The notes below the pieces were generated by a model that made no database searches, was not told where the DNA came from, and saw only the letters and a list, made by a program, of their open reading frames with translations. Position numbers and translations under genes: made by a program. Below, piece by piece: positions 1 through 64,000 of a DNA stretch of 64,000 nucleotides (position 1 is the stretch's first letter; every line of letters starts with the position of its first letter). This stretch comes from an uncultured Kordia sp. (GTDB lineage: Bacteria > Bacteroidota > Bacteroidia > Flavobacteriales > Flavobacteriaceae). The stretch spans positions 124,001 through 188,000 of the forward strand of contig NZ_CANLEA010000008.1 in NCBI RefSeq assembly GCF_947489565.1. Reading direction: 5' to 3'.

Positions 1-1
1 G

Positions 2-1468
2 GAATTTGAACAAAATCGTTTGTTTCCAGTGTTGAAAAAACACTATTCTGCGGCTTATTTCACGAATTTAGTATACAATACATCAATAGAAAACTATTTC
101 TTTGAAGGAAAAGTAGGTGTGTTATTTTTAGTATTCAAGTTGGAGCAACTACTTCCTGAAACATCTTTTTCTGAAGTGATTGATAATTTTTTGAAAGCAA
201 TCATGTTTCAATTGCGCTTTTCGCCTTTATTGTGTCATCATGATGGAAATCAGCAACAATCACCTGTAGGGTTTTCAAAAGGAAATTCAGGAATTGCCTA
301 CGGATTAATGTTGCTTTCAGAATATTTTGGGAATAAAGATATTGCGCTCTTAAGCAAAGGATTGTTAGCCTACGAAGATACAATGTTGTCACAGCACAAT
401 TATCATACATACCAGTCGCCTGTACAAGATGTTTCAACACTTGAACAATTCAAAGAAAAGCATCTTCAAAAAAACACAACTTTCTTTTCAGATAGAGAAG
501 AAAAATTGACGCCAAAAGAAGCATTGAAAATGTTTTACATACGCACAGAATTGATCCGCATCTTAGATGAAATTCCAAACATCTCTATTTTAGAAATGCT
601 TGTTGATCAAATAGTTGTCGACAAAAAACTAGAAGCAGAATATGCATGGTGTAAAGAAGTAATACACATTTTAGCAAGTGACGAAAGTTATAAAGAACTT
701 CCTGAGAAAGCATCTTTCATAAAAATTACACCATCCGCTACAAGCGATTTTACATTCAATGCTTTTGTATTGCAGCAGTTTACTTTCACATTTAGAAGAA
801 CCGTTATATTGTTGAATATTTTGGAAGTTTCGGTTTTAGATGCTTATGAAGCCACGTATTTGCCTTCGAAACATCCGCTTTCTGATTTCTTTAAACAGTT
901 TTATGAGCATTGCAAATCCGTTATTAAAACACAAAAAGAACATCATCAAGCTTGTCTGTTCGAAATTTTAGATTTTGAATATGAAACCGTATTGATGCAG
1001 CAAAACATCTCCAATTATTTAGGATTGCAACTAGAAGATATTATCAATGTAAGTCAGCGCGAAAAACTACTCGCTCAAGAAGAAGCTGTTTTTTTGAAGA
1101 CTGAATTGCGAATGAATCCTACTGGGAAATTGGTAAAAACTTCTTGGAATTGGGTGACGGAAGAAATTTTTGAACGAATTTTTAAAGCGAAAGTAAATTT
1201 AGAAGCAGAATCGAGTGAGTTTTATTGTTATAAAATTCCTTTAGGTGTCATCAATTTAGAGAAGAAAATGAACATCAAAGAGATTGCATTAACCGAATAT
1301 GAATACATTTTGTTGGACTTATTTGAATTTTCGGTCACGGTGGAAGATGTGATAAAAGAATTTTCTACGATTTTTGACGTCGAAAATCAAGAAGATTTTC
1401 AAAGAGTTACCAGTTTTGCTAAAGAAATCATAAAAACGTTGATCTTTAAGAAATGTTTGATTCTGTAA
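2..1468 (+). CDS. LanC-like protein with C-terminal winged-helix-like region (5' truncated)
   Basis: The reading frame is open to the left window edge (488 codons visible), so the true start lies outside; the internal TTG at 20 is not a convincing start. The N-terminal 110 residues resemble the LanC/LanM cyclase fold: a first 'FFEGKVGVLFLVFKLEQLL' helix and then 'GFSKGNSGIAYGLMLLSEY', which fits the GF-H-G-x-x-GIA motif except that the usual His is Lys. The last ~80 residues ('LTEYEYILLDLFEFSVTVEDVIKEF') look like PqqD/RiPP-recognition-type winged helices, which is inference. The middle ~300 residues are not recognised. LanC enzymes close (methyl)lanthionine rings with a Zn site of Cys/His ligands. 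The lost His suggests a non-catalytic or repurposed role, perhaps in handling the GG-leader peptides encoded at 5-14 kb. A LanB-type partner upstream would be expected but cannot be seen. Confidence 0.6.
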   Translation, partial: EFEQNRLFPVLKKHYSAAYFTNLVYNTSIENYFFEGKVGVLFLVFKLEQLLPETSFSEVIDNFLKAIMFQLRFSPLLCHHDGNQQQSPVGFSKGNSGIAYGLMLLSEYFGNKDIALLSKGLLAYEDTMLSQHNYHTYQSPVQDVSTLEQFKEKHLQKNTTFFSDREEKLTPKEALKMFYIRTELIRILDEIPNISILEMLVDQIVVDKKLEAEYAWCKEVIHILASDESYKELPEKASFIKITPSATSDFTFNAFVLQQFTFTFRRTVILLNILEVSVLDAYEATYLPSKHPLSDFFKQFYEHCKSVIKTQKEHHQACLFEILDFEYETVLMQQNISNYLGLQLEDIINVSQREKLLAQEEAVFLKTELRMNPTGKLVKTSWNWVTEEIFERIFKAKVNLEAESSEFYCYKIPLGVINLEKKMNIKEIALTEYEYILLDLFEFSVTVEDVIKEFSTIFDVENQEDFQRVTSFAKEIIKTLIFKKCLIL

Positions 1469-1491
1469 TTCCCATTTTTGGAATTAATTGT

Positions 1492-1499
1492 TATTTTTG
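1492..1499 (+). promoter_or_regulatory. candidate -7 box for pdhB
   Basis: TATTTTTG matches TAnnTTTG and lies 32 bp before the pdhB ATG. No TTG is found at the proper 17-23 nt distance, so this is a partial match only. Confidence 0.35.
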
Positions 1500-1530
1500 T
1501 TTTTCACTTTTTTAAAATAATAATAATTGT

Positions 1531-2508
1531 ATGAGAACAATACAGTTTAGAGAAGCGGTAGCTGAAGCTATGAGCGAAGAAATGCGAACAGACGATAGCA
1601 TTTACTTAATGGGAGAAGAAGTTGCCGAATATAACGGAGCATACAAAGCTTCTAAAGGTATGCTTGACGAGTTTGGAGCAGATAGAGTGATTGATACACC
1701 TATTGCAGAACTTGGTTTTGCTGGAATTGGTGTGGGTTCAGCAATGAACGGAAACCGTCCAATTATAGAATTCATGACGTTCAATTTTTCACTAGTTGGA
1801 ATTGATCAAATCATAAATAATGCTGCAAAAATGCGTCAAATGTCTGGCGGACAATTAAATATCCCAATTGTTTTCCGTGGACCTACAGCTTCTGCGGGAC
1901 AATTAGCAGCAACACATTCACAAGCTTTTGAAAGTTGGTACGCAAACTGTCCAGGACTTAAAGTTGTTGTTCCATCAAATCCATATGATGCCAAAGGATT
2001 ATTAAAAACGGCAATCCGAGATGACGATCCAGTAATTTTTATGGAATCTGAGCAAATGTATGGTGATAAAGGAGAAGTGCCAGAAGGAGAATACACAATT
2101 CCATTAGGTGTTGCAGACATCAAACGTGAAGGAACTGATGTAACAATTGTTTCTTTTGGAAAAATCATCAAAGAAGCGTACAAAGCTGCAGATGAGTTGG
2201 CAAAAGAAGGAATTTCTTGTGAAATTATTGACTTGCGTACAATTCGTCCAATGGATCACGATGCCATTTTAAATTCAGTAAAGAAAACAAATAGATTGGT
2301 AATTTTAGAAGAAGCTTGGCCTTTTGGAAATGTTTCTACAGAAATTGTATATCAAGTACAAGCACAAGCGTTTGACTACTTAGATGCACCAATTCAAAAA
2401 ATAAATACAGCAGATACACCAGCACCATATTCTCCAGTATTATTGGAAGAATGGTTGCCTAACCAAAATGATGTTATCAATGCAGTAAAGAAAGTTATGT
2501 ACAAATAA
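1531..2508 (+). CDS. pdhB: pyruvate dehydrogenase E1 component, beta subunit
   Basis: At 325 residues this is the normal length for the beta subunit of the alpha2beta2 E1 enzyme, which decarboxylates pyruvate with thiamine diphosphate and passes the acetyl group to lipoyl-E2. The transketolase-type pyrimidine-binding domain covers about residues 1-180 ('MGEEVAEYNGAYKASKGM', 'DTPIAELGFAGIGVGSAM', 'FRGPTASAG'). The C-terminal transketolase domain covers about 200-320 ('DLRTIRPMDHDAIL', 'LEEAWPFGN'). The ATG start gives the canonical 'MRTIQFREAVAEAMSEEM' N-terminus. No alpha-subunit or E2 gene is in the window, so pdhB is detached from the rest of the complex, as is common in Flavobacteriia. It is followed by its own terminator and is probably monocistronic. 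The identification is firm at family level; branched-chain 2-oxo-acid E1 beta is the closest alternative. Confidence 0.93.
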   Translation: MRTIQFREAVAEAMSEEMRTDDSIYLMGEEVAEYNGAYKASKGMLDEFGADRVIDTPIAELGFAGIGVGSAMNGNRPIIEFMTFNFSLVGIDQIINNAAKMRQMSGGQLNIPIVFRGPTASAGQLAATHSQAFESWYANCPGLKVVVPSNPYDAKGLLKTAIRDDDPVIFMESEQMYGDKGEVPEGEYTIPLGVADIKREGTDVTIVSFGKIIKEAYKAADELAKEGISCEIIDLRTIRPMDHDAILNSVKKTNRLVILEEAWPFGNVSTEIVYQVQAQAFDYLDAPIQKINTADTPAPYSPVLLEEWLPNQNDVINAVKKVMYK

Positions 2509-2528
2509 ATATGTACTTTTAACATTAT

Positions 2529-2568
2529 AAAAACTTCATCGGCATGTTTGTTGATGAAGTTTTTGTTT
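2529..2568 (+). terminator. intrinsic terminator after pdhB
   Basis: An 11-bp stem AAAACTTCATC / GATGAAGTTTT (2530-2540 with 2553-2563) is followed by a T-rich run. Confidence 0.85.
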
Positions 2569-2584
2569 TTAAAAAGATAAAAAT

Positions 2585-5107
2585 TTGAAGACTACAGTAT
2601 ATTGTTTTTTAGCCATCTTATTCTGTTACACAGGTTTTGCCCAAACCAAAGTGAGCGGAGTAATTAAAGATTCATCCGGAGAACCAGTTCCTTTTGCCAA
2701 TGTGGTATTTAAGAACTCCATCGAAGGAACCATTAGTAATGAAGATGGTCGATTTTACCTAGAATCCGACAAAACATATAAAGTAGTCGTCTTTTCTTTT
2801 GTAGGATATGCAACGAAAGAATTGACCTTGACAAAAAAAGTCAATTATAAAATGGAAATCACCTTGGAAGAAGGTGAAAAATTGAAAGCGGTAGTGATCG
2901 TTTCGGGGAAACAACCTAAAAAGAACAATCCTGCCATCGACATTCTCCGTAAAATTTGGAAACGAAAACGTTTTAATGGTGTTCGGCAATTCAAACAGTA
3001 CGCGTACGACAAGTATGAGAAAGTAGAATTTGACTTGAATACGATTGATAGTGCTATGATGAAAAGCAGACTGTTTCGTGGAATGGAATTTATCTTCAAA
3101 GAAATAGATACTTCAAGCATTACCGGAAAAACATATTTGCCAATATTTATCAACGAAGCGGTTTCAAAAGTGTATGGAGATAATGTTAGAAATAAAGAAA
3201 AAGAAGATTTAATTGGGAATAAAAACTCAGGATTTAGTAGTAACGAAACCATTACTTCTTTTATCAAAGATTTGTATGCAGATTATGATATTTACGATAA
3301 TTATTTAAAGTTTTTTGATAAGAGTTTTACCAGTCCATTATCACGTACAGGAATCAATACGTATAACTATGTCTTAGCAGATACAGCTTATATTGACGAC
3401 AAACTTTGCTACAATATTATTTACTATCCAAGACGTAAAAATGAGTTGACATTTAAGGGAGATTTTTGGGTGAATGATTCTACGTTTGCCATAAAAAAAA
3501 TCAACCTTCAGGCAAGTAAAAGTGCCAATATCAACTGGGTGAAAGAGATTTATATAGAACAAGAATTTGAAGTATTAAACGATTCTGTTTTCTTGTTGAA
3601 GCGTGATTATATGTTGTCTGATTTTGCGTTGAACAAAAAAGAAAAGTCCAAAGGAGTCTACGGAAAGCGTACGACTTTGTATGACAATTATGTGTTTGAT
3701 GAAGAAAAACCATCCGATTTTTACAGTCAAGAAATCAATCCATTTAATGAAGAGATTTACGAACGTAGTGATGAATTTTGGGCGGAGAATCGATTGGAGA
3801 AACTGAACAAAGATGAAAAAGGTGTTTACAAAATGTTGGACACACTTAAAACAGTTCCAAAGTTCAAGCGCTTGTACAATTTAGCTTCCATTTTAGCATC
3901 TGGTTATATAGAATTTGATCAATACAATCTGGATTATGGACCTATCTTTTCTACTTTCGGATTCAATGATGTGGAAGGAATTAGACTTCGCGCTGGTGGA
4001 AGAACGTATTTTGGACCCAACGATAAATGGCGTTTAGAAGGTTATGGAGCTTATGGTTTTAAAGACAATCGATTTAAATATGGAATCTCAGGAAAATGGT
4101 TGCTAGATCCAAGAAATCGATTAATTGTTTCTGCAGGAAACCGTCGAGATGTAGAACAAACAGGTGTAAGCTTAACTGTAAATGACAATGTTTTAGGAAG
4201 AAGTTTTGCTTCCTCTGCGTTATTTGCTTCTGGAAATAGTGATCGACTCACAAATATTAACTTATCTACATTAGCTGTGCAGATGGAGCCATGGAAAAAT
4301 ATTACCATGCGTTTAGGAAGTTCGTATAAAACCATGCGATCTGCTTCTCCAGAAACATTCAGTCTTTCATATATAGATCCGCAATCGCCAACAGGAATTA
4401 ACGATCGATTAGTACAATCGGAAGTGAATTTTTCTATTGATATGACACCGGGAAGAAAAACCATTCGTCATGGAGTTGAACGTAAAGTTGTGAATGATGA
4501 TTTTCCACGAATTTATTTAAATTATAGTCGTGGAGTAGAAGGTTTATTAAATAGTGATTTTAACTATTCAAGATTGCAATTGTTTTATAGGCAGCCTTTC
4601 CAACTTGGAGGTTTTGGACGTACATTTACGACCTTTGAAGCAGGAAAAACTTTTGGAACAGTTCCGTTAAGTTTATTAAATGTCGTGCCAGGAAACCAAG
4701 CATATTTCTCTATTCACAATACCTTTTCTCAGTTAAACTTTTATGAATTTGTAACAGATACGTATGCGTCTTTGCATATAGAACACAATTTCAACGGACG
4801 TATATTTTCACGAATTCCATTATTGCGTAAACTAAATTTACGTGAAATTGTAGGTATTCGTGGTGTTTGGGGACAAATTTCTCAAGACAATGTTGCTATG
4901 AACGTTCCAGCGTTTCAAAGCTTGCCATTTAGCAGCATTACGCCAGACGGAATTGCACCAAATAAAGAAATCTATTGGGAATATTCATTGGGAATTGGAA
5001 ACATCTTTAAAGTCTTTAGAATTGACTTTAACTTTAGAGGAAACTACAAAAACAATATAGACGCTCGTCAATTTGGAGTTACAGGAGCTTTTGGATTCCA
5101 TTTCTAA
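2585..5107 (+). CDS. DUF5686 / carboxypeptidase-regulatory-like outer-membrane protein
   Basis: This is an 840-residue exported protein. Residues 1-19 form a signal peptide ending 'FCYTGFAQ'. Residues ~22-105 are a carboxypeptidase-D-regulatory-like beta-sandwich ('VSGVIKDSSGEPVPFANVVF', 'ISNEDGRFYLES'), the usual plug-side N-terminus of Bacteroidota outer-membrane proteins. The remainder matches the DUF5686 layout, with alternating amphipathic strands and a C-terminal aromatic residue ('GAFGFHF') typical of outer-membrane barrels. The start codon is TTG at 2585, chosen because it gives an intact signal peptide and no ATG precedes it in frame. No partner gene is adjacent, and a terminator follows. 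The molecular function of DUF5686 is not established. Confidence 0.85.
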   Translation: MKTTVYCFLAILFCYTGFAQTKVSGVIKDSSGEPVPFANVVFKNSIEGTISNEDGRFYLESDKTYKVVVFSFVGYATKELTLTKKVNYKMEITLEEGEKLKAVVIVSGKQPKKNNPAIDILRKIWKRKRFNGVRQFKQYAYDKYEKVEFDLNTIDSAMMKSRLFRGMEFIFKEIDTSSITGKTYLPIFINEAVSKVYGDNVRNKEKEDLIGNKNSGFSSNETITSFIKDLYADYDIYDNYLKFFDKSFTSPLSRTGINTYNYVLADTAYIDDKLCYNIIYYPRRKNELTFKGDFWVNDSTFAIKKINLQASKSANINWVKEIYIEQEFEVLNDSVFLLKRDYMLSDFALNKKEKSKGVYGKRTTLYDNYVFDEEKPSDFYSQEINPFNEEIYERSDEFWAENRLEKLNKDEKGVYKMLDTLKTVPKFKRLYNLASILASGYIEFDQYNLDYGPIFSTFGFNDVEGIRLRAGGRTYFGPNDKWRLEGYGAYGFKDNRFKYGISGKWLLDPRNRLIVSAGNRRDVEQTGVSLTVNDNVLGRSFASSALFASGNSDRLTNINLSTLAVQMEPWKNITMRLGSSYKTMRSASPETFSLSYIDPQSPTGINDRLVQSEVNFSIDMTPGRKTIRHGVERKVVNDDFPRIYLNYSRGVEGLLNSDFNYSRLQLFYRQPFQLGGFGRTFTTFEAGKTFGTVPLSLLNVVPGNQAYFSIHNTFSQLNFYEFVTDTYASLHIEHNFNGRIFSRIPLLRKLNLREIVGIRGVWGQISQDNVAMNVPAFQSLPFSSITPDGIAPNKEIYWEYSLGIGNIFKVFRIDFNFRGNYKNNIDARQFGVTGAFGFHF

Positions 5108-5125
5108 CAGCATTTTTACAAAATA

Positions 5126-5157
5126 TAAAAGCTGCAATCTTTGATTGCGGCTTTTTT
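5126..5157 (+). terminator. intrinsic terminator after the DUF5686 gene
   Basis: Stem AAAGCTGCAATC / GATTGCGGCTTT (one G-U pair) with a following T run. Confidence 0.85.
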
Positions 5158-5334
5158 TATATCTATCTGCAAATCTTAGTGTTGCAGTGAATTTGACTGC
5201 CGATAATTATCGAATCGCGGCTTACATTGATTGTGTGAGCTACTTTTTCAACCTAGTTTTACCTCATAATTTATAACCGATTACAAACATAAAAATCGTT
5301 CGTTACAATTTGGGGGAATAGACTCGGACGATAA
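5158..5334. other. intergenic stretch without recognised gene
   Basis: AT-rich sequence between two terminators. No open frame of note, repeat or promoter consensus was seen. Confidence 0.5.
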
Positions 5335-5366
5335 AAAAAGCGCATCAAATAGTTGATGCGCTTTTG
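5335..5366 (-). terminator. terminator of the first precursor gene
   Basis: Perfect inverted repeat around AAAAGCGCATCAA / TTGATGCGCTTTT, 23 bp past the precursor stop codon on the minus strand. It is symmetrical and may act in both directions. Confidence 0.8.
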
Positions 5367-5388
5367 TGTGTTAATATGGAAAAATGTT

Positions 5389-5664
5389 TTAGCAAATTTC
5401 ACCATTTTGGCTAGCGCCTGCACATCTATTAGAGCAAGCATCACTTTCTGGTCTTGTATGTGATGTAGTTCCGCATGTATTTGCTACATCAGTATCGCAG
5501 TAACGTTGTGTGTGACATCCTTGTTCATTAGTATTACAATTACAAGTTTGATGATCAACAGTATTACATCCAGCAGCAGTTTCTACTCCTCCAATGATGA
5601 CATTTGCATTGTTAATACCAGCAATTTTAATTTTTCCTAAATTTAATTTTTTTTGTTTCTTCAT
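5389..5664 (-). CDS. GG-leader, Cys-rich (lanthipeptide-like) precursor peptide 1
   Basis: This 91-residue peptide starts 'MKKQKKLNLGKIKIAGINN' and has the double glycine at residues 25-26 ('VIIGG'), the layout of Bacteroidota class I lanthipeptide and related natural-product precursors. After GG the core is about 65 residues with nine Cys and many Thr/Ser, ending 'NGEIC'. An in-frame Met 17 codons upstream would prepend 'MFSHITQLLSNPLKHIV', but that segment overlaps the promoter and is identical in the next module as DNA, so the internal ATG is chosen. It lies 86 bp downstream of a TPR-AraC regulator on the same strand. Dehydration and ring formation are inferred from the leader class only. 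Confidence 0.75.
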   Translation of the reverse strand: MKKQKKLNLGKIKIAGINNANVIIGGVETAAGCNTVDHQTCNCNTNEQGCHTQRYCDTDVANTCGTTSHTRPESDACSNRCAGASQNGEIC

Positions 5665-5685
5665 GACAATATGTTTTAGTGGGTT

Positions 5686-5715
5686 CGAAAGTAGTTGGGT
5701 AATGTGTGAAAACAA
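5686..5715 (-). promoter_or_regulatory. candidate promoter of precursor 1
   Basis: On the minus strand TTG, 19 nt, then TACTTTCG (consensus TAnnTTTG, one mismatch). The same arrangement and flanks recur before precursor 2 at 8059-8088. Confidence 0.55.
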
Positions 5716-5725
5716 AACAAAATAC

Positions 5726-5747
5726 CCTTTAATTATCGAATTAAAGG
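5726..5747 (-). terminator. hairpin between regulator 1 and precursor 1
   Basis: A 9-bp perfect stem CCTTTAATT / AATTAAAGG with CGAT loop, starting 4 bp after the regulator stop and followed by a T-rich stretch. It is identical at 8099-8120. It may terminate the regulator transcript or attenuate read-through into the peptide gene. Confidence 0.65.
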
Positions 5748-5750
5748 TTC

Positions 5751-7517
5751 TTAAATCTCTTCTGAGGTATTGATTTTATTGATGTTTTTGATGTAATACG
5801 ATGGATAGATTCCTGTTTTGTTTTTAAAAGCTCTAGAGAACGAATCAGGTGATTTAAAACCCAATTCGGAAGCGATAGATTTGATATCATACGATCGAAA
5901 AAGCTTATCTTCTTTTAGTTTTTCTAAGGCATAATTAATTCGTAAATTGGTTATATATTGAATAAATTTTTGCTGTTTTTCGGAATGAATTACTTTCGAT
6001 AAATAAGCTTTGTTCGTTTTTACTTTTTTAGCCACAAAAGCCAAATCACAATTCACATCCAAAAACTGTTTTTTATCTTCAAATTTAGCTAAAGCAGCAA
6101 GGATTTGTTGTACTTTTTCCTCATCAATTGTTAAAGTTGATTTTCCTTTTTCTTGAGTGATAGGAATTTCTTCTTTTTTAGATTCTAATTCAGTTAATAG
6201 TTTATCAAACTTTATTTTGTTCTGTAGCTGTTTGTTTTTACTGTAGAAAAAATAAATAAGGAAAAGCAATAACAATGTAATTATAATTACTAATGCAGCA
6301 TTATAATTAGCTTTTTTTGAAGAAGCCAATTGATCAATTAATGTTTCTAATTCTTTTATATCATAATCTCTATGTATAGCATCTTTGACATTTTTAGAAA
6401 CATGCTCGTTAATTCTATTATTTTCTTCAAATGCACTCCAATATTTTAGAGCATTTTCTTTATCACCTTTCTTATTATAAAGATTTATAAGTGTGTGATA
6501 GGTTTTGTCAAGTAAAGGATAATTTATAGCATTTTTTTGAGATACAGAATCGACTTTTCGTAAAAATTTAATTGCATTATCATAATCATTCTGACTTTTA
6601 TAACTCATACCTGTATAATAGTATATGCTTGGATATTGAGTTTTATTCTTTTCAGAAATGGCTCGTATTTCTGCAGTAGCCAATTTAGAGAGTGCTTCTT
6701 GCTGATTTCCTCTCTCATGTGCTAAAATTCCTTGCCCTGTCAAGAAAGAAGTATATCCTAAATCATCATTAATTCGTTTAGATTCCTTTAGACCAAGGTT
6801 AATATATATGTCGGCAGAATCAAGCAAACTACGATTTGTTATATTTTCCTTTAATGCATACTTTAGATAAGTATCGGATAATGCCATTAATGTGTTTGAG
6901 AAAGAGTAACGATTGAAGTTATAATTGCGTTCTTCTTCCGATGCAGCTTTAAAATCATTGTAGTTTTTTAATAAAATTTTCAAAGCACCTTTTTGATCTC
7001 CCAAAACATTTTTCACTAATGCTATATTATGTGAGACCATATAAGTCATATATTCATTATTGCGATTATAAAAATCATATGCTTTATTATAGTATTCAAA
7101 AGCTTCTTCATATTTGCCATGTTGATAAGAGAACTGGCCTTCTAAAAATACACAAAGTGTTTCTAGACTTTTATTTTTTAATTCTTTAGTGGCAATATTT
7201 TTAGCGATGCTTAAATAGTCTAATGCTTTTTGATAATTCCCTTGATTTTTTTCTAAAACGGCGTATCTTCTGTTAGCCTCAAATAAATCATTTTGATTAT
7301 TACTTTTCTTTGCGTTTAGAAAAAGCTTATCAGCATATATTCTTGCTTTTCCAGACTCGTCATATAAATGTTTTAAATAAAGATCGTCTAGTTCTTCATA
7401 AGAATACTGTGCTAACGAATCAATTTCTTGTTCTTGAGCATATAAAGTATATGTTGAAATGTAAGTGCATAAAAGCAACAACAGCTTTAAATAAGTTGGA
7501 GGAATTATAAAGCGCAT
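5751..7517 (-). CDS. membrane-anchored TPR sensor / AraC-type regulator 1
   Basis: A 588-residue one-protein signalling device. It has a signal peptide or N-terminal anchor ('LLLLLCTYISTYTLYAQ', cut near residue 27), a ~370-residue helical region of tetratricopeptide repeats (for example 'YQKALDYLSIAKNIA', 'YEEAFEYYNKAYDFY', 'YDNAIKFLRKVDSVSQK'), one transmembrane helix at ~405-425 ('ALVIIITLLLLFLIYFFY') and a cytoplasmic AraC helix-turn-helix pair at ~480-580 ('NKAYLSKVIHSEKQQKF', 'IASELGFKSPDSFSRAFK', 'GIYPSYYIK'). The TPR part should be periplasmic, so the protein can sense something outside and bind DNA inside. The adjacent downstream gene is a GG-leader peptide, making that peptide or its promoter the obvious partner (inference). 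Its last ~129 residues differ from regulator 2 at only four positions by eye. Confidence 0.88.
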   Translation of the reverse strand: MRFIIPPTYLKLLLLLCTYISTYTLYAQEQEIDSLAQYSYEELDDLYLKHLYDESGKARIYADKLFLNAKKSNNQNDLFEANRRYAVLEKNQGNYQKALDYLSIAKNIATKELKNKSLETLCVFLEGQFSYQHGKYEEAFEYYNKAYDFYNRNNEYMTYMVSHNIALVKNVLGDQKGALKILLKNYNDFKAASEEERNYNFNRYSFSNTLMALSDTYLKYALKENITNRSLLDSADIYINLGLKESKRINDDLGYTSFLTGQGILAHERGNQQEALSKLATAEIRAISEKNKTQYPSIYYYTGMSYKSQNDYDNAIKFLRKVDSVSQKNAINYPLLDKTYHTLINLYNKKGDKENALKYWSAFEENNRINEHVSKNVKDAIHRDYDIKELETLIDQLASSKKANYNAALVIIITLLLLFLIYFFYSKNKQLQNKIKFDKLLTELESKKEEIPITQEKGKSTLTIDEEKVQQILAALAKFEDKKQFLDVNCDLAFVAKKVKTNKAYLSKVIHSEKQQKFIQYITNLRINYALEKLKEDKLFRSYDIKSIASELGFKSPDSFSRAFKNKTGIYPSYYIKNINKINTSEEI

Positions 7518-7608
7518 AAAAAAATAAAATGTAAAATATGAATATTCGATTGAATGTAACGGATGTTACTAACAATTGAAAAAGCTATAAATTCGGCTAA
7601 GAATCATA

Positions 7609-7616
7609 CAAATCTA
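7609..7616 (-). promoter_or_regulatory. -7 box of regulator 1
   Basis: TAGATTTG (minus strand) is a perfect TAnnTTTG match about 92 nt before the start codon, inside a block (7601-7620) also conserved before regulators 2 and 3. No clear TTG at -33. Confidence 0.55.
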
Positions 7617-7728
7617 ACAAAATATTGGCTAATTGTGTTTTGAAAATACTTTTTTAAAACTTTTATATAAGCTTCAATATCTGTGTAAATACAGAGGATA
7701 ATTTACTATTGGCTTTTTTGTATAAATC

Positions 7729-7759
7729 AAAAGCTTGCATTTATAAAATACAAGCTTTT
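7729..7759 (-). terminator. terminator of precursor 2
   Basis: Stem AAAAGCTTG / CAAGCTTTT, 30 bp downstream of the precursor 2 stop codon. Confidence 0.7.
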
Positions 7760-7788
7760 GTTTAATTTTTAATTTAAGGGAAATTTTA

Positions 7789-8037
7789 TTATAAATTTGG
7801 AGCCCTTGTGTCTGTACAACGATCAGTTTCCGCTACTGTTTGTAAAGTTCCACAAGTATCTGCAGGTGTAGATGGACCACAAGTATTTACATGTGGCTGT
7901 GTACATCCACAAGAAGCTTCTGCGGGTTCCGTATCGGTAGATTGACATTCAGTTGTTGCTCCTCCAAATAATGAATTTACATTATTGATTCCAGCAATTT
8001 TAATCTTTCCTAAATTTAATTTTTTTTGTTTCTTCAT
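7789..8037 (-). CDS. GG-leader, Cys-rich precursor peptide 2
   Basis: This 82-residue precursor shares its first 19 residues ('MKKQKKLNLGKIKIAGINN') with precursor 1 and has GG at 25-26 ('SLFGG'). The core is quite different: six Cys in ~56 residues with 'EASCGCTQP', 'VNTCGPSTP' and a C-terminal 'TDTRAPNL'. Start choice follows the same reasoning as precursor 1, because the 17-codon upstream extension is promoter DNA shared by both loci. It lies 86 bp after regulator 2. The leader is conserved and the core is not, as expected when one shared modification or export machine reads the leader. Confidence 0.75.
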   Translation of the reverse strand: MKKQKKLNLGKIKIAGINNVNSLFGGATTECQSTDTEPAEASCGCTQPHVNTCGPSTPADTCGTLQTVAETDRCTDTRAPNL

Positions 8038-8058
8038 GACAATATGTTTTAGAGGGTT

Positions 8059-8088
8059 CGAAAGTAGTTGGGTAATGTGTGAAAACAA
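8059..8088 (-). promoter_or_regulatory. candidate promoter of precursor 2
   Basis: TTG, 19 nt, TACTTTCG on the minus strand, near-identical to 5686-5715. Confidence 0.55.
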
Positions 8089-8098
8089 AACGTAATGA

Positions 8099-8120
8099 CC
8101 TTTAATTATCGAATTAAAGG
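8099..8120 (-). terminator. hairpin between regulator 2 and precursor 2
   Basis: Identical 22-nt hairpin to 5726-5747, 9-bp stem with CGAT loop, 3 bp after the regulator 2 stop codon. Confidence 0.65.
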
Positions 8121-8123
8121 CTC

Positions 8124-9914
8124 TTATATGTCTTCTGAGATATTGATTTTATTGATGTTTTTGATATAATACGATGGGTAGATGCCTGTTTTGTTTTTAA
8201 AGGCTCTTGAGAACGAATCGGGCGATTTAAAACCCAATTCTAAAGCAATAGACTTGATGTCATACGAGCGAAAAAGCTTATCTTCTTTTAGTTTTTCTAA
8301 GGCATAATTGATTCGTAAATTTGTAATGTATTGAATAAACTTTTGCTGCTTTTCGGAATGAATTACTTTTGACAAATAAGCTTTGTTCGTTTTTACTTTT
8401 TTGGCCACAAAAGCCAAATCACAATTCACATCCAAAAACTGTTTCTTATCTTCAAATTTAGCTAAAGCAGTGAGAATTTGCTGTACTTTTTCCTCATCGA
8501 TCGTTAGCGTAGATTTTTCTTTTTCTTTTTTTACAGTAGCATGACTAGCTTCTTTTTTCTTGGCTAGTTCTTTTAAAAGTTGATCAAATTTCGCTTTGTT
8601 TTGCTGTTGCCTATTTTTATTATAAAACCAATAGATGATAAAAAGAAAGGCTAATATGAAAATAATAATCAAAGCTGTATTGTAATTTGCTTCATTTTCA
8701 TCATTAGTATAATTCAGTTCTTTAAGTTCTTCATTTAGTTTTTTAATATCATACTTCTCATGAATATCGCTTCGAACAGTTCCTGTAATACGTTCGTTAA
8801 TTTGATCATTTTCCATGTAAAGATCTAGATATTTCGATTTGTTCTCTATATCATTTCTCCCTTTATAAATTTTACTAAGCAGATAATAAGTACGTTGGAG
8901 TATCGGATAGTTGGCTGCATTTTTTTGAGAAACAGAATCTACCTTTTTTAAAAAATGAATAGCTTTCTCATCATTTGCAAGTTTATGATAGGTAAGCCCT
9001 TTGTAGTAAAATAAAGATGGAAGCCAACCTTTAATGCCTTCTTTTATGATTACATCGGTGGAAGTATTAATGAGTTCAATGGCTTCTTCATAGTTTCCTA
9101 ACTCAGTATTTATGATTCCTTTTTCTGCAATAAAAAGAGAAATTATGTTCTTATTACCTTTTTTACTAGCTTCTTTAAATCCTATTTGATTGTAGGTTAG
9201 TGCAGAATCTAAATATGTCTTTTTTTCAATGATATCATCATTATCGATAGCAAATCGGATATAGGTGTCGCATATTGCTAGAAGCGTATTTATTTGAAAG
9301 GAAGAACTGAAGTTTTTAAGTTTTTTTCCGTTAGCAGCTTCTTCTTTATAGGCTTTATAGTTTTTCTTTAATATTTTAATGGCTCCTTTTTGGTCACCAA
9401 GCTCATTTTTAATCAATGCAATCGCATGCGAGGTTATATTTGCCATAAACTTGTTATTGACACTATAAAATTCTTGAGCTGTTGTGTAATGCTCAAAAGC
9501 TTCATCATATTTTGAAAACTCATAAGAAATCTTACCTTTCAAATAGACACAACTAATTTCTAAAAATGAATCTTTTAGTTCTTCAATTGCAATTATTTTG
9601 GCTTTGTCAATAGACTCGATAGCTTTCTCATAATTTCCGAACTTACTTTCTAAAATGGCTTTTCGTTTATATGCTTGATGTAATTCTTCTTGATCTTTAG
9701 ATTTTACAGCATTTTCAAATACTCGATTAGCATACGTTCCTGCTTTGTGAATATCTACGTATAAAAAATGATCGTATTTTTGGATAAGTTCTTCGTTAGA
9801 ATACTTAGCCAACGAATCAATTTCTTGTTCTTGGGCATATAAATTTTGTGTAGAAACATACAGGAAGCAAAGCAATAATAGCCTTAAGTAAGTTGGAGGA
9901 ATTATAAAGCGCAT
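8124..9914 (-). CDS. membrane-anchored TPR sensor / AraC-type regulator 2
   Basis: 596 residues from the ATG at 9914, chosen because it gives 'MRFIIPPTYLRLLLLCFLY', matching regulator 1; the 31 codons upstream are fortuitous. Architecture: signal/anchor, periplasmic TPR array ('YEKAIESIDKAKIIA', 'YDEAFEHYTTAQEFY', 'DEKAIHFLKKVDSVS'), a transmembrane helix ('ALIIIFILAFLFIIYWFY') and a C-terminal AraC domain ('IALELGFKSPDSFSRAFK'). The DNA-binding part is almost the same as in regulator 1, while the TPR part is clearly diverged. This suggests recent duplication with sensor diversification and a shared or overlapping operator. It stands upstream of precursor 2 in the same orientation. Confidence 0.88.
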   Translation of the reverse strand: MRFIIPPTYLRLLLLCFLYVSTQNLYAQEQEIDSLAKYSNEELIQKYDHFLYVDIHKAGTYANRVFENAVKSKDQEELHQAYKRKAILESKFGNYEKAIESIDKAKIIAIEELKDSFLEISCVYLKGKISYEFSKYDEAFEHYTTAQEFYSVNNKFMANITSHAIALIKNELGDQKGAIKILKKNYKAYKEEAANGKKLKNFSSSFQINTLLAICDTYIRFAIDNDDIIEKKTYLDSALTYNQIGFKEASKKGNKNIISLFIAEKGIINTELGNYEEAIELINTSTDVIIKEGIKGWLPSLFYYKGLTYHKLANDEKAIHFLKKVDSVSQKNAANYPILQRTYYLLSKIYKGRNDIENKSKYLDLYMENDQINERITGTVRSDIHEKYDIKKLNEELKELNYTNDENEANYNTALIIIFILAFLFIIYWFYNKNRQQQNKAKFDQLLKELAKKKEASHATVKKEKEKSTLTIDEEKVQQILTALAKFEDKKQFLDVNCDLAFVAKKVKTNKAYLSKVIHSEKQQKFIQYITNLRINYALEKLKEDKLFRSYDIKSIALELGFKSPDSFSRAFKNKTGIYPSYYIKNINKINISEDI

Positions 9915-10008
9915 AAAATTATAATGTAAATAAATATTGATGGTGAAATTAAACTCTTGATATATTATTTGTAATGGGGAATAGTATATTGTTACATCAA
10001 TAATCATA

Positions 10009-10016
10009 CAAATCTA
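10009..10016 (-). promoter_or_regulatory. -7 box of regulator 2
   Basis: TAGATTTG on the minus strand in a 20-nt block (10001-10020) nearly identical to that at 7601-7620, about 95 nt before the start codon. Confidence 0.55.
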
Positions 10017-10109
10017 ATAAAATATAACCCAATTAAATTTTAGATAGGGTTTTTTTAATTTTTTTTGAAATACTTCTGTACCGCTGCAAATATTGATGAA
10101 ATAGAGAAC

Positions 10110-10129
10110 CTACTATTGTCCAATAGTAG
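10110..10129. promoter_or_regulatory. palindrome upstream of precursor 3
   Basis: Perfect inverted repeat CTACTATTG-TC-CAATAGTAG, 9-bp arms and a 2-nt gap, ending 10 bp before the TTG of the precursor 3 promoter. The tiny loop favours a DNA operator over an RNA terminator. Confidence 0.5.
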
Positions 10130-10139
10130 ATTGCTTTAG

Positions 10140-10170
10140 TTGTATAGGCCGTTTTTAGCACATAGTTTTG
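10140..10170 (+). promoter_or_regulatory. promoter of precursor 3
   Basis: TTG (10140-10142), 20 nt, TAGTTTTG (10163-10170): full match to the Bacteroidota consensus, 32 bp before the start codon. Confidence 0.7.
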
Positions 10171-10202
10171 GTTCCAGAAATATGAATTAAAACTCAAATA
10201 TT

Positions 10203-10454
10203 ATGAAGAAAAAATTAACAAATCTTTCGTTAAACAAGAAATCAGTATCAAACTTAAGTGGAGTACAAAACGTTTACGGTGGATCAAAACAATTAGACAC
10301 AATTTCTTGTGTACCTTATGGAATTTGTTGTCCAACACATGATACAGCGTGCCCAACAAACACTTGTGGAGGAACAGGAAATGTTTTAACAGCAGACTGT
10401 AACACAAACCAAGAAGGTTGTACCGTTCCTACCTTTTCAGAAGTTCTTTGCTAA
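10203..10454 (+). CDS. GG-leader, Cys-rich precursor peptide 3
   Basis: An 83-residue precursor on the opposite strand to its neighbours. Its leader 'MKKKLTNLSLNKKSVSNLSG' ending 'NVYGG' is of the other common Bacteroidota type (L-x-L-N-K-K-x-x-S-N-L) and unlike the other precursors in this block. The ~56-residue core has eight Cys, including 'YGICCPTHDTACPTNTCGG', and ends 'SEVLC'. It has its own well-formed promoter with a palindrome just upstream, diverges from regulator 2, and converges on precursor 4 with a shared terminator. It lacks an adjacent regulator of its own, so regulator 2 (divergent) or another module may control it. Confidence 0.75.
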   Translation: MKKKLTNLSLNKKSVSNLSGVQNVYGGSKQLDTISCVPYGICCPTHDTACPTNTCGGTGNVLTADCNTNQEGCTVPTFSEVLC

Positions 10455-10486
10455 CAACGCGGTAATTAGGTTTTAGGGTATTAAAA

Positions 10487-10511
10487 AAGCCTGCATTGGG
10501 AGTGCAGGCTT
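10487..10511. terminator. bidirectional terminator between precursors 3 and 4
   Basis: Stem AAGCCTGCA / TGCAGGCTT with A-rich and T-rich flanks, placed between two convergent genes. Confidence 0.85.
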
Positions 10512-10534
10512 CTATTTTTTTAATAAGCAATTTA

Positions 10535-10777
10535 TTAACCACAAGCGCCAGTTGGAAATCCTCCACAATCGTTAGTTGCAGGTTTTGTTGTTAAGGTTAC
10601 GCAGTCAGTTTCTACATACGTAGTACATTCTTCTGTTAATTCATCAATACATGGATCAGATTTAGGACATGTATTATCAGTATTACAGCCTAATGTAAGT
10701 CCACCTTTAATTTTATATAAAGTATTCATACTTGCTATTTTACTCTTCCCTAAATTTAATTTACGTTTTTTCTTCAT
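10535..10777 (-). CDS. GG-leader, Cys-rich precursor peptide 4
   Basis: An 80-residue precursor: leader 'MKKKRKLNLGKSKIASMN' with 'YKIKGG' at residues 21-26. The core has seven Cys in ~54 residues ('GCNTDNTCPKSDPC', 'EECTTYVETDC') ending 'FPTGACG'. It lies 106 bp downstream of regulator 3 on the same strand, with a small hairpin (CTACAAT / ATTGTAG, near 10853-10872) in between, repeating the regulator-then-peptide layout. It is rich in Thr next to Cys, which suits (methyl)lanthionine formation, but no modification can be proven from sequence. Confidence 0.75.
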   Translation of the reverse strand: MKKKRKLNLGKSKIASMNTLYKIKGGLTLGCNTDNTCPKSDPCIDELTEECTTYVETDCVTLTTKPATNDCGGFPTGACG

Positions 10778-10883
10778 TGCGATATAGTTTTAAAAATTTT
10801 GAGTGTGAAAATAAGAGTTTGACCAATTTTCACAAAAGAAACATAACTACAATACGACAATTGTAGCATCTTTAAATGTCTTC

Positions 10884-12626
10884 TTAGCTATTGATTTTAT
10901 TGATATTTTTGATATAATACGATGGGTAAATCCCTGTGTTTTTTACAAAGGCTCTGGAAAACATATCGGAAGACTTAAAACCAGATTCTTCCGCAATTGA
11001 TTTAATGTCATATGAGCGAAAAACAGGATCGTCTTTCAATCGTTCTAATGCGTAGTCGATTCGTAAATTTCTGATATAATCAATAAACTTTAATTGTTTG
11101 TGTTCGTGAATTATTTTAGATAAATACGTCTTATTAGTTTTTGCTTTTTTAGCCACAAATGCTAAATCACAATTTTTATTTCTGTACCATTCTTTTTCTT
11201 CAAACTTCTCCAAAGCTTTTAAAACTTGGATCACTTTCTCATCATCAATAGTTATAGCATTTTTAGTTTTTTCATTAGTTATTTTGAATGATTGCTTTTC
11301 TTCAAGTTGTTTTACCAATTTATCAAAGGCAACTTTGTTTTTCTGTTTCTGTTTTCTGTAAAAAAGAAAAAATACAACCAATACAATTACTAATAAGCCA
11401 ATCACGATCATGGCCTTTTTATTTGATTTTTTGATATATGATATTTCACCATCTAGAATATCTAAATCGTATATATTGTGAATGTCGTCTCGTACTTCCT
11501 GTGAAATTTGTGCATTAATACGTTGATTTTCTATATATAAATTTTGATATTTTGATACATTATCTGTATCATTAAGTTCTTTATATATTCCAATTAGCGA
11601 ATAATAAGCTCCTTGAAGCATTCGATAATTTGAGCTATTTTTTGTCGAGATAGAATCTGCTTTTTTAAAATATTTAATAGCAGCATCCAATTCATTTAAT
11701 TTTTTGTGACTTCGACCCTTATAATAATATAAAGCCGTCAACGAACTTGGTTCTTTATAGTCTTGTATTTTTGAAGAAGCTGTATTTAATTCAATAAGTG
11801 CTTTATCATAATTTCCTCGTTCTTCTTCTATAATTCCAGCATTGATTATAAAACTAATTTCATAAGATTTATTTTTTTCTTCAATGGCTTCCTTAAACCC
11901 TATACTATTATAATCAGCAGCAATATTTAATAAAGAGTCTTTTTTGCTAGGACTTTTGATGGCATATTTTACATAAGCGCTGCTAATTCCTAATAAGCAA
12001 GATGGTCTGAAATCACGAGAAAAATTGTCACTTCGTTCTATTTTTGGAGTGTTTTCGTAATGATGTAAACATTTTGAAAGTATTTCTATACAAGATTCGT
12101 GATCGCCAAGATTATTTTTGATTAAAGCAATATTGGAAGAAATCACATTCATGAGATATTCTTGCTCTTCTTTTTTATAATAATCATAAGCAACAGTATA
12201 GTTTTTAAAAGCTTTTTTGTATTGCCCCGTAGAAAAAAGAATATTTGCTTTTGTAAATTTCGAGTATATTCCTGAAGCTATTAGTTTGGAATCTTGTTTA
12301 GCTAAAGAAATAGCTTTATCTATATATTCAAATGCTTTATCCGTATTTCCAAGCTCGGATTCAAGTTTAGCAAACATATTATAAGCACCAATAGTTGTAG
12401 CAGTGTTATTATTCTCTTTAGAGATTAAAAGTCCTTGTTCGGCATATACTCTTGCTAGTGAAGGGTTTTTAAATAAAGAGGTATTAAACTTATTGTATAG
12501 TTCGTTAAAAGAGTAGTCGCGTAACGAATCGCTCTTTTGCTCTTGAGAAAACACAGTTGTAGAAAAAACACATGCGTACAAAAGTAAAAATCGAAATAAA
12601 AATTTGGGGGATAATGAAAACTGCAT
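10884..12626 (-). CDS. membrane-anchored TPR sensor / AraC-type regulator 3
   Basis: 580 residues: signal/anchor ('FLFRFLLLYACVFSTTVFSQ'), TPR array ('TDKAFEYIDKAISLAKQD', 'YKKAFKNYTVAYDYYKKE', 'LDAAIKYFKKADSISTK'), transmembrane helix ('AMIVIGLLVIVLVVFFLFY') and AraC DNA-binding domain ('NKTYLSKIIHEHKQLKF', 'IAEESGFKSSDMFSRAF', 'GIYPSYYIKNINKIN'). It is the same family as regulators 1 and 2 but more distant in both halves. It is upstream of precursor 4. Its promoter block resembles those of regulators 1 and 2. Confidence 0.88.
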   Translation of the reverse strand: MQFSLSPKFLFRFLLLYACVFSTTVFSQEQKSDSLRDYSFNELYNKFNTSLFKNPSLARVYAEQGLLISKENNNTATTIGAYNMFAKLESELGNTDKAFEYIDKAISLAKQDSKLIASGIYSKFTKANILFSTGQYKKAFKNYTVAYDYYKKEEQEYLMNVISSNIALIKNNLGDHESCIEILSKCLHHYENTPKIERSDNFSRDFRPSCLLGISSAYVKYAIKSPSKKDSLLNIAADYNSIGFKEAIEEKNKSYEISFIINAGIIEEERGNYDKALIELNTASSKIQDYKEPSSLTALYYYKGRSHKKLNELDAAIKYFKKADSISTKNSSNYRMLQGAYYSLIGIYKELNDTDNVSKYQNLYIENQRINAQISQEVRDDIHNIYDLDILDGEISYIKKSNKKAMIVIGLLVIVLVVFFLFYRKQKQKNKVAFDKLVKQLEEKQSFKITNEKTKNAITIDDEKVIQVLKALEKFEEKEWYRNKNCDLAFVAKKAKTNKTYLSKIIHEHKQLKFIDYIRNLRIDYALERLKDDPVFRSYDIKSIAEESGFKSSDMFSRAFVKNTGIYPSYYIKNINKINS

Positions 12627-12721
12627 GAAATTAGAATATGAAAATAAATATTGAGAATGAAATTAAACACTGATGCATTATATGTGGTAGGAATCAGTAT
12701 AATGTTACATCAATAATTATG

Positions 12722-12729
12722 CAAATCTA
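12722..12729 (-). promoter_or_regulatory. -7 box of regulator 3
   Basis: TAGATTTG on the minus strand about 96 nt before the start codon, in a block shared with regulator 2, including the downstream ATTGATGTAACA. Confidence 0.55.
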
Positions 12730-12872
12730 ATAAAATATTGAGGAACTAAGTTTTTTAAGAAGTTGTAGGAAAGTTATATAGAATGTTTCAAGACTTATAA
12801 AAATTAAAAGTATCCGAGAATTTATAGGTGTTGAGTGCAAGTTTGTAGTGTTGTAGGGAATATTTTATGATA
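12730..12872. other. intergenic, nothing recognised
   Basis: AT-rich, no convincing gene. It separates the regulator 3 promoter from the hairpin after the peptide triplet. Confidence 0.4.
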
Positions 12873-12917
12873 GATTGCAGCATTAGTCAACAATTGAGTT
12901 TTACTAATGCTACAATC
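12873..12917 (-). terminator. long stem-loop after the precursor triplet
   Basis: 15-bp stem with one mismatch (GATTGCAGCATTAGT / ACTAATGCTACAATC), 40 bp past the last precursor. There is no clean T run, so it could be a processing or stabilising hairpin instead. Confidence 0.55.
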
Positions 12918-12957
12918 ACATTACATGACAGTGTTTGTATGTCTTATGCTATACAAA

Positions 12958-13191
12958 TCATATAGACCCATTTCCTCTTGTGGTAACAGTTGGAGGACAA
13001 GAATCGCTATCTAACGGCGAGCAATTTGTTTTAACTGCAGAAGGTTCACAAGAGGTGTTTATGCCAGTTTCTTCAGAAAGACACCCTTCATTTTGGGCAA
13101 TCGTTTCATCGGAACCACCTCGTATAATTTGTAGATAATTTATAGGAGCAATATTTATTTTTTTTAATGATAGTTTTCTTTGTTTTTTCAT
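12958..13191 (-). CDS. GG-leader precursor peptide 5 (tandem copy)
   Basis: A 77-residue precursor, last of three tandem genes. Leader 'MKKQRKLSLKKINIAPINY' with 'IIRGG' at 22-26; the core has four Cys ('NEGCLSEETG', 'NTSCEPS', 'KTNCSP', 'DSCPP') and the shared tail 'TTRGNGSI'. The leader is identical to precursor 6. A 30-bp spacer, similar in sequence to the next one, separates it from precursor 6, showing recent tandem duplication. It is probably cotranscribed from the promoter at 13739-13770. Confidence 0.75.
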   Translation of the reverse strand: MKKQRKLSLKKINIAPINYLQIIRGGSDETIAQNEGCLSEETGINTSCEPSAVKTNCSPLDSDSCPPTVTTRGNGSI

Positions 13192-13221
13192 AATAGCAAT
13201 TGTTTTTAGTTTGCGGATAAA

Positions 13222-13452
13222 TTATATAGAGCCATTCCCTCTAGTGGTTATGGTAGGAACGGAAGTATCATCAGATGGTGAGCAATTTGTCCTTCCATCA
13301 GAAGCTTCACAAGAAGTATTTACGTCCGTTTCTTCAGAAAGGCAGCCTTCATTCGGAGCAATTGTTTCATCGGAACCACCTCGTATAATTTGCAAATAAT
13401 TAATAGGAGCAATATTTATTTTTTTCAATGATAGTTTTCTTTGTTTTTTCAT
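13222..13452 (-). CDS. GG-leader precursor peptide 6 (tandem copy)
   Basis: A 76-residue middle member of the triplet. Identical to precursor 5 through residue ~31 ('SDETIA' after GG), then diverging in the middle of the core, which has three Cys instead of four ('PTITTRGNGSI' tail, no SCPP). Loss of one Cys would remove one potential ring, so the products should differ. Confidence 0.75.
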   Translation of the reverse strand: MKKQRKLSLKKINIAPINYLQIIRGGSDETIAPNEGCLSEETDVNTSCEASDGRTNCSPSDDTSVPTITTRGNGSI

Positions 13453-13482
13453 AATTACAATTATTTTTAGTTTACTAATAAA

Positions 13483-13701
13483 TTATATAGAACCATTTCC
13501 TCTAGTAGTTCCTGTTTTACAACCTTTACAGGTTTCCACCATGTCTACAGAGGCTACACAAGTAGCTATTGGATCTGTTTGTTCAGAAACACAATTGTTG
13601 AGAGGATTCTGTGTTTCTCCGCCACCTCCTTTGATAAATTGAAGCTGATTAATTGGGGCAATGTTTACTCTTTTCAATAACAGTTTTCTTTGTTTTTTCA
13701 T
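13483..13701 (-). CDS. GG-leader precursor peptide 7 (first of tandem triplet)
   Basis: A 72-residue first gene of the triplet. Leader 'MKKQRKLLLKRVNIAPINQ' with 'FIKGG'; the core has four Cys ('NNCVSEQTD', 'ATCVASVD', 'ETCKGCKTG') and the same C-terminal 'TTRGNGSI'. It is the most divergent of the three. It lies 111 bp downstream of regulator 4, with an imperfect palindrome in between (13779-13800). Confidence 0.75.
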   Translation of the reverse strand: MKKQRKLLLKRVNIAPINQLQFIKGGGGETQNPLNNCVSEQTDPIATCVASVDMVETCKGCKTGTTRGNGSI

Positions 13702-13738
13702 AATAATTACTAATTAATGTGTCTTTTAAGTTACGTAC

Positions 13739-13770
13739 CTAAAATACTTTTAAAAAGTACTCTTATCCAA
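13739..13770 (-). promoter_or_regulatory. candidate promoter of the precursor triplet
   Basis: TTG, 21 nt, TATTTTAG on the minus strand; one mismatch to TAnnTTTG, the same position that deviates in the precursor 1 and 2 promoters. Confidence 0.45.
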
Positions 13771-13812
13771 AGAAAATATGTCGGTTTTTTAAAAAACAGA
13801 CGTGTGTTTTAT

Positions 13813-15609
13813 TTAGTTATCTTTCAGTTTTTCAAGGCTTTTGATGTAAAAAGAAGGATAGATGCCTGTGCGTTTTTTAAACGCTTTTGAAAATGATTCT
13901 GCAGTATTAAATCCTACTTCTTGAGCAATTGATTTAACATCAAAGGAACGAAATACACCATCGTTTTTCAATCGTTGTAAAGCGTACTCTATACGTAAAT
14001 CTGTAATGTATTGTACAAACTTTTTATTTTTATGTTTTTGAAGAACAATTGAAAAATAAGTGCTGTTAGTTTTTACTTTTTTGGCAACATAATTCAGCGT
14101 GCACTTATTGCTTAAAAATTGTTCTTTTTCTTCAAACCTTTTCAAACGCTTCAAAATCTCCACAACTTTTTCATCCGCAATCTTTGGCTGTTTTTTTGTA
14201 ATTTCTTTTGTCTGAATCTCTAATTTTGAATCTTCTACCTGTACTGTTTCTTGTTGCTTTTTTTCTAAAGTATTTATCTGAACTAACAATTTCTCAAAGC
14301 GCTTTTTATATTGATATTGTCTTCTCGTATAAAAGAATACAATTATCAATAACACACACACTAGCGCCCAAGCAATATATTTTACATACGCGTATTTAGT
14401 GCCCATATTACTAGATTCCTCTTCTAGTTTTTTAATTTTCATTTCAAGAGAAGGAATGTCGTATTTTTCATAAAGTGTTTTAGTAGTTTCGTCTTTGAGT
14501 AAATCATTTTGCTGATCCTTTTTAGAAAAAAGCTTAAAGTATTTTATGGCATTATTTGTATCGCCAACTTGCTCATACGATTCGCCTAATAAATATAAAA
14601 TCTCTTGTAAAAAAGGAAAGTCTATTTTTTGATTTTCAGAAGCTTCTAATGCTTTTTGTAAATGTACAATCGCCAAATCGTATTGGTGCAAACTATAATA
14701 GGCTTTTCCTTGATATAAGTAAATCAAAGGAATTTCTTTTAGTAATTTTTGATCAATGCTTTCTTCCTCAGCATCTTTTAAAATTTCTAGTGACTCATTG
14801 TATTTATCAAGTTCATAATAATTAATTCCTTTATTCATTAAAAGCATAGCATATGCTTCTTTATCATTGTGTTTAAAAGATTTTTGAATACCTTCATTTG
14901 TATACAGTAAAGAAGAATCTAAATATACTTTTTTGAATCTAGATTTATTTTGATTTTTAATGGCAAGCTTACTGTAAGCACTAGCTAAAACCATATAACC
15001 ATTTATAATATCGTAATAAGAAGTAGTTTCTCCTTTAGATTGAAAATAGGTTAGATTTTTTTTAGAAATTTCTATAGCATTTCTTATATCACCAATCTGA
15101 TTTTTTATAAGCGCAATATTGTGAGAAATCCTGTGAAACTTTGTTTGATCAGGATCATCCTTTAGCAAATCGCATACAATTACATAATATTCAATGGCTT
15201 TTTCATACTCTCCAAAATCTGCATGAATCTTACCATTCAAAAATAAATTTTTTATAATATAAATGCTGTCATTTGCTTCTTGACTGTGCTGAAGCGCTTT
15301 CTTTATAAATTTTAATGCTTTGTCTTTTTTTCCTAACGATGTAGAAACTCTAGCAGTATAATGTTCAGCTTGATGAATTTGAGATGCATTGTTCTGTTGT
15401 ATTGCTAAATCAAGCATTGCTTGTGCATACGTTTGTGTAATGATTAAATCTTGATATTCGTAATTGTAAAATTGCTCCTTTAACTCTTCAAAGGATTTGT
15501 TTTTTAAAGAATCGGGAACTTGAGATGTATTTTCTTGAGCCGACAAACAAAATCCTGTCAGTAAGAAAATGACCAGAAAGTACATTTTCATCATAGGGGA
15601 AATCAACAT
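13813..15609 (-). CDS. membrane-anchored TPR sensor / AraC-type regulator 4
   Basis: 598 residues from the ATG at 15609 ('MLISPMMKMYFLVIFLLTG', signal sequence ending 'FCLSAQ'), chosen to match the short N-termini of regulators 1-3; an in-frame ATG 21 codons upstream exists but adds a non-signal segment. TPR array ('KDKALKFIKKALQHSQ', 'YEKAIEYYVIVCDLL', 'YDLAIVHLQKALEAS'), transmembrane helix ('YIAWALVCVLLIIVFFY') and AraC domain ('NSTYFSIVLQKHKNKKF', 'IAQEVGFNTAESFSKAF', 'GIYPSFYIKSLEKL'). It is the most divergent of the four and controls, by position, the peptide triplet. Confidence 0.88.
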   Translation of the reverse strand: MLISPMMKMYFLVIFLLTGFCLSAQENTSQVPDSLKNKSFEELKEQFYNYEYQDLIITQTYAQAMLDLAIQQNNASQIHQAEHYTARVSTSLGKKDKALKFIKKALQHSQEANDSIYIIKNLFLNGKIHADFGEYEKAIEYYVIVCDLLKDDPDQTKFHRISHNIALIKNQIGDIRNAIEISKKNLTYFQSKGETTSYYDIINGYMVLASAYSKLAIKNQNKSRFKKVYLDSSLLYTNEGIQKSFKHNDKEAYAMLLMNKGINYYELDKYNESLEILKDAEEESIDQKLLKEIPLIYLYQGKAYYSLHQYDLAIVHLQKALEASENQKIDFPFLQEILYLLGESYEQVGDTNNAIKYFKLFSKKDQQNDLLKDETTKTLYEKYDIPSLEMKIKKLEEESSNMGTKYAYVKYIAWALVCVLLIIVFFYTRRQYQYKKRFEKLLVQINTLEKKQQETVQVEDSKLEIQTKEITKKQPKIADEKVVEILKRLKRFEEKEQFLSNKCTLNYVAKKVKTNSTYFSIVLQKHKNKKFVQYITDLRIEYALQRLKNDGVFRSFDVKSIAQEVGFNTAESFSKAFKKRTGIYPSFYIKSLEKLKDN

Positions 15610-15920
15610 AAAATTTATGAATACTAGTTTTTTAAGTTCAATAATAAATTGAAAGAAATCGAAATGCAACAACGCATACTTATAGCAAATGATGGAGGAT
15701 CAACGATTTTTTTACTAAAAATACCACAAAAATCTAAGTAAAAAAAGAGAGAAGCTACCAGATGCAGACTTTTTATCTACAGTCTTTCGAAAGATTTTTA
15801 TTTCTTTTCAATAGTTCATTGAAATAGAATTAAAACAACTATAGCTAAATTGAGCAAAGAAAAAGTAGATTATTACCTAATAATGATGGTAACGTAATAA
15901 AATATTAATCCTTCTTCATT
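15610..15920. other. intergenic between regulator 4 and ppa
   Basis: Holds the presumptive regulator 4 promoter (minus-strand TAGATTTTTG near 15729-15738, a degenerate copy of the box before regulators 1-3) and no recognisable gene. Confidence 0.45.
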
Positions 15921-15951
15921 GGTCAGTCAAAGTGTTTTGCCTAAATTTGCA
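15921..15951 (+). promoter_or_regulatory. promoter of ppa
   Basis: TTG (15921), 20 nt, TAAATTTG (15944-15951). This places transcription start inside the longer open frame and supports the ATG at 15986. Confidence 0.75.
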
Positions 15952-15985
15952 GCCCATTTTAAAAAAATGCATAATAATTGACGAT

Positions 15986-16513
15986 ATGACAGCGAAAGAA
16001 AGAGTAACTTTTGATGCACTGATTGAGATTCCAAAAGGAAGCAGAAATAAATATGAATATGACTTTGATTTAAAGAAGATTCGATTCGATAGAATGTTGT
16101 TTTCTTCTATGATGTATCCTGGAGATTACGGTTTTATCCCAGAAACATTAGCATTGGATGGAGATCCATTAGATGTACTAGTTTTAGGAACAGAACCTAC
16201 GTTTCCAATGTGTGTAATGGAAGTAAAGCCAATTGGCGTATTCCACATGGCAGACGAAAAAGGGCCTGATGAAAAAATAGTATGTGTACCTGTAAGTGAC
16301 CCAATTTGGAACAGTTATGAAGATATCAAAGACTTAAATCCACATAGAATCAAAGAAATCACACACTTTTTCCAAGTATACAAAGACTTAGAGAAAAAGA
16401 AAGTTGATGTTGGTGGTTGGGGAAATGCCGAAGAAGCGTATGAAATTGTAGATAAATGTGTTGCGCGCTATGAAGCAAGTGAACACAAAACAAACGGCGA
16501 CTTCACGATATAA
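15986..16513 (+). CDS. ppa: soluble inorganic pyrophosphatase (family I)
   Basis: 175 residues, the usual size of a bacterial family I enzyme, hydrolysing PPi to two phosphates with Mg2+ in the cytoplasm. Seen: 'ALIEIPKGSRNKYEYD', the active-site signature 'LDGDPLDVLVLG' (metal-binding Asp), 'YPGDYGFIPETLALDGDP', and 'HFFQVYKDLEKKKVDVGGW'. The longer frame from 15932 overlaps the -7 box, so ATG 15986 is used. It is followed by a terminator and then the membrane pyrophosphatase gene, a pairing of two PPi-consuming enzymes. Confidence 0.95.
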   Translation: MTAKERVTFDALIEIPKGSRNKYEYDFDLKKIRFDRMLFSSMMYPGDYGFIPETLALDGDPLDVLVLGTEPTFPMCVMEVKPIGVFHMADEKGPDEKIVCVPVSDPIWNSYEDIKDLNPHRIKEITHFFQVYKDLEKKKVDVGGWGNAEEAYEIVDKCVARYEASEHKTNGDFTI

Positions 16514-16537
16514 TAAAAATATTATATCATAAAACTT

Positions 16538-16576
16538 AAAAAAGCCTTCGAAATCGATTTAGAAGGTTTTTTTTTA
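16538..16576 (+). terminator. terminator after ppa
   Basis: AAAAAAGCCTTC / GAAGGTTTTTTTTT imperfect stem with long T run. Confidence 0.8.
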
Positions 16577-16629
16577 TGCTTGATTTTGTTACATTTACGC
16601 CGCTAAATAACAAATCAAACCAAATATAT

Positions 16630-18924
16630 ATGGAATCAATGATGATTTACATGCCAATAGCAGCAGCAGCGCTAGGCTTAATCTACATGCTTATCAAAAA
16701 GTCTTGGGTAATGAAACAAGACGCAGGCGACGGGAAAATGAAAGAAATCTCGGATCATATCTACGAAGGAGCTTTAGCTTTCTTAAACGCAGAATATCGC
16801 CTGTTAGCAGTATTTGTAATTATTGTAAGTGTTGCACTTGCAGGAGTTTCATTTATTGTACCAACAACGCATTGGATGATTGTAGTTGCATTTATCTTCG
16901 GAGCAGTATTTTCAGCATACGCAGGAAATATTGGAATGAAAATCGCTACCAAAACAAATGTAAGAACAACACAAGCAGCACGTACAAGCTTACCAAATGC
17001 TTTGAAAATATCATTTGGCGGAGGAACGGTTATGGGACTTGGAGTCGCTGGATTAGCGGTTTTAGGATTAACAGCATTCTTCCTAATCTTCTTCCACTAC
17101 TTTATGGGTGGAGTATGGACAAATACGGATGACATGACTGTTGTGTTAGAAACATTAGCAGGATTCTCTTTAGGAGCTGAATCTATTGCATTATTTGCAC
17201 GTGTTGGTGGAGGAATCTACACAAAAGCAGCAGATGTTGGAGCCGATTTAGTTGGTAAAGTAGAAGCTGGAATTCCAGAAGATGATCCACGTAACCCAGC
17301 AACAATTGCTGATAACGTAGGAGATAATGTTGGTGACGTAGCTGGAATGGGAGCTGATTTATTTGGTTCGTATGTAGCAACAGTACTAGCAGCAATGGTA
17401 CTAGGAAACTATATCATTAAAGATATGGGCGGAAGCGTTGAAGGATTTGGCGGAATCGGACCTGTATTATTACCAGTAGTGATTGCAGGTGCCGGAATTA
17501 TCATTTCGATCATCGGAACCATGTTAGTGAAAATTAAAAATAACGAAGCAAAAGAAGCACAAGTTATGGGTGCATTGAATGTCGGAAACTGGACATCAAT
17601 TGTATTAGTAGCAGTTGCTTGTTTCGGATTGATTACATATATGTTACCAGAACAAATTTCAATGAAATTCTTCGGAGAAAATAATGGAAACCCAATTACA
17701 ATTGCATCTATTCGAGTATTCTATGCTACGTTAGTTGGATTGTTTGTAGGTGGAGTTATTTCTGCAGTAACAGAATATTACACAGGATTAGGTAAAAAAC
17801 CAATCTTAGAAATTGTACAAAAATCAAGTACAGGAGCTGGAACAAATATTATTGCAGGTTTAGCAACTGGAATGATTTCTACATTCTCGTCTGTATTATT
17901 ATTTGCAGCAGCAATTTGGGCATCGTATGCATTTGCAGGATTCTACGGAGTAGCAATGGCTGCTTCTGCTATGATGGCAACAACAGCGATGCAGTTAGCA
18001 ATTGATGCTTTCGGACCTATTGCAGATAATGCAGGAGGAATTGCAGAAATGAGCGAACAAGAACCAATTGTAAGAGAACGTACTGATATCTTAGATTCAG
18101 TAGGAAATACAACAGCAGCAACAGGAAAAGGATTTGCTATTGCTTCTGCTGCTTTAACATCGTTGGCATTATTTGCTGCGTATGTAACCTTTACAGGAAT
18201 TGACGGAATTAATATTTTCAAAGCACCTGTATTAGCTATGTTATTTGTAGGTGGAATGGTGCCTGTAGTATTCTCTGCATTGGCAATGAATGCAGTAGGA
18301 AAAGCTGCGATGGAAATGGTATACGAAGTACGTCGTCAGTTCAAAGAGATTCCAGGAATTATGGAAGGTACTGGGAAACCAGAATATGACAAATGTGTGG
18401 CAATTTCTACAAAAGCATCTTTAAAAGAAATGATGTTACCAGGATTATTAACGATCGGATTCCCATTAGCCATTGCTTTTGTTCCATTAGCATTCGGAAT
18501 GGATCATTTAGCGATCGCAGAAATGTTAGGTGGATATATGGCAGGAGTTACCGTAAGTGGTGTACTTTGGGCAATTTTCCAAAACAATGCTGGTGGAGCT
18601 TGGGACAACGCTAAAAAATCTTTTGAAGCTGGAGTTGAAATCAACGGTGAAATGACATATAAAGGTTCTGACGCTCACAAAGCAGCTGTAACTGGTGATA
18701 CTGTTGGAGATCCATTCAAAGATACTTCAGGGCCATCAATGAACATCTTAATCAAATTAACATGTTTAATCGGATTGGTAATTGCGCCAATCTTAGGAGG
18801 ACATTCAAATGAAACAGCTACTGCTGAAGAAGTTGATAAAAATGTAATTCAAGTAAATGTTCAAGAAGCAAATGAAGCTGAGGTTGCATTGAATGTAATT
18901 ACAATGAAAGAAGAAAATTTATAA
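16630..18924 (+). CDS. hppA: membrane-bound ion-pumping pyrophosphatase
   Basis: 764 residues, about 16 transmembrane helices. It couples PPi hydrolysis to H+ (or Na+) export across the cytoplasmic membrane. Seen: the substrate-site block 'GGGIYTKAADVGADLVGK' with 'EDDPRNPATIADNVGDNVGD', and 'DNAGGIAEMS'. In 'GNTTAATGKGFAIASAAL' the residue that is Lys in K+-independent enzymes is Ala, so a K+-dependent enzyme is predicted (established subfamily rule). Whether it moves H+, Na+ or both cannot be settled by eye. Start ATG 16630 gives 'MESMMIYMPIAAAALGL', a proper first helix; the 18 upstream codons are not needed. The C-terminus carries an acidic soluble tail after the last helix. Confidence 0.93.
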   Translation: MESMMIYMPIAAAALGLIYMLIKKSWVMKQDAGDGKMKEISDHIYEGALAFLNAEYRLLAVFVIIVSVALAGVSFIVPTTHWMIVVAFIFGAVFSAYAGNIGMKIATKTNVRTTQAARTSLPNALKISFGGGTVMGLGVAGLAVLGLTAFFLIFFHYFMGGVWTNTDDMTVVLETLAGFSLGAESIALFARVGGGIYTKAADVGADLVGKVEAGIPEDDPRNPATIADNVGDNVGDVAGMGADLFGSYVATVLAAMVLGNYIIKDMGGSVEGFGGIGPVLLPVVIAGAGIIISIIGTMLVKIKNNEAKEAQVMGALNVGNWTSIVLVAVACFGLITYMLPEQISMKFFGENNGNPITIASIRVFYATLVGLFVGGVISAVTEYYTGLGKKPILEIVQKSSTGAGTNIIAGLATGMISTFSSVLLFAAAIWASYAFAGFYGVAMAASAMMATTAMQLAIDAFGPIADNAGGIAEMSEQEPIVRERTDILDSVGNTTAATGKGFAIASAALTSLALFAAYVTFTGIDGINIFKAPVLAMLFVGGMVPVVFSALAMNAVGKAAMEMVYEVRRQFKEIPGIMEGTGKPEYDKCVAISTKASLKEMMLPGLLTIGFPLAIAFVPLAFGMDHLAIAEMLGGYMAGVTVSGVLWAIFQNNAGGAWDNAKKSFEAGVEINGEMTYKGSDAHKAAVTGDTVGDPFKDTSGPSMNILIKLTCLIGLVIAPILGGHSNETATAEEVDKNVIQVNVQEANEAEVALNVITMKEENL

Positions 18925-18946
18925 AAACCGACTTTTTATATTTTTT

Positions 18947-18978
18947 AAGAGCCGTAATCGTTTGATTGCGGCTTTTTT
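18947..18978 (+). terminator. terminator after hppA
   Basis: Stem AGCCGTAATC / GATTGCGGCT followed by six T. Confidence 0.85.
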
Positions 18979-19001
18979 AATGATATGAATTTAGTTGAGA
19001 T

Positions 19002-19484
19002 TTACACTGTATATACATAAAACGTAAACCAAAATGCTTCTTTCGATTTAAATTCAATCACTTGATCCGCATTCCACGCAGGAATGTCAAAATCATGTGT
19101 AACGACTCTGGTGCCTTTGGGCAATTCATTTTCGAGTTTTAAAGATAACTTTCCTAAAGAATCGCGTGTTAAATATAAAATGAGTGCAGTTGCTTCAGAA
19201 ACAGCTGCTTTCAAAAAATCTGTTTCTATAATTTCAATACGATCTGTAAGTCCTGCAGCAGCAATATTTTTTTTAGCAGCTTCCAAGGCTTTGGGCAAAA
19301 TTTCATAACCAATACAGCGAATATCAGCGAGTTTTGCGGCCGCAATTAATGTTCTGGCATCACCACAACCTAAATCGATCAAAGTATCGCCATCTTGCAA
19401 GTTGAGAAGTTTTAGTTTTTCTTGAACCACTTCTTCAATAGTTACCAAATACGGTTCATCGAGTCGGATAGGGAAATTTTTCAA
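19002..19484 (-). CDS. class I SAM-dependent methyltransferase
   Basis: 160 residues with the Rossmann motif I 'TLIDLGCGDARTLIAAA' at ~34-50, the acidic ribose-binding end of strand 2 ('IGYEILPKALEAA') and 'IETDFLKA'. The late segment 'LPKGTRVVTHDFDIPAW' is reminiscent of the small FAM173-like lysine methyltransferases, but the substrate is unknown. Its start is 14 bp after the end of the 829-residue gene on the same strand, so they are likely cotranscribed. Confidence 0.8.
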   Translation of the reverse strand: MKNFPIRLDEPYLVTIEEVVQEKLKLLNLQDGDTLIDLGCGDARTLIAAAKLADIRCIGYEILPKALEAAKKNIAAAGLTDRIEIIETDFLKAAVSEATALILYLTRDSLGKLSLKLENELPKGTRVVTHDFDIPAWNADQVIEFKSKEAFWFTFYVYTV

Positions 19485-19497
19485 AGGAATACAGTTT

Positions 19498-21987
19498 TTA
19501 AGAGGAATGTAATTGTTGTTTTAAGGCTTCAAAGGTGTCAGATAAGTAAAAGCTGCACATACTTTTCAAACGAATGATTAGTTCTTGGTGAATGAATTCG
19601 TCTTCCGTGTTTGTTTGCGCTAGAAATGCCTGCACACCATGTTCCTGAATAAAAGGATGATAGTCTTCATAAAATTTAGTACCAACCAGCAAACCTTTTG
19701 TAGCAGCTTTTAAATCATCACAGAAAAGGAGTGCGACTTTATCCGCGACAATTTCCATCAAACGAGAAGTAATCAATAAGTTTTCAGAACTATCTGCATT
19801 TGCAGTTTTTTTACCAAACGGATTCAAATTATACCTTTCGCTAATTTCCTTAATTTCTTTTCCTTTTTCGGCAACACTGGCTACCTGTTCTACACGTTGC
19901 AGAATGTTTCCGTATTTTTCTACATTAGATACATTCCCGAAAACAGTACCAATATTTCCAGCAAACGGTAGTACGGTTAATAGCATATTTACCAAACTAA
20001 ATCCTTTATCGGTAGCGCCGCGCCAAACATCGGTTGCTGTAATTTTTGAATGCTCAAAATAGATATGTGCCAATTCGATCGTTATCAAAAACACCAATGC
20101 ATTAGGTTCTAAATAACGAATGCTTTTTGGATTTAAAAAGTCATTTCCAACAAGTAAAAAATCGGGTTTTCCTTCAACACCAATAACAGCATTAGCATAT
20201 GTTCCACGACCAATATAGCATTCCGGAATCTCCATTTGAAGTGCATTGCAAATTGCAGTAATCCGTTGTGAAATTTCAGGATAATTGTCTGTATGTAAAC
20301 GATCTGAAAAAGAAATTACAGCTTCGTAATCTGGCGGATTTAAAGCAGCGATAAAATTGTTCAAAGAATCAAAAAAACCTTTGGCTTCTTTAAAGCAACT
20401 TGGAACGACTTCTTGTAAAATTTCCTTTTTTTCTATAGGTTGATATGAGTTTTCATGAAGAGAAGCTTCAATTGTAAATGTTTCCGTATTTAAAATATCT
20501 TGTATGATTTCCGCTTTTTGCTGATGATTTTCAAATGTGGCCAATGCTTCAATCCTAGTCGCGACTAAAGGTTGTAACTCCGCCAATTGATGAATGGTCT
20601 CAGAAACATCTTCTTGCAATTCTGGTTGAATCTGTAAAATAGCTTCTAAAATAGCTACTTTCAATTGTCGTCCGCCTTCACCTTTAAAAATATTCGTAGT
20701 TTTTGTTGGCAACAAATCGGTGATACTATCATCTGGAAGTGATTGATAAATGGTTCTATACAAAGAAATCGCATCCGAAAATCTGGAAGCATTGGTCAAA
20801 TGTTTGGCAAAATTCAAATTGAACTCAAACACCAATTCGGCATTCTTTTCTCGCTCAATAAACAATTTGTATACATATTCGTGAAACGCAATGGTATGCG
20901 TCGCAATTTCCTTTTGTTGAAATGGTTGTAAAATCGCCAACAGCTTTTGTTGTTCTGCGAACGGAAGTTGCCAATCTTTCACAATACAAATTAAATTGTC
21001 ACCAAAAATTTCATGAACAGGAACATGTTTTGCGAATACTTTTAATAAAGATTCTTCTTGCTCGGGAACCACTTTCAAGCGTTTTAAATGCGGAATTAAA
21101 GCAGCTTTGAGTTCGTTCAATAACAAATCGGAAGTAGTGCTTTGCAATTCAAATAGGCTAGCAGCTAACGCTAAATGACTTGTTTTCTTGTGATACTTCT
21201 TAGCTAAAACATCCGCAAAAACACTGAAACGATTTCCGTTGGTGGTAATGACAGGCAACAATTGCATATATAAAGAATCGTTCATGAATTCGGTATAAAA
21301 CGATACGTTTTCGCTAGTAATTAAATCTTTTCCTGTTCTTTCTTGAATGGAAATGTGTTCGCTAGAAATAGATACTAAAAAGAAATTGTGTGCTGTATCT
21401 TTTCCAATCAAAAAAGTACGATCTGATGTTAATATAAAATACCAAACAGCATTTTTAGGATACGTTTCAGAAGTATCCAATTTGACTTCACTGACGCCCA
21501 AAATACTCAAAACACATTCTTTCTCTTGCAATTGATGAAAGATGAAATTCTGCGTTTCCAAATCTACGGAAGTGACAAAAGGAAGTTGTTCTTCATTTTT
21601 CAGCGCAAACAAATGATCGTTTTGTAACGTCAATAAATATGTTTGCAGTTGTTTAAAAAATGCCTGTTTTTGTACATCAAAATTCGCTTCTTTTTTAGTT
21701 TCTTGATACGAAGAAAGATCAATTTCAACCTGTTCGGCGAGCACATATACAATGTTTTCATTCTTTAGAAATTGCAAACGCGTAGCTCTTAGGATTTCAT
21801 TTTTCGCAACATTTTCAATATCGATATCAACTGTAAATCCATTGGAAATTCTTTTAAACATCAATTCTTTCTTATAAAAAGAGCGCAATTCATTTTGTAG
21901 ATCATACACAGAAAAATTGGGATGTAAATACAGTTTTGCAATTGCTTTTTTATGATTGTCAGTAAATCCTTTTAAAAAGTTGAGCAT
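19498..21987 (-). CDS. large protein with degenerate M48-like metallopeptidase region
   Basis: 829 residues, no signal peptide. The N-terminal ~560 residues are alpha-rich and unrecognised. At ~600-760 there is an M48-like pattern: 'LVFLITIELAHIYFEHSKI' stands where HExxH is expected, with the first His replaced by Ile but Glu and the second His kept, and 'LMEIVADKVALLF' resembles the third-ligand E-x-x-AD motif. A central 'MLLTVLPFAGNIGTVFGNV' is hydrophobic. With one metal ligand missing, peptidase activity is doubtful. It lies upstream of, and close to, the methyltransferase gene. Confidence 0.7.
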   Translation of the reverse strand: MLNFLKGFTDNHKKAIAKLYLHPNFSVYDLQNELRSFYKKELMFKRISNGFTVDIDIENVAKNEILRATRLQFLKNENIVYVLAEQVEIDLSSYQETKKEANFDVQKQAFFKQLQTYLLTLQNDHLFALKNEEQLPFVTSVDLETQNFIFHQLQEKECVLSILGVSEVKLDTSETYPKNAVWYFILTSDRTFLIGKDTAHNFFLVSISSEHISIQERTGKDLITSENVSFYTEFMNDSLYMQLLPVITTNGNRFSVFADVLAKKYHKKTSHLALAASLFELQSTTSDLLLNELKAALIPHLKRLKVVPEQEESLLKVFAKHVPVHEIFGDNLICIVKDWQLPFAEQQKLLAILQPFQQKEIATHTIAFHEYVYKLFIEREKNAELVFEFNLNFAKHLTNASRFSDAISLYRTIYQSLPDDSITDLLPTKTTNIFKGEGGRQLKVAILEAILQIQPELQEDVSETIHQLAELQPLVATRIEALATFENHQQKAEIIQDILNTETFTIEASLHENSYQPIEKKEILQEVVPSCFKEAKGFFDSLNNFIAALNPPDYEAVISFSDRLHTDNYPEISQRITAICNALQMEIPECYIGRGTYANAVIGVEGKPDFLLVGNDFLNPKSIRYLEPNALVFLITIELAHIYFEHSKITATDVWRGATDKGFSLVNMLLTVLPFAGNIGTVFGNVSNVEKYGNILQRVEQVASVAEKGKEIKEISERYNLNPFGKKTANADSSENLLITSRLMEIVADKVALLFCDDLKAATKGLLVGTKFYEDYHPFIQEHGVQAFLAQTNTEDEFIHQELIIRLKSMCSFYLSDTFEALKQQLHSS

Positions 21988-22143
21988 AGCAATAACGAAT
22001 GATTTTTGAGAAAATTAAACAATTTTAGTCAAAAAACAGCTTTTTTTCATGTATGTGCGTATATATCTTATGGCGAAACCCAAAACATGCTGTTTTTTAA
22101 ATAGTTACCTTATATGTGTCTATTAATCATAAAATATTACACC

Positions 22144-22392
22144 ATGAAAAAAAAGAAATTGAATTCAAAATTGACATTAGGGAAAATGGATGTTTCTAAT
22201 TTATCAAACATTCGTGGAGGTTACTATCCTCCATTTGAAACTGAGGACAATGGCTGTAATGGCGGAAGTGGTGGTGGAAGTGGCGGAACCTATTCCAATA
22301 ATTGTAGCGGACAAACGTGCGGAAATTGCATCACCGATGCACATCCACTTTCGGATCCTTTACACTGTAGAACTTGTCATACAGGTTGTTAG
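22144..22392 (+). CDS. GG-leader, Gly/Cys-rich precursor peptide 8 (orphan)
   Basis: 82 residues from ATG 22144 (an upstream in-frame ATG at 22114 adds ten hydrophobic residues and is less leader-like). Leader 'MKKKKLNSKLTLGKMDVSNL' ending 'NIRGG'. The core has seven Cys, a Gly/Ser-rich 'CNGGSGGGSGGTYSNNC' run and a His/Cys-rich end 'HCRTCHTGC', which could also bind metal. No regulator or modification gene is adjacent. It stands alone ~8 kb from the main precursor block. Confidence 0.7.
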   Translation: MKKKKLNSKLTLGKMDVSNLSNIRGGYYPPFETEDNGCNGGSGGGSGGTYSNNCSGQTCGNCITDAHPLSDPLHCRTCHTGC

Positions 22393-22414
22393 GGGAGTAA
22401 AAAAGCTATTTGGA

Positions 22415-22600
22415 AAATATGATTTGTCATTCTGAATTTATTTCAAAATCTCGTTGTAGCTTATACAATTATTATGAGAAACTAAGCTTGACTCAGTTTG
22501 ATGAAATTCTAATTTTTGAATATGTCAAATCGAGCGCAGTCGAGATTCATTTGAAGTTCTAAGACTTCTCTACTGCGCTCGAAGTGACAAAAAGTGTATA
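22415..22600. repeat. intergenic inverted-repeat element
   Basis: Long imperfect inverted repeat with arms 22522-22545 and 22567-22588 around CGAGCGCAGTCGAGA / TCTCTACTGCGCTCG. It looks like the short dispersed intergenic elements common in Flavobacteriia; copy number cannot be judged from one window. It may also terminate transcripts from both sides. Confidence 0.5.
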
Positions 22601-22632
22601 ATATTATATGTAATTTTTAAGAAGCGTATTCC

Positions 22633-23247
22633 TTAAAATAATCCGTGAATTTCTGCATCAATTTTGTTGATGACACTTCCTAAATCCTCAGGATTGTCTA
22701 CAAAATCCAAATTATCAACGTCAATTACCAATAATTTTCCTTGTGAGTATTTGGAAATCCAAGCTTCGTAACGTTCGTTTAATCGACTCAAATAATCAAT
22801 ACTTATTGAGTTTTCATAATCGCGTCCACGTTTGTGAATTTGAGCTACCAACGTAGAAATGTCGGCGCGTAAATAAATCAATAAATCTGGCGCGTCTACC
22901 AACTTTTGCATCAATTCAAATAAAGATTGGTAATTTTCGTAATCGCGATTTGTCATCAATCCCATAGCATGAAGATTGGGTGCAAAAATATGTGCATCTT
23001 CATAAATGGTACGATCTTGAATGATCTTTTTTCCGCTTTCGCGAATTTGTAAAACCTGTCTAAAACGGCTATTTAAAAAATAAATCTGAAGGTTAAAACT
23101 CCAGCGTTCCATTTGCGTGTAAAAGTCGTCCAAATACGGATTGTCCACAACATCTTCAAAATGCGGTTCCCACTTATAATGTTTCGCTAATAATTTTGTT
23201 AAAGTTGTTTTTCCTGCGCCAATGTTTCCTGCAATTGCAACGTGCAT
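22633..23247 (-). CDS. deoxynucleoside kinase
   Basis: 204 residues of the dCK/dGK family: P-loop 'IAGNIGAGKTTLTKLLAKHY' at the N-terminus, the substrate-site 'QDRTIYEDAHIFA' (E-R-S/D-R-type motif) and the lid 'QIHKRGRDYENSIS'. It phosphorylates deoxynucleosides in the salvage pathway in the cytoplasm. Base specificity (dA/dG versus dC) is not resolved. Downstream gene order with the exported protein at 23325 suggests no functional link. Confidence 0.88.
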   Translation of the reverse strand: MHVAIAGNIGAGKTTLTKLLAKHYKWEPHFEDVVDNPYLDDFYTQMERWSFNLQIYFLNSRFRQVLQIRESGKKIIQDRTIYEDAHIFAPNLHAMGLMTNRDYENYQSLFELMQKLVDAPDLLIYLRADISTLVAQIHKRGRDYENSISIDYLSRLNERYEAWISKYSQGKLLVIDVDNLDFVDNPEDLGSVINKIDAEIHGLF

Positions 23248-23324
23248 GTGATTCTGTAATTAGGTGTTTGCTTAAAATCGGACTATTGGATTTTATAATC
23301 GATTCTAAAAAATATTCGTTCTAT

Positions 23325-24116
23325 TTATTCTTTTGTTGGTTTTTTGAGTTGGAATTGATATAAAATAACTCCGTCGTAAATATACAAGATATCATCGTGA
23401 AGCGAAAACTGTTTTATAGCAATTCTGTCAGAAGGTAAATTTATAAGATAAACTTCGTCGTTACTCGTAAAATATAGCTGTTTATCCTTTAAAAAAATCA
23501 CTTCTTCATTCGTCATGTCAAAATCTGTTGCGCCTACCAATGGTTTTTGCGAGAGTAAACTTCCGTAGATATTATACAGATATATGTTCGTTTCTGTCAG
23601 TACGCGGCAAAAATTGTAATTGCTTTTGAGTGTGATAAATTTTTCTGGAATTGGTAAATTTTGAACAGGCGTTTTTTCTTGAACGTAATTAAATACTTCC
23701 AACTGTTGTGTATTGGTGTCAAAAATCCATAAATTCCGATCGTTCGCAGTGGTTGCTGCTGCTAAATTCTTAAAGTCGGCACTCACATTGAAATCCATAC
23801 GTCTGATTTCATTTAGCGTATTATCTAACACAATCACGGTATTAAAATCTTCGTAAAACAAGGTGATTTTGAGTGGATTTAAAATATCTACAGAAGTAAT
23901 TTTACCCAATTGCAGATTGTTGTATTGCCATTCTTTTTTGTCTTTTCTTTTGATCAGAATATTATTTTGGATGACGTAAGAAGCACCAAAATTATCCATC
24001 GCTACAAAACGATCGACAGCCAAGCTATCTTGATGTTGCAAGGTTGCTGTAATGGTTTTTTGTCCAAACGCACACAGCGAACAACATAGGAATACGGAAA
24101 GAATGAGCGATTTCAT
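23325..24116 (-). CDS. exported protein of unknown function, beta-propeller-like
   Basis: 263 residues from ATG 24116, which gives a clean signal peptide 'MKSLILSVFLCCSLCAFGQ'; the longer frame adds 22 residues that spoil it. The mature part is strand-rich with short repeating hydrophobic/acidic elements ('LWIFDTNTQQLEVFNY', 'NIYLYNIYGSLLSQKP', 'LYIYDGVILYQFQLKK'), as in WD/NHL-like propellers. No catalytic motif is seen. It lies 77 bp upstream of the kinase gene. Confidence 0.7.
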   Translation of the reverse strand: MKSLILSVFLCCSLCAFGQKTITATLQHQDSLAVDRFVAMDNFGASYVIQNNILIKRKDKKEWQYNNLQLGKITSVDILNPLKITLFYEDFNTVIVLDNTLNEIRRMDFNVSADFKNLAAATTANDRNLWIFDTNTQQLEVFNYVQEKTPVQNLPIPEKFITLKSNYNFCRVLTETNIYLYNIYGSLLSQKPLVGATDFDMTNEEVIFLKDKQLYFTSNDEVYLINLPSDRIAIKQFSLHDDILYIYDGVILYQFQLKKPTKE

Positions 24117-24737
24117 GATTGGCAAATTACAAAAAATGCGCCATAGTTGATGAAACAATTTTTTTATGCCTGAATGTGGCAATCTGTTTCTTTAGTCATA
24201 AACTGTTTAGTTTGAAGATTTAATTGTGTAAGAAAGATCATTTGTGGATATATTTATGAATGAGTAATTAAGCATTATGTATTTGTGAATTCGTGATAAA
24301 AGAAGTGTGGAAAAAGGCTTTTTAGTAGTAAATATTTAACCACGAATTCACGAATATTTTAAAGAGTTTTTGCCAAGTAGATTTCGATACAAAATTCTTG
24401 CAGAATTTCACTCAATCTGACGTTTAGCGTTTCAAGTTCTATTTCAACTTCAAAAGTCGTCACTTCGAGTGGTTTTCGTAATGAAATGAAGAAAATTATA
24501 TCGAGAAGTACTTATGAATTTGTAAAGTGGATTCCTGCCTGCGCAGGAATGACATAAGGATTAATTAGAAATTCGTGGCAATCTGTTTATCAAGAAACAG
24601 ATTACTTCATCATACTTCTTCGTAATGACGTTTCAAAAAAGTTCTAAATATGTCTAAAATCAAACATTTCTCGATACAATTTTTTACAAAAATCACTCGA
24701 AAAGACGTTTTGAGGCTATAATTTTATTCAATAACAT
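24117..24737. other. gene-free stretch with dispersed repeat fragments
   Basis: No credible ORF. It contains an inverted repeat (ATTCCTGCCTGCGCAGGAAT, 24532-24551) and fragments such as TCACTTCGAGTGG of the type scattered between flavobacterial genes. Confidence 0.5.
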
Positions 24738-24900
24738 CTAAAAGCATAGCAAGTCTAAGAGAGAAACAAGTCTAAGAACAAAGCAAGTCTAAGAGAGAAA
24801 CAAGTCTAAGAACAAAGTAAGTCTAAGAGTGAAACAAATCTAAGAGCATAGCAAGTCTAAGAGTAAAACAAGTCTAACAATCTAAAAGCAAAGCAAGTCT
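24738..24900. repeat. 17-bp tandem repeat
   Basis: About nine units of a degenerate 17-mer, CAAGTCTAAGAGAGAAA, alternating with CAAGTCTAAGAACAAAG; later units decay. It ends 20 bp before the stop codon of the response-regulator gene, in its 3' untranslated region. Confidence 0.85.
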
Positions 24901-24920
24901 AGAAATCTAACCATCTAAAA

Positions 24921-25604
24921 TTAGCAAATCAACTTATACCCAAAACCACGCACGTTGACAATCTGAATTTCAGGATCATTTTTCAGTTTCTTGCGAAGTT
25001 TGGTAATAAAGACATCCATACTTCGTGCATTAAAAAAGTCGTCATCGCCCCAAAGTTTATTGAGAATGAAGGTTCTGTCTAAAACGGCATTTCGTTTCTC
25101 TGATAAATGAAATAACAATGCCGATTCACGATGTGTCAATTGCACAGGAGTTTCTTTCCAAATTAGCTGTTGTTGTGTATGATTGAAGGTGTAGTTTCCA
25201 ATCGGAATTTGAGTATGATCTTGCTTGATGTGAATTCGATCTAACAATGCATGAATCCGAACAATCAATTCTTCCATACTGAACGGCTTCTTCAAATAAT
25301 CGTTTCCTCCATGTTGAAAACCTTCAACCACATCTTTTACTTGCGATTTTGCAGTCAAAAAGATAATAGGAATGGTTGCATTTTCCTGTCGAATTTCTTG
25401 TGCTAAGGTAAAACCATCTTTCTTAGGCATCATAACATCCAACACTAAAATCTCAGGTTGTACTTCTTGATATACTTTGTATGCTTCTTCGCCATTTTCA
25501 CACAGAAACACTTCAAAATCGCGTGATTCCAAGCTTTCTTTTACAATCTGACCTAAGGCAGGTTCGTCCTCAGCTAAGAGTAACTTTATCGTATTTTTTG
25601 TCAT
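24921..25604 (-). CDS. OmpR-family response regulator
   Basis: 227 residues: receiver domain with acidic pair 'LLAEDEPALG', phosphoacceptor Asp in 'ILVLDVMMPKKDG' (~55) and conserved Lys in 'LKKPFSMEEL' (~105), then a winged-helix Trans_reg_C domain ('LTHRESALLFHLSE', 'RSMDVFITKLRKKL', 'IVNVRGFGYKL'). Its ATG overlaps the stop of the kinase gene (ATGA), so the two form one operon. The divergent TTAAC repeats at 27141-27165 are a plausible binding site. Confidence 0.93.
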   Translation of the reverse strand: MTKNTIKLLLAEDEPALGQIVKESLESRDFEVFLCENGEEAYKVYQEVQPEILVLDVMMPKKDGFTLAQEIRQENATIPIIFLTAKSQVKDVVEGFQHGGNDYLKKPFSMEELIVRIHALLDRIHIKQDHTQIPIGNYTFNHTQQQLIWKETPVQLTHRESALLFHLSEKRNAVLDRTFILNKLWGDDDFFNARSMDVFITKLRKKLKNDPEIQIVNVRGFGYKLIC

Positions 25605-27085
25605 GAGAGCAGCGTAATTTTAAAAATAGTATGATTGGCATTTGGAACCAATTGGATCGTTCCGTTGTGTTTTTCAATGATTTTTTTGGTATAATACAAT
25701 CCAATTCCAAATCCTTTTACATCGTGTGTGTTTCCTTTTGGAATTCGGTAAAACTTGTCAAAAATCTTTTCACGTTGCGATTTGTCGATGGTATTGCCAT
25801 TGTCTGAAACTGTAATTTCAATGGTTTCCAGCACTTTTGCGACATTTACTTCCACAGTATCGCCACCATATTTCAATGCATTATCAATCAAATTTGTAAT
25901 GGCATTTTCAAAGTGAAAAGGATCAATTTCTACAGATAAATGATCAATATTACTTCTAAAAGAAAGCGCCTTTTCAGCGGAAAGTGTACGCTGTTTTTCG
26001 GTTACTTTTTCTACAAAATCAACAAGATCTACATTTTCTTTTTTCAACAATAATTTTTCGCTATCCAGTGTGGCAGTTTCTAATAGTTTCTCAACCATCA
26101 AGTGAAGTTTTTTCAATTGCTTATCGGAAATGGATAAATATTTCTGAGTTTTCTCAGGATCTTTAATAGCGCCAAAATGTTGAATGGCTTCCAATGCTGT
26201 CGAGATTGTCGTAATTGGTGTTTTAAATTCGTGCGTAATATTGCTGATCAAATCATTTTTAATTTCTGCCAATTGCTTCTGTCTGCGAATAACGCGCAAC
26301 AAATACAATAACGAACTAATAATTGCTAGAGAAAGCAATGTAGAGAGCAAAATACCAAACATGCTTTTCTTCCAAACAGCTTTTGAAATATTAGCATAGC
26401 GCAACGCTAATTGTTCTCCAGGTTTTTGATACGCTGACTTTGAATAGGTTTTTAGTGTTGTTGAAGGAAGCGTGTCTGTACCAATTTCGCCAACCACTTT
26501 TTTATTGACAGACAATTGTAAACGATATGGAATTTCAATTTGCTTTCGATCCAATTCCGTATCTAAGAAGGTTTTTAACTTATTAAAATTTAGCGAATCT
26601 TCAGAGATAGAAATATATAAAGAAGAAATTTGATCAAACAATCGAATGCTATCTCTTGCCTTTAATATTTTTGGATACGGAAACCTTTTAGAAAGCTCAC
26701 GGAAAGCAGTACAAGAATCTGTACACGCCGTGTTATCTATATGTGTGTGTCCAGTGTCTATAATAATCGTATCCGATTTTACTTGCCATTTCGATTCAAT
26801 AGAAGTAAAAATAGAATCAAAATTTACATTTCTCAATTTTTCAAATGCTCTTGGATCGTTGCTAGCACTCGTAGCTTCCATACTAATAAACATCATCTTC
26901 TCTTGCTTGGCAAAATCTGCATAATATGCTTCTACAGCATTATCCAGACTTATCTGCACTTGATTCATGAATTGTTGTTTATTAACTTGGTAATTTTTAT
27001 AATTCCAATACAGCTGCACAGCAATAGTGATTGCTATAGTTGCAATAATGCCATATAAAATCCAAGAAGAGCGTTGTTGCTTCAT
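25601..27085 (-). CDS. sensor histidine kinase
   Basis: 494 residues from ATG 27085 ('MKQQRSSWILYGIIATIAI', first transmembrane helix); a possible start 21 bp upstream exists. A periplasmic sensing region (~30-250) lies between two membrane helices. Then HisKA with 'NITHEFKTPITTISTALEA' (phosphorylated His), and HATPase_c with N box 'NLIDNALKYGG', G1 'DNGNTI' and G2 'GFGIGLYYTKKI'. It partners the overlapping OmpR-type regulator. It is divergent from the GLPGLI / retropepsin / outer-membrane cluster, which may be the regulon or the signal source. Confidence 0.92.
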   Translation of the reverse strand: MKQQRSSWILYGIIATIAITIAVQLYWNYKNYQVNKQQFMNQVQISLDNAVEAYYADFAKQEKMMFISMEATSASNDPRAFEKLRNVNFDSIFTSIESKWQVKSDTIIIDTGHTHIDNTACTDSCTAFRELSKRFPYPKILKARDSIRLFDQISSLYISISEDSLNFNKLKTFLDTELDRKQIEIPYRLQLSVNKKVVGEIGTDTLPSTTLKTYSKSAYQKPGEQLALRYANISKAVWKKSMFGILLSTLLSLAIISSLLYLLRVIRRQKQLAEIKNDLISNITHEFKTPITTISTALEAIQHFGAIKDPEKTQKYLSISDKQLKKLHLMVEKLLETATLDSEKLLLKKENVDLVDFVEKVTEKQRTLSAEKALSFRSNIDHLSVEIDPFHFENAITNLIDNALKYGGDTVEVNVAKVLETIEITVSDNGNTIDKSQREKIFDKFYRIPKGNTHDVKGFGIGLYYTKKIIEKHNGTIQLVPNANHTIFKITLLS

Positions 27086-27140
27086 TTTGTTATAATTACA
27101 GTTCAAAAGTAAGAAGTTATTTCACATAATACAGCATCGG

Positions 27141-27165
27141 TTAACACTCGTTAACGTTCATTAAC
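27141..27165. promoter_or_regulatory. three TTAAC direct repeats at 10-bp spacing
   Basis: TTAAC begins at 27141, 27151 and 27161, exactly one helical turn apart, in the divergent promoter region between the two-component operon and the GLPGLI gene. OmpR-family proteins typically bind such phased direct repeats. Confidence 0.6.
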
Positions 27166-27228
27166 CAAAATCAAAAAGAAACTGTTTCATATTTGTACCA
27201 TCAAAAAACTAAAAAACACAAACGGATT

Positions 27229-28083
27229 ATGAAAAATTATACGAAATCAATTATCGCATTGATCTTTATGCTTGTAAATGCAGTATTGTATGCGCAAGAT
27301 TTTCAGGGAGTTGCTACGTACAAAACCAGTATGAAAATGGATTTTAAAATTGACAGTGCTGCACAAAGTCAAGGAATCAATAAAGACATGCAAGCGAAAC
27401 TAAATGAAATGCTGCAAAAGCAGTTTCAAAAAGAATACAAATTAACGTTTACGCCTTATGAGTCTTTATACAAACAAGAAGAAAAATTAGCAGCACCTTC
27501 ACCACAAAATGGTGGTTTTCAAGTAATGGTCGTGGGCGACGGACAATCTTCCACACTATATAAAAACACAAAAGAGAAGCGCTATGCACAACAACAAGAA
27601 ATTCTTGGGAAAAAATTTTTAGTGCAAGATGTATTAGAAGATACGGAATGGAAACTAGAAAAAGATACAAAGTTCATCGGACAATATACTTGTTATAAAG
27701 CAACACGTACTATTGAAATGGAACGTATGACTTCTATGTCTTTTGGATCTGATTCAGAAGAAGAGCCAGAAGTAACCAAAGAAAAAGTAACCGTAACGGC
27801 ATGGTATACACCAGAAATTCCAGTAAATGCAGGACCAGAATTGTATTGGGGATTGCCAGGATTAATCTTAGAAGTAAATGATGGATCACAAACGATGGTA
27901 TGCAGTAAAATTGTATTAAATCCTAAAAAGAAAGTATCTATTAAAGAACCAACCAATGGGAAAAAGGTAAATGCAAAAAAGTTTGAAGAAATCATGAGAA
28001 AGAAGACAAAGGAAATGACAGAACGTTACCGTGGAAATGGTAGAGGAGACGGAAATGAAATTAGAATCGAAATAGGAGGATAA
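27229..28083 (+). CDS. GLPGLI family exported protein
   Basis: 284 residues from ATG 27229, with signal peptide 'SIIALIFMLVNAVLYAQ'. The family signature appears as 'YWGLPGLILEVND', preceded by 'TAWYTPEIPVNAGPE'. The C-terminus is basic and Gly/Arg-rich. GLPGLI proteins are a Bacteroidota-specific exported family of unknown function, often encoded next to TonB-type outer-membrane barrels, as here. It is the first gene of the divergent cluster, separated by 4 bp from the retropepsin-like gene. It is paralogous to the gene at 29411. Confidence 0.85.
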   Translation: MKNYTKSIIALIFMLVNAVLYAQDFQGVATYKTSMKMDFKIDSAAQSQGINKDMQAKLNEMLQKQFQKEYKLTFTPYESLYKQEEKLAAPSPQNGGFQVMVVGDGQSSTLYKNTKEKRYAQQQEILGKKFLVQDVLEDTEWKLEKDTKFIGQYTCYKATRTIEMERMTSMSFGSDSEEEPEVTKEKVTVTAWYTPEIPVNAGPELYWGLPGLILEVNDGSQTMVCSKIVLNPKKKVSIKEPTNGKKVNAKKFEEIMRKKTKEMTERYRGNGRGDGNEIRIEIGG

Positions 28084-28087
28084 ACGC

Positions 28088-29269
28088 ATGAAAACTCGGT
28101 TACACTATATCACGCTTTGTGTAGTATGCTTTATTGGTTGTATTTCAATAACGCGTGCGCAAGTAGCAACAATTCCGTTTGAAAATGACGAATTGATGTT
28201 TATCAAAGTCAAAGTAAATGATCATGACGAACCTTTAAATTTCGTTTTTGACACAGGCGCTTCAACAGCGGTGTTGGATGAAAATATAGCAAAGAAAATT
28301 GGCGTTACAGCAAACTATCAACAGCCAACAGAAGGTGCCGCAGGAACAGAAATGTATAATATTGCCTTGTCGCAAACATTTCATATTGGAAATATAAGCA
28401 TCAAAAATGCGCATACGGTATTGGTTGATTTAGAACGTTTGGCGAAAAAAAGCAATCAACAAATTGATGGAATTATTGGCAATAATATTATGCAGCAATA
28501 TGTCACTCAAATTGATTACGATCAAAATGTAATTAAACTGTACAATGATGCAGATGAAATTCAAGGAAAGGAAGCATACAAAACGGTAGAAGCAACTTTT
28601 GATTACAGTCAAATTCCGCAAGTAAACCTTGAATTCACATTGGATAATAACCAAAAATTTAAAGGAAATTTTCTGTTTGATTCTGGTGCGAATATGACTT
28701 TTTTACTCAATACGCCGTTTGTAAAAGAGAAAAATATGGAAAGTTTGCTCGAAAAAACGATTGAAAATAAAGCAGAAGGTTTGACGACATCTTCTAGCTT
28801 TAAAATTGGGAAAATAGCCAATTTGCAGTTTGGAGATTTTACATTTGGAGAAATGCCTATCGATTTATCAAACAGTAAAGCTGGCGTGATGGCTTCTTCA
28901 GAATACACAGGGATTTTGGGAATAAAAATTATCAACAGATTCAATAGTATTCTCGATTATAAGCATAAAAAAATCTATCTAAAACCGAACAACAGTTATG
29001 CAAATGTTTTTGAATTTCCACGTAGTGGTATTTCGTTAACAGAAGAAGCTGACATGATTAAAATTTCAAACGTAATCACAGCTGCGGAAGCCTATGAAAA
29101 AGGAATTCGTGAAGGTGATCAATTGCTTGAAATTAATGATGTTACAGTTGAAGATGTTCGAAAGTGTAGAAAGATATTACGTCAAAAAGATGCAACAGTC
29201 AAACTGAAGCTAAAAACTAATAAAGGAGAAATAAAAACAATTTCAATCCTTCTAAAACGCCTTATATGA
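28088..29269 (+). CDS. retropepsin-like aspartic protease with PDZ domain
   Basis: 393 residues with a signal peptide ('LCVVCFIGCISITRAQ'). Two aspartic-protease half-sites are visible: 'FVFDTGASTAVLD' (~60) and 'FLFDSGANMTFLL' (~200), so both lobes are on one chain in pepsin-like fashion. 'IDGIIGNNIM' and 'TGILGIKII' are the flap-side repeats. A PDZ domain closes the protein ('YEKGIREGDQLLEINDVTV'). It probably acts in the periplasm or on the surface. It lies between the two GLPGLI genes. Confidence 0.88.
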   Translation: MKTRLHYITLCVVCFIGCISITRAQVATIPFENDELMFIKVKVNDHDEPLNFVFDTGASTAVLDENIAKKIGVTANYQQPTEGAAGTEMYNIALSQTFHIGNISIKNAHTVLVDLERLAKKSNQQIDGIIGNNIMQQYVTQIDYDQNVIKLYNDADEIQGKEAYKTVEATFDYSQIPQVNLEFTLDNNQKFKGNFLFDSGANMTFLLNTPFVKEKNMESLLEKTIENKAEGLTTSSSFKIGKIANLQFGDFTFGEMPIDLSNSKAGVMASSEYTGILGIKIINRFNSILDYKHKKIYLKPNNSYANVFEFPRSGISLTEEADMIKISNVITAAEAYEKGIREGDQLLEINDVTVEDVRKCRKILRQKDATVKLKLKTNKGEIKTISILLKRLI

Positions 29270-29410
29270 TGCTTTTTTAAGAAAATTTTAACAGAAGAAA
29301 ATTAAACTCAACCACAAAATAATGGTCTTAATGAAGTTAAAAAGTGTAACTTTTTACACAATTCTATACTAACTATAGAAATAATGACGAAAAACATAAA
29401 GACCTAACAA

Positions 29411-30301
29411 ATGAAACGACTATTACTTTGGAGCTTAGTTTTATGCACAACAGGCGTATTTGCTCAAAATTTTCAAGGAAAGGCTTACTATCAATCCAAA
29501 ACAACTGTGGATATGGATAGTTGGGGCAGACAAGGAAGAGAAATGTCAGCAGAGCAAAAAAAGCGTGTACAAGAGATGATGAAAAGCTATTTAGAAAAAG
29601 TATACGTTCTAGATTTTACGCAGACAGCATCTACGTATAAAGAAGAAGACAAAATTGAAGCTCCAGGAAGAGGCGGCGGATTTGGTCGAATGATGATGGG
29701 AAGTTTTTCGCCAGGAAAACAATACAAAGATGTAAAGAAAGGCATGATTATGGAATCCAAAGAATTCTTTGGTAAAAAATTCCTAATCAAAGACACTTTG
29801 CAAAAGTTGGAGTGGAAAATGGAAGGAGAAACCAAGCAAATTGGAAAATACCTTTGTTTTAAAGCAACAGCACTTAAAAAGGTTGATGAATTGGACTTTA
29901 ACGCAATGCGCCCTAAGAAGCAAAAAGACGATAAAGATAAAACACCTGAAGAACGAAAAAAAGATTCTATAAAAGCTGCAGATGATCCTTTTAGTCAAGT
30001 AGATATCCCAAAAGAAATTTTAGTAACTGCTTGGTATACGCTTGATATTCCTATTAGCCAAGGACCAGGAGAATTTTGGGGATTGCCAGGATTGATCTTA
30101 GAAGTAAACGCATACAGAACTACGGTTTTATGTTCTAAGATTGTGATGAATCCAGGAGAGAAAGAAATCATTGAAGAGCCAACAAAAGGTGAAGAAGTGA
30201 CTCGTAAAGAATATAACGAGATAGTCATGAATAAAATGAAAGAAATGCGCGAAATGTATCGCGGTCGCGGTCGCGGCGGAAGAGGTAGAGGCAGAGGATA
30301 A
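29411..30301 (+). CDS. GLPGLI family exported protein
   Basis: 296 residues; signal peptide 'LLLWSLVLCTTGVFAQ', signature 'FWGLPGLILEVNAY' and preceding 'TAWYTLDIPISQGPG'. A charged insert ('KKQKDDKDKTPEERKK') and an Arg/Gly tail ('YRGRGRGGRGRGRG') distinguish it from its paralogue at 27229. It is 41 bp upstream of the outer-membrane barrel gene, the usual genomic pairing. Confidence 0.85.
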   Translation: MKRLLLWSLVLCTTGVFAQNFQGKAYYQSKTTVDMDSWGRQGREMSAEQKKRVQEMMKSYLEKVYVLDFTQTASTYKEEDKIEAPGRGGGFGRMMMGSFSPGKQYKDVKKGMIMESKEFFGKKFLIKDTLQKLEWKMEGETKQIGKYLCFKATALKKVDELDFNAMRPKKQKDDKDKTPEERKKDSIKAADDPFSQVDIPKEILVTAWYTLDIPISQGPGEFWGLPGLILEVNAYRTTVLCSKIVMNPGEKEIIEEPTKGEEVTRKEYNEIVMNKMKEMREMYRGRGRGGRGRGRG

Positions 30302-30342
30302 AACCTGCTGAACCCACTTACTAATCAGAAGAAAAAACACCA

Positions 30343-33057
30343 ATGAAAAATATACTGTGTATTCTGCTATGTTTCATAGCACAGACAACTATTGCCCAAA
30401 TTAAACTAGAAGGAGTCGTAAAAGACAGCGTTGGCAAGCCTTTAGAACTTGCCAATGTCATAGCGCTCAACAAATCGACAAATACCTTAGAATCGTACGG
30501 AATTACGAATAATGAAGGACGTTTTAGATTGGCATTAAAGAAAAATACAACCTATTCAATTAAAGTGAGTTTTATAGGTTTGGCTACGATTAATGATTCT
30601 ATTACGACCAAGGAAGTCGATATTACGAAGGAATTTGTAATGAAACCTGATAATGAGCTAAAAGCAGTAGAATTGACCTATGAAATGCCCGTGACAATTA
30701 AAGGAGATACTATTGTATACAATGCTGATTCCTTTAAAAATGGTTCGGAAAAGAAACTCGGAGATGTACTGAAAAAACTGCCCGGCGTTGAGGTAACTGA
30801 TGAAGGTGAAATTGAAGTGGAAGGAAAAGCTGTGACGAAAGTTATGGTGGAAGGAAAAGATTTTTTTGATGGCGATAGCAAATTGGCCACGAAAAATATT
30901 CCGGCAGATGCTATTGATAAAGTTGAAGTTTTGAAAAATCATAACGATGTTTCACAGATGCGTGGACTTGGAAATGATGAAGATAATGTCGCCATTAATA
31001 TCAAACTGAAAGAAGGAAAGAAAAACTTTTGGTTTGGAGAAATTACTGGAGGACTTGGTCCAGAAGAACGGTATGTTGCCAATCCGCGATTGTTTTACTA
31101 CAGTCCAAAATACAGCGTGAATATTATTACAGACTTCAATAATATTGGCTCCATTCCGTTTACACGACGCGATTATTTTAATTTTACGGGAGGATTTAGA
31201 AGTGCCGCCAGAAATACAGGAACAAACTTTAATGTTGCTTCCAGTGACATCGGTTTCTTGACATTACGAAACAATCGAGCGAAAGCGATTGATTCTAAAT
31301 TTGGAGCGGCAAACTTCAGTTATACACCAAAGAAAACATGGGATATTAGCGGATTTGCTATTTATTCAGGTTCCCGAACAGAATTGCAGGAAAATAGTAT
31401 TAATGATTATATCGATGAAAATACTCCTGATGAAATTACGGGAACGACCACACGCCAAAAAAGTGATTTAGGATTGTTCAAATTGAGTTCAACTTACAAG
31501 CCAAATAATAACAATCAGTTAGATTATGATGTTTTTGGAAAAGTGTCGCAACAAACGGAAACACAAGATTTCTTTTCATCCTTATTAGGAAATATTGATG
31601 AGCGTCAGTCTCAGAATCCATTTAGCTTTAATCAAAACTTAAACTATTATTATACGCTAAACGAGAATCATATTTTTGCGCTAGAAGCACAGCATTTATA
31701 TCAGGACGAAGATCCTTTTTATAACGCACGATTGGCGCAAAGTGAACAATTCCGTTTCACAGATTTACTAGGATTAAATACCTCACAAACATTTTTAGAC
31801 ATTGCGCAAGATAGACGGGTAAAAACGAACAAAGTTGATGCACGATTGGATTATTGGTATGTATTGAATCAGAAAAGTAATATCAACATTACCGCAGGTG
31901 CAACCTTAAGTTCGCAGCAATTCGATTCTGAAATTTTCCAGTTGTTAGACAGCGGAAGTAAATTATCATTATTCAGTGCGCAACAAGATGTTGAAAACAA
32001 CGTGAACTATAATTTTTCAGACACTTATGTAGGATTGCATTATAAAATAAAAACTGGAAAATTCACCTTTACACCAGGAATCACGGCACATGCATACAAT
32101 GTAAACAATACGCAATTTGGTTCAGAATTTAAAGATACTTTTACGCGTTTTCTACCAGATGCAAACATTCGCATACAATTTAAAGATTCTGAGAATTTGA
32201 ATTTAGCATACCAAATGCAAACAGATTTTACAGACGTGAACAATTTGGCTGAAGGTTTAGTTTTCAATAATTACAACTCTATTTTTAGAGGAAATAGAAC
32301 GCTTGAAAATGCATTGTCTCATAATTTGAATTTGAGTTACTTTAGTTTCAATCTATTCAATTACACGAACATTTTTGCCTTTTTAAATTACAACAAACGG
32401 ATAGATCCAATACGAAATCGTTCGCAATTTTTGACGATTCCAGGAACTTCAGGCAATCCAGATGCATTAAGTACCAACAGTGTTTCTACGCCTTTTAATT
32501 CAAACTTTGCAGACGAAACATTTACCGCAAATGGACGTTTTGAACGTATGTTTGGAAAAGTAAAAGCTTCTTTGGGCGGATCGGTATCACTTTCAAAATT
32601 CAATCAGGAAATTAATGGAATTCGTAATGTCAACGAATCGTTTACGCAATCGTATCAAACACGAATCAGTACCAACTTTAGAAAAGCTCCAAATATCGAA
32701 GTCGGGTATAATTTAACGATCAATGATTACGATCAAGGACAAAATTCGAATCGTTTCATAACGAGCAGTCCGTTTGTAAATGTAGATGCATATTTCTTAA
32801 AGAGTTTCATCTTTACAGCAGATTATTCATACTTTAACTATAGCAATGAAGAACGTACCATTAACAATTACAGTTTCTTAAAAGCGGAGCTTTCGTATCA
32901 AAAGAAAGACAGCCAATGGGAATATTCTGTAAGTGGTACTAACTTATTAAACACAAAATCATTGAATCAAGATAATTCAAATAGTTTCTTAACAAGTACA
33001 AGTGAATACTTTATTCAGCCACGTTATGTGATTTTTAGTGTGAAGTATAACTTGTAA
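30343..33057 (+). CDS. outer-membrane beta-barrel (TonB-receptor-like) protein
   Basis: 904 residues. Signal peptide 'ILCILLCFIAQTTIAQ'; carboxypeptidase-regulatory-like domain ~20-100 ('LEGVVKDSVGKPLELANVI', 'YGITNNEGRFRLAL'); plug-like region ('LGDVLKKLPGVEVTDEGEI', 'IPADAIDKVEVLKNHNDVS'); then a ~650-residue barrel with dense aromatic strands, ending in 'VIFSVKYNL'. This is the outer-membrane beta-barrel family often paired with GLPGLI proteins. Substrate unknown. A strong terminator follows. Confidence 0.88.
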   Translation: MKNILCILLCFIAQTTIAQIKLEGVVKDSVGKPLELANVIALNKSTNTLESYGITNNEGRFRLALKKNTTYSIKVSFIGLATINDSITTKEVDITKEFVMKPDNELKAVELTYEMPVTIKGDTIVYNADSFKNGSEKKLGDVLKKLPGVEVTDEGEIEVEGKAVTKVMVEGKDFFDGDSKLATKNIPADAIDKVEVLKNHNDVSQMRGLGNDEDNVAINIKLKEGKKNFWFGEITGGLGPEERYVANPRLFYYSPKYSVNIITDFNNIGSIPFTRRDYFNFTGGFRSAARNTGTNFNVASSDIGFLTLRNNRAKAIDSKFGAANFSYTPKKTWDISGFAIYSGSRTELQENSINDYIDENTPDEITGTTTRQKSDLGLFKLSSTYKPNNNNQLDYDVFGKVSQQTETQDFFSSLLGNIDERQSQNPFSFNQNLNYYYTLNENHIFALEAQHLYQDEDPFYNARLAQSEQFRFTDLLGLNTSQTFLDIAQDRRVKTNKVDARLDYWYVLNQKSNINITAGATLSSQQFDSEIFQLLDSGSKLSLFSAQQDVENNVNYNFSDTYVGLHYKIKTGKFTFTPGITAHAYNVNNTQFGSEFKDTFTRFLPDANIRIQFKDSENLNLAYQMQTDFTDVNNLAEGLVFNNYNSIFRGNRTLENALSHNLNLSYFSFNLFNYTNIFAFLNYNKRIDPIRNRSQFLTIPGTSGNPDALSTNSVSTPFNSNFADETFTANGRFERMFGKVKASLGGSVSLSKFNQEINGIRNVNESFTQSYQTRISTNFRKAPNIEVGYNLTINDYDQGQNSNRFITSSPFVNVDAYFLKSFIFTADYSYFNYSNEERTINNYSFLKAELSYQKKDSQWEYSVSGTNLLNTKSLNQDNSNSFLTSTSEYFIQPRYVIFSVKYNL

Positions 33058-33138
33058 ACTGAAAACATACATACAGAGGTTTAATTAAAAAACAGAATTC
33101 CACAATTCTTTACATACCAAAAAAGGTATAAAATAACC

Positions 33139-33176
33139 GAAAGCCTTTCTGCAACCGCTGCAGGAAGGCTTTCTCT
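33139..33176 (+). terminator. terminator after the outer-membrane barrel gene
   Basis: 15-bp stem GAAAGCCTTTCTGCA / TGCAGGAAGGCTTTC with one G-U pair. Confidence 0.85.
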
Positions 33177-33504
33177 TTCTAAAAAGTAATTAAAAAAAAT
33201 AGCAATATTGTGTAGCGTCACTTACAATGTGTTTTACAGTATAAGTAGCGTCTTGAATTTTTTTCTACAATATTTTGATTGCTAGTATTACGTATAGCGA
33301 AAGCTAAAATTTTCTTGTCGTAAGAAAATGGTAGTGTTAGTATTTTTCATAATGAGTCGGTTTGTATAATAGATAGCAATATTTGAAAAAGGTTGCGTCT
33401 TAATTCTAAAAAAGGTGATTTTTATATTAGAAAATACGTCTTTATATATTAGAATTTCATGCTCTCAAGTCGATATAAATAGTTGATAAACAAGAAACAA
33501 CCTG
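33177..33504. other. gene-free stretch
   Basis: AT-rich; no ORF, promoter consensus or repeat recognised. Confidence 0.4.
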
Positions 33505-33541
33505 TAAAACTATATTGTGTTTTATAGGCTGCTTTTTTTAA
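33505..33541 (-). terminator. terminator of the Trp-rich protein gene
   Basis: Stem around CCTGTAAAAC / GTTTTATAGG with T-rich flank, 30 bp beyond the stop codon of the minus-strand gene. Confidence 0.65.
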
Positions 33542-33570
33542 AGAAATTTTTTTGAAAAAAAGTTAGCGAA

Positions 33571-33900
33571 CTATGCTTTTGTAATAATTTGCTCTACATA
33601 TACGTATGGTCCATCTGGTGCCGATTGCGCAATTCGTGCACAATACCAACCTTCTCCATACGTTAAACCAGAATTCCAAGGACTGTTTTTTGCATCTGCC
33701 CAAGTCCAAGCTTTTGCATTTGAATCTGGGTTTTGTGGCCATCCTTTCTCATAGACTTCAATTTTGTCTTTTTGTGCTCTAAAAGGTGCATTTGTACTCC
33801 ATTCTAGCCACAAGTTTCCTTGTCTTTCAAAGGTTTTTAAAGTCCATTCAAATGATTTGGTAACTGTTTGCTCGTTTGCTAAGTCATCATTTTTTGCCAT
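33571..33900 (-). CDS. small Trp-rich protein, unknown
   Basis: 109 residues, not recognised. No signal peptide. Eight Trp in 109 residues ('GNLWLEWST', 'AWTWADAKNSPWNSG', 'GEGWYCARI') and a strand-rich pattern suggest a small beta-sandwich or carbohydrate-binding-like fold, which is inference. It stands alone with a terminator and is flanked by non-coding DNA on both sides. Confidence 0.65.
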   Translation of the reverse strand: MAKNDDLANEQTVTKSFEWTLKTFERQGNLWLEWSTNAPFRAQKDKIEVYEKGWPQNPDSNAKAWTWADAKNSPWNSGLTYGEGWYCARIAQSAPDGPYVYVEQIITKA

Positions 33901-34033
33901 GATATAAAAGTTTTTAAAAAGTTTGCCTACTCTATTAGGTTTTCAGCGTCGCCTTATTTTGAATGATTTGATATTTCAAAATTCATCAGAAGTCATGAAA
34001 AATAATAGATGATAAGTACTGAAAATGGTGTTC

Positions 34034-34063
34034 CGTGATTTTACGTGATTTTACGTGGTTTAT
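34034..34063. repeat. three 10-bp direct repeats upstream of the NarL-type operon
   Basis: CGTGATTTTA at 34034 and 34044, and CGTGGTTTAT at 34054, about 100 bp before the operon start. Possible regulator site. Confidence 0.45.
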
Positions 34064-34165
34064 ACCTGATTCTATCTGCATGTCCGCAAAACCAGTCATT
34101 TTTTGGCTAGTTTTATGACAATCTTGAAGAAAAAACACGAATCATTAATAAAACTTAGGAGTATT

Positions 34166-34897
34166 ATGGAAAATTCAACTACACATTCACAAACAACAAA
34201 CTATAAAGAACAAAGAGAAAGATGGGCGCATGAAGAAACCTTGCAATTAACACAGCATTTTCACCGATTAAACAAGAATACTGCTGAATTTGAACGTGTC
34301 AGTGATTTTATAATGAATAAAGATGGTGATGTTCTTAGATTTGAAACTATTAAAAAGGTTATAAAAGGACTTCGAATTTATTTAGCTTTAGATGCTTCAG
34401 ATAAAGAAAAGTTTACATTTTTTCCAGTATTAGAAGCAATGACACAACCAGGAGAATTTCATTACTTTAAATTATTTGCGGCACATACAAGAGAAGTAAA
34501 TACAAAAACGGAAGTGGTACCTAGACTATTTAAAGATATCATTGGTAAAAACTGGGATACCATCGATTTGAATTTGATAGATGATTTGTTTATTGCTACA
34601 AAAAAAGTTCCGAAAGAGTTTGATAGAATAGTTCGCGTAAAATATTATGAAGTTAGTCAAGATATCATAGAAAAAGTCATTAATAACTTACCAGAAATTA
34701 ACGGAATAACCTTATATTCTGGAATTGATATGAATAAGTTTGGAGATAAAACGAGCATTTCTTTTACGCCAGTTTTAGGATTTCAACATAATGCAGCCAT
34801 GGAAGATATTGAAGGATATGGACTTCAAGGCATCATGGAGTTTTCAAAAGGAGAAGTCCTCATTGAATATACAAGGCCATGTCCACCAACGTGTTAG
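34166..34897 (+). CDS. hypothetical cytoplasmic protein
   Basis: 243 residues from ATG 34166, preferred because TTAGGAG precedes it; the frame runs further upstream from a TTG. Not recognised. The protein is soluble and mixed alpha/beta, begins with a hydrophilic 'MENSTTHSQTTNYKEQRERW' and ends with an unusual Cys/Pro tail ('TRPCPPTC'). It is 9 bp upstream of a membrane protein and a two-component pair, so likely part of that operon. Confidence 0.7.
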   Translation: MENSTTHSQTTNYKEQRERWAHEETLQLTQHFHRLNKNTAEFERVSDFIMNKDGDVLRFETIKKVIKGLRIYLALDASDKEKFTFFPVLEAMTQPGEFHYFKLFAAHTREVNTKTEVVPRLFKDIIGKNWDTIDLNLIDDLFIATKKVPKEFDRIVRVKYYEVSQDIIEKVINNLPEINGITLYSGIDMNKFGDKTSISFTPVLGFQHNAAMEDIEGYGLQGIMEFSKGEVLIEYTRPCPPTC

Positions 34898-34906
34898 TAA
34901 ACTTTT

Positions 34907-35557
34907 ATGAGTGAAGAATTTTTTGGTAATCTAAGCCTTATTTCATCTTTTTCGGTGATACTTCCATTGCTGCTGGCAATATGGAAGTATCATCGTTTAA
35001 ACCCTATCCAAAAAAAGCTAAGCTACCTGTTAATTTTGTTTTCTATTACTGAGCTTATTGCGAATATATTATGGTATCAAAAACTCAATAATTTACCCGT
35101 ATATCATTTTTATACCATTATTGAATTTCTCTGCATTATAAGCATATATAAAGACGCTTTACACAAAATATATCCAACACGACTTTTTATTGTATTAGCT
35201 GTATCGTTTAGCTTGTTTTGCGTTGTTAATATGCTTTTCTTTCAAAGTCTTTTCATGTTTAATTCAAATGCCACCACCGTCTTAGGTATTTTGGTCATTT
35301 CTTTATCACTTAGTTATTTTTATGCGTTACTAAAGGAAGTAAAATATACCTTATTAGAGCGCAATCCGATGTTTTGGCTCAATGCAGGCTTTTTGATTTA
35401 TTTTTCGAGTAACTTATTGCTGTTTTTTATCAATAATAGCATGTTTACCAAAGCAGATGAGGTGAGTTATCTAGTTTGGGGATTGCATGCCATTGTCAAT
35501 TTTATATTAGTCATCTTTTTTACAATTGCTATATGGATCACTCCGAATCAACAGTAA
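34907..35557 (+). CDS. multi-pass membrane protein, unknown
   Basis: 216 residues with about six or seven hydrophobic helices ('LISSFSVILPLLLAIWKY', 'LFIVLAVSFSLFCVVNMLFF', 'TTVLGILVISLSLSYFYALL', 'IVNFILVIFFTIAIWI'). It overlaps the kinase gene by 25 bp and may serve as the membrane input for that soluble-domain kinase; this is inference from gene order. Confidence 0.75.
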   Translation: MSEEFFGNLSLISSFSVILPLLLAIWKYHRLNPIQKKLSYLLILFSITELIANILWYQKLNNLPVYHFYTIIEFLCIISIYKDALHKIYPTRLFIVLAVSFSLFCVVNMLFFQSLFMFNSNATTVLGILVISLSLSYFYALLKEVKYTLLERNPMFWLNAGFLIYFSSNLLLFFINNSMFTKADEVSYLVWGLHAIVNFILVIFFTIAIWITPNQQ

Positions 35558-36324
35558 CATTACAAATTATAATTATAGGAATGGTCGCTATTTTTGTGTT
35601 ATCACTAGCTGTCATTTTGTTCTTTATTATTTATCAAAAACGGTTGTTTGCGCAACAACAAAAGCATCAAAAAGTTGCCGCAGATTATCAGAGAGAATTA
35701 CTCCGTATTGCCATTCAAAGTGAAGAAAAAGAACGTACAAGAATTGGAAAAGAATTACACGACGATGTTGGAGCGTTGTTAACGACCACCAAATTATATT
35801 TGAGTCAGATTTCACCTGAAATGAATGCCGAAAAACAAAAAACTACGGTTGAAAAAATGTATTCTTTATTAGAAGCGATGATTCAAGGTGTTCGTAATAT
35901 TTCGCAGGATTTACGACCTGTTATTTTAGAAAGATTGGGATTGATAGAAGCGGTAAAAAGTTTAGTCACTACCGTAAATGATTTGAATGTTGTAAGAGTC
36001 GAATTCGTCGATACTACCAGAAACATGGTTTCAAAATCACATGAACTCAACATTTACAGAATTATACAAGAACTTTTAAATAATACCTTGAAGCATGCAA
36101 ATGCAACAGAAGTATCTATTGTGTTTAAGAATGAACTATCAAATTTAGTGATTGTATATAAAGACAATGGTGTGGGAATTATACATGAAGTATTACAAGA
36201 AAAAAAAGGCATCGGACTAAAAAATATTGAAAGTAGATTGTCAATCCTGTCAGGAACTTTTAAATTTGAAGATGTCAAACAAGGCATACAACTAACCATA
36301 CTAATACCATACGAACATGACTAA
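35533..36324 (+). CDS. NarL-type sensor histidine kinase (HisKA_3)
   Basis: 263 residues from ATG 35533 (inside the end of the preceding gene); the longer frame is antisense-like noise in the overlap. One N-terminal transmembrane helix ('IIIIGMVAIFVLSLAVILFF'), no periplasmic domain, dimerisation/phosphoacceptor 'EEKERTRIGKELHDDVGALL', and ATPase domain with 'IIQELLNNTLKHANATE', 'YKDNGVGI' and 'KGIGLKNIESRLS'. Small kinases like this usually depend on a partner for sensing. Stop overlaps the regulator start by 8 bp. Confidence 0.92.
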   Translation: MDHSESTVTLQIIIIGMVAIFVLSLAVILFFIIYQKRLFAQQQKHQKVAADYQRELLRIAIQSEEKERTRIGKELHDDVGALLTTTKLYLSQISPEMNAEKQKTTVEKMYSLLEAMIQGVRNISQDLRPVILERLGLIEAVKSLVTTVNDLNVVRVEFVDTTRNMVSKSHELNIYRIIQELLNNTLKHANATEVSIVFKNELSNLVIVYKDNGVGIIHEVLQEKKGIGLKNIESRLSILSGTFKFEDVKQGIQLTILIPYEHD

Positions 36325-36979
36325 CCAAACTATCTCTGTAGGCATTGCAGATGACCATATGCTATTCCGCGAAGGCGTGAAGTTAATTATAGAGAATTTT
36401 GAAAATATTACACCTGTACTGGAAGCTGAAAACGGACATGACCTATTCACACAATTAAAAAATAACGTTCCAGATGTTATTCTTTTAGATTTAGAAATGC
36501 CTGTAATGGATGGTATTGAAGCAACACAAAGATTGCGTGAGGAATATCCTGACGTGAAAATTTTAATCTTAAGCATGCACAAAGAACAACGCATGATTAC
36601 CTATTTAATGGAAATTGGCGCGAATGGATATTTGCTAAAAGATGCTGCTCCAGAAACCTTTGAAGAAGCCATCAGAACGGTTTATGCAAAAGGTTTTTAC
36701 TTTAACGAGTTTGTGTCTCATGCCATGTTAAATGGATTAAGAGACAAGTCCAAAACACCTCCAAAAATAGGGAAGGACTTTCATTTGACTTCTCGTGAAG
36801 AGGAAGTATTAGCTTTAATTGCGGAAGGACTTACCACAGTTGAAATTGGTGAAAAGTTATTTTTGAGTAAACGAACTATTGAAGGTCACCGAAATAATTT
36901 GCTCAGTAAATTAGGAGCAAAAAATACGGCATCATTAATCATTAAAGCAATTAAGGAAAATCTGATTATCGTAGATTAA
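36317..36979 (+). CDS. NarL/LuxR-family response regulator
   Basis: 220 residues: receiver with 'GIADDHMLFREGV', phosphoacceptor in 'VILLDLEMPVMDG' and Lys in 'YLLKDAAPE'; LuxR-type HTH 'LTSREEEVLALIAEGLTTVE' through 'RTIEGHRNNLLSKLGAKN'. It is the cognate regulator of the overlapping kinase. Its targets are unknown; the 10-bp repeats at 34034-34063 are one candidate site. Confidence 0.93.
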   Translation: MTNQTISVGIADDHMLFREGVKLIIENFENITPVLEAENGHDLFTQLKNNVPDVILLDLEMPVMDGIEATQRLREEYPDVKILILSMHKEQRMITYLMEIGANGYLLKDAAPETFEEAIRTVYAKGFYFNEFVSHAMLNGLRDKSKTPPKIGKDFHLTSREEEVLALIAEGLTTVEIGEKLFLSKRTIEGHRNNLLSKLGAKNTASLIIKAIKENLIIVD

Positions 36980-36987
36980 CGTAGTTA

Positions 36988-37500
36988 TTAGCAAGGCGAC
37001 CAATACTCCAATCGGATTAATTTACCATTTTTGAGATACAGACGTAAACCGTCATCACTATTTTTTTGGAAGAGGATAATAGTTCCATCTTTTCGTTTTC
37101 CAAAAGTTTGGGCGAGTTCCTGTCCAAATATTTCAACAAGTTCTGAGAGCGTTGTATTATGAGATAAGTTTTGGTTCTTATATGTGACAATGACAGAAAG
37201 ATCTTTTTCAAAGTCAACGATTTCTAAAAGATAGTGTTCTTTTTGGTTTCCAGTGAATTTGAAAGCACCGTAATCAAGAGTTGTATAGGTTTGTCCTTGC
37301 GTATCTGCAGATAAAAATCCGCAATCATATGTTGGATCGTACACTTTTTTAGGTGTTCCTAACTTTTGAATGATGTCAGCTTTTGCGGAATAAAAACGAA
37401 GTCCTTTATAACTTAGTTCATCAAAATCTACCGTTTGTGCAAAGCCTATATTGGCTATGAAATAAAATAGAAGAAAGCTATAAATGTGTTTTAATTTCAT
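36988..37500 (-). CDS. exported protein of unknown function
   Basis: 170 residues, signal peptide 'FLLFYFIANIGFAQ'. Soluble strand-rich mature part with 'ADIIQKLGTPKKVYDPTYDC' similar in style to small periplasmic lipoprotein-like domains that follow a 'G-x-P' turn. No catalytic motif. It overlaps the end of the PqiA-like gene by 4 bp (translational coupling). Confidence 0.7.
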   Translation of the reverse strand: MKLKHIYSFLLFYFIANIGFAQTVDFDELSYKGLRFYSAKADIIQKLGTPKKVYDPTYDCGFLSADTQGQTYTTLDYGAFKFTGNQKEHYLLEIVDFEKDLSVIVTYKNQNLSHNTTLSELVEIFGQELAQTFGKRKDGTIILFQKNSDDGLRLYLKNGKLIRLEYWSPC

Positions 37501-38810
37501 GTTTGTGATTCAGCAGTAGTTTCAGATTCAAGTCCGTTTACAGTGGATGTATCTAGCATTGTTTGAATGCGTTGTGAAATAAAGATACTCATAATTACAA
37601 ATCCCATAAAGAAAAAGAAACCATTTTGTAGTTCTGATTTATTCGTGGATAGAATTTCAAGATTTTCAATGCTGTTTTCAAGTTGTCCTAATTGGCTTGA
37701 GATAATTCCGGTAAAACCGATATAAGACATAAAAATTGCCACAACCATTACATCTGCCATGGACCATTTTCCGCTTTTAAACACCATAAAGCGAATGATT
37801 TTGTTCTTTTTTAAGGAACGTTTAAAAACTAATAACAGACTTGAGATGAGTTTGGAAACTGGGAAAATCACACTAAAAAGTAAGACTAAAATACCAACCA
37901 ACATGACTTTGGTTTTTCCTTGTGAAAGCATAATGCTCGATACTTCCATGATACTTTTACTCTTGTAATACAGCACTTGATCTTTGAATGAAATTGCTTC
38001 GCCCATCAATTGTAATTCCATAGAAGCAATACGTGCATCAATATCAATCATCGGAAGAAAAACGCCCAATGCTAACAGATGAACTGCCGCAATAATGTAA
38101 ATTGTAATAGTGAGATTGGAAGTCTGTTTAAACACAAATAATAACAAAAGCATGCTTAAAAATGCAGCTAATAACACAATATTATAAATGTTTTGCTTGT
38201 CATTGATTGTGTCAAGTTTCTTTGAAATGAGTGCAATACAAGTGTCTCCAGTTTCGGAGTTGTATTTTGATAGAATGTTATTGTAAGTTGTATAATCTAT
38301 TTTTTGGAAGGTATCTTTTGTATACGAATTGATTTGTGCTAAAATATACTCTTTGATGCCTTCACGATTTTCTTCACTCTCTAAAAAGTCGAGAATATCC
38401 TCTGTAATTGTAGGCACTTGATTTTTTAATTCGCTAAAAATTTCGAAAAAATCTGCACCAATATTTTTCAACGAAAGTCCAAAAAAGTCTTTGTTTTTCT
38501 CGTTTTTTGCTTTGTAAGTACGTTCAAACTTGTCAATAGATTCATTCAAGAATTTCTCAACTTTCACACGTGCTTCTTCGCGTTGTCCTCCAGAAAGTTC
38601 GAGTTCGTTTAACTTTTTTGTAATGATTTTTCCAAACTGTTTTTCCCAAGCATCAACATTAAACATTCCATATCTAATATCCGAAAGTTCAATAGCATCT
38701 GCTTTGAATACACGTTTCTCTGTTTCTAACTGGTAACTTGTATACGCAGCAAAACTGATCGCAATAAGCAATACAAATAAAATACTGTTTAGAATAAGGT
38801 TTTTACGCAC
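37497..38810 (-). CDS. PqiA-like integral membrane protein
   Basis: 437 residues. One N-terminal helix, a ~170-residue charged helical extracytoplasmic region, then at least four helices. The segment 'GKWSMADVMVVAIFMSYIGF' is characteristic of the PqiA (paraquat-inducible protein A) family, which works with MCE proteins in envelope lipid transport in Proteobacteria. Here there is no MCE partner, only the small exported protein at 36988, so the role is open. Confidence 0.7.
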   Translation of the reverse strand: MRKNLILNSILFVLLIAISFAAYTSYQLETEKRVFKADAIELSDIRYGMFNVDAWEKQFGKIITKKLNELELSGGQREEARVKVEKFLNESIDKFERTYKAKNEKNKDFFGLSLKNIGADFFEIFSELKNQVPTITEDILDFLESEENREGIKEYILAQINSYTKDTFQKIDYTTYNNILSKYNSETGDTCIALISKKLDTINDKQNIYNIVLLAAFLSMLLLLFVFKQTSNLTITIYIIAAVHLLALGVFLPMIDIDARIASMELQLMGEAISFKDQVLYYKSKSIMEVSSIMLSQGKTKVMLVGILVLLFSVIFPVSKLISSLLLVFKRSLKKNKIIRFMVFKSGKWSMADVMVVAIFMSYIGFTGIISSQLGQLENSIENLEILSTNKSELQNGFFFFMGFVIMSIFISQRIQTMLDTSTVNGLESETTAESQT

Positions 38811-38971
38811 GCTGTAGATGTTAGTTTTTATCGTTTTCCATAGATAAGACGAGTCACTGCTAAATTTGTTTCAAAAGAAATAACTTATCGTTTTTCAAGA
38901 TACTCAAAAATTGCGTTTGAAATAGTTTTATGTATGCGTTTTCTAACGTATTTGCGTGTATTTTTTCCTAC

Positions 38972-39946
38972 TTATTCATATTGCAAGCCAATTTTTTCTT
39001 TCACTTGATCAATAATTGTGATTAACTGCTCACTGAATGCCAATGGTACTTTTGAGTTCTCTTTATCGCCGTTGCGGATGTTTGCATTTACAGCTTCAAT
39101 TTCATGAATATATCCAATTCCCGAATGTGGAAGTTCAAAAACAGTTTCTGTATCATCTTTGTACAAAGTAATTGTATTTGCATGATGAAAACGACGGTGT
39201 AATTTTATAAAACCTTTGGTGCCAAAAATATATCCTTCGGTTGGCGTATCTACTTCAAAAGTAGATTCTAAAACAGCTTTTGCATCATTCTCATAATCAA
39301 ACAACATAGCACAGAAGCTATCAACTCCAGTATCTGTCATACGCGCCATTGCTTTGATTTCAGACGGCATTCCCAATACTAAAAGACTTAAGAAAATTGG
39401 GTAAATTCCGATGTCTAACAAAGAACCGCCGCCCAACTTTTTATTGTACAAACGGTTTTCGGTATTGTATTCGCCCAAAAAACCAAAATCAGCACGAATG
39501 CTAACAATATCTCCAATAACTTTTTCGTCTAAAAGCTCCAATACTTTTTGATATGAAGGCATAAAACGTGTCCAAATAGCTTCCATCAAAAATACATTTC
39601 GCGACTTAGCTTCTTTCACCATGGTATGCACTTGTTCGGCATTAACGCCCATTGGTTTTTCACACAAAACAGCTTTGTTATGTTGTAGGCAAAGCATGGT
39701 ATTTTCAAAATGAAACACATGTGGAGTGGCAATATAAATGACATCAATTTCAGGATCGTTGGCAAGTGCTTCATACGAGTCATACGCTTTTTGAGCATGA
39801 TATGTTTTCGCAAAAGCAGTTGCTTTATCCATACTTCGAGAAGCAACTCCGTAAAGAACTGCATCGTTTGAAAGTTGTAAATCGGCAGCGAATTTACTTG
39901 CGATATTTCCTAAGCCAATAATTCCCCATTTAATTTTTGTTTGCAT
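38972..39946 (-). CDS. Gfo/Idh/MocA family oxidoreductase
   Basis: 324 residues. N-terminal NAD(P) Rossmann fold 'KWGIIGLGNIASKFAADLQL', then the hallmark 'CEKPMGVNAEQ' (~95; catalytic Lys) and the C-terminal alpha/beta domain with 'GGGSLLDIGIYPIFLSLL'. The family oxidises or reduces sugars and related polyols or trans-dihydrodiols. 'AIWTRFMPSYQKVLELL' is close to the dihydrodiol dehydrogenase-like branch. No sugar-catabolic neighbours are seen. Confidence 0.88.
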   Translation of the reverse strand: MQTKIKWGIIGLGNIASKFAADLQLSNDAVLYGVASRSMDKATAFAKTYHAQKAYDSYEALANDPEIDVIYIATPHVFHFENTMLCLQHNKAVLCEKPMGVNAEQVHTMVKEAKSRNVFLMEAIWTRFMPSYQKVLELLDEKVIGDIVSIRADFGFLGEYNTENRLYNKKLGGGSLLDIGIYPIFLSLLVLGMPSEIKAMARMTDTGVDSFCAMLFDYENDAKAVLESTFEVDTPTEGYIFGTKGFIKLHRRFHHANTITLYKDDTETVFELPHSGIGYIHEIEAVNANIRNGDKENSKVPLAFSEQLITIIDQVKEKIGLQYE

Positions 39947-40031
39947 GAAAGTAGATTGTATGTTGATTCAATACACAATATTGAGAAAAAGATAGGAAAT
40001 ACTTGTGAATGTATTGCCTCAGAAGTTTGAT

Positions 40032-40556
40032 CTATTTTTTCAAAATGCCCAAATAGGCTTTCCAAGGACCCAATTCATCAGTATATTGTTTTGCCATCAC
40101 TCTGGAAATTTGTCCAATATGACCTAAATCATGCACTGTCCAAGTTGCTAAAAGCTGCTTTAAATTCACTTCGCCCAATTCGGGATGCATGCCTTTTTTT
40201 ATAAAATCATTTTCTGTGATGTGAAGTGTTTCTAATGCTTTCAGATTTTTTGATCTAAGCTCTGAAAACTCCGCTAGTAATTCTTGAATGCTTTTTCCTT
40301 TGCTATCATTTTCTTGTGCAAATCGATCAAAAGGTTCAAACGTTTTATTTTCAGCAGACGACAAAATAATTTTGGCACGAACAATCCAATCGGTTTTCTC
40401 GCCATGCACTAAATGTCCTATGATATCGTACGGACTCCAAGTGTTTGTGCCTTCGTTATTGTATAACCATTCATCAGACAATTCACTAAGCATTGTTGTT
40501 AGTGTTTCTGGAGTTTGACTCAGAATTTCTATGGATTTTTCAATATCAAACGTCAT
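40032..40556 (-). CDS. DinB-superfamily protein
   Basis: 174 residues forming a four-helix bundle with three metal-binding His in the usual places: 'DIIGHLVHGEK' (~47) and 'LATWTVHDLGHIGQISRVM' near the C-terminus. DinB/YfiT-like proteins include thiol-dependent transferases; the substrate is not known here. Its start overlaps the preceding small membrane-protein gene by 11 bp. Confidence 0.85.
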   Translation of the reverse strand: MTFDIEKSIEILSQTPETLTTMLSELSDEWLYNNEGTNTWSPYDIIGHLVHGEKTDWIVRAKIILSSAENKTFEPFDRFAQENDSKGKSIQELLAEFSELRSKNLKALETLHITENDFIKKGMHPELGEVNLKQLLATWTVHDLGHIGQISRVMAKQYTDELGPWKAYLGILKK

Positions 40557-40758
40557 TTCTAACTTTTATAGGTTTTGCAGTTTTTGGTTTTGCAAGATTC
40601 ATAACCGCAATAATTAAAACTCCGAATCCTATACCTTTAAAGATACCATTTGCAAGATCAGAAACTTCTAAATAATGTGAAATAATTTGAGAAAAAACAA
40701 TACATAGTATTCCTATGATGAATAATAAAATGGCTTTTCTGTGGTTTGATTGTGTCAT
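40546..40758 (-). CDS. small two-helix membrane protein, unknown
   Basis: 70 residues with two hydrophobic helices ('AILLFIIGILCIVFSQII', 'GIFKGIGFGVLIIAVMNL') and a basic C-terminal tail. It overlaps the DinB gene by 11 bp, which supports it being real and cotranscribed. Confidence 0.65.
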   Translation of the reverse strand: MTQSNHRKAILLFIIGILCIVFSQIISHYLEVSDLANGIFKGIGFGVLIIAVMNLAKPKTAKPIKVRNDV

Positions 40759-40825
40759 GTGTTTAAAGTTTTTTTATAGGTAGTTTTTCGGATGAATTTG
40801 TTACGATTAAAAGAAAATGATGTCT

Positions 40826-42562
40826 CTAGATTTCAAAATCAAGATTTTTACCTCTTAAAAAAGAACCTTTTGCTTCATATTCATCCACAATTGCGTGTTT
40901 TATGAGTGTAAACTTTTCTCTATCCATTATAGGATTATTTTTGTCTTCTAACTGATTGATAATGGATTTTAGTTTTTCCATCTCCTCATCATAAAACAAG
41001 GTGCCTGTCGCTATATTTTCACGAATATACTTAACTAGCTTTTTATAAAATTCTATTGTAAAATTTTTATTTTGATGTTGTGTCGCCCCTTCTTGAAGCG
41101 TCTCGACAACTTTTAATATAGTGCCTTCATATGTTTTTTGATCGTCGGAAGCTGTAGCATATGTTTCTCTTATATATGCTATTTGTTCTTCGTAATCAAT
41201 GGGAATTTCTTCTTTTTCAAACAAAGGATTACCATTTATATAGATAGAGAATCTAATTTCTTCAGATTGATAATAGGATGTTAATCTTTCTGTGGTTTCG
41301 ACATCAATGTCTCCGCCTATATATAAACTATAAAATTTTATGTCTTTAAAACGTTCAGGAATCACAACTTTTCCAAAGAAAAAAAGCCCCAAATCTTCCC
41401 ATTCTTGCTTTTCAAAAACTTCCTCAGGAATCTGTGAGATATTATAAAACATTTTAGCAGGTTTACCATATTCAGCGCTTTCTTTTTCAATATCAATATC
41501 TCTTTCAAATTCTTTAGCAGCATGACTCACGAACCAATCAATTTTAGGTGTCAAACGTTGTGTTTGATGATCTTGAGTAATGCCAACAAAACCGCCCCAA
41601 TATTCCATATCAGTTTTTTCTGTAGCTCCATCCGTATTTACAAGTACATGTTTAAAATCGACATGTATCATCTGTTTGGGCAGCATTTTAAAAATATCTT
41701 CTATCGAAATTCCAGTACACTCTTTCAAATCAATACGTCCACCGTTTTTAGAAAATGGAAAAAACTTCGTAATCCAGCCATCAATATATTTTGGTGAGCC
41801 GTATTCTTCAATAGTATGTATTTTGAAAATGTTCATCCAAAATTCGTTGTCTATATCTTCTTGTGCTGTGTTTCGGATCTTTGTAATAATCGGATATAGA
41901 TCCTCATGCCACCAAGCTAAATCATATTTCTTTAAAATGTCTAATTTGTCTAAAAGATGATTCCAATCACCAGCAGATCCTTCAACAGTCATTTCAGGAA
42001 TTCCACAAATACATCTGTAAATTATATATTCAAAATAGGCTTTAAACGTATCCATGATGGTAATTTCACTCACCACTTTAGAAGCCAGTGTTGTCGTACT
42101 AAAATCAGCTCGCAATTCACTCACCAAATCAGCGCCTAGTATTTTTTCTATCTCATCACTAAATGTAGAAGTAGCTTCATGCCAAGGACTTGTAGGATCA
42201 CCTAGTTTAATGTTATCATTTCGAATAGCAATCACTTGTCCTGCGCTTAGCTGTGGGAAAAGATCGTTTCCAGATTTACGTTGATGATTGACATGATTTG
42301 AAATTCCTTGCAAAACCAACAACCAAATCATATCTGGCGAAAGCGTAAACGGTCTGTGCTGTGAATATGCCAAATACAATCCGTATAAAAACGAATGATA
42401 TCCACCAGAAATAAGTTTTTCATCAGGATTTGGTAAGTATTCTATCTTATTAGAGAAGGTTTGAACAATCTCACTAAATGCTTTTTCTTCTACTAAATCT
42501 GTCGGTCGGTCTAGAGTTTCGATATGAAATGTTATCGAATTTTCGATTTTTGTTTTAATCAT
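40826..42562 (-). CDS. DUF4419 domain-containing protein
   Basis: 578 residues, no signal peptide. The DUF4419 part is the N-terminal ~350 residues ('GGYHSFLYGLYLAYSQHRPF', 'LSPDMIWLLVLQGISNHVN', 'GWITKFFPFSKNGG', 'HVDFKHVLVNTDG'). The C-terminal ~200 residues are acidic and helical. The family occurs widely but sporadically, in bacteria and fungi, with no known biochemical role. It is separated by 67 bp from the small membrane-protein gene and probably has its own promoter. Confidence 0.82.
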   Translation of the reverse strand: MIKTKIENSITFHIETLDRPTDLVEEKAFSEIVQTFSNKIEYLPNPDEKLISGGYHSFLYGLYLAYSQHRPFTLSPDMIWLLVLQGISNHVNHQRKSGNDLFPQLSAGQVIAIRNDNIKLGDPTSPWHEATSTFSDEIEKILGADLVSELRADFSTTTLASKVVSEITIMDTFKAYFEYIIYRCICGIPEMTVEGSAGDWNHLLDKLDILKKYDLAWWHEDLYPIITKIRNTAQEDIDNEFWMNIFKIHTIEEYGSPKYIDGWITKFFPFSKNGGRIDLKECTGISIEDIFKMLPKQMIHVDFKHVLVNTDGATEKTDMEYWGGFVGITQDHQTQRLTPKIDWFVSHAAKEFERDIDIEKESAEYGKPAKMFYNISQIPEEVFEKQEWEDLGLFFFGKVVIPERFKDIKFYSLYIGGDIDVETTERLTSYYQSEEIRFSIYINGNPLFEKEEIPIDYEEQIAYIRETYATASDDQKTYEGTILKVVETLQEGATQHQNKNFTIEFYKKLVKYIRENIATGTLFYDEEMEKLKSIINQLEDKNNPIMDREKFTLIKHAIVDEYEAKGSFLRGKNLDFEI

Positions 42563-42950
42563 GGTTATAACGTAACTGGAATGTGTTCGAAGTTACGATT
42601 TTTCATAATAATTTCTTTGACGCTTATGCCTAATTCTTAAACGCTTGAGGGTTTTCTTTTTAATAGAGTTTAGAAAATAAACACCTTTGAATTGTCATTA
42701 ACTAACAATTAAAAACGCAATTGCTGCTTTATAGAACGAAATCAATAATGAAAATGCAAGCACATAAGTAAAATATCAGTTTTTATCAGATTATATTTTA
42801 ACGATGGAAAACCACTTTCTGTACTTTACAGAAGTGGTTTTTTATTTTAAAAAAGCTTCAAAAATAAATTTGTAACCTTTTTAAAAGTCAAATTGTCCAA
42901 TAGATGTGAATTCACAAATCAAATCAAAAAACAATAAAAACTTTTAAACA
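42563..42950. other. gene-free stretch with a free-standing terminator
   Basis: Contains a strong plus-strand terminator at 42807-42844 with no plus-strand gene before it, and a -7-like TAAATTTG (42865-42872) in front of the hydrolase gene. A small RNA ending at the terminator is possible. Confidence 0.4.
42807..42845 (+). terminator. free-standing intrinsic terminator
   Basis: Stem AAAACCACTTTCTGT / ACAGAAGTGGTTTT with one bulge and a T run. Confidence 0.75.
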
Positions 42951-44051
42951 ATGAAATATTATAAAAACGTACTACTTACGGTGTTCTTATGCCTAATAAG
43001 TATCAATTCTTATGGACAAAACAATTCAGATTATATCAAGAAAGTAAATGGCCAATCGTTGAAAGTTGAAGCTTTAAATTCGCATATTCAACAAGTAATG
43101 GACAGCTTAAAAATGTCAGGTTTGTCAATTGCTATTATCAATGATTCAAAAATTGCGTATCATCAAACATTTGGTGTTTCTAACCTAAAAACTCAAGAAA
43201 AAATAACTGAAACCAGCATTTTTGAAGGTGCTTCATTATCCAAACCAATTTTTGCCTACTTTGTCTTGAAAATGGTAGATAAAGGAATTATCAGTTTAGA
43301 CGAACCTTTATATAATTATATGAAACATCCCGCAATTGCTGAAAATTCTATAGAAAAATCCAAACGCATCACCGCACGAATGATTTTATCACACAGTAGT
43401 GGTTTTCCAAATTTTAGCAGAGGAAAAAAAGTAGAATTACCGTTTACGCCTGGCGAAGGTTTCTTGTATTCGGGAGAAGGATATCAATACTTAGCAGCAA
43501 TTATTGGGCAACAACACAATGTAGGTTGGAGAGCAAAATTCAATGAAATCTTTGAGAAAGAAGTAACGCAACCACTCGGAATGAAAAACACCTCTTTTCT
43601 TTGGAATGACTATTTAAAAGCACACAAAGTATTTGGACATATCGAAGGGAAACCTACAAAGAATGACCACGGACAATGGAGTGGAAAAACATTCAATGCA
43701 TTTTCAAGTATTCACTCAGAAGCTAGTGAATATGCAAAATTTATCATTGCTATGTTAAAAAGAGAAGGCTTAAGCAAAGCAAGTTTTGATGAAATGTTAG
43801 CCACGCAAAACAAATTTTCAAACTCCAATGAATTATTGAAAGAAACGGGACAAACAGGTTGGGGATTAGGCTTTGCGCAAAAACCAACTTCCAACGGATT
43901 AATGCATTTACACACAGGGAACAATCACGATTTTCAAGCGTATACGATGTTTGTGCCAAAACAACAATACGGATTGGTAGTTTTTACAAATTCAGACAAT
44001 ATGCTACCTTTTATCCAGCAATTAGGAATCATCTTAGAAGAACAATTTTAA
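42951..44051 (+). CDS. serine hydrolase, beta-lactamase/PBP4-like family
   Basis: 366 residues with a signal peptide ('LLTVFLCLISINSYGQ'). Catalytic S-x-x-K is 'ASLSKPIFAYFVLK' (~95); the Y-x-N position is 'LYSGEGYQYLA' (Tyr kept, Asn replaced by Glu/Gly); the third box is 'LMHLHTGNNHDF' (HTG). Class C-like fold enzymes of this type are usually peptidases or esterases and not true beta-lactamases. It acts in the periplasm. It is followed 10 bp later by the DUF6249-like gene, so likely cotranscribed. Confidence 0.88.
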   Translation: MKYYKNVLLTVFLCLISINSYGQNNSDYIKKVNGQSLKVEALNSHIQQVMDSLKMSGLSIAIINDSKIAYHQTFGVSNLKTQEKITETSIFEGASLSKPIFAYFVLKMVDKGIISLDEPLYNYMKHPAIAENSIEKSKRITARMILSHSSGFPNFSRGKKVELPFTPGEGFLYSGEGYQYLAAIIGQQHNVGWRAKFNEIFEKEVTQPLGMKNTSFLWNDYLKAHKVFGHIEGKPTKNDHGQWSGKTFNAFSSIHSEASEYAKFIIAMLKREGLSKASFDEMLATQNKFSNSNELLKETGQTGWGLGFAQKPTSNGLMHLHTGNNHDFQAYTMFVPKQQYGLVVFTNSDNMLPFIQQLGIILEEQF

Positions 44052-44061
44052 TATACTATTT

Positions 44062-44391
44062 ATGGAATCAACAGGAGATATTTTAGTCATGACGAGCTTT
44101 GTCATTGGCATAGTGCTCATCGTTTTCATCCTCGCCAGATACAATTACTTGATCAAAAAAGCCATGATTGAACGTGGATTAACTCAAGGATTATCAGATG
44201 CCAAAACACGATATATAGACGTAGGTTGTTTGGTTTTGGGTTTAGGAATTGGCATGTTAGTCTCTTCATTTTTTACCCAACTAGATTTGGATGAAGGCAC
44301 GATGGAATTGATCGTTTGGGGAATCATTCTCATTTTTGGCGGATTAGGAGTCATTGGAGCACATTTTTTAAGAAAAAGAATGGAGAAATAA
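44062..44391 (+). CDS. small membrane protein (DUF6249-like)
   Basis: 109 residues with three hydrophobic helices ('DILVMTSFVIGIVLIVFI', 'DVGCLVLGLGIGMLVSSFF', 'LIVWGIILIFGGLGVIGA'). The sequence pattern, including 'YNYLIKKAMIERG', matches the small DUF6249 membrane proteins that sit next to ECF sigma and anti-sigma genes in Flavobacteriia. Its stop codon directly abuts the start of the sigma factor gene. Confidence 0.8.
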   Translation: MESTGDILVMTSFVIGIVLIVFILARYNYLIKKAMIERGLTQGLSDAKTRYIDVGCLVLGLGIGMLVSSFFTQLDLDEGTMELIVWGIILIFGGLGVIGAHFLRKRMEK

Positions 44392-44958
44392 GTGTTGGAA
44401 ACCGATTTCTATCTCATAAAAAAACTTCAAGAAGGTGATACAACTGCGTTTCGACAGCTAGTGGAACGGCATAAAGATGTATCGCTTTCTTTGGCATGTG
44501 CTATTCTAAAAGATACAGGCAAGGCAGAAGATGTATTGCAAGAAGCATTCATCAAAGTGTATAAAAAGATAGATACGTTTCAATTCCATGCAGCATTTAC
44601 GACTTGGTTGTACCGAATTGTCATTAATACGAGTTACAATGCGTTGAAAAAAGACAAAAATCGACAGCGTTTTTCTCAAGAAACGGAAGAAAAACTGCGA
44701 GCTGTAGAAGACATTCCAATAGACAAGTTAAAAGCAGCCGATCAAAAGAAATATATAAACATGGCATTGAATAAACTCAGACCTGACGAAGCTTTGGTGT
44801 TGCGTTTGTTTTATTTGTGCGAATTAAAAATTAGTGAAATAACCGAAAGTACAGGATTTTCCACTTCCAAAATAAAAGTAGATTTAAGCCGTGGGAGAAG
44901 CAATTTAAACTTTCAATTAAGACAAATTTTAGGAACTGAAATAGACAATTTATTATGA
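44392..44958 (+). CDS. RNA polymerase sigma factor, ECF type
   Basis: 188 residues. Region 2 'HKDVSLSLACAILKDTGKAE' followed by 'DVLQEAFIKVYKKIDTF'; region 4 'LNKLRPDEALVLRLFYLCEL' then 'ISEITESTGFSTSKIKVDLS'. The start is GTG at 44392 immediately after the preceding stop (TAAGTG), or TTG one codon later; no ATG is available. It is coupled by ATGA overlap to the next gene, a candidate anti-sigma factor, and controlled with the DUF6249 protein. Confidence 0.9.
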   Translation: MLETDFYLIKKLQEGDTTAFRQLVERHKDVSLSLACAILKDTGKAEDVLQEAFIKVYKKIDTFQFHAAFTTWLYRIVINTSYNALKKDKNRQRFSQETEEKLRAVEDIPIDKLKAADQKKYINMALNKLRPDEALVLRLFYLCELKISEITESTGFSTSKIKVDLSRGRSNLNFQLRQILGTEIDNLL

Positions 44959-45284
44959 AAGAAGAACAACTAAAAACCTTGATGCAGCAAAGTAGGGTAG
45001 AAACTTCCGATGATTTTATGGATACGCTGATGCAAAAAGTAAAAACGTTGGAAGAAACACCAACAGTTCAAGTTCCATCGTTTAGAAAAATAGCATTGAT
45101 AAGTTTGATAGGACTCATCTTTATAAGCTTCATTTCGTACAAATATGTAGCACCTTTTTTAAGCGAAATCTTTGAAAGTAAAACGATTTCCAGAATTCCA
45201 CTGTATGCTATATTTTTAATAGTGTCTTTACTTGGCGTGAATTATATCTTGCGATTGCACCAAACGTATCGGAGATTGAGTTAA
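44955..45284 (+). CDS. putative anti-sigma factor, membrane protein
   Basis: 109 residues with a soluble N-terminus ('LMQQSRVETSDDFMDTLMQK') and two transmembrane helices ('KIALISLIGLIFISFISY', 'IPLYAIFLIVSLLGVNYIL'). Overlapping the sigma gene by 4 bp and facing the cytoplasm with ~40 residues, it has the layout of a small membrane-bound sigma antagonist; this role is inferred from gene order only. Confidence 0.7.
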   Translation: MKEEQLKTLMQQSRVETSDDFMDTLMQKVKTLEETPTVQVPSFRKIALISLIGLIFISFISYKYVAPFLSEIFESKTISRIPLYAIFLIVSLLGVNYILRLHQTYRRLS

Positions 45285-45401
45285 TTTTCTTTTTCAACTA
45301 AATGTCGTTTCAATCGTAATTTGCGAATCTTCTTTTTAGATCGATTCTTTTGATCCATATATATACACCAATAATTACCAATACAAATGCTACAAAACAA
45401 A

Positions 45402-45437
45402 AAAGCCGCTTCCATAGCAATAGAAGCGACTTTTAAA
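45402..45437 (-). terminator. terminator of metK
   Basis: Stem AAGTCGCTTC / GAAGCGGCTT with T run, just beyond the metK stop codon on the minus strand. Confidence 0.85.
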
Positions 45438-45459
45438 ATATATAACTAAGCTCAGAATT

Positions 45460-46716
45460 TTACAATCCGAAAGCTGTTTTTACTTTGTCTACGAAATCTA
45501 ACTTTTCCCAAGTAAATAACTCAACATCTAAAGTTTTGCTCTCTCCGTTTGGAGTCACAAATGTTTTAGAAACTACTTCGTTTTTACGTCCCATATGTCC
45601 GTAAGCAGCCGTTTCACTATACATTGGTGTGCGTAATTTTAAACGACTTTCAATCGCTGCAGGGCGCATGTCAAATACTTCTTTTACTTTTTCAGCAATC
45701 TCACCATCTGTCAAATCAACTTTTGCAGTTCCATACGTATCTACAAAGATTCCCATTGGTTCAACAACTCCAATTGCATACGAAACTTGTACTAAAATCT
45801 CATCAGCAACACCAGCAGCTACTAAGTTTTTCGCTACGTGACGTGTTGCATACGCAGCACTTCTATCTACCTTACTTGGATCTTTTCCAGAAAAAGCTCC
45901 ACCACCGTGAGCACCTTTTCCACCGTAGGTATCAACGATAATTTTTCTACCTGTCAATCCAGTATCTCCGTGTGGTCCACCGATTACGAATTTTCCAGTC
46001 GGATTGATGTGATATTTGATATCATCACCAAATAAAACTTGAATTTCTGGCTTTAATTTTGATTTTACACGTGGAATTAAAATATCCACAATATCCTTAC
46101 GGATTTTAGCTAACATTACTTCATCACTTTCGTCAAAATCGTCATGTTGTGTAGAAATTACAATTGCTTCAACTCTTGAAGGTACATTATCGTCATTATA
46201 CTCAATCGTAACCTGACTTTTTGCATCAGGACGTAAATACGTAATCTCTTTATTTTCTCTACGTAAAGCAGCCAATTCAATCAACATTAAATGTGATAAA
46301 TCTAAAGCTAATGGCATTAAGTTTTCAGTCTCTTTTGTAGCATACCCAAACATCATACCTTGGTCACCAGCACCTTGCTCTTCTTTAGTCGCTCTGTCAA
46401 CACCTCTATTAATGTCGTCTGATTGCTCGTGAATAGCAGATAATACACCACAAGAATTACCATCAAACATGTACTCGCTTTTTGTATATCCAATTTTGTT
46501 AACTACTTCTCTTGCAATCTTTTGAACGTCTAAATATGTGTTAGACTTTACTTCTCCAGCTAAAATTACTTGACCAGTTGTAACCAATGTTTCACAAGCT
46601 ACTTTTGATTCAGGATCAAATGCTAAAAAATTGTCGATTAAAGCATCAGAAATTTGATCTGCAACTTTGTCTGGATGTCCTTCTGAAACGGATTCAGAGG
46701 TAAAAAAATATGACAT
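45460..46716 (-). CDS. metK: S-adenosylmethionine synthetase
   Basis: 418 residues, three-domain MetK. Seen: '[20 protein letters not shown]' (ATP/methionine site at the N-terminus), '[13 protein letters not shown]' (~120), '[20 protein letters not shown]' and '[16 protein letters not shown]' (P-loop-like phosphate site). It makes SAM from methionine and ATP in the cytoplasm. A probable SAM-II riboswitch lies in its ~150-nt 5' leader. It is divergent from the methionine biosynthesis genes, whose leader has its own Met/Cys attenuators. Confidence 0.97.
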
Positions 46717-46776
46717 AATAAATCTTCTTTTATAAATTATAAAATGATAAGAAAAATAAAAAGAGATTGCTTGGTC

Positions 46777-46867
46777 GTCTAAAGGAGTATAAAATTACTG
46801 CTTTAGCATTTTTTAATTTCTTGATTAATTCAAGAATTGAGGTTGCAATCAGTTCAAATTTTTCCTC
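46777..46867 (-). promoter_or_regulatory. probable SAM-II riboswitch in the metK leader
   Basis: Minus-strand RNA reads GAGG, then AAAAAUUUGAACUGAUUGCAA, then CCUC (46866-46838: P1 closed by GAGG/CCUC), followed by a 7-bp insert hairpin UUCUUGA / UCAAGAA and the conserved AAAUGCUAAAGCAG (46812-46799). This is the SAM-II aptamer order (UUUGAAC...GAUUGCAA then AAAUGCUAAA). CUAAAG of the pseudoknot strand (46801-46806) can instead pair with CUUUAG (46779-46784), giving a plausible switch. It starts ~5 nt after the predicted transcription start. Confidence 0.75.
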
Positions 46868-46877
46868 AAAACAGGTG

Positions 46878-46910
46878 CAAATGTATAAAAATCTACTTAG
46901 ATATAAGCAA
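46878..46910 (-). promoter_or_regulatory. promoter of metK
   Basis: TTG, 22 nt, TACATTTG on the minus strand (perfect -7 box). Confidence 0.7.
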
Positions 46911-46973
46911 CAAAAAATATAATTTTATAGGAAGTTAAAAAAACTGTTAAAAAAGAATTTTTTTTAAAAAACA

Positions 46974-47006
46974 TTTGGATATTAAATAATTATGACTTTA
47001 CCTTTG
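46974..47006 (+). promoter_or_regulatory. promoter of the metYX-thrA transcript
   Basis: TTTG (46974-46977), 21 nt, TACCTTTG (46999-47006): perfect consensus. Expected start near 47013, only ~13 nt before the first leader-peptide ATG. Confidence 0.8.
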
Positions 47007-47025
47007 TAGCAAACAAAGACAAAAA

Positions 47026-47106
47026 ATGTTTAAAAAAGTTTCAAATATGATGTGTTGTATGATGTGTAGCAGAAATGCCGCAGAGGACACTATTGTATTG
47101 CACTAA
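47026..47106 (+). CDS. Met/Cys-rich leader peptide 1
   Basis: 26-codon ORF starting just after a consensus promoter: 'MFKKVSNMMCCMMCSR' then 'NAAEDTIVLH'. Five Met (including start) and three Cys; the codons MMCCMMC are consecutive (47047-47067). The stop is 27 nt before an intrinsic terminator. Segment GCAGAGG (47080-47086) in its coding region is complementary to CCTCTGC in the terminator's 5' arm (47136-47142). This is the arrangement of a translation-dependent attenuator: starvation for Met-tRNA or Cys-tRNA would stall ribosomes on the run and favour anti-termination. The gene is too short to be called by standard pipelines. Confidence 0.8.
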   Translation: MFKKVSNMMCCMMCSRNAAEDTIVLH

Positions 47107-47132
47107 CTTTTTAAAAGCATCTCAATAATTTC

Positions 47133-47162
47133 AAGCCTCTGCAATTGCAGAGGCTTTTTTCA
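47133..47162 (+). terminator. attenuator terminator 1
   Basis: Perfect palindrome AAGCCTCTGC-AATT-GCAGAGGCTT followed by T run. Confidence 0.9.
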
Positions 47163-47199
47163 TGATTATATTTTAAGTTAATTTTTTTTTCAAAAACCA

Positions 47200-47328
47200 A
47201 TGAGTAAAATTTTTCAAATAGCGACAATAGAAATGACAATGACAATGTGTTGTTGTATGATGGTTATGTGCATGATGATGTGCTGTAGCCAAGTTCGCTA
47301 TTATCGAAAAGTTCCAGATAAATACTAA
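47200..47328 (+). CDS. Met/Cys-rich leader peptide 2
   Basis: 42-codon ORF: 'MSKIFQIATIEMTMTM' then 'CCCMMVMCMMMCCSQ' and a charged end 'VRYYRKVPDKY'. Nine of the 12 codons from Cys16 to Met27 plus flanks are Met or Cys, a composition most unlikely by chance. It follows attenuator 1 without an obvious promoter of its own, so the transcript must pass terminator 1 first. It is followed after 17 nt by terminator 2. A possible anti-terminator segment GAAAAGTTCC (47306-47315) is only partly complementary to the terminator arm. Confidence 0.8.
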   Translation: MSKIFQIATIEMTMTMCCCMMVMCMMMCCSQVRYYRKVPDKY

Positions 47329-47345
47329 CCCATTTATCATTTTAT

Positions 47346-47392
47346 AAAAAAGGTCCTTTTGGTAATGCACTTCCAAAAGGGCCTTTTTTTAT
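47346..47392 (+). terminator. attenuator terminator 2
   Basis: 13-bp stem AAGGTCCTTTTGG / CCAAAAGGGCCTT (one G-U pair) followed by seven T. Confidence 0.9.
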
Positions 47393-47429
47393 TGGTTGAA
47401 ATCGACACTTCGATAAGCTCAGTGTAAAC

Positions 47430-47515
47430 AAACTAACAAAAAAACAAATCAACAAATCAACAAATCAACAAAAGACAAAAGACAAAAGACAAAAGACAAA
47501 AGACAAATTCGCAAA
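47430..47515. repeat. short tandem repeats in the metY leader
   Basis: CAACAAAT-type 8-bp units (x3) followed by AAAAGAC 7-bp units (x5), immediately before the metY RBS region. The sequence is strongly G-poor. Confidence 0.7.
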
Positions 47516-47540
47516 ACAATAACACATAAAAATTAAAAAG

Positions 47541-48836
47541 ATGAGTACACAAAAATTCGCAACAAAAGCATTACATTCAGGACACGACACTACGAAAAAC
47601 GGAGGAACAAGAGCAGTGCCAATTTATCAATCTACAGCGTATGTATTTAACAATTCAGATCATGCGTCTAACTTATTCGCCTTAGCAGAACCGGGCAATA
47701 TTTACACAAGAATCAACAATCCAACAAATGATATTTTAGAACAACGTTTGGCTGATTTAGAAGGTGGAATCGCTGCAGTAGTAACTGCCTCAGGAACTTC
47801 TGCAATTGCAACAACATTACTTACTTTACTAAGAGCAGGAGATCATATTGTAGCTTCTAACAGTTTGTATGGCGGAACGTATAACTTGCTAAATGTAACT
47901 TTACCAAGACTCGGAATTACCACCACATTTGTAGATCCTTCGGAAGAAAACAGTTTCACAGATGCCGTACAAGAAAACACAAGAGCCGTTTTTATTGAAT
48001 CATTAGGAAATCCAAAATTAGATGTATTAGACATCGAAGCGATTTCAGCACAAGCAAAAGCAAACAAAATTCCACTCATTGTCGATAATACAGTTGCCAC
48101 TCCATACTTGTTGAATCCTATCAAATACGGCGCAAACATTGTCATTCACTCACTTACAAAATACATTAACGGAAACGGAACTGCCTTAGGCGGTGCTATT
48201 ATTGATGCAGGAACGTTTGATTGGACCAACGGAAAGTTTCCAGAATTTACAGAACCATCTGCAGGATATCACGGATTAATCTATAGCGAAGCTCTAAAAG
48301 AAGCCGCTTTTATTGCCAAAGTTCGCATCGAAGGATTGCGCGATTTTGGTGCAGCTTTAAGTCCGTTCAATACATTTCAAATCATTCAAGGACTAGAAAC
48401 TTTGCCAATTCGTATCAAACAACACAGTCAAAATGCACTAGCATTAGCACAGTGGTTGCAAACACAAGAAGCGGTAGCTTGGGTAAATTATCCAGGATTA
48501 GAAACAAGTGATTACAAAGCATTGGCCGATAAATATTTGCCAGAAGGACAAAGCGGAATTGTAACTTTTGGAATCAAAGCAGGTTATGAAGCAGCAAAAC
48601 GCATTGCAGACGAAACAAAAGTATTCTCGCTCTTAGCCAATATTGGAGATACAAAATCACTCATCATTCATCCAGCAAGTACGACACACCAACAATTGAC
48701 AGCGGAACAACAAGTTTCAACAGGTGTAACACAAGATTTAATTCGCTTATCTGTCGGATTGGAAAATATTGAAGATTTAAAAGTGGATTTACAAACAGTA
48801 TTTGACAAAATTACAGCAGGAATTCCAGCATCATAA
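47541..48836 (+). CDS. metY: O-acetylhomoserine sulfhydrylase
   Basis: 431 residues, the size of MetY, of the Cys/Met-metabolism PLP family. 'FATKALHSGHDTTKNGG', 'TRINNPTNDILEQRLADLEG', 'GTSAIATTLLTLL', PLP Lys in 'VIHSLTKYINGNGTALGG' (~210), and 'IHPASTTHQQL'. The enzyme condenses O-acetylhomoserine with sulfide to give homocysteine (or with methanethiol to give Met). It is the first structural gene after the double attenuator, with metX and thrA close downstream, so it makes the whole branch Asp to homocysteine in one transcript. Confidence 0.93.
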   Translation: MSTQKFATKALHSGHDTTKNGGTRAVPIYQSTAYVFNNSDHASNLFALAEPGNIYTRINNPTNDILEQRLADLEGGIAAVVTASGTSAIATTLLTLLRAGDHIVASNSLYGGTYNLLNVTLPRLGITTTFVDPSEENSFTDAVQENTRAVFIESLGNPKLDVLDIEAISAQAKANKIPLIVDNTVATPYLLNPIKYGANIVIHSLTKYINGNGTALGGAIIDAGTFDWTNGKFPEFTEPSAGYHGLIYSEALKEAAFIAKVRIEGLRDFGAALSPFNTFQIIQGLETLPIRIKQHSQNALALAQWLQTQEAVAWVNYPGLETSDYKALADKYLPEGQSGIVTFGIKAGYEAAKRIADETKVFSLLANIGDTKSLIIHPASTTHQQLTAEQQVSTGVTQDLIRLSVGLENIEDLKVDLQTVFDKITAGIPAS

Positions 48837-48846
48837 AGCAGCTATT

Positions 48847-49836
48847 TTGAGACAGAAAATAACACATATCACCATATCAGATTTCTTTACCGAAAGCGGT
48901 GCGTACTATCCAAACTTAAAATTGAGTTATCAGTTAGTAGGTTCGGATAGTGCAGATGCGCCAATTGTATTGGTAAATCATGCGCTCACAGGAAACTCGG
49001 AAGTTACAGGCGAAAATGGTTGGTGGAATAAACTGATTGGCGATGGAAAATGTATTGATACCAATGCGTTTAAAATTTTAAGTTTTGACATTCCAGGCAA
49101 TGGATTTTCAGAAGAAACAGGATTGATCAAATTTTATAAAGATTTTGTGGCGAGAGATATTGCAAAACTCTTTATCCGCGGATTGGAAAATTTACAAATT
49201 GACTCACTTTTTGCAGCAATTGGCGGATCATTAGGTGGCGGAATTGCATGGGAAATGGCCGTTTTAGAACCAAATTTGATTCAAAACTTAATTCCAATTG
49301 CAGCCGATTGGAAGTCTACGGATTGGTTGATTGGCAATTGCTTTTTGCAAGAACGCATTCTAGAAAACTCTAGCAATCCCATTGAAGATGCTCGTATTCA
49401 CGCCATGTTATGTTATCGAACGCCTTTCTCTTTCAAAGTGAAATTTCAACGAACGAAACATAAAGAAAAAGAAATATTCAATACGGAAAGTTGGTTGGCG
49501 CATCATGGAAAAAGATTGCAAGAACGCTATCAATTAGCAGCTTACAAACTCATGAATCAGCTGTTAAAAACCATCGATATCACAAGAGGAAGAGCATCAC
49601 TTGAAAAAGTAGCTTCAAAAATTAAAGGAAACATTCACATTATAAGTATCAATAGTGACATCTTTTTTTCACCAGACGAAGACATTGAAACCTTCAGAAG
49701 GCTAAAACGTGTCAAAGAAAACATATATCACGACGAAATTCAGTCCATTCACGGACACGATGCATTTTTAATAGAATACGGACAATTGAGTCTGTTACTC
49801 AGAAACATATTTCAAGTTCAAAAATCATCTATATAA
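48847..49836 (+). CDS. metX: homoserine O-acetyltransferase
   Basis: 329 residues from TTG 48847, which is 11 bp after metY stop; a frame from TTG 48802 overlaps metY and no ATG is available, so the start is not certain. Alpha/beta-hydrolase fold: oxyanion-side 'VLVNHALTGNSEVTGENGWW', nucleophile elbow 'AAIGGSLGGGIAWEMA' (Ser), catalytic Asp in 'IISINSDIFFSPDE', and His in 'SIHGHDAFLIEY'. It transfers acetyl from acetyl-CoA to homoserine. It has the gene order of a Met operon with metY and thrA. Confidence 0.88.
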   Translation: MRQKITHITISDFFTESGAYYPNLKLSYQLVGSDSADAPIVLVNHALTGNSEVTGENGWWNKLIGDGKCIDTNAFKILSFDIPGNGFSEETGLIKFYKDFVARDIAKLFIRGLENLQIDSLFAAIGGSLGGGIAWEMAVLEPNLIQNLIPIAADWKSTDWLIGNCFLQERILENSSNPIEDARIHAMLCYRTPFSFKVKFQRTKHKEKEIFNTESWLAHHGKRLQERYQLAAYKLMNQLLKTIDITRGRASLEKVASKIKGNIHIISINSDIFFSPDEDIETFRRLKRVKENIYHDEIQSIHGHDAFLIEYGQLSLLLRNIFQVQKSSI

Positions 49837-49848
49837 CAATACAACGCT

Positions 49849-52251
49849 ATGAAGATTTTAAAATTTGGCGGTAAATCACTCGCTAACGGAAAAGGAATCA
49901 AAAACACGATTCAAATCATAAAAGAAAAAGCAACACAACAAGAACATTTTGCAGTGGTATTATCTGCTCGCGGAAATGCTACAGATGAATTATTGGAAAT
50001 GTTAGAAAAAGCAATCAATAAAGAATCGTATCACGAACAATTAACGGCATTCAAAGCTTATCAAAGTCAAATTGATCGCTCTATAGATTTTTCTGAAGAA
50101 TTCACAATCTTAGAAAATCTATTTCAAGGAGTTTCTTTATTAGGTGATTACAGTGAAAAAATAAAAGATCAAGTAGTTTCCCAAGGAGAACTTATTTCTG
50201 CAAAGTTGGTGACGAGTTTACTCAAAAAAGAAGGTGTGAATGCACATTTTACAGATACACGAAACCTTATAAAGACAGACGATTCTTTTGGAAATGCACG
50301 TCCACTTGATGTGATTTCAAGAAAAAATGTGATCAATCATTTTAAATCACATAACGGAACAACGGTGAATATTGTAACAGGATTTATCGGCTCAAATCAA
50401 AACAATGAAACCACAACTTTGGGCAGAAATGGAAGCAATTATACAGCAGCATTGTTGGCTAATTTTTTAGATGCGGAAGAATTACAAAACTATACACATG
50501 TAGATGGAATTTTTACAGCGAATCCTGATTTGGTAGCTGATGCGCGAAAGATTTCTGAATTATCTTTTAATGAAGCAAACGAATTGGCAAACTTTGGAGC
50601 CAACATTCTACATGCAAAAACAATTGTTCCACTGATTGAAAAAAATATTCCATTGCGAATTTTAAATACATTCAATACAAATGACGAAGGAACTATTATC
50701 AAGCAAAAAACGCAGACGAAAGGAATCAAATCGATCTCTGTATTAGACAATGTAGCGCTGATCAACTTAGAAGGAAGAGGTTTGTTGGGAAGAGTAGGCG
50801 TAGATGCGCGAATTTTTAAAACGATGAGTGAAAATGATATCAACGTAAGCATCATTTCGCAAGGTTCGTCGGAACGTGGTATCGGATTGGTGATTGATGC
50901 TGACAAAGCTTCACAAGCAATTATTGCACTTGAAAGAGAATTTGAAAATGACTTTTATACCAAAGATGTCAATAAAATTTCGGTGATAGATGATGTCGCA
51001 GTCATTTCAATTGTGGGACAAGATTTAAGTGAATTTCACAAACCATACAACGCTTTGATTAAAAATCAAATCGTTCCGATTCTGTTCAACAATACAGTTT
51101 CAGGGAAAAATGTGAGTTTGGTGGTTAAAGAATCGCAACTACACAAAGCTATCAATGTAATTCACGGACAAATTTTCGGAGTTTCTAAAAAAATAAACAT
51201 TGCTGTCTTTGGGAAAGGTTTGGTTGGAAGTACACTATTAGATCAAATCGTACGAAGTAAAAAAGACATTTTAGACAAAAATAACATTAAGTTAAATGTG
51301 TTCGCTGTGGCGGATTCACAACAAGTATATTTAGACAAAAACGGGATTGCTGACAACTGGAAAGAAACATTTTCAAAAGAAAAAGTAGCCTATACAGTGC
51401 AGCAAATCATCGATTACGCAAAAAACAATCACTTAGAAAATTTAATCGCTGTTGACACGACAGCAAGCAAAGATTTCATACATAATTATATAAGTTTAGT
51501 TAATAATGGCTTCGATTTGGTTTCGGCAAATAAGATTGCAAACACAGTTGAGTACTCATTTTATGATACGTTGCGAAAAGAACTGAAAAAGCATCAAAAA
51601 AATTATTTGTACGAAACCAATGTAGGAGCTGGTTTACCATTGATTGATACGATAAAATTACTGCATAAATCGGGCGAAAAAATCAATAAAATTCGCGGTG
51701 TATTCTCCGGTTCGTTAAGTTACTTATTCAATACATTCTCTGTAGAAGAAGTTGAATTTAGTACGGTTTTACAACAAGCTTCGGAAAAAGGCTATACAGA
51801 ACCAGATGCTCGTGAAGATTTATCGGGAAATGATGTAGCTCGTAAATTATTAATCCTTGCCAGAGAATTGGATTTAAGAAAAGAATTCTCAGACATCACG
51901 ATTCAAAATTTATTACCAGCACACTTACAAGCGATTAGTTTGGCGCAATTCAATAAAAATGTTACAGATTTAGATCAAACCTATAAGCTCATCAAAGCCA
52001 ATCAGCAAAAAGATCACGTCTTACGTTATGTAGGTGATTTATCGACAGAAACAGGAATCTTAGAAGTAAAATTGATTTCAGTACCAAGCAATAGTGCATT
52101 GGGACAAATAAAAGGATCCGATTCTATTTTCGAAATTTACACAGAAGCCTATAAAGAGCAGCCGCTAGTCATACAAGGTGCAGGCGCAGGTGCAGCAGTA
52201 ACAGCAAGAGGTGTTTTTGGAGATATTTTACGATTAACGGAGAAGCTTTAA
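49849..52251 (+). CDS. thrA: bifunctional aspartate kinase / homoserine dehydrogenase
   Basis: 800 residues. Aspartate kinase: 'MKILKFGGKSLANGKGI', 'VVLSARGNATDELLE', 'FIGSNQNNETTTLGRNGSN', with regulatory ACT-like domains at ~300-450 ('NDINVSIISQGSSERGIGLV'). Homoserine dehydrogenase: 'INIAVFGKGLVGSTLLDQIV' (NAD(P) loop), 'VSANKIANTVEY', 'YETNVGAGLPLIDTIKLL', 'GSLSYLFNTF' and 'SGNDVARKLLILAREL'. It supplies homoserine for the Met and Thr branches; position in the Met transcript suggests methionine control of this isoenzyme. It begins 12 bp after metX. Confidence 0.95.
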   Translation: MKILKFGGKSLANGKGIKNTIQIIKEKATQQEHFAVVLSARGNATDELLEMLEKAINKESYHEQLTAFKAYQSQIDRSIDFSEEFTILENLFQGVSLLGDYSEKIKDQVVSQGELISAKLVTSLLKKEGVNAHFTDTRNLIKTDDSFGNARPLDVISRKNVINHFKSHNGTTVNIVTGFIGSNQNNETTTLGRNGSNYTAALLANFLDAEELQNYTHVDGIFTANPDLVADARKISELSFNEANELANFGANILHAKTIVPLIEKNIPLRILNTFNTNDEGTIIKQKTQTKGIKSISVLDNVALINLEGRGLLGRVGVDARIFKTMSENDINVSIISQGSSERGIGLVIDADKASQAIIALEREFENDFYTKDVNKISVIDDVAVISIVGQDLSEFHKPYNALIKNQIVPILFNNTVSGKNVSLVVKESQLHKAINVIHGQIFGVSKKINIAVFGKGLVGSTLLDQIVRSKKDILDKNNIKLNVFAVADSQQVYLDKNGIADNWKETFSKEKVAYTVQQIIDYAKNNHLENLIAVDTTASKDFIHNYISLVNNGFDLVSANKIANTVEYSFYDTLRKELKKHQKNYLYETNVGAGLPLIDTIKLLHKSGEKINKIRGVFSGSLSYLFNTFSVEEVEFSTVLQQASEKGYTEPDAREDLSGNDVARKLLILARELDLRKEFSDITIQNLLPAHLQAISLAQFNKNVTDLDQTYKLIKANQQKDHVLRYVGDLSTETGILEVKLISVPSNSALGQIKGSDSIFEIYTEAYKEQPLVIQGAGAGAAVTARGVFGDILRLTEKL

Positions 52252-52549
52252 AATTATAAATGCTAAATGCTAAATGCTAAATGTTGAATTTTAAATTAAT
52301 TTCAAAGATCAATCGAGAAGAATAGATTCTGTAGAGATACTAGAAGGTTTTAGAAACAAATCAACAAATTGACAAACAAACAGATTAACAAATTTAAAGT
52401 TCAAATGTTTATAGGTTTATGAGTTTAGACTTAGATAGAGAAGTTAAAATAACCAAACCAACAAAAAGACAAATCAACAAAAAAGAGCGCAGCGACCAAG
52501 AAACAACAGGAGCAAAGCGACTCAAACAAACAACAACAAAAAAGAAAAA
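52252..52549. other. G-poor leader with simple repeats before metZ
   Basis: No gene. Contains ATGCTAAA units (52259-52284), several AACAAATCAAC-like units and a ~25-nt block near 52458-52483 that recurs at 55688-55712 before cysN. No leader peptide or terminator was found here. Confidence 0.5.
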
Positions 52550-53719
52550 ATGAATTCACAATATATAGAAACACAAGCGATACGAACACAAATAGAACGC
52601 TCTAGTTTCCTTGAACATTCCAATCCGTTATACCTAACTTCAAGTTTTATTTTTGAAGATGCGGAAGATATGCGTGCTTCCTTTGCGGAAGAAAAAAAGC
52701 GTAACATTTACAGTCGTTTCACAAATCCAAACACATCCGAATTTGTATCAAAAATCTGCAAATTGGAAGGAGCAGAAGATGGTTATGCTTTTGCAACGGG
52801 AATGTCTGCGGTATTTTCCACTTTTGCAGCTTTACTTAACAGTGGCGATCATATTGTGTCTTCACGATCTATATTTGGTTCTACCAATAGTCTATTTACC
52901 AAATTTTTACCGAAATGGAATATTGAAACAAGCTATTTCAAAGTCAATGAAATCGATAAAATAGAAGCATTGATACAACCAAATACAAAAGTGTTATATG
53001 CAGAATCGCCAACGAATCCTGCAGTTGACATTTTAGATTTACAAATATTAGGCGACATTGCCAAAAAGCACAACCTAATTTTTATTGTAGACAATTGTTT
53101 TGCGACACCATACTTGCAAAATCCGATACAATTTGGTGCCGATTTAGTCATTCATTCAGCAACAAAACTCATTGACGGACAAGGTCGTGTATTAGGTGGT
53201 GTTACTGTTGGTCGTGCCGATTTGATTCGAGAAATTTATTTATTCTCAAGAAATACAGGTCCAGCCTTATCACCATTCAACGCATGGGTTTTATCCAAAA
53301 GTTTAGAAACCTTGGTGGTACGTGTAGAACGTCACTGTGAAAATGCATTGAAAGTAGCGGAATTCTTGGAAAAACATCCAAAAGTAAATTGGGTAAAGTA
53401 TCCTTTTTTACCATCGCATCCGCAATATGAAATTGCTAAAAAACAGATGAAACTTGGAGGCAATGTAGTTTCGTTCGAGGTAAAAGGTGGCGTTGATGCA
53501 GGAAGAGCATTTTTAAACAGTATCAAACTCTGTTCACTTTCGGCAAACTTAGGTGATACACGTAGTATTGTGACGCATCCAGCATCTACAACACACAGCA
53601 AATTATCAGTAGAAGATCGATTGGAAACAAGTATTACTGACGGACTCATTCGTGTGTCTGTTGGACTCGAAAATGTAAATGATATCATTGAAGATTTAGA
53701 CCAAGCTTTACACAATTAA
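52550..53719 (+). CDS. metZ: O-succinylhomoserine/O-acetylhomoserine sulfhydrylase-like PLP enzyme
   Basis: 389 residues of the Cys/Met-metabolism PLP family, MetZ size. 'QTQIERSSFLEHSNPLYLTS'-type N-terminus ('IETQAIRTQIERSSFLEHS'), 'YSRFTNPNTSEFVSKICKLE', 'FATGMSAVFSTFAALL', PLP Lys in 'VIHSATKLIDGQGRVLGG', and 'VTHPASTTHSKLSVEDR'. The overall match is to MetZ, which forms homocysteine directly. Two different sulfhydrylases (MetY and MetZ) within 5 kb could use different acyl-homoserines or thiols; which one is not decided. It may equally be a cystathionine gamma-lyase-like member. Confidence 0.85.
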   Translation: MNSQYIETQAIRTQIERSSFLEHSNPLYLTSSFIFEDAEDMRASFAEEKKRNIYSRFTNPNTSEFVSKICKLEGAEDGYAFATGMSAVFSTFAALLNSGDHIVSSRSIFGSTNSLFTKFLPKWNIETSYFKVNEIDKIEALIQPNTKVLYAESPTNPAVDILDLQILGDIAKKHNLIFIVDNCFATPYLQNPIQFGADLVIHSATKLIDGQGRVLGGVTVGRADLIREIYLFSRNTGPALSPFNAWVLSKSLETLVVRVERHCENALKVAEFLEKHPKVNWVKYPFLPSHPQYEIAKKQMKLGGNVVSFEVKGGVDAGRAFLNSIKLCSLSANLGDTRSIVTHPASTTHSKLSVEDRLETSITDGLIRVSVGLENVNDIIEDLDQALHN

Positions 53720-53764
53720 CAATTTCGGGTTTAAACTTTAATTGTATAACACTTTTTAACTAAA

Positions 53765-53803
53765 AAAAATGTATCTCTTTTGAAAAAAAGAAATACATTT
53801 GAC
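53765..53803. terminator. palindromic hairpin after metZ
   Basis: AAATGTATCTCTTTT / AAAAGAAATACATTT stem with a small loop. It contains a TACATTTG match to the -7 consensus at 53794-53801, so it could be promoter sequence instead. Confidence 0.5.
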
Positions 53804-53850
53804 AAATAATCTAGTAAGTCTATAGGTTAATAGTATTAGAATAAATTAAA

Positions 53851-54102
53851 ATGATTTTAAATCAAATAGTTAGAAATAAAACTAGTTACAGAGCTGATAT
53901 AAGTTCTGAAAAACCGTTGCGAAGTTTTGTCAAATCAATCAGCTGGAGAATGATCGGAACACTAGATACAATTCTCATTTCTTGGTTGGTTACCGGAACT
54001 TTGGAAATGGCATTTACCATAGGATCAATAGAAATGATTACAAAAATGATATTATACTTTTTTCACGAAAGATTATGGAACATTATAAAATGGGGGAAAT
54101 AA
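53851..54102 (+). CDS. DUF2061 membrane protein
   Basis: 83 residues with the DUF2061 core 'SFVKSISWRMIGTLDTILIS', 'WLVTGTLEMAFTIGSIEMIT' and 'ILYFFHERLWNIIKWG', two hydrophobic segments. It is frequently encoded just upstream of cysteine/sulfate assimilation genes in Bacteroidota, as here (1 bp before cysH), so it may support sulfate uptake or the assimilation machinery; the function is not known. Confidence 0.88.
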   Translation: MILNQIVRNKTSYRADISSEKPLRSFVKSISWRMIGTLDTILISWLVTGTLEMAFTIGSIEMITKMILYFFHERLWNIIKWGK

Positions 54103-54103
54103 T

Positions 54104-54718
54104 ATGAGTTTAGATATAACACAAATTAACAACGAATTACGAGACAAGTCTCCAACAGATATTGTCTCATGGGCAATTGCACAAGGAGGAAAGTCGGTTG
54201 TCACCACCAATTTTAGACCTTATGAAGGCGCAATTTTACATGCATGTACACAAGTACAATCAGCAATAGATGTGGTTTGGTGCGATACAGGATACAATAC
54301 ACCCAATACGTACCGACATGCAGAAGAGTTAATTCAACTATTAAATTTAAAGGTTGACTTATATGTGCCAAAACAAACGACGGCGCATCGAGATATTGTA
54401 CTAGGAATTCCAGATGTAAATGATGAAAACCATCAAGTATTTACGGAGCAAGTAAAATTAGAACCTTTCAAACGTGCCATGGAATTTCACAAACCAAACA
54501 TTTGGTTTACGAACCTTAGAAAAGGACAAACTGCTTTTCGCGATTCTATCGATATTGTGTCTGTTGGAAAAGACGGAACCTTAAAAATAAGTCCTTTCTA
54601 TCACTGGTCAGATGAAGAATTAGATACGTATTTGGAAGCACATCAAATTCCAAACGAGTTCAATTATTTCGATCCTACAAAAGTATTAGCGAACCGAGAA
54701 TGTGGATTGCATTCATAA
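54104..54718 (+). CDS. cysH: phosphoadenylyl-sulfate (PAPS) reductase
   Basis: 204 residues. ATP-pyrophosphatase-like fold, substrate loops 'FRPYEGAILHACTQV', 'VVWCDTGYNTPNTYRHAEEL', 'FTNLRKGQTAFRDSIDIV', and the catalytic Cys in the C-terminal 'VLANRECGLHS'. It lacks the Cys pairs that bind the 4Fe-4S cluster in APS reductases, so PAPS is the predicted substrate. No cysC (APS kinase) is visible in the window, and CysN is not fused to one, so that gene must lie elsewhere. Cotranscribed with cysD, 11 bp downstream. Confidence 0.9.
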   Translation: MSLDITQINNELRDKSPTDIVSWAIAQGGKSVVTTNFRPYEGAILHACTQVQSAIDVVWCDTGYNTPNTYRHAEELIQLLNLKVDLYVPKQTTAHRDIVLGIPDVNDENHQVFTEQVKLEPFKRAMEFHKPNIWFTNLRKGQTAFRDSIDIVSVGKDGTLKISPFYHWSDEELDTYLEAHQIPNEFNYFDPTKVLANRECGLHS

Positions 54719-54729
54719 ATGAAGAAGAA

Positions 54730-55635
54730 ATGACTGAGAACGTATTACAAACAAACATCTTAGAAAGCGAAGCTATATACATTTTTAGAGAAGTAGTGGC
54801 GCAATTTGAAAAACCTGTATTGTTATTTTCTGGTGGAAAAGACTCTATTACGCTGGTGCGATTGGCACAAAAAGCATTCTTTCCAGCAAAAATTCCTTTT
54901 CCATTATTACACATCGATACAGGACATAATTTTCCTGAAACGATTGAATTTAGAGATAGACTCGTACAAAAATTAGGATTGGAATTGATCGTGCGAAACG
55001 TGCAAGACAATATAGATGCAGGAAAAGTAACGGAAGAAACCGGAAAGTATGCTAGTAGAAATATGTTGCAAACAGAAACCTTATTAGATGCCATTGAAGA
55101 ATTTGGTTTTGATGCTTGTATTGGTGGCGCACGACGCGATGAAGAAAAAGCAAGAGCCAAAGAACGTATCTTTTCAGTACGTGATGATTTTGGACAATGG
55201 GACGAAAAAAATCAACGTCCAGAAGTATTTGATATGTTGAATGGGAAAATCAATCTAGGACAAAATGTACGTGTATTTCCGATCTCAAATTGGACAGAAT
55301 TAGATGTGTGGAGTTATATCGAAAAAGAACAAATAGAAATTCCATCAATCTACTTTGCGCATACACGCGCAACTTTTTTACGAGATGGATTAATCTGGTC
55401 TGCAGACGATGAAGTTGTATATCGAGAAGAAGACGAAAAAATAGAAGAACGTGTCATCCGATTTAGAACTGTGGGCGATATGAGTTGTACTGCAGCGGTA
55501 CTCTCAAACGCATACGACATTGCTTCGGTAGTTCAAGAAATACGACAATCAACCATCTCAGAACGCGGTGCGCGAATTGACGACAAACGCTCGGAAGCAG
55601 CGATGGAAAAAAGAAAACAACAAGGATATTTTTGA
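54730..55635 (+). CDS. cysD: sulfate adenylyltransferase subunit 2
   Basis: 301 residues from ATG 54730 (the frame continues upstream into cysH, but this ATG gives the normal CysD N-terminus 'MTENVLQTNILESEAIYIFR'). PP-loop 'VLLFSGGKDSITLVRLAQ', 'LLHIDTGHNFPETIEFRDR', 'GGARRDEEKARAKERIFSV', and 'PISNWTELDVWSYIEKE'. It activates sulfate to APS with the GTPase CysN. A 180-bp gap with repeats separates it from cysN. Confidence 0.95.
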   Translation: MTENVLQTNILESEAIYIFREVVAQFEKPVLLFSGGKDSITLVRLAQKAFFPAKIPFPLLHIDTGHNFPETIEFRDRLVQKLGLELIVRNVQDNIDAGKVTEETGKYASRNMLQTETLLDAIEEFGFDACIGGARRDEEKARAKERIFSVRDDFGQWDEKNQRPEVFDMLNGKINLGQNVRVFPISNWTELDVWSYIEKEQIEIPSIYFAHTRATFLRDGLIWSADDEVVYREEDEKIEERVIRFRTVGDMSCTAAVLSNAYDIASVVQEIRQSTISERGARIDDKRSEAAMEKRKQQGYF

Positions 55636-55815
55636 TGTAAGGAATTAGGGATTAGTTATTAGGCAATAAAAACCTAATACCAAAGACCCAACAAAAAGAC
55701 AAATCAACAAAATCAGAAATCAGAAATCAGAAAGTTAAATGATAAATGTTGAGTTTTAAAAGAAGAAGAATACATACTAATACCTAAAACCCAAAAGCTA
55801 ATACCTAGAAAGAAA
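55636..55815. repeat. cysD-cysN gap with simple repeats
   Basis: No gene. ATCAGAA-type units (x3) near 55712-55733 and the block shared with 52458-52483. G-poor like the metY and metZ leaders. Confidence 0.5.
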
Positions 55816-57063
55816 ATGGATGTACTAAAAATAGCCACAGCAGGAAGTGTCGACGACGGAAAAAGCACCTTAATAGGTAGAATATTATACGATACACAAT
55901 CGCTCACAGATGACAAACTGGAAGCCATTGAACGCAATAGCAAACGAAAAGGATTTGATTACTTAGACTTTTCACTCGCTACGGACGGATTGGTTGCCGA
56001 AAGAGAACAAGGAATTACCATTGATGTAGCACATATTTATTTTTCAACGCAACAGAGAAGTTATATCATTGCTGATACGCCAGGTCATGTAGAATATACA
56101 AGAAACATGGTAACAGGAGCTTCTACTTCGCAAGTTGCCATCATCTTAATTGATGCCAGAAAAGGTGTGATTGAGCAAACATTACGTCATTTCTATATCA
56201 GCAATTTATTACGTGTAAAAGACATTGTATTTGCCGTAAATAAAATGGATTTAGTAGACTATTCAGAAGAAAAATACCTAGCGTTGTTTGATGAAATTCA
56301 AACCTTAGTATCTAAAACAAAATACAAGGAACAGCACATTACGTGTATTCCAGTAAGTGCGTTGCAAGGTGATAATGTAGTAAAGAAATCTGCAAACATG
56401 TCTTGGTATACAGGAAAAACATTGATAGAACACTTAGAGCAAATTCAACCGCAAGATGTCTATGAAGAAGCACAAACACGTTTTCCTATTCAAACTGTAA
56501 TCAGACCAAAAACTTCCGATTATCATGACTTTCGTGGTTATGCTGGAAAATTGTATGGAGGCGATTTAGCTGTCGGAGACGAAATCACCATTTTACCTTC
56601 AGGAACGCAATCAACCATAAAAGAAATCTATTTCTACGATCAAAAATTTGAAAAAGCAGGAAGAGGAAGTTCGTTAACCTTAACACTTACAGATGATGTC
56701 AATGTAAGTAGAGGCGATATGATTGTAAAAGCTGCTGAAAAACCAACCGTTGAAAAAGAATTAAAAGCAACAATTTGTTGGATGGACAAAAAACCATTAA
56801 CCGCAAATACGAAATACAGTTTGCAACATGGAGTCAACAATGTATTGGCAAAAATTGTAGATGTTGAAACGATTGAAGAAACAAACTTCTCTGGAGAAAA
56901 AACGGAAGCATCACAATTGCAACTCAATGAAATTGGGGTAATTCAATTAAAACTAAGCAAACCATTATTCTTTGACAGTTATGAAAAGAATAAATACAAT
57001 GGCGGTTTTATTCTTATAGACTTACAAACGAATACCACGGCAGGAGTTGGATTTATTAAATAA
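55816..57063 (+). CDS. cysN: sulfate adenylyltransferase subunit 1 (GTPase)
   Basis: 415 residues, EF-Tu-like. G1 'TAGSVDDGKSTLIGRILY', G3 'IADTPGHVEYTRNM', G4 'FAVNKMDLVD', then domains 2 and 3 of the translation-factor type. It hydrolyses GTP to drive APS synthesis by CysD. Length ends before any APS-kinase extension, unlike CysNC fusions. Its stop is only 13 nt from the leader peptide of the sulfite reductase attenuator, which therefore acts inside the operon. Confidence 0.95.
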   Translation: MDVLKIATAGSVDDGKSTLIGRILYDTQSLTDDKLEAIERNSKRKGFDYLDFSLATDGLVAEREQGITIDVAHIYFSTQQRSYIIADTPGHVEYTRNMVTGASTSQVAIILIDARKGVIEQTLRHFYISNLLRVKDIVFAVNKMDLVDYSEEKYLALFDEIQTLVSKTKYKEQHITCIPVSALQGDNVVKKSANMSWYTGKTLIEHLEQIQPQDVYEEAQTRFPIQTVIRPKTSDYHDFRGYAGKLYGGDLAVGDEITILPSGTQSTIKEIYFYDQKFEKAGRGSSLTLTLTDDVNVSRGDMIVKAAEKPTVEKELKATICWMDKKPLTANTKYSLQHGVNNVLAKIVDVETIEETNFSGEKTEASQLQLNEIGVIQLKLSKPLFFDSYEKNKYNGGFILIDLQTNTTAGVGFIK

Positions 57064-57076
57064 AAACGAAATACAC

Positions 57077-57160
57077 ATGAGAAACATTCAAACCAAAAAT
57101 ATCATGCGCTGCACTTGTATGTGTTGTTCAAACATTTTTCTAAAACCAAAAGGAACGTGA
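57077..57160 (+). CDS. Cys-rich leader peptide 3
   Basis: 27-codon ORF in the cysN-sulfite reductase gap: 'MRNIQTKNIMRCTCMCCSN' then 'IFLKPKGT'. Four Cys and two internal Met fall within eight codons (57104-57127). It ends 26 nt before an intrinsic terminator. CAAAAGGA at its 3' end (57147-57154) is complementary to TCCTTTTG (57192-57199), which covers part of the terminator's 5' arm. This is a third attenuator of the same design, controlling read-through into the sulfite reductase/siroheme genes, chiefly by cysteine. Confidence 0.8.
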   Translation: MRNIQTKNIMRCTCMCCSNIFLKPKGT

Positions 57161-57186
57161 CGTAAATACTATATCATATTTTAAAC

Positions 57187-57226
57187 AAAAGTCCTTTTGA
57201 AACACCATTCATTAGGACTTTTTTAA
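57187..57226 (+). terminator. attenuator terminator 3
   Basis: 9-bp stem AAAAGTCCT / AGGACTTTT with 18-nt loop and T run. Confidence 0.85.
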
Positions 57227-57261
57227 TGAACTCAAGATGAGTTCAATAATTCAAAAATCAA

Positions 57262-59355
57262 ATGCAAAGCTTTAGAACAGAAATAGAAAATCCAATTGTT
57301 GAAAAAGATATCATCGAGTTGGAACAAAAAATCCGCTTATTCAAAGAAGGAAAAGTAGATGAAGAAAAATTCCGTAGTCTACGATTGGCCAGAGGTGTAT
57401 ACGGACAACGTCAACATGGCGTACAAATGATTCGCATCAAATTGCCGTACGGAAAAGTTTCTAGTGCGCAATTACACAGAATTGCAGATGTAGCTGACGA
57501 ATATTCCACTGGAAGATTGCACATTACGACGCGTCAAGACATTCAAATTCATTATGTGAGTTTGGACAGAACGCCAGAATTATGGGCACAACTTGAAAAA
57601 GACGATGTCACATTACGCGAAGCTTGCGGAAATACAGTACGTAACATTACGGCAAGCGCTACTGCAGGAATTGACATTGACGAACCGTTTGATGTATCGC
57701 CATATGCAGATGCAGTTTTTAAATTCTTTCTACGAAATCCAATCTCGCAAGAAATGGGTAGAAAATTTAAAATCTCCTTTTCTGCTACTGATAAAGATTC
57801 GGCGCTTAGTTATATTCATGATTTAGGATTTATTGCTAAAATTCAAAACGGAATTCGAGGTTTTAAAGTAATGCTCGGAGGCGGATTAGGTTCGCAGCCA
57901 AGACATGCAGATGTATTATATGAATTTTTAGCTACAGATGAAATCATTCCGTTGACAGAAGGTGTTTTACGCGTATTTGATCGTTATGGAGAACGCGCCA
58001 AAAGAGGAAAAGCACGTATGAAATTCTTAATTAAAGATTTAGGCTTAGAAGCTTTTGTTGGATTAATTGATGCAGAACGAAAAGCATTGTCAAACACAAA
58101 AGTTTCGATAGAAACTGCTGTCTTTGAAGTTGCACCAACATTTCAAGAATCTAATATTGAAACAGTTGCTATTGAAGACAACGAAACCTTTGAAGCATGG
58201 AAACAAAGCAATGTCATTCCGCAAAAGCAACAAGGATTATTTGCTATTGGAATTCGCGTGCCTTTGGGAGATTTCTATACAGATAAAGCTCGTTTGTTAG
58301 CAGACATAATCAAAACCTATGCTGCAGATGAATTACGATTTACATTGCGTCAAAACATACTAATTCGTCATGTAAAAGAGGAATTACTTCCAATACTTTA
58401 TCAAAAACTAAAAGCATTGGGCTTTACCGAAATTGGCTATAATAAATTAATAGATATTACAGCATGTCCTGGAACCGATACTTGTAATTTGGGAATTGCG
58501 AGCAGTACAGGAATCGCTACAGAATTGGAAAAAGTAATTGCTGCGGAATATCAAGAATTCATCACTACAAAAAATATTACCATCAAAATAAGTGGTTGTA
58601 TGAATGCTTGTGGACAACACAATATGGCAGAAATTGGTTTTCAAGGAATGACCATAAAATCTGGAAAATTGGTAGCGCCAGCTTTGCAAATACTCTTGGG
58701 AGGCGGAATCATAGGAAACGGGCAAGGACGTTTTGCCGACAAAGTATTAAAAATTCCAAGCAAACGCGGACCAGAAGCATTGCGTACCATTTTAAATGAT
58801 TTTAAAAATAACGCTGAGGCGGAAGAATCTTTCTCAGATTACTACCAGCGAAAAGAAAAAGCGTATTTCTACACTTTCTTAAAACCGTTATCAGATAGTT
58901 CTGAACTCTCGGAAGATGATTTTATTGATTGGGGAAATGAATCACCATACGTAAAAGCAGTTGGAATTGGAGAATGTGCTGGTGTTGTCATTGATTTGGT
59001 GGAAACGCTATTGTTTGAAAGTGAAGAAAAAATTGAAAATGCAGCGGAAGCACTAAAGAATCAGTTGTATAGTGACAGCATTTATCATGCGTATGCGGCC
59101 ATCGTGAATGCAGCCAAAGCACTTTTACTTTCTGAACAACAAAAAACGAATTCGCATGCAGCCATTATCAAACAATTTGATGCCGTTTTTGTAGAAACGA
59201 AAAAAATAAATTTACCAAATGATTTTTCAACATTCGTATATCAATTGCAACAAAATTCGCCAAGTGAAGCGTTTGCAAAAAAATACCTAAATGATACCAT
59301 TTGGTTTGTAGATCAACTCAAAATATACAGAAAGGAGGAGTTGACACATGCATAA
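57262..59355 (+). CDS. assimilatory sulfite reductase (siroheme/4Fe-4S) with C-terminal HEPN-like extension
   Basis: 697 residues. Two ferredoxin-like and two siroheme/4Fe-4S half-domains: 'YGQRQHGVQMIRIKLPYGKV', 'LHITTRQDIQIHYVSL', 'REACGNTVRNITASATAG'. Cluster-ligand Cys are in 'TACPGTDTCNLGI' (C-x5-C) and 'SGCMNACGQHNMAEIGF' (C-x3-C). The last ~150 residues ('AEALKNQLYSDSIYHAYAAI', 'NAAKALLLSEQQKT') form a helical HEPN-like region not found in the classic enzyme. It reduces sulfite to sulfide with six electrons; the ferredoxin-NADP reductase at 60759 suggests a ferredoxin donor. It sits downstream of attenuator 3. Confidence 0.9.
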   Translation: MQSFRTEIENPIVEKDIIELEQKIRLFKEGKVDEEKFRSLRLARGVYGQRQHGVQMIRIKLPYGKVSSAQLHRIADVADEYSTGRLHITTRQDIQIHYVSLDRTPELWAQLEKDDVTLREACGNTVRNITASATAGIDIDEPFDVSPYADAVFKFFLRNPISQEMGRKFKISFSATDKDSALSYIHDLGFIAKIQNGIRGFKVMLGGGLGSQPRHADVLYEFLATDEIIPLTEGVLRVFDRYGERAKRGKARMKFLIKDLGLEAFVGLIDAERKALSNTKVSIETAVFEVAPTFQESNIETVAIEDNETFEAWKQSNVIPQKQQGLFAIGIRVPLGDFYTDKARLLADIIKTYAADELRFTLRQNILIRHVKEELLPILYQKLKALGFTEIGYNKLIDITACPGTDTCNLGIASSTGIATELEKVIAAEYQEFITTKNITIKISGCMNACGQHNMAEIGFQGMTIKSGKLVAPALQILLGGGIIGNGQGRFADKVLKIPSKRGPEALRTILNDFKNNAEAEESFSDYYQRKEKAYFYTFLKPLSDSSELSEDDFIDWGNESPYVKAVGIGECAGVVIDLVETLLFESEEKIENAAEALKNQLYSDSIYHAYAAIVNAAKALLLSEQQKTNSHAAIIKQFDAVFVETKKINLPNDFSTFVYQLQQNSPSEAFAKKYLNDTIWFVDQLKIYRKEELTHA

Positions 59356-60124
59356 ACCAAAGCTAACAGTATTAGGCGCTGGACCTGGCGATATAGAACT
59401 CATTACACTCAAAGGAATCCGAACTCTAGAAGCCGCAGATGTAGTATTATATGATGCTTTGGTCAACAGAGAATTATTGGACTATGCGCCGCAAGCCAAA
59501 CACATATTTGTAGGGAAACGCAAAGGATTTCATCGCTACAATCAAGATGAGATTAATGAACTTATTGTGAAAAATGCCTATGAATTTGGACATGTAGTTC
59601 GCTTAAAAGGTGGCGATCCATTTGTTTTTGGTCGTGGAGCAGAAGAAACAGCATACGCACAACAACATGGACTAGATACGAATGTCGTTCCAGGAATAAC
59701 TTCCGCAGTTGCAGTGCCAGCATATGTGGGTGTTCCGTTGACAAAAAGAGGAATTTCAGAAAGTTTTTGGGTCATCACAGGAACAACTTCTGCTAGAAAA
59801 TTATCTAAAGATGTTGCTTTAGCGGCACAATCTACAGCAACGGTAGTGATTCTAATGGGAATGGGCAAGCTTCAAGAAATTGTAAGTCTGTTCAAAGCCG
59901 CAGGAAAACAAAATATCCCTGTTGGAATCATTCAAAACGGAACCACCGATAATGAAAAATCCGTGTTCGGAACCGTAGATTCTATTCTGGAAAAAGTAAA
60001 AGAAAAAAACATTGCAGCGCCAGCAATTATTGTGATTGGTGAAGTTGTAAATGAAGCTATCACACATATACAAAACTATCACACAACAGAAAAAAATAGA
60101 CTTCCAATTCGAGAAGCAATATAA
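59348..60124 (+). CDS. cobA: uroporphyrinogen-III C-methyltransferase
   Basis: 258 residues of the SUMT family: 'VLGAGPGDIELITLKGIRTL' at the N-terminus, 'FHRYNQDEINELIV', 'VRLKGGDPFVFGRGAEE' and 'VVPGITSAVAVPAY'. It makes precorrin-2 from uroporphyrinogen III with two SAM. The start overlaps the sulfite reductase end by 8 bp, which signals a siroheme supply role for that enzyme. It has no fused dehydrogenase/chelatase; the next gene supplies that activity. Confidence 0.95.
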   Translation: MHKPKLTVLGAGPGDIELITLKGIRTLEAADVVLYDALVNRELLDYAPQAKHIFVGKRKGFHRYNQDEINELIVKNAYEFGHVVRLKGGDPFVFGRGAEETAYAQQHGLDTNVVPGITSAVAVPAYVGVPLTKRGISESFWVITGTTSARKLSKDVALAAQSTATVVILMGMGKLQEIVSLFKAAGKQNIPVGIIQNGTTDNEKSVFGTVDSILEKVKEKNIAAPAIIVIGEVVNEAITHIQNYHTTEKNRLPIREAI

Positions 60125-60126
60125 CT

Positions 60127-60717
60127 ATGGAAAAAAACGAATTATATCCAATATTCTTAAAAGTACAGCAATTGCAAGTGTTAATTGTTGGTGGAGGAAA
60201 TGTAGGACTAGAAAAAATAAGTTTCTTATTAAAATCAAGTCCCAATGCACAAGTATCGTTGGTGGCACCTTTTATCAAAGAAGAAATCAGAGTTTTAGCA
60301 ACCTTGCATCCAACAGTCACACTCATAGAAGATACATTTAACAATGAATATTTAGATGAAAAGCACATTGTCATTGCTGCAACAGACGATCAAATGGTCA
60401 ACTTAAATATCTTCTTAGAAGCAAAACGGAGGCATTTACTTGTAAACTTAGCCGATCAGCCACAATATTGCGATTTCTATTTAGGAGGAATTGTGACGAA
60501 AGGAAATGTAAAAATCGCTATTTCTACCAATGGAAAATCGCCAACTACGGCGAAACGTTTGCGTCAATTTTTTGAACAAATCATTCCTGAAAGCATTGAC
60601 GAATTGGTGCAAAATTTACACAGCTACCGAAAAAGACTCCATCAAAATTTTGAACAAAAAGTTGATACACTCAATGATCTTACAAAGAGTTTATTACACG
60701 AAAAAATAGAAAATTAA
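60127..60717 (+). CDS. precorrin-2 dehydrogenase / sirohydrochlorin ferrochelatase-like
   Basis: 196 residues, equivalent to the N-terminal part of CysG or Met8: Rossmann NAD loop 'VLIVGGGNVGLEKISFLLK', then 'AATDDQMVNLNIFLEAKRR', 'LVNLADQPQYCDFYLGGIV' and 'IAISTNGKSPTTAKRLRQFF'. It oxidises precorrin-2 to sirohydrochlorin and may insert iron. Only 2 bp separate it from cobA. Siroheme made here goes to the upstream sulfite reductase. Confidence 0.92.
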   Translation: MEKNELYPIFLKVQQLQVLIVGGGNVGLEKISFLLKSSPNAQVSLVAPFIKEEIRVLATLHPTVTLIEDTFNNEYLDEKHIVIAATDDQMVNLNIFLEAKRRHLLVNLADQPQYCDFYLGGIVTKGNVKIAISTNGKSPTTAKRLRQFFEQIIPESIDELVQNLHSYRKRLHQNFEQKVDTLNDLTKSLLHEKIEN

Positions 60718-60758
60718 ACTAAAAAAAACAATACGAACATCTCAATATTACATACAAA

Positions 60759-61814
60759 ATGATACAAACAGATTTATTAATCATAGGTGCAGGACCAACA
60801 GGACTCTTCACAGTTTTTGAGGCAGGTTTACTAAAATTGAAAACACATCTCATAGATGCTTTGCCACAACCAGGTGGACAATGTTCAGAAATATATCCTA
60901 AAAAACCAATCTATGATATTCCAGGTTTTCCTGAAATACTAGCAGGCGATTTAGTGAAAAACTTACTAAAACAAATAGAATCTTTTGAGCCAGGTTTTAC
61001 CTTAGGTGAACGTGCAGAAACTTTAGAACGTTTAGAAGATGATACTTTTGTGGTAACCACAAACAAAGGGACAAAACATGCAGCGCCAGTAGTTGTGATT
61101 GCTGGTGGATTGGGTTCGTTTGAACCTCGAAAACCTCCGATTGGAGAAATAGAAAAATATGAAGACAAAGGTGTTGCATATATCATTCGCGATCCAGAAG
61201 TATATAGAGATAAAAAAGTAGTCATTGCTGGTGGTGGAGATTCTGCATTAGATTGGACAATTTACTTAGCAGAAATTGCTAGCGAAGTAACCTTAGTGCA
61301 TCGTAGGAACGAATTTAGAGGCGCATTAGATTCGGTTGAAAAAGTACAGGAACTTCGAAACTTGGGTAAAATCAATCTCATTACACCTGCAGAAATTACC
61401 AAACTTCATGGAGAAGAACATCTATCTGCAGTAACTATCACAAAAAAAGGAGAAGAACCAATACTTTTAGAAACAGATCATTTCATACCGTTATTTGGGT
61501 TGTCTCCAAAGTTAGGACCTTTAGGAAATTGGGGACTTGATATTGAGAAAAATGCAATCAAAGTAGACAATTCGTATGATTATCAAACCAATATTCCGGG
61601 CGTATACGCTATCGGAGACGTGAATACATACAAAGGAAAACTAAAACTCATACTTTCTGGATTTCATGAAGCCGCAGTAATGTGTCAAAGTGCGTATCAA
61701 CGTATCAATCCAGGTAAAAAATATGTGATGAAATATACTACAGTTTCAGGTGTAGAAGGTTTTGATGGTTCTAAAAAAGAAGCTAAAAAAGAAATAGTAC
61801 AAACAATATATTAA
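60759..61814 (+). CDS. ferredoxin-NADP+ reductase (thioredoxin-reductase-like type)
   Basis: 351 residues with two Rossmann folds: FAD site 'LLIIGAGPTGLFTVFEAGLL', 'QPGGQCSEIYPKKPIYDIPG', NADPH site 'VVIAGGGDSALDWTIYLAE', and 'GVYAIGDVNTYKGKLKLILS'. The redox CxxC of thioredoxin reductase is absent, as in FNRs of this type. Its position after the sulfite reductase and siroheme genes points to supplying electrons for sulfite reduction, probably by way of a ferredoxin encoded elsewhere. Confidence 0.92.
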   Translation: MIQTDLLIIGAGPTGLFTVFEAGLLKLKTHLIDALPQPGGQCSEIYPKKPIYDIPGFPEILAGDLVKNLLKQIESFEPGFTLGERAETLERLEDDTFVVTTNKGTKHAAPVVVIAGGLGSFEPRKPPIGEIEKYEDKGVAYIIRDPEVYRDKKVVIAGGGDSALDWTIYLAEIASEVTLVHRRNEFRGALDSVEKVQELRNLGKINLITPAEITKLHGEEHLSAVTITKKGEEPILLETDHFIPLFGLSPKLGPLGNWGLDIEKNAIKVDNSYDYQTNIPGVYAIGDVNTYKGKLKLILSGFHEAAVMCQSAYQRINPGKKYVMKYTTVSGVEGFDGSKKEAKKEIVQTIY

Positions 61815-61863
61815 TTGCAAAAATTAAAATATCACTACAGACGAAAATGAACTCATCATTTTC

Positions 61864-61896
61864 TTAAAAAAAGCAAACTTCGGTTTGCTTTTTTTG
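61864..61896 (+). terminator. terminator of the cys/siroheme operon
   Basis: Stem AAAAAGCAAAC-TTCG-GTTTGCTTTTT with UUCG tetraloop and T run. Confidence 0.95.
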
Positions 61897-62185
61897 TGAA
61901 ATATGTAAGTGTAAACGCTAGATTATAGAAGATTTAAACTGTTAATTTTGACTCTTTTACAGAAACACTAATTTGTGATTAAAAAGAACGTTTTTAGCAA
62001 CTTGAAAAACGTAAATATCTTAAGAATAATGACATAGAAGTAACAGTCTAGTGAGTGAATAGGATTTTAGTTTCGGCGAAATGTAGAAAAACACCGTCGA
62101 AATGCATTTAACGAAAGTTGAATGAAAAGATATATTTCCTAATTTAACTATGACAAAATAGCCCAACTACCAAAACCCCCGAATC
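61897..62185. other. intergenic region before the repeat protein
   Basis: No gene; no clear TAnnTTTG. The presumptive promoter of the next gene should lie here. Confidence 0.4.
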
Positions 62186-64000
62186 ATGAGATCAACCCTA
62201 TGGCTTGCATTAATTTTTGTATGTTTTTTAATTTCTGAAACCCAAGCTCAATGTAGTGGAATTAACAGAATTCAATGCTCAACAGCTGCACCTACAGTTG
62301 TAGGAAATAGTATTAGTTGTACACCTCCGGCCAATCAAGGAGGACGAAGAAATTTTGAAGTCACCAATATGATTGCTGGTGCAACGTATAGACTTTCCAA
62401 TTGTGGATCTGGCTTTGATACACAAATGACAGTTAGAGATGCATCAGGAACTTTTGTAGCATTCAATGATGATAATGGACCTGCTTGTACTGGAACAGCA
62501 GCTTCTATTGACTTTACACCAACAACTACAGGAGATTATCGAATTCATTTGAACAGATACAACTGTGCAACGACAAATAACCTGAATGGAGATATCGTTG
62601 TTACACTACTTTCAACTTCTTCAGGACCGGCAAATGACGATTGTGGAACTGCCACTTCGCTATCCGTGAGTCCAACAAGTACCTGTGTAACACTTACTGC
62701 TGGAGACTCTTCAACAGCAACTGAAAGCATATCAGCAATTAGTTGTGGAGGTTTTACAGGAAATTCAGATGATGATGTTTGGTATAGTTTTGTAGCAACT
62801 GCAACGAATCATGATATCACTGCACGTCCGGGAACATTAAGTGATCTCGTAGTAGATTTACGTTCAGGTGCATGTGATGGAACAAATATAGATTGTGCCG
62901 ATAATACAACAGGAGCAAATGATGAAGTTATCAATGCAACTGGCTTAAGTATAGGAACCACCTATTATGTACGTGTATACAGTTATGGAGGTGCTGCAAA
63001 TGCTGGCACTTTTGATATCTGTGTCACAACACCAATAGTAATTCCATCAAACGACGATTGTGCCAATGCAATAGCATTAGGAGTAAGTCCTACAGATACG
63101 TGTGTTACGAGTGCTTCAGGAACTACCGAAAATGCAACTCAAAGTATCGCTGCTATCAATTGTGGTGGAACTACAGGAGATGCAGATGATGATGTTTGGT
63201 ATAGTTTTGTAGCAACTGCTTTTGAACACGATATTACAGTAACTCCAGGAACGTTAAGCAATGCGGTAATAGATTTACGATCTGGTGCTTGTACAGGAAC
63301 AAATATAGACTGTGCCGATATTACTGGAGGCACAAGTTCAGAAGTAATAAACGCAACAGGACTCACTTTAGGAGCTACCTACTATGTCCGCGTATATAGT
63401 AGGGGAAGCAATACTTCGCAACAAGGAACCTTTGATATCTGTGTCACAACACCTCCGCAACCACCACTAAATGACGATTGTAGTAATGCTACTGCTTTAA
63501 CGGTAAGTGGTACAACGTGTACAACCAGTGTTTCTGGAACAACGGAGTTAGCAACTCAAAGTATTGCCGCTATTAGTTGTAATGCTGCAACTGGAGATGC
63601 AAACGATGATGTTTGGTATAGTTTTACAGCAACAGCAGCAAATCATGATATTACAGTAACGTCAGGAACCTTAACAAATGCAGTAATAGATTTACGCTCT
63701 GGTGCTTGTACAGGAACAAATATTGATTGTGCAGATGCCACAACGGGTACAAATAATGAAGTGCTCAATGCCACAGGCTTAAGTATAGGAACAACCTATT
63801 ATGTGCGTGTATACAGTTTTGGAAGTACAGGAAATGAAGGTACGTTTGATATCTGTGTTACAACGCCAATAGTTCCTCCTGCAAATGATGACTGTACCAA
63901 TGCAACTTTACTAGGCGTAAGTCCAAGTAATACATGTGTAACAAGTGTCTCAGGTACTACTGTAGATGCTACTCAAAGTATAGCAGCTATAAGTTGCAAT
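62186..64000 (+). CDS. large secreted protein with ~138-residue Cys-rich repeats (3' truncated)
   Basis: The frame from ATG 62186 is open to the window edge (605 codons) without a stop. Signal peptide 'LWLALIFVCFLISETQAQ'. Residues ~20-145 form a PPC-like beta domain ('FEVTNMIAGATYRLSNCG', 'DTQMTVRDASGTFVAFND', 'TTTGDYRIHLNRYNC'). From residue ~150 there are repeats starting 'NDDC' at 62633, 63050, 63470 and 63884 (417, 420 and 414 bp apart), each with 'DDVWYSF', 'VIDLRSGACTGTNIDCAD' and 'YYVRVYS'. They contain regularly placed Cys and would form surface or secreted adhesin-like or enzyme-associated domains. A C-terminal secretion tag is expected beyond the window. Confidence 0.85.
   Translation, partial: MRSTLWLALIFVCFLISETQAQCSGINRIQCSTAAPTVVGNSISCTPPANQGGRRNFEVTNMIAGATYRLSNCGSGFDTQMTVRDASGTFVAFNDDNGPACTGTAASIDFTPTTTGDYRIHLNRYNCATTNNLNGDIVVTLLSTSSGPANDDCGTATSLSVSPTSTCVTLTAGDSSTATESISAISCGGFTGNSDDDVWYSFVATATNHDITARPGTLSDLVVDLRSGACDGTNIDCADNTTGANDEVINATGLSIGTTYYVRVYSYGGAANAGTFDICVTTPIVIPSNDDCANAIALGVSPTDTCVTSASGTTENATQSIAAINCGGTTGDADDDVWYSFVATAFEHDITVTPGTLSNAVIDLRSGACTGTNIDCADITGGTSSEVINATGLTLGATYYVRVYSRGSNTSQQGTFDICVTTPPQPPLNDDCSNATALTVSGTTCTTSVSGTTELATQSIAAISCNAATGDANDDVWYSFTATAANHDITVTSGTLTNAVIDLRSGACTGTNIDCADATTGTNNEVLNATGLSIGTTYYVRVYSFGSTGNEGTFDICVTTPIVPPANDDCTNATLLGVSPSNTCVTSVSGTTVDATQSIAAISCN

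Follow-up and report, generated by a model that had tools for sequence, protein, structure and literature searches.

Tandem Met/Cys leader peptides upstream of metY-metX-thrA in Kordia as probable ribosome-mediated transcription attenuators

Upstream of metY-metX-thrA in an uncultured Kordia sp., two short ORFs with runs of Met and Cys codons, each followed by a predicted intrinsic terminator, most likely act as serial ribosome-mediated transcription attenuators that sense the charging of elongator tRNA-Met and tRNA-Cys; we put the probability of this reading at about 0.86. The analysis concerns a 64,000-nt stretch of this genome (6.42 Mb), here called the window. Comparison with related sequences shows what the units consist of and that they are conserved; in leader 1 it also shows that mutually exclusive pairings covary. 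Beyond Kordia, it seems reasonably probable that such leaders, often two in a row, make up a tRNA-charging regulon of sulfur amino-acid genes in Bacteroidia (metY, metX, metZ, sulfite reductase and cysE-cysK-cysJI), in which the Met:Cys ratio of the run is tuned to the pathway and which has repeatedly exchanged its leaders with SAM riboswitches.

Results and Discussion

Two leader-terminator units precede metY

A sequence-only reading of this DNA had described a promoter, two Met/Cys-rich ORFs and two terminators at 46974-47392, and all of these are seen in the sequence as described (Table 1). Its list of parts was read correctly and has to be extended by a 1:2 stem, the small hairpin X and a third leader at 57077-57160, which it omitted. 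In an alignment of four Kordia genomes the promoter motif TAnnTTTG is found in 4/4 and the TTTG in 3/4; the assignment of 46974-47006 follows what we take to be the Bacteroidota promoter consensus. Both ORFs do end close to strong terminators, with 26 nt (leader 1) and 17 nt (leader 2) between stop and hairpin, and GCAGAGG of ORF1 (47080-47086) is, as had been proposed, an exact complement of the terminator 1 5' arm (CCTCTGC, 47136-47142). That the Met/Cys runs are non-random was also borne out: the best six-codon stretch in the 420 nt is 6/6 Met/Cys, whereas among 2000 dinucleotide shuffles the maximum was five, reached once. Among related loci, at least five of six codons were Met/Cys in 44/51 leader loci versus 0/50 S-box loci.

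Table 1. Coordinates of the metY leader region, the genes downstream and the third leader in the window
Feature	Position	Strand	Sequence and basis
Bacteroidota-type promoter	46974..47006	+	TTTG 46974-46977; TACCTTTG 46999-47006
Leader peptide 1 ORF	47026..47106	+	MFKKVSNMMCCMMCSRNAAEDTIVLH; control codons MMCCMMC; 26 codons
1:2 stem segment 1 (part), leader 1	47043..47049	+	extends into first control codon; covariation and predicted fold
Small hairpin X	47069..47078	+	GCA-GAAA-UGC; immediately 5' of antiterminator strand 1; predicted in the window
Putative antiterminator strand 1	47080..47086	+	GCAGAGG; pairs with 47136-47142; covariation, frames
Segment 2b, leader 1	47087..47097	+	ACACTATTGTA; partner of segment 1; covariation
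Predicted intrinsic terminator 1	47133..47156	+	AAGCCTCTGCAATTGCAGAGGCTT, then T-run; covariation
Leader peptide 2 ORF	47200..47328	+	MSKIFQIATIEMTMTMCCCMMVMCMMMCCSQVRYYRKVPDKY; run CCCMMVMCMMMCC; 42 codons
Leader 2 segment 1	47217..47224	+	AATAGCGA; 8-bp complement of 47295-47302
Leader 2 segment 2	47295..47302	+	TCGCTATT; complement of 47217-47224
Putative antiterminator strand 2	47305..47311	+	CGAAAAG; one mismatch to CUUUUGG
Predicted intrinsic terminator 2	47346..47389	+	stem covaries in 25 non-Kordia leader 2 sequences
metY, O-acetylhomoserine sulfhydrylase	47541..48836	+	TIGR01326, 626 bits, cut-off 495
metX-like homoserine acyltransferase	48802..49836	+	best TIGR01392, under curated cut-off; start codon uncertain
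thrA-type aspartokinase/homoserine dehydrogenase	49849..52251	+	781 bits, cut-off 726
Leader peptide 3 ORF	57077..57160	+	MRNIQTKNIMRCTCMCCSNIFLKPKGT; between cysN and sulfite/nitrite reductase-family gene
Putative antiterminator strand 3	57146..57154	+	CCAAAAGGA; faces TCCTTTTG of hairpin 57187-57224
Predicted terminator 3	57187..57224	+	imperfect hairpin AAAAGTCCTTTTG / TTAGGACTTTTTT; aligned in 6 Kordia genomes
Sulfite/nitrite reductase-family gene	57262..59355	+	NirA and sulfite reductase families, each under its curated cut-off

A SAM-II riboswitch (RF01726, 55.9 bits) lies at 46793-46873 on the minus strand, 5' of the divergent metK, so that one intergenic region holds both a SAM sensor and the leader peptides. 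Rfam found no SAM-I or SAM-II on the metY strand before metY in the window, the SAM-II there serving metK, and no T-box in the window at gathering thresholds. Just 5' of ORF2, CAAAAACC at 47191-47198 can pair with an arm of terminator 2 and is kept in four aligned Kordia genomes; it is possibly a second antiterminator strand.

Distribution of the leaders and exchange with SAM riboswitches

A MetY search of 60 related genomes was used to read the best 30 loci, 11 of them from Kordia, and these together with the best 80 named loci, minus six duplicates, gave 104 unique loci. Both leaders with their terminators were present before metY in 11/11 Kordia genomes; terminator 2 of L008 and L011 was below the threshold of the script and is visible in the printed sequence. 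Among the 104 loci, 25 had at least two leader-terminator units, 25 had one, 50 had the S-box proxy GCAACC without a leader, four had neither by threshold and none had both. These thresholds undercount, as the second unit of, for example, L008, L011, L089 and L110 was seen only by eye, and a leader-like ORF was found by eye in two of the four loci that had neither (L024 and L103). Conservation of the Met/Cys ORF and terminator before metY homologues, which the sequence-only reading had put forward as a check, was thus found, with at least one unit in 50/104 loci. Carriers by name include, besides Kordia, many Flavobacterium, Christiangramia gaetbulicola and Salegentibacter salinarum. A covariance model of leader 1 gave 19 matches with E<=6.1e-8 in 249 genomes of the family, 16 before metY, two before metX-thrA and one at a contig end; at least five of the genomes matched are also within the model's own alignment. 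Weaker matches at loci where the window's met proteins were unmatched (L130, L131, L133-L135, L137, L139 and L140) were dropped. Two other weak matches are a MetX-like gene (L136) and the L024 locus (L138).

Rfam analysis of all 50 proxy loci identified 47 as SAM-I (RF00162) on the metY strand before metY and two as SAM-II (L028 and L105), while one (L019) was without a riboswitch. The L019 sequence starts 383 nt before metY and its label is doubtful; the genome it comes from (G017) has a leader at the end of another contig. Conversely, a SAM riboswitch before metY on its strand was found in 0/19 leader loci tested with Rfam (1.5 to 4 kb each). In 10 of these 19 an S box is present further downstream, showing that SAM-I has not been lost from those organisms. 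Such an S box lies downstream of metY in L038, L056, L060, L061, L063, L064, L069, L085 and L092, and directly 3' of metY in L022. On a tree of the 104 MetY proteins (102 labelled) the leader/S-box label changes at least 6 times, whereas shuffled labels give a mean of 34, and three of the changes are forced by well-supported branches; the count is rough, because the tree was built by a fast method, many of its branches are weak, near-copies aid clustering and the L019 label is doubtful. The tree gives no order as to whether leader or S box is the older state.

RNA anatomy of the two leaders

Leader 1 sequences were aligned in a narrower set (A2, 35 sequences) and in a wider set (A4, 36 sequences: 19 of the 35 in A2, 15 found by covariance model and two by eye). 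Leader 1 of L098 was left out of both since it is nearly identical to L092 and L094, and was kept in the ribosome model below; L024 is in neither alignment. In A2, 90.7% of the cells of the 1:2 stem and terminator were paired and double-changed cells numbered 29, versus 7.1 in shuffles, and the antiterminator helix was without covariation because it is almost invariant there. In A4 the same helix was 89.6% paired and had 13 double-changed cells versus 2.4 in shuffles, of which 0/500 were as high. The covariance model held the 1:2 stem and terminator without the antiterminator helix, so the covariation of the helix does not come from the model. A4 also gave, over the 1:2 stem and terminator, 56 double-changed cells versus 15.5 (18 of the 56 within the 1:2 stem), where a bias towards the search model is possible. 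In the window, 2/11 pairs of the leader 1 1:2 stem fail.

The letters of the terminator and the antiterminator strand are matched: CCGCTGC-type terminators are paired with the strand GCAGCG in 7 sequences, one CCCTTGC terminator with GCAAGGG and one CCTCTATAG with CTGTAGGGG, so that three segments change jointly. Across the leaders, antiterminator strand 1 falls in different reading frames (Ala-Glu, Pro-Gln-Arg or others), and the neighbouring CTATTGYA is found in varying frames or 3' of the stop; what is conserved is thus the RNA and not the peptide. From the end of strand 1 to the stop there are 15-18 nt in the three Kordia leaders measured. By inspection, the small hairpin before this strand seems to be kept in other genera with changed letters.

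For leader 2, alignment A3 excludes Kordia, L030, L092, L094, L098 and L103. In 25 non-Kordia leaders the antiterminator helix was paired in 90.9% of cells with zero double changes; strand 2 is CCAAAAG or CCGAAAG in 18/25, mostly opposite CUUUUGG, and two inner hairpins covary. In Kordia, strand 2 reads CGAAAAG with one mismatch (L003 alone has CAAAAAG) and is the weakest element there. In leader 2 of L092, L094, L097, L098 and L104 the stop codon precedes the antiterminator strand. The predicted 1:2 hairpin of leader 2 in the window (47217-47224 with 47295-47302) has letters, those of segment 1 included, that are not shared by all four aligned Kordia genomes. By eye, AACAATAGCAAA and TTTGTTATAGTTT seemed to form a convincing 1:2b stem in non-Kordia leader 2, but this stem failed the shuffle control and was rejected.

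Ribosome position and capture of the terminator arm

In full-length equilibrium folding the terminator won in nearly all states of the leaders tried (13 folded, 11 over the whole length). The switch must therefore be kinetic, and folding was stopped at the terminator 5' arm. In a stricter model of this kind RNA was free only 3' of the ribosome. The predicted capture of the 5' arm in leader 1 was on average 0.93 with a stalled ribosome, 0.11 with the ribosome at the stop and 0.45 without a ribosome, and exceeded 0.5 in 37/37 leaders when stalled and in 0/37 at the stop. Leader 2 gave means of 0.81, 0.14 and 0.78, respectively, with capture above 0.5 in 38/40 and 2/40. A ribosome-free leader 2 is thus predicted to read through and a ribosome-free leader 1 to be mixed. 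Capture changed little when the downstream footprint, otherwise 15 nt, was set at 12 or 18 nt. The difference in capture between the last control codon and the stop was 0.83 versus 0.11 in shuffled sequences for leader 1 (18/37 leaders, 40 shuffles) and 0.68 versus 0.11 for leader 2 (21/40 leaders, 40 shuffles). In the window, the modelled switch falls two codons past the final Met/Cys codon in leader 1 and four codons past it in leader 2.

A looser model allowed RNA to pair across the ribosome. The arm was then captured at the stop in 13/37 sequences of leader 1 and 11/38 of leader 2, nine of each being from Kordia, and the switch was absent in 18/20 Kordia units tested, with capture even at the stop codon. 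The proposal of ribosome-mediated attenuation made in the earlier reading stands well for leader 1, with runs across genera, covariation in A4, varying frames and a stall/stop switch. For leader 2 it is favoured in Flavobacterium and is less firm in Kordia, where there is the mismatch and a looser model without a switch.

Proposed mechanism and alternatives

In the mechanism that we infer, transcription would start ~15 nt before ORF1, judged from the position of the promoter, and a ribosome would load on leader 1 of the nascent transcript. With ample Met and Cys it would reach the stop and cover or pass the antiterminator strand, the terminator would form and transcription would halt before metY. 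When Met or Cys is scarce, the ribosome would stall in the Met/Cys run and disrupt the 1:2 stem, and the freed antiterminator strand (GCAGAGG for leader 1, a CCAAAAG-like strand for leader 2) would capture the 5' arm of the terminator. The polymerase would then proceed to leader 2 and meet this choice again before metY-metX-thrA, and a third, Cys-richer unit would gate the sulfite-reductase-family gene. Translation and stalling on the leaders, termination in vivo and the serial mode of action are presumed; Met and Cys would presumably each carry a weight of their own, and two gates would presumably be of benefit and may, as the earlier reading suggested, sharpen the response.

The features expected of an attenuator are found in these sequences. 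There is a short ORF with codons for the product amino acid (Met directly, Cys as sulfur partner), and a computed intrinsic terminator between ORF and structural gene. Antiterminator and terminator are mutually exclusive, the former being predicted to be exposed by a stall and hidden at the stop, which in Kordia depends on the model. In leader 1 the 1:2 stem overlaps the control codons; in leader 2 outside Kordia such a stem is unsupported.

The close similarity of the peptides within Kordia could also mean that the ORFs encode functional small proteins rich in Met and Cys, such as metal- or thiol-binding ones, followed by ordinary terminators. We regard this as highly improbable, as nucleotides past the run are kept despite the change of frame, some leaders stop earlier, the sulfite-reductase leaders have little in common except the Met/Cys run, and 18/18 of the readable loci among the 19 strongest model matches precede metY or metX-thrA. 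The leader RNA and its terminator might instead form an unrecognised metabolite riboswitch, with SAM or homocysteine as possible ligands, the ORFs being incidental. SAM-I or SAM-II does occupy the same place in related loci and the leaders contain covarying stems, but Rfam gave no aptamer in the leader at gathering thresholds, what is conserved is the codon run and the switch strands, and in leader 1 of the window the modelled switch sits right behind the run; there is very little chance that this explanation is correct.

Regulation by translational or Rho-dependent coupling, through access to the start codon or of Rho, with the hairpins merely insulating, has a precedent in mycobacterial Cys leaders, which in the available part of the source are without terminators and for which a Rho-dependent mode was considered (PMC1262725). 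In the metY leaders, however, hairpins and T-runs follow the ORFs, the leader 1 stems covary with the antiterminator strands, and in the window metY starts ~150 nt past terminator 2, which makes such coupling very unlikely here. Serial attenuation by the two leader peptides is the reading that we prefer.

Relation to known systems

The trp, his, leu, thr and ilv leaders of Proteobacteria are built from a 1:2 stem, an antiterminator and a terminator. The metY leaders resemble these classical attenuators in having a short ORF with product codons, a 1:2 stem and antiterminator/terminator alternatives, and leader 1 gives a sub-threshold match to the Rfam Leu_leader (33.7 bits, threshold 50). They differ by mixing Met and Cys codons, by two serial units, by their occurrence in Bacteroidota and by an antiterminator strand that lies beside the 1:2 pairing, whereas it lies inside in classical attenuators. 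Cys-operon leaders of mycobacteria were reportedly the subject of work by Canestrari in 2020. According to the accessible parts of the sources, Cys codons occur in a short upstream ORF of cys operons in mycobacteria (PMC1262725) and in uORFC-8-2, which precedes cysS in Rhodobacterales together with a terminator (PMC8632094). These are like the metY leaders in being short ORFs before sulfur or Cys-tRNA genes, but as described there they hold Cys only, are single and belong to other phyla and targets. In Streptomyces lividans a short Met/Cys ORF, metL, was proposed before metNIQ, without a typical terminator (PMC8079986). It shares with the metY leaders a short ORF with Met and Cys before methionine genes; unlike them, it is presented in the part of that paper at hand without an antiterminator or conservation.

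SAM-I (S box, RF00162) holds the same position before metY in related lineages (47/50 proxy loci), but senses SAM directly, where the metY leaders would sense tRNA charging. From the same family, one sentence on Flavobacterium psychrophilum reports leader-peptide attenuation upstream of amino-acid operons (PMC9723704); its section names pheA, hisG and others without a methionine gene, and 'methion' is absent from the main text. For Bacteroides thetaiotaomicron, the part of the source available holds one sentence on sORFs. The suggestion that the arrangement is undescribed thus holds for the literature searched, in which Met/Cys tandem attenuators were not found, and does not extend to supplements and most subscription papers. 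Ribosome-mediated attenuation itself is of a known kind; the combination of Met and Cys specificity, tandem layout, phylum and riboswitch exchange is new in so far as we did not find it in print.

The metY locus offers a testable case in which unlike sensors, a SAM riboswitch and a putative tRNA-charging leader peptide, take each other's place at a single gene. It also provides a putative natural tandem attenuator from a phylum on whose attenuation the searches turned up little literature. If correct, our reading would account for how many Bacteroidota regulate methionine and cysteine synthesis, and would allow many tiny ORFs rich in Met and Cys to be annotated as leaders.

Leaders upstream of other sulfur genes

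A model of non-Kordia leader 2 matched in the window leader 2, leader 1 and, weakly, leader 3 (E 0.022). The leader 3 ORF has at best 5/6 Met/Cys codons, its terminator was missed in the window by the terminator script, and the modelled switch is partial (0.91 to 0.41). The sulfite/nitrite reductase-family gene was found in 6/11 Kordia genomes at E<=0.001, with no match at this level in G001, G002, G005, G006 and G010. The antiterminator strand and terminator of leader 3 align in 6/6 Kordia with the gene, and the Cys-rich ORF was recovered by script in four of these and by eye in L149 and L151 (GTG start).

In a sample of the class we read the upstream regions of 40 of the 68 genomes with a sulfite-reductase homologue, mostly the best-scoring ones. 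In 16/40 a terminator accompanied an ORF in which 4 to 6 of 6 codons were Met/Cys, and these regions span ten family groups besides that of the window; one further region had the ORF only and 22/40 had neither. L201 met the script criterion, was judged a chance ORF and was excluded from the 16. In L206, L216 and L217 the units lie ~1 kb upstream of the homologue. From the weak matches L180-L185 two were kept: L184, with tandem leaders before a sulfite-reductase homologue, and L185, with a leader before metZ (63% identity) and a small gene, presumably OsmC-like, between them. In one Flavobacterium-group genome (G523) a copy of leader 1 with a terminator lies upstream of cysE-cysK-cobA-cysJ-cysI-like genes, of which several score under the curated cut-offs, on the same contig as the tandem before metY. 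Among 19 such units, antiterminator complements were somewhat stronger than in shuffled sequences (11.2 versus 8.7, s.d. 1.7), the comparison being with shuffles rather than GC-matched controls; single units were less convincing.

The share of Cys in the best eight-codon window was 0.41 (leader 1, n=36) and 0.38 (leader 2, n=41) in metY leaders versus 0.61 (n=20, 17 class loci) and 0.63 (n=5, Kordia) in sulfite-reductase leaders. In the window, a poly-Cys ORF at 63548-63646 on the minus strand (MICCCCCKTIPN...) has no terminator, is probably due to chance and was discarded. At L165 (G038, from another family of the order) an ORF that ends MFCCSCCCC, 436-568 nt before a sulfite-reductase homologue, has only a weak hairpin, which overlaps the ORF, and resembles a poly-Cys leader.
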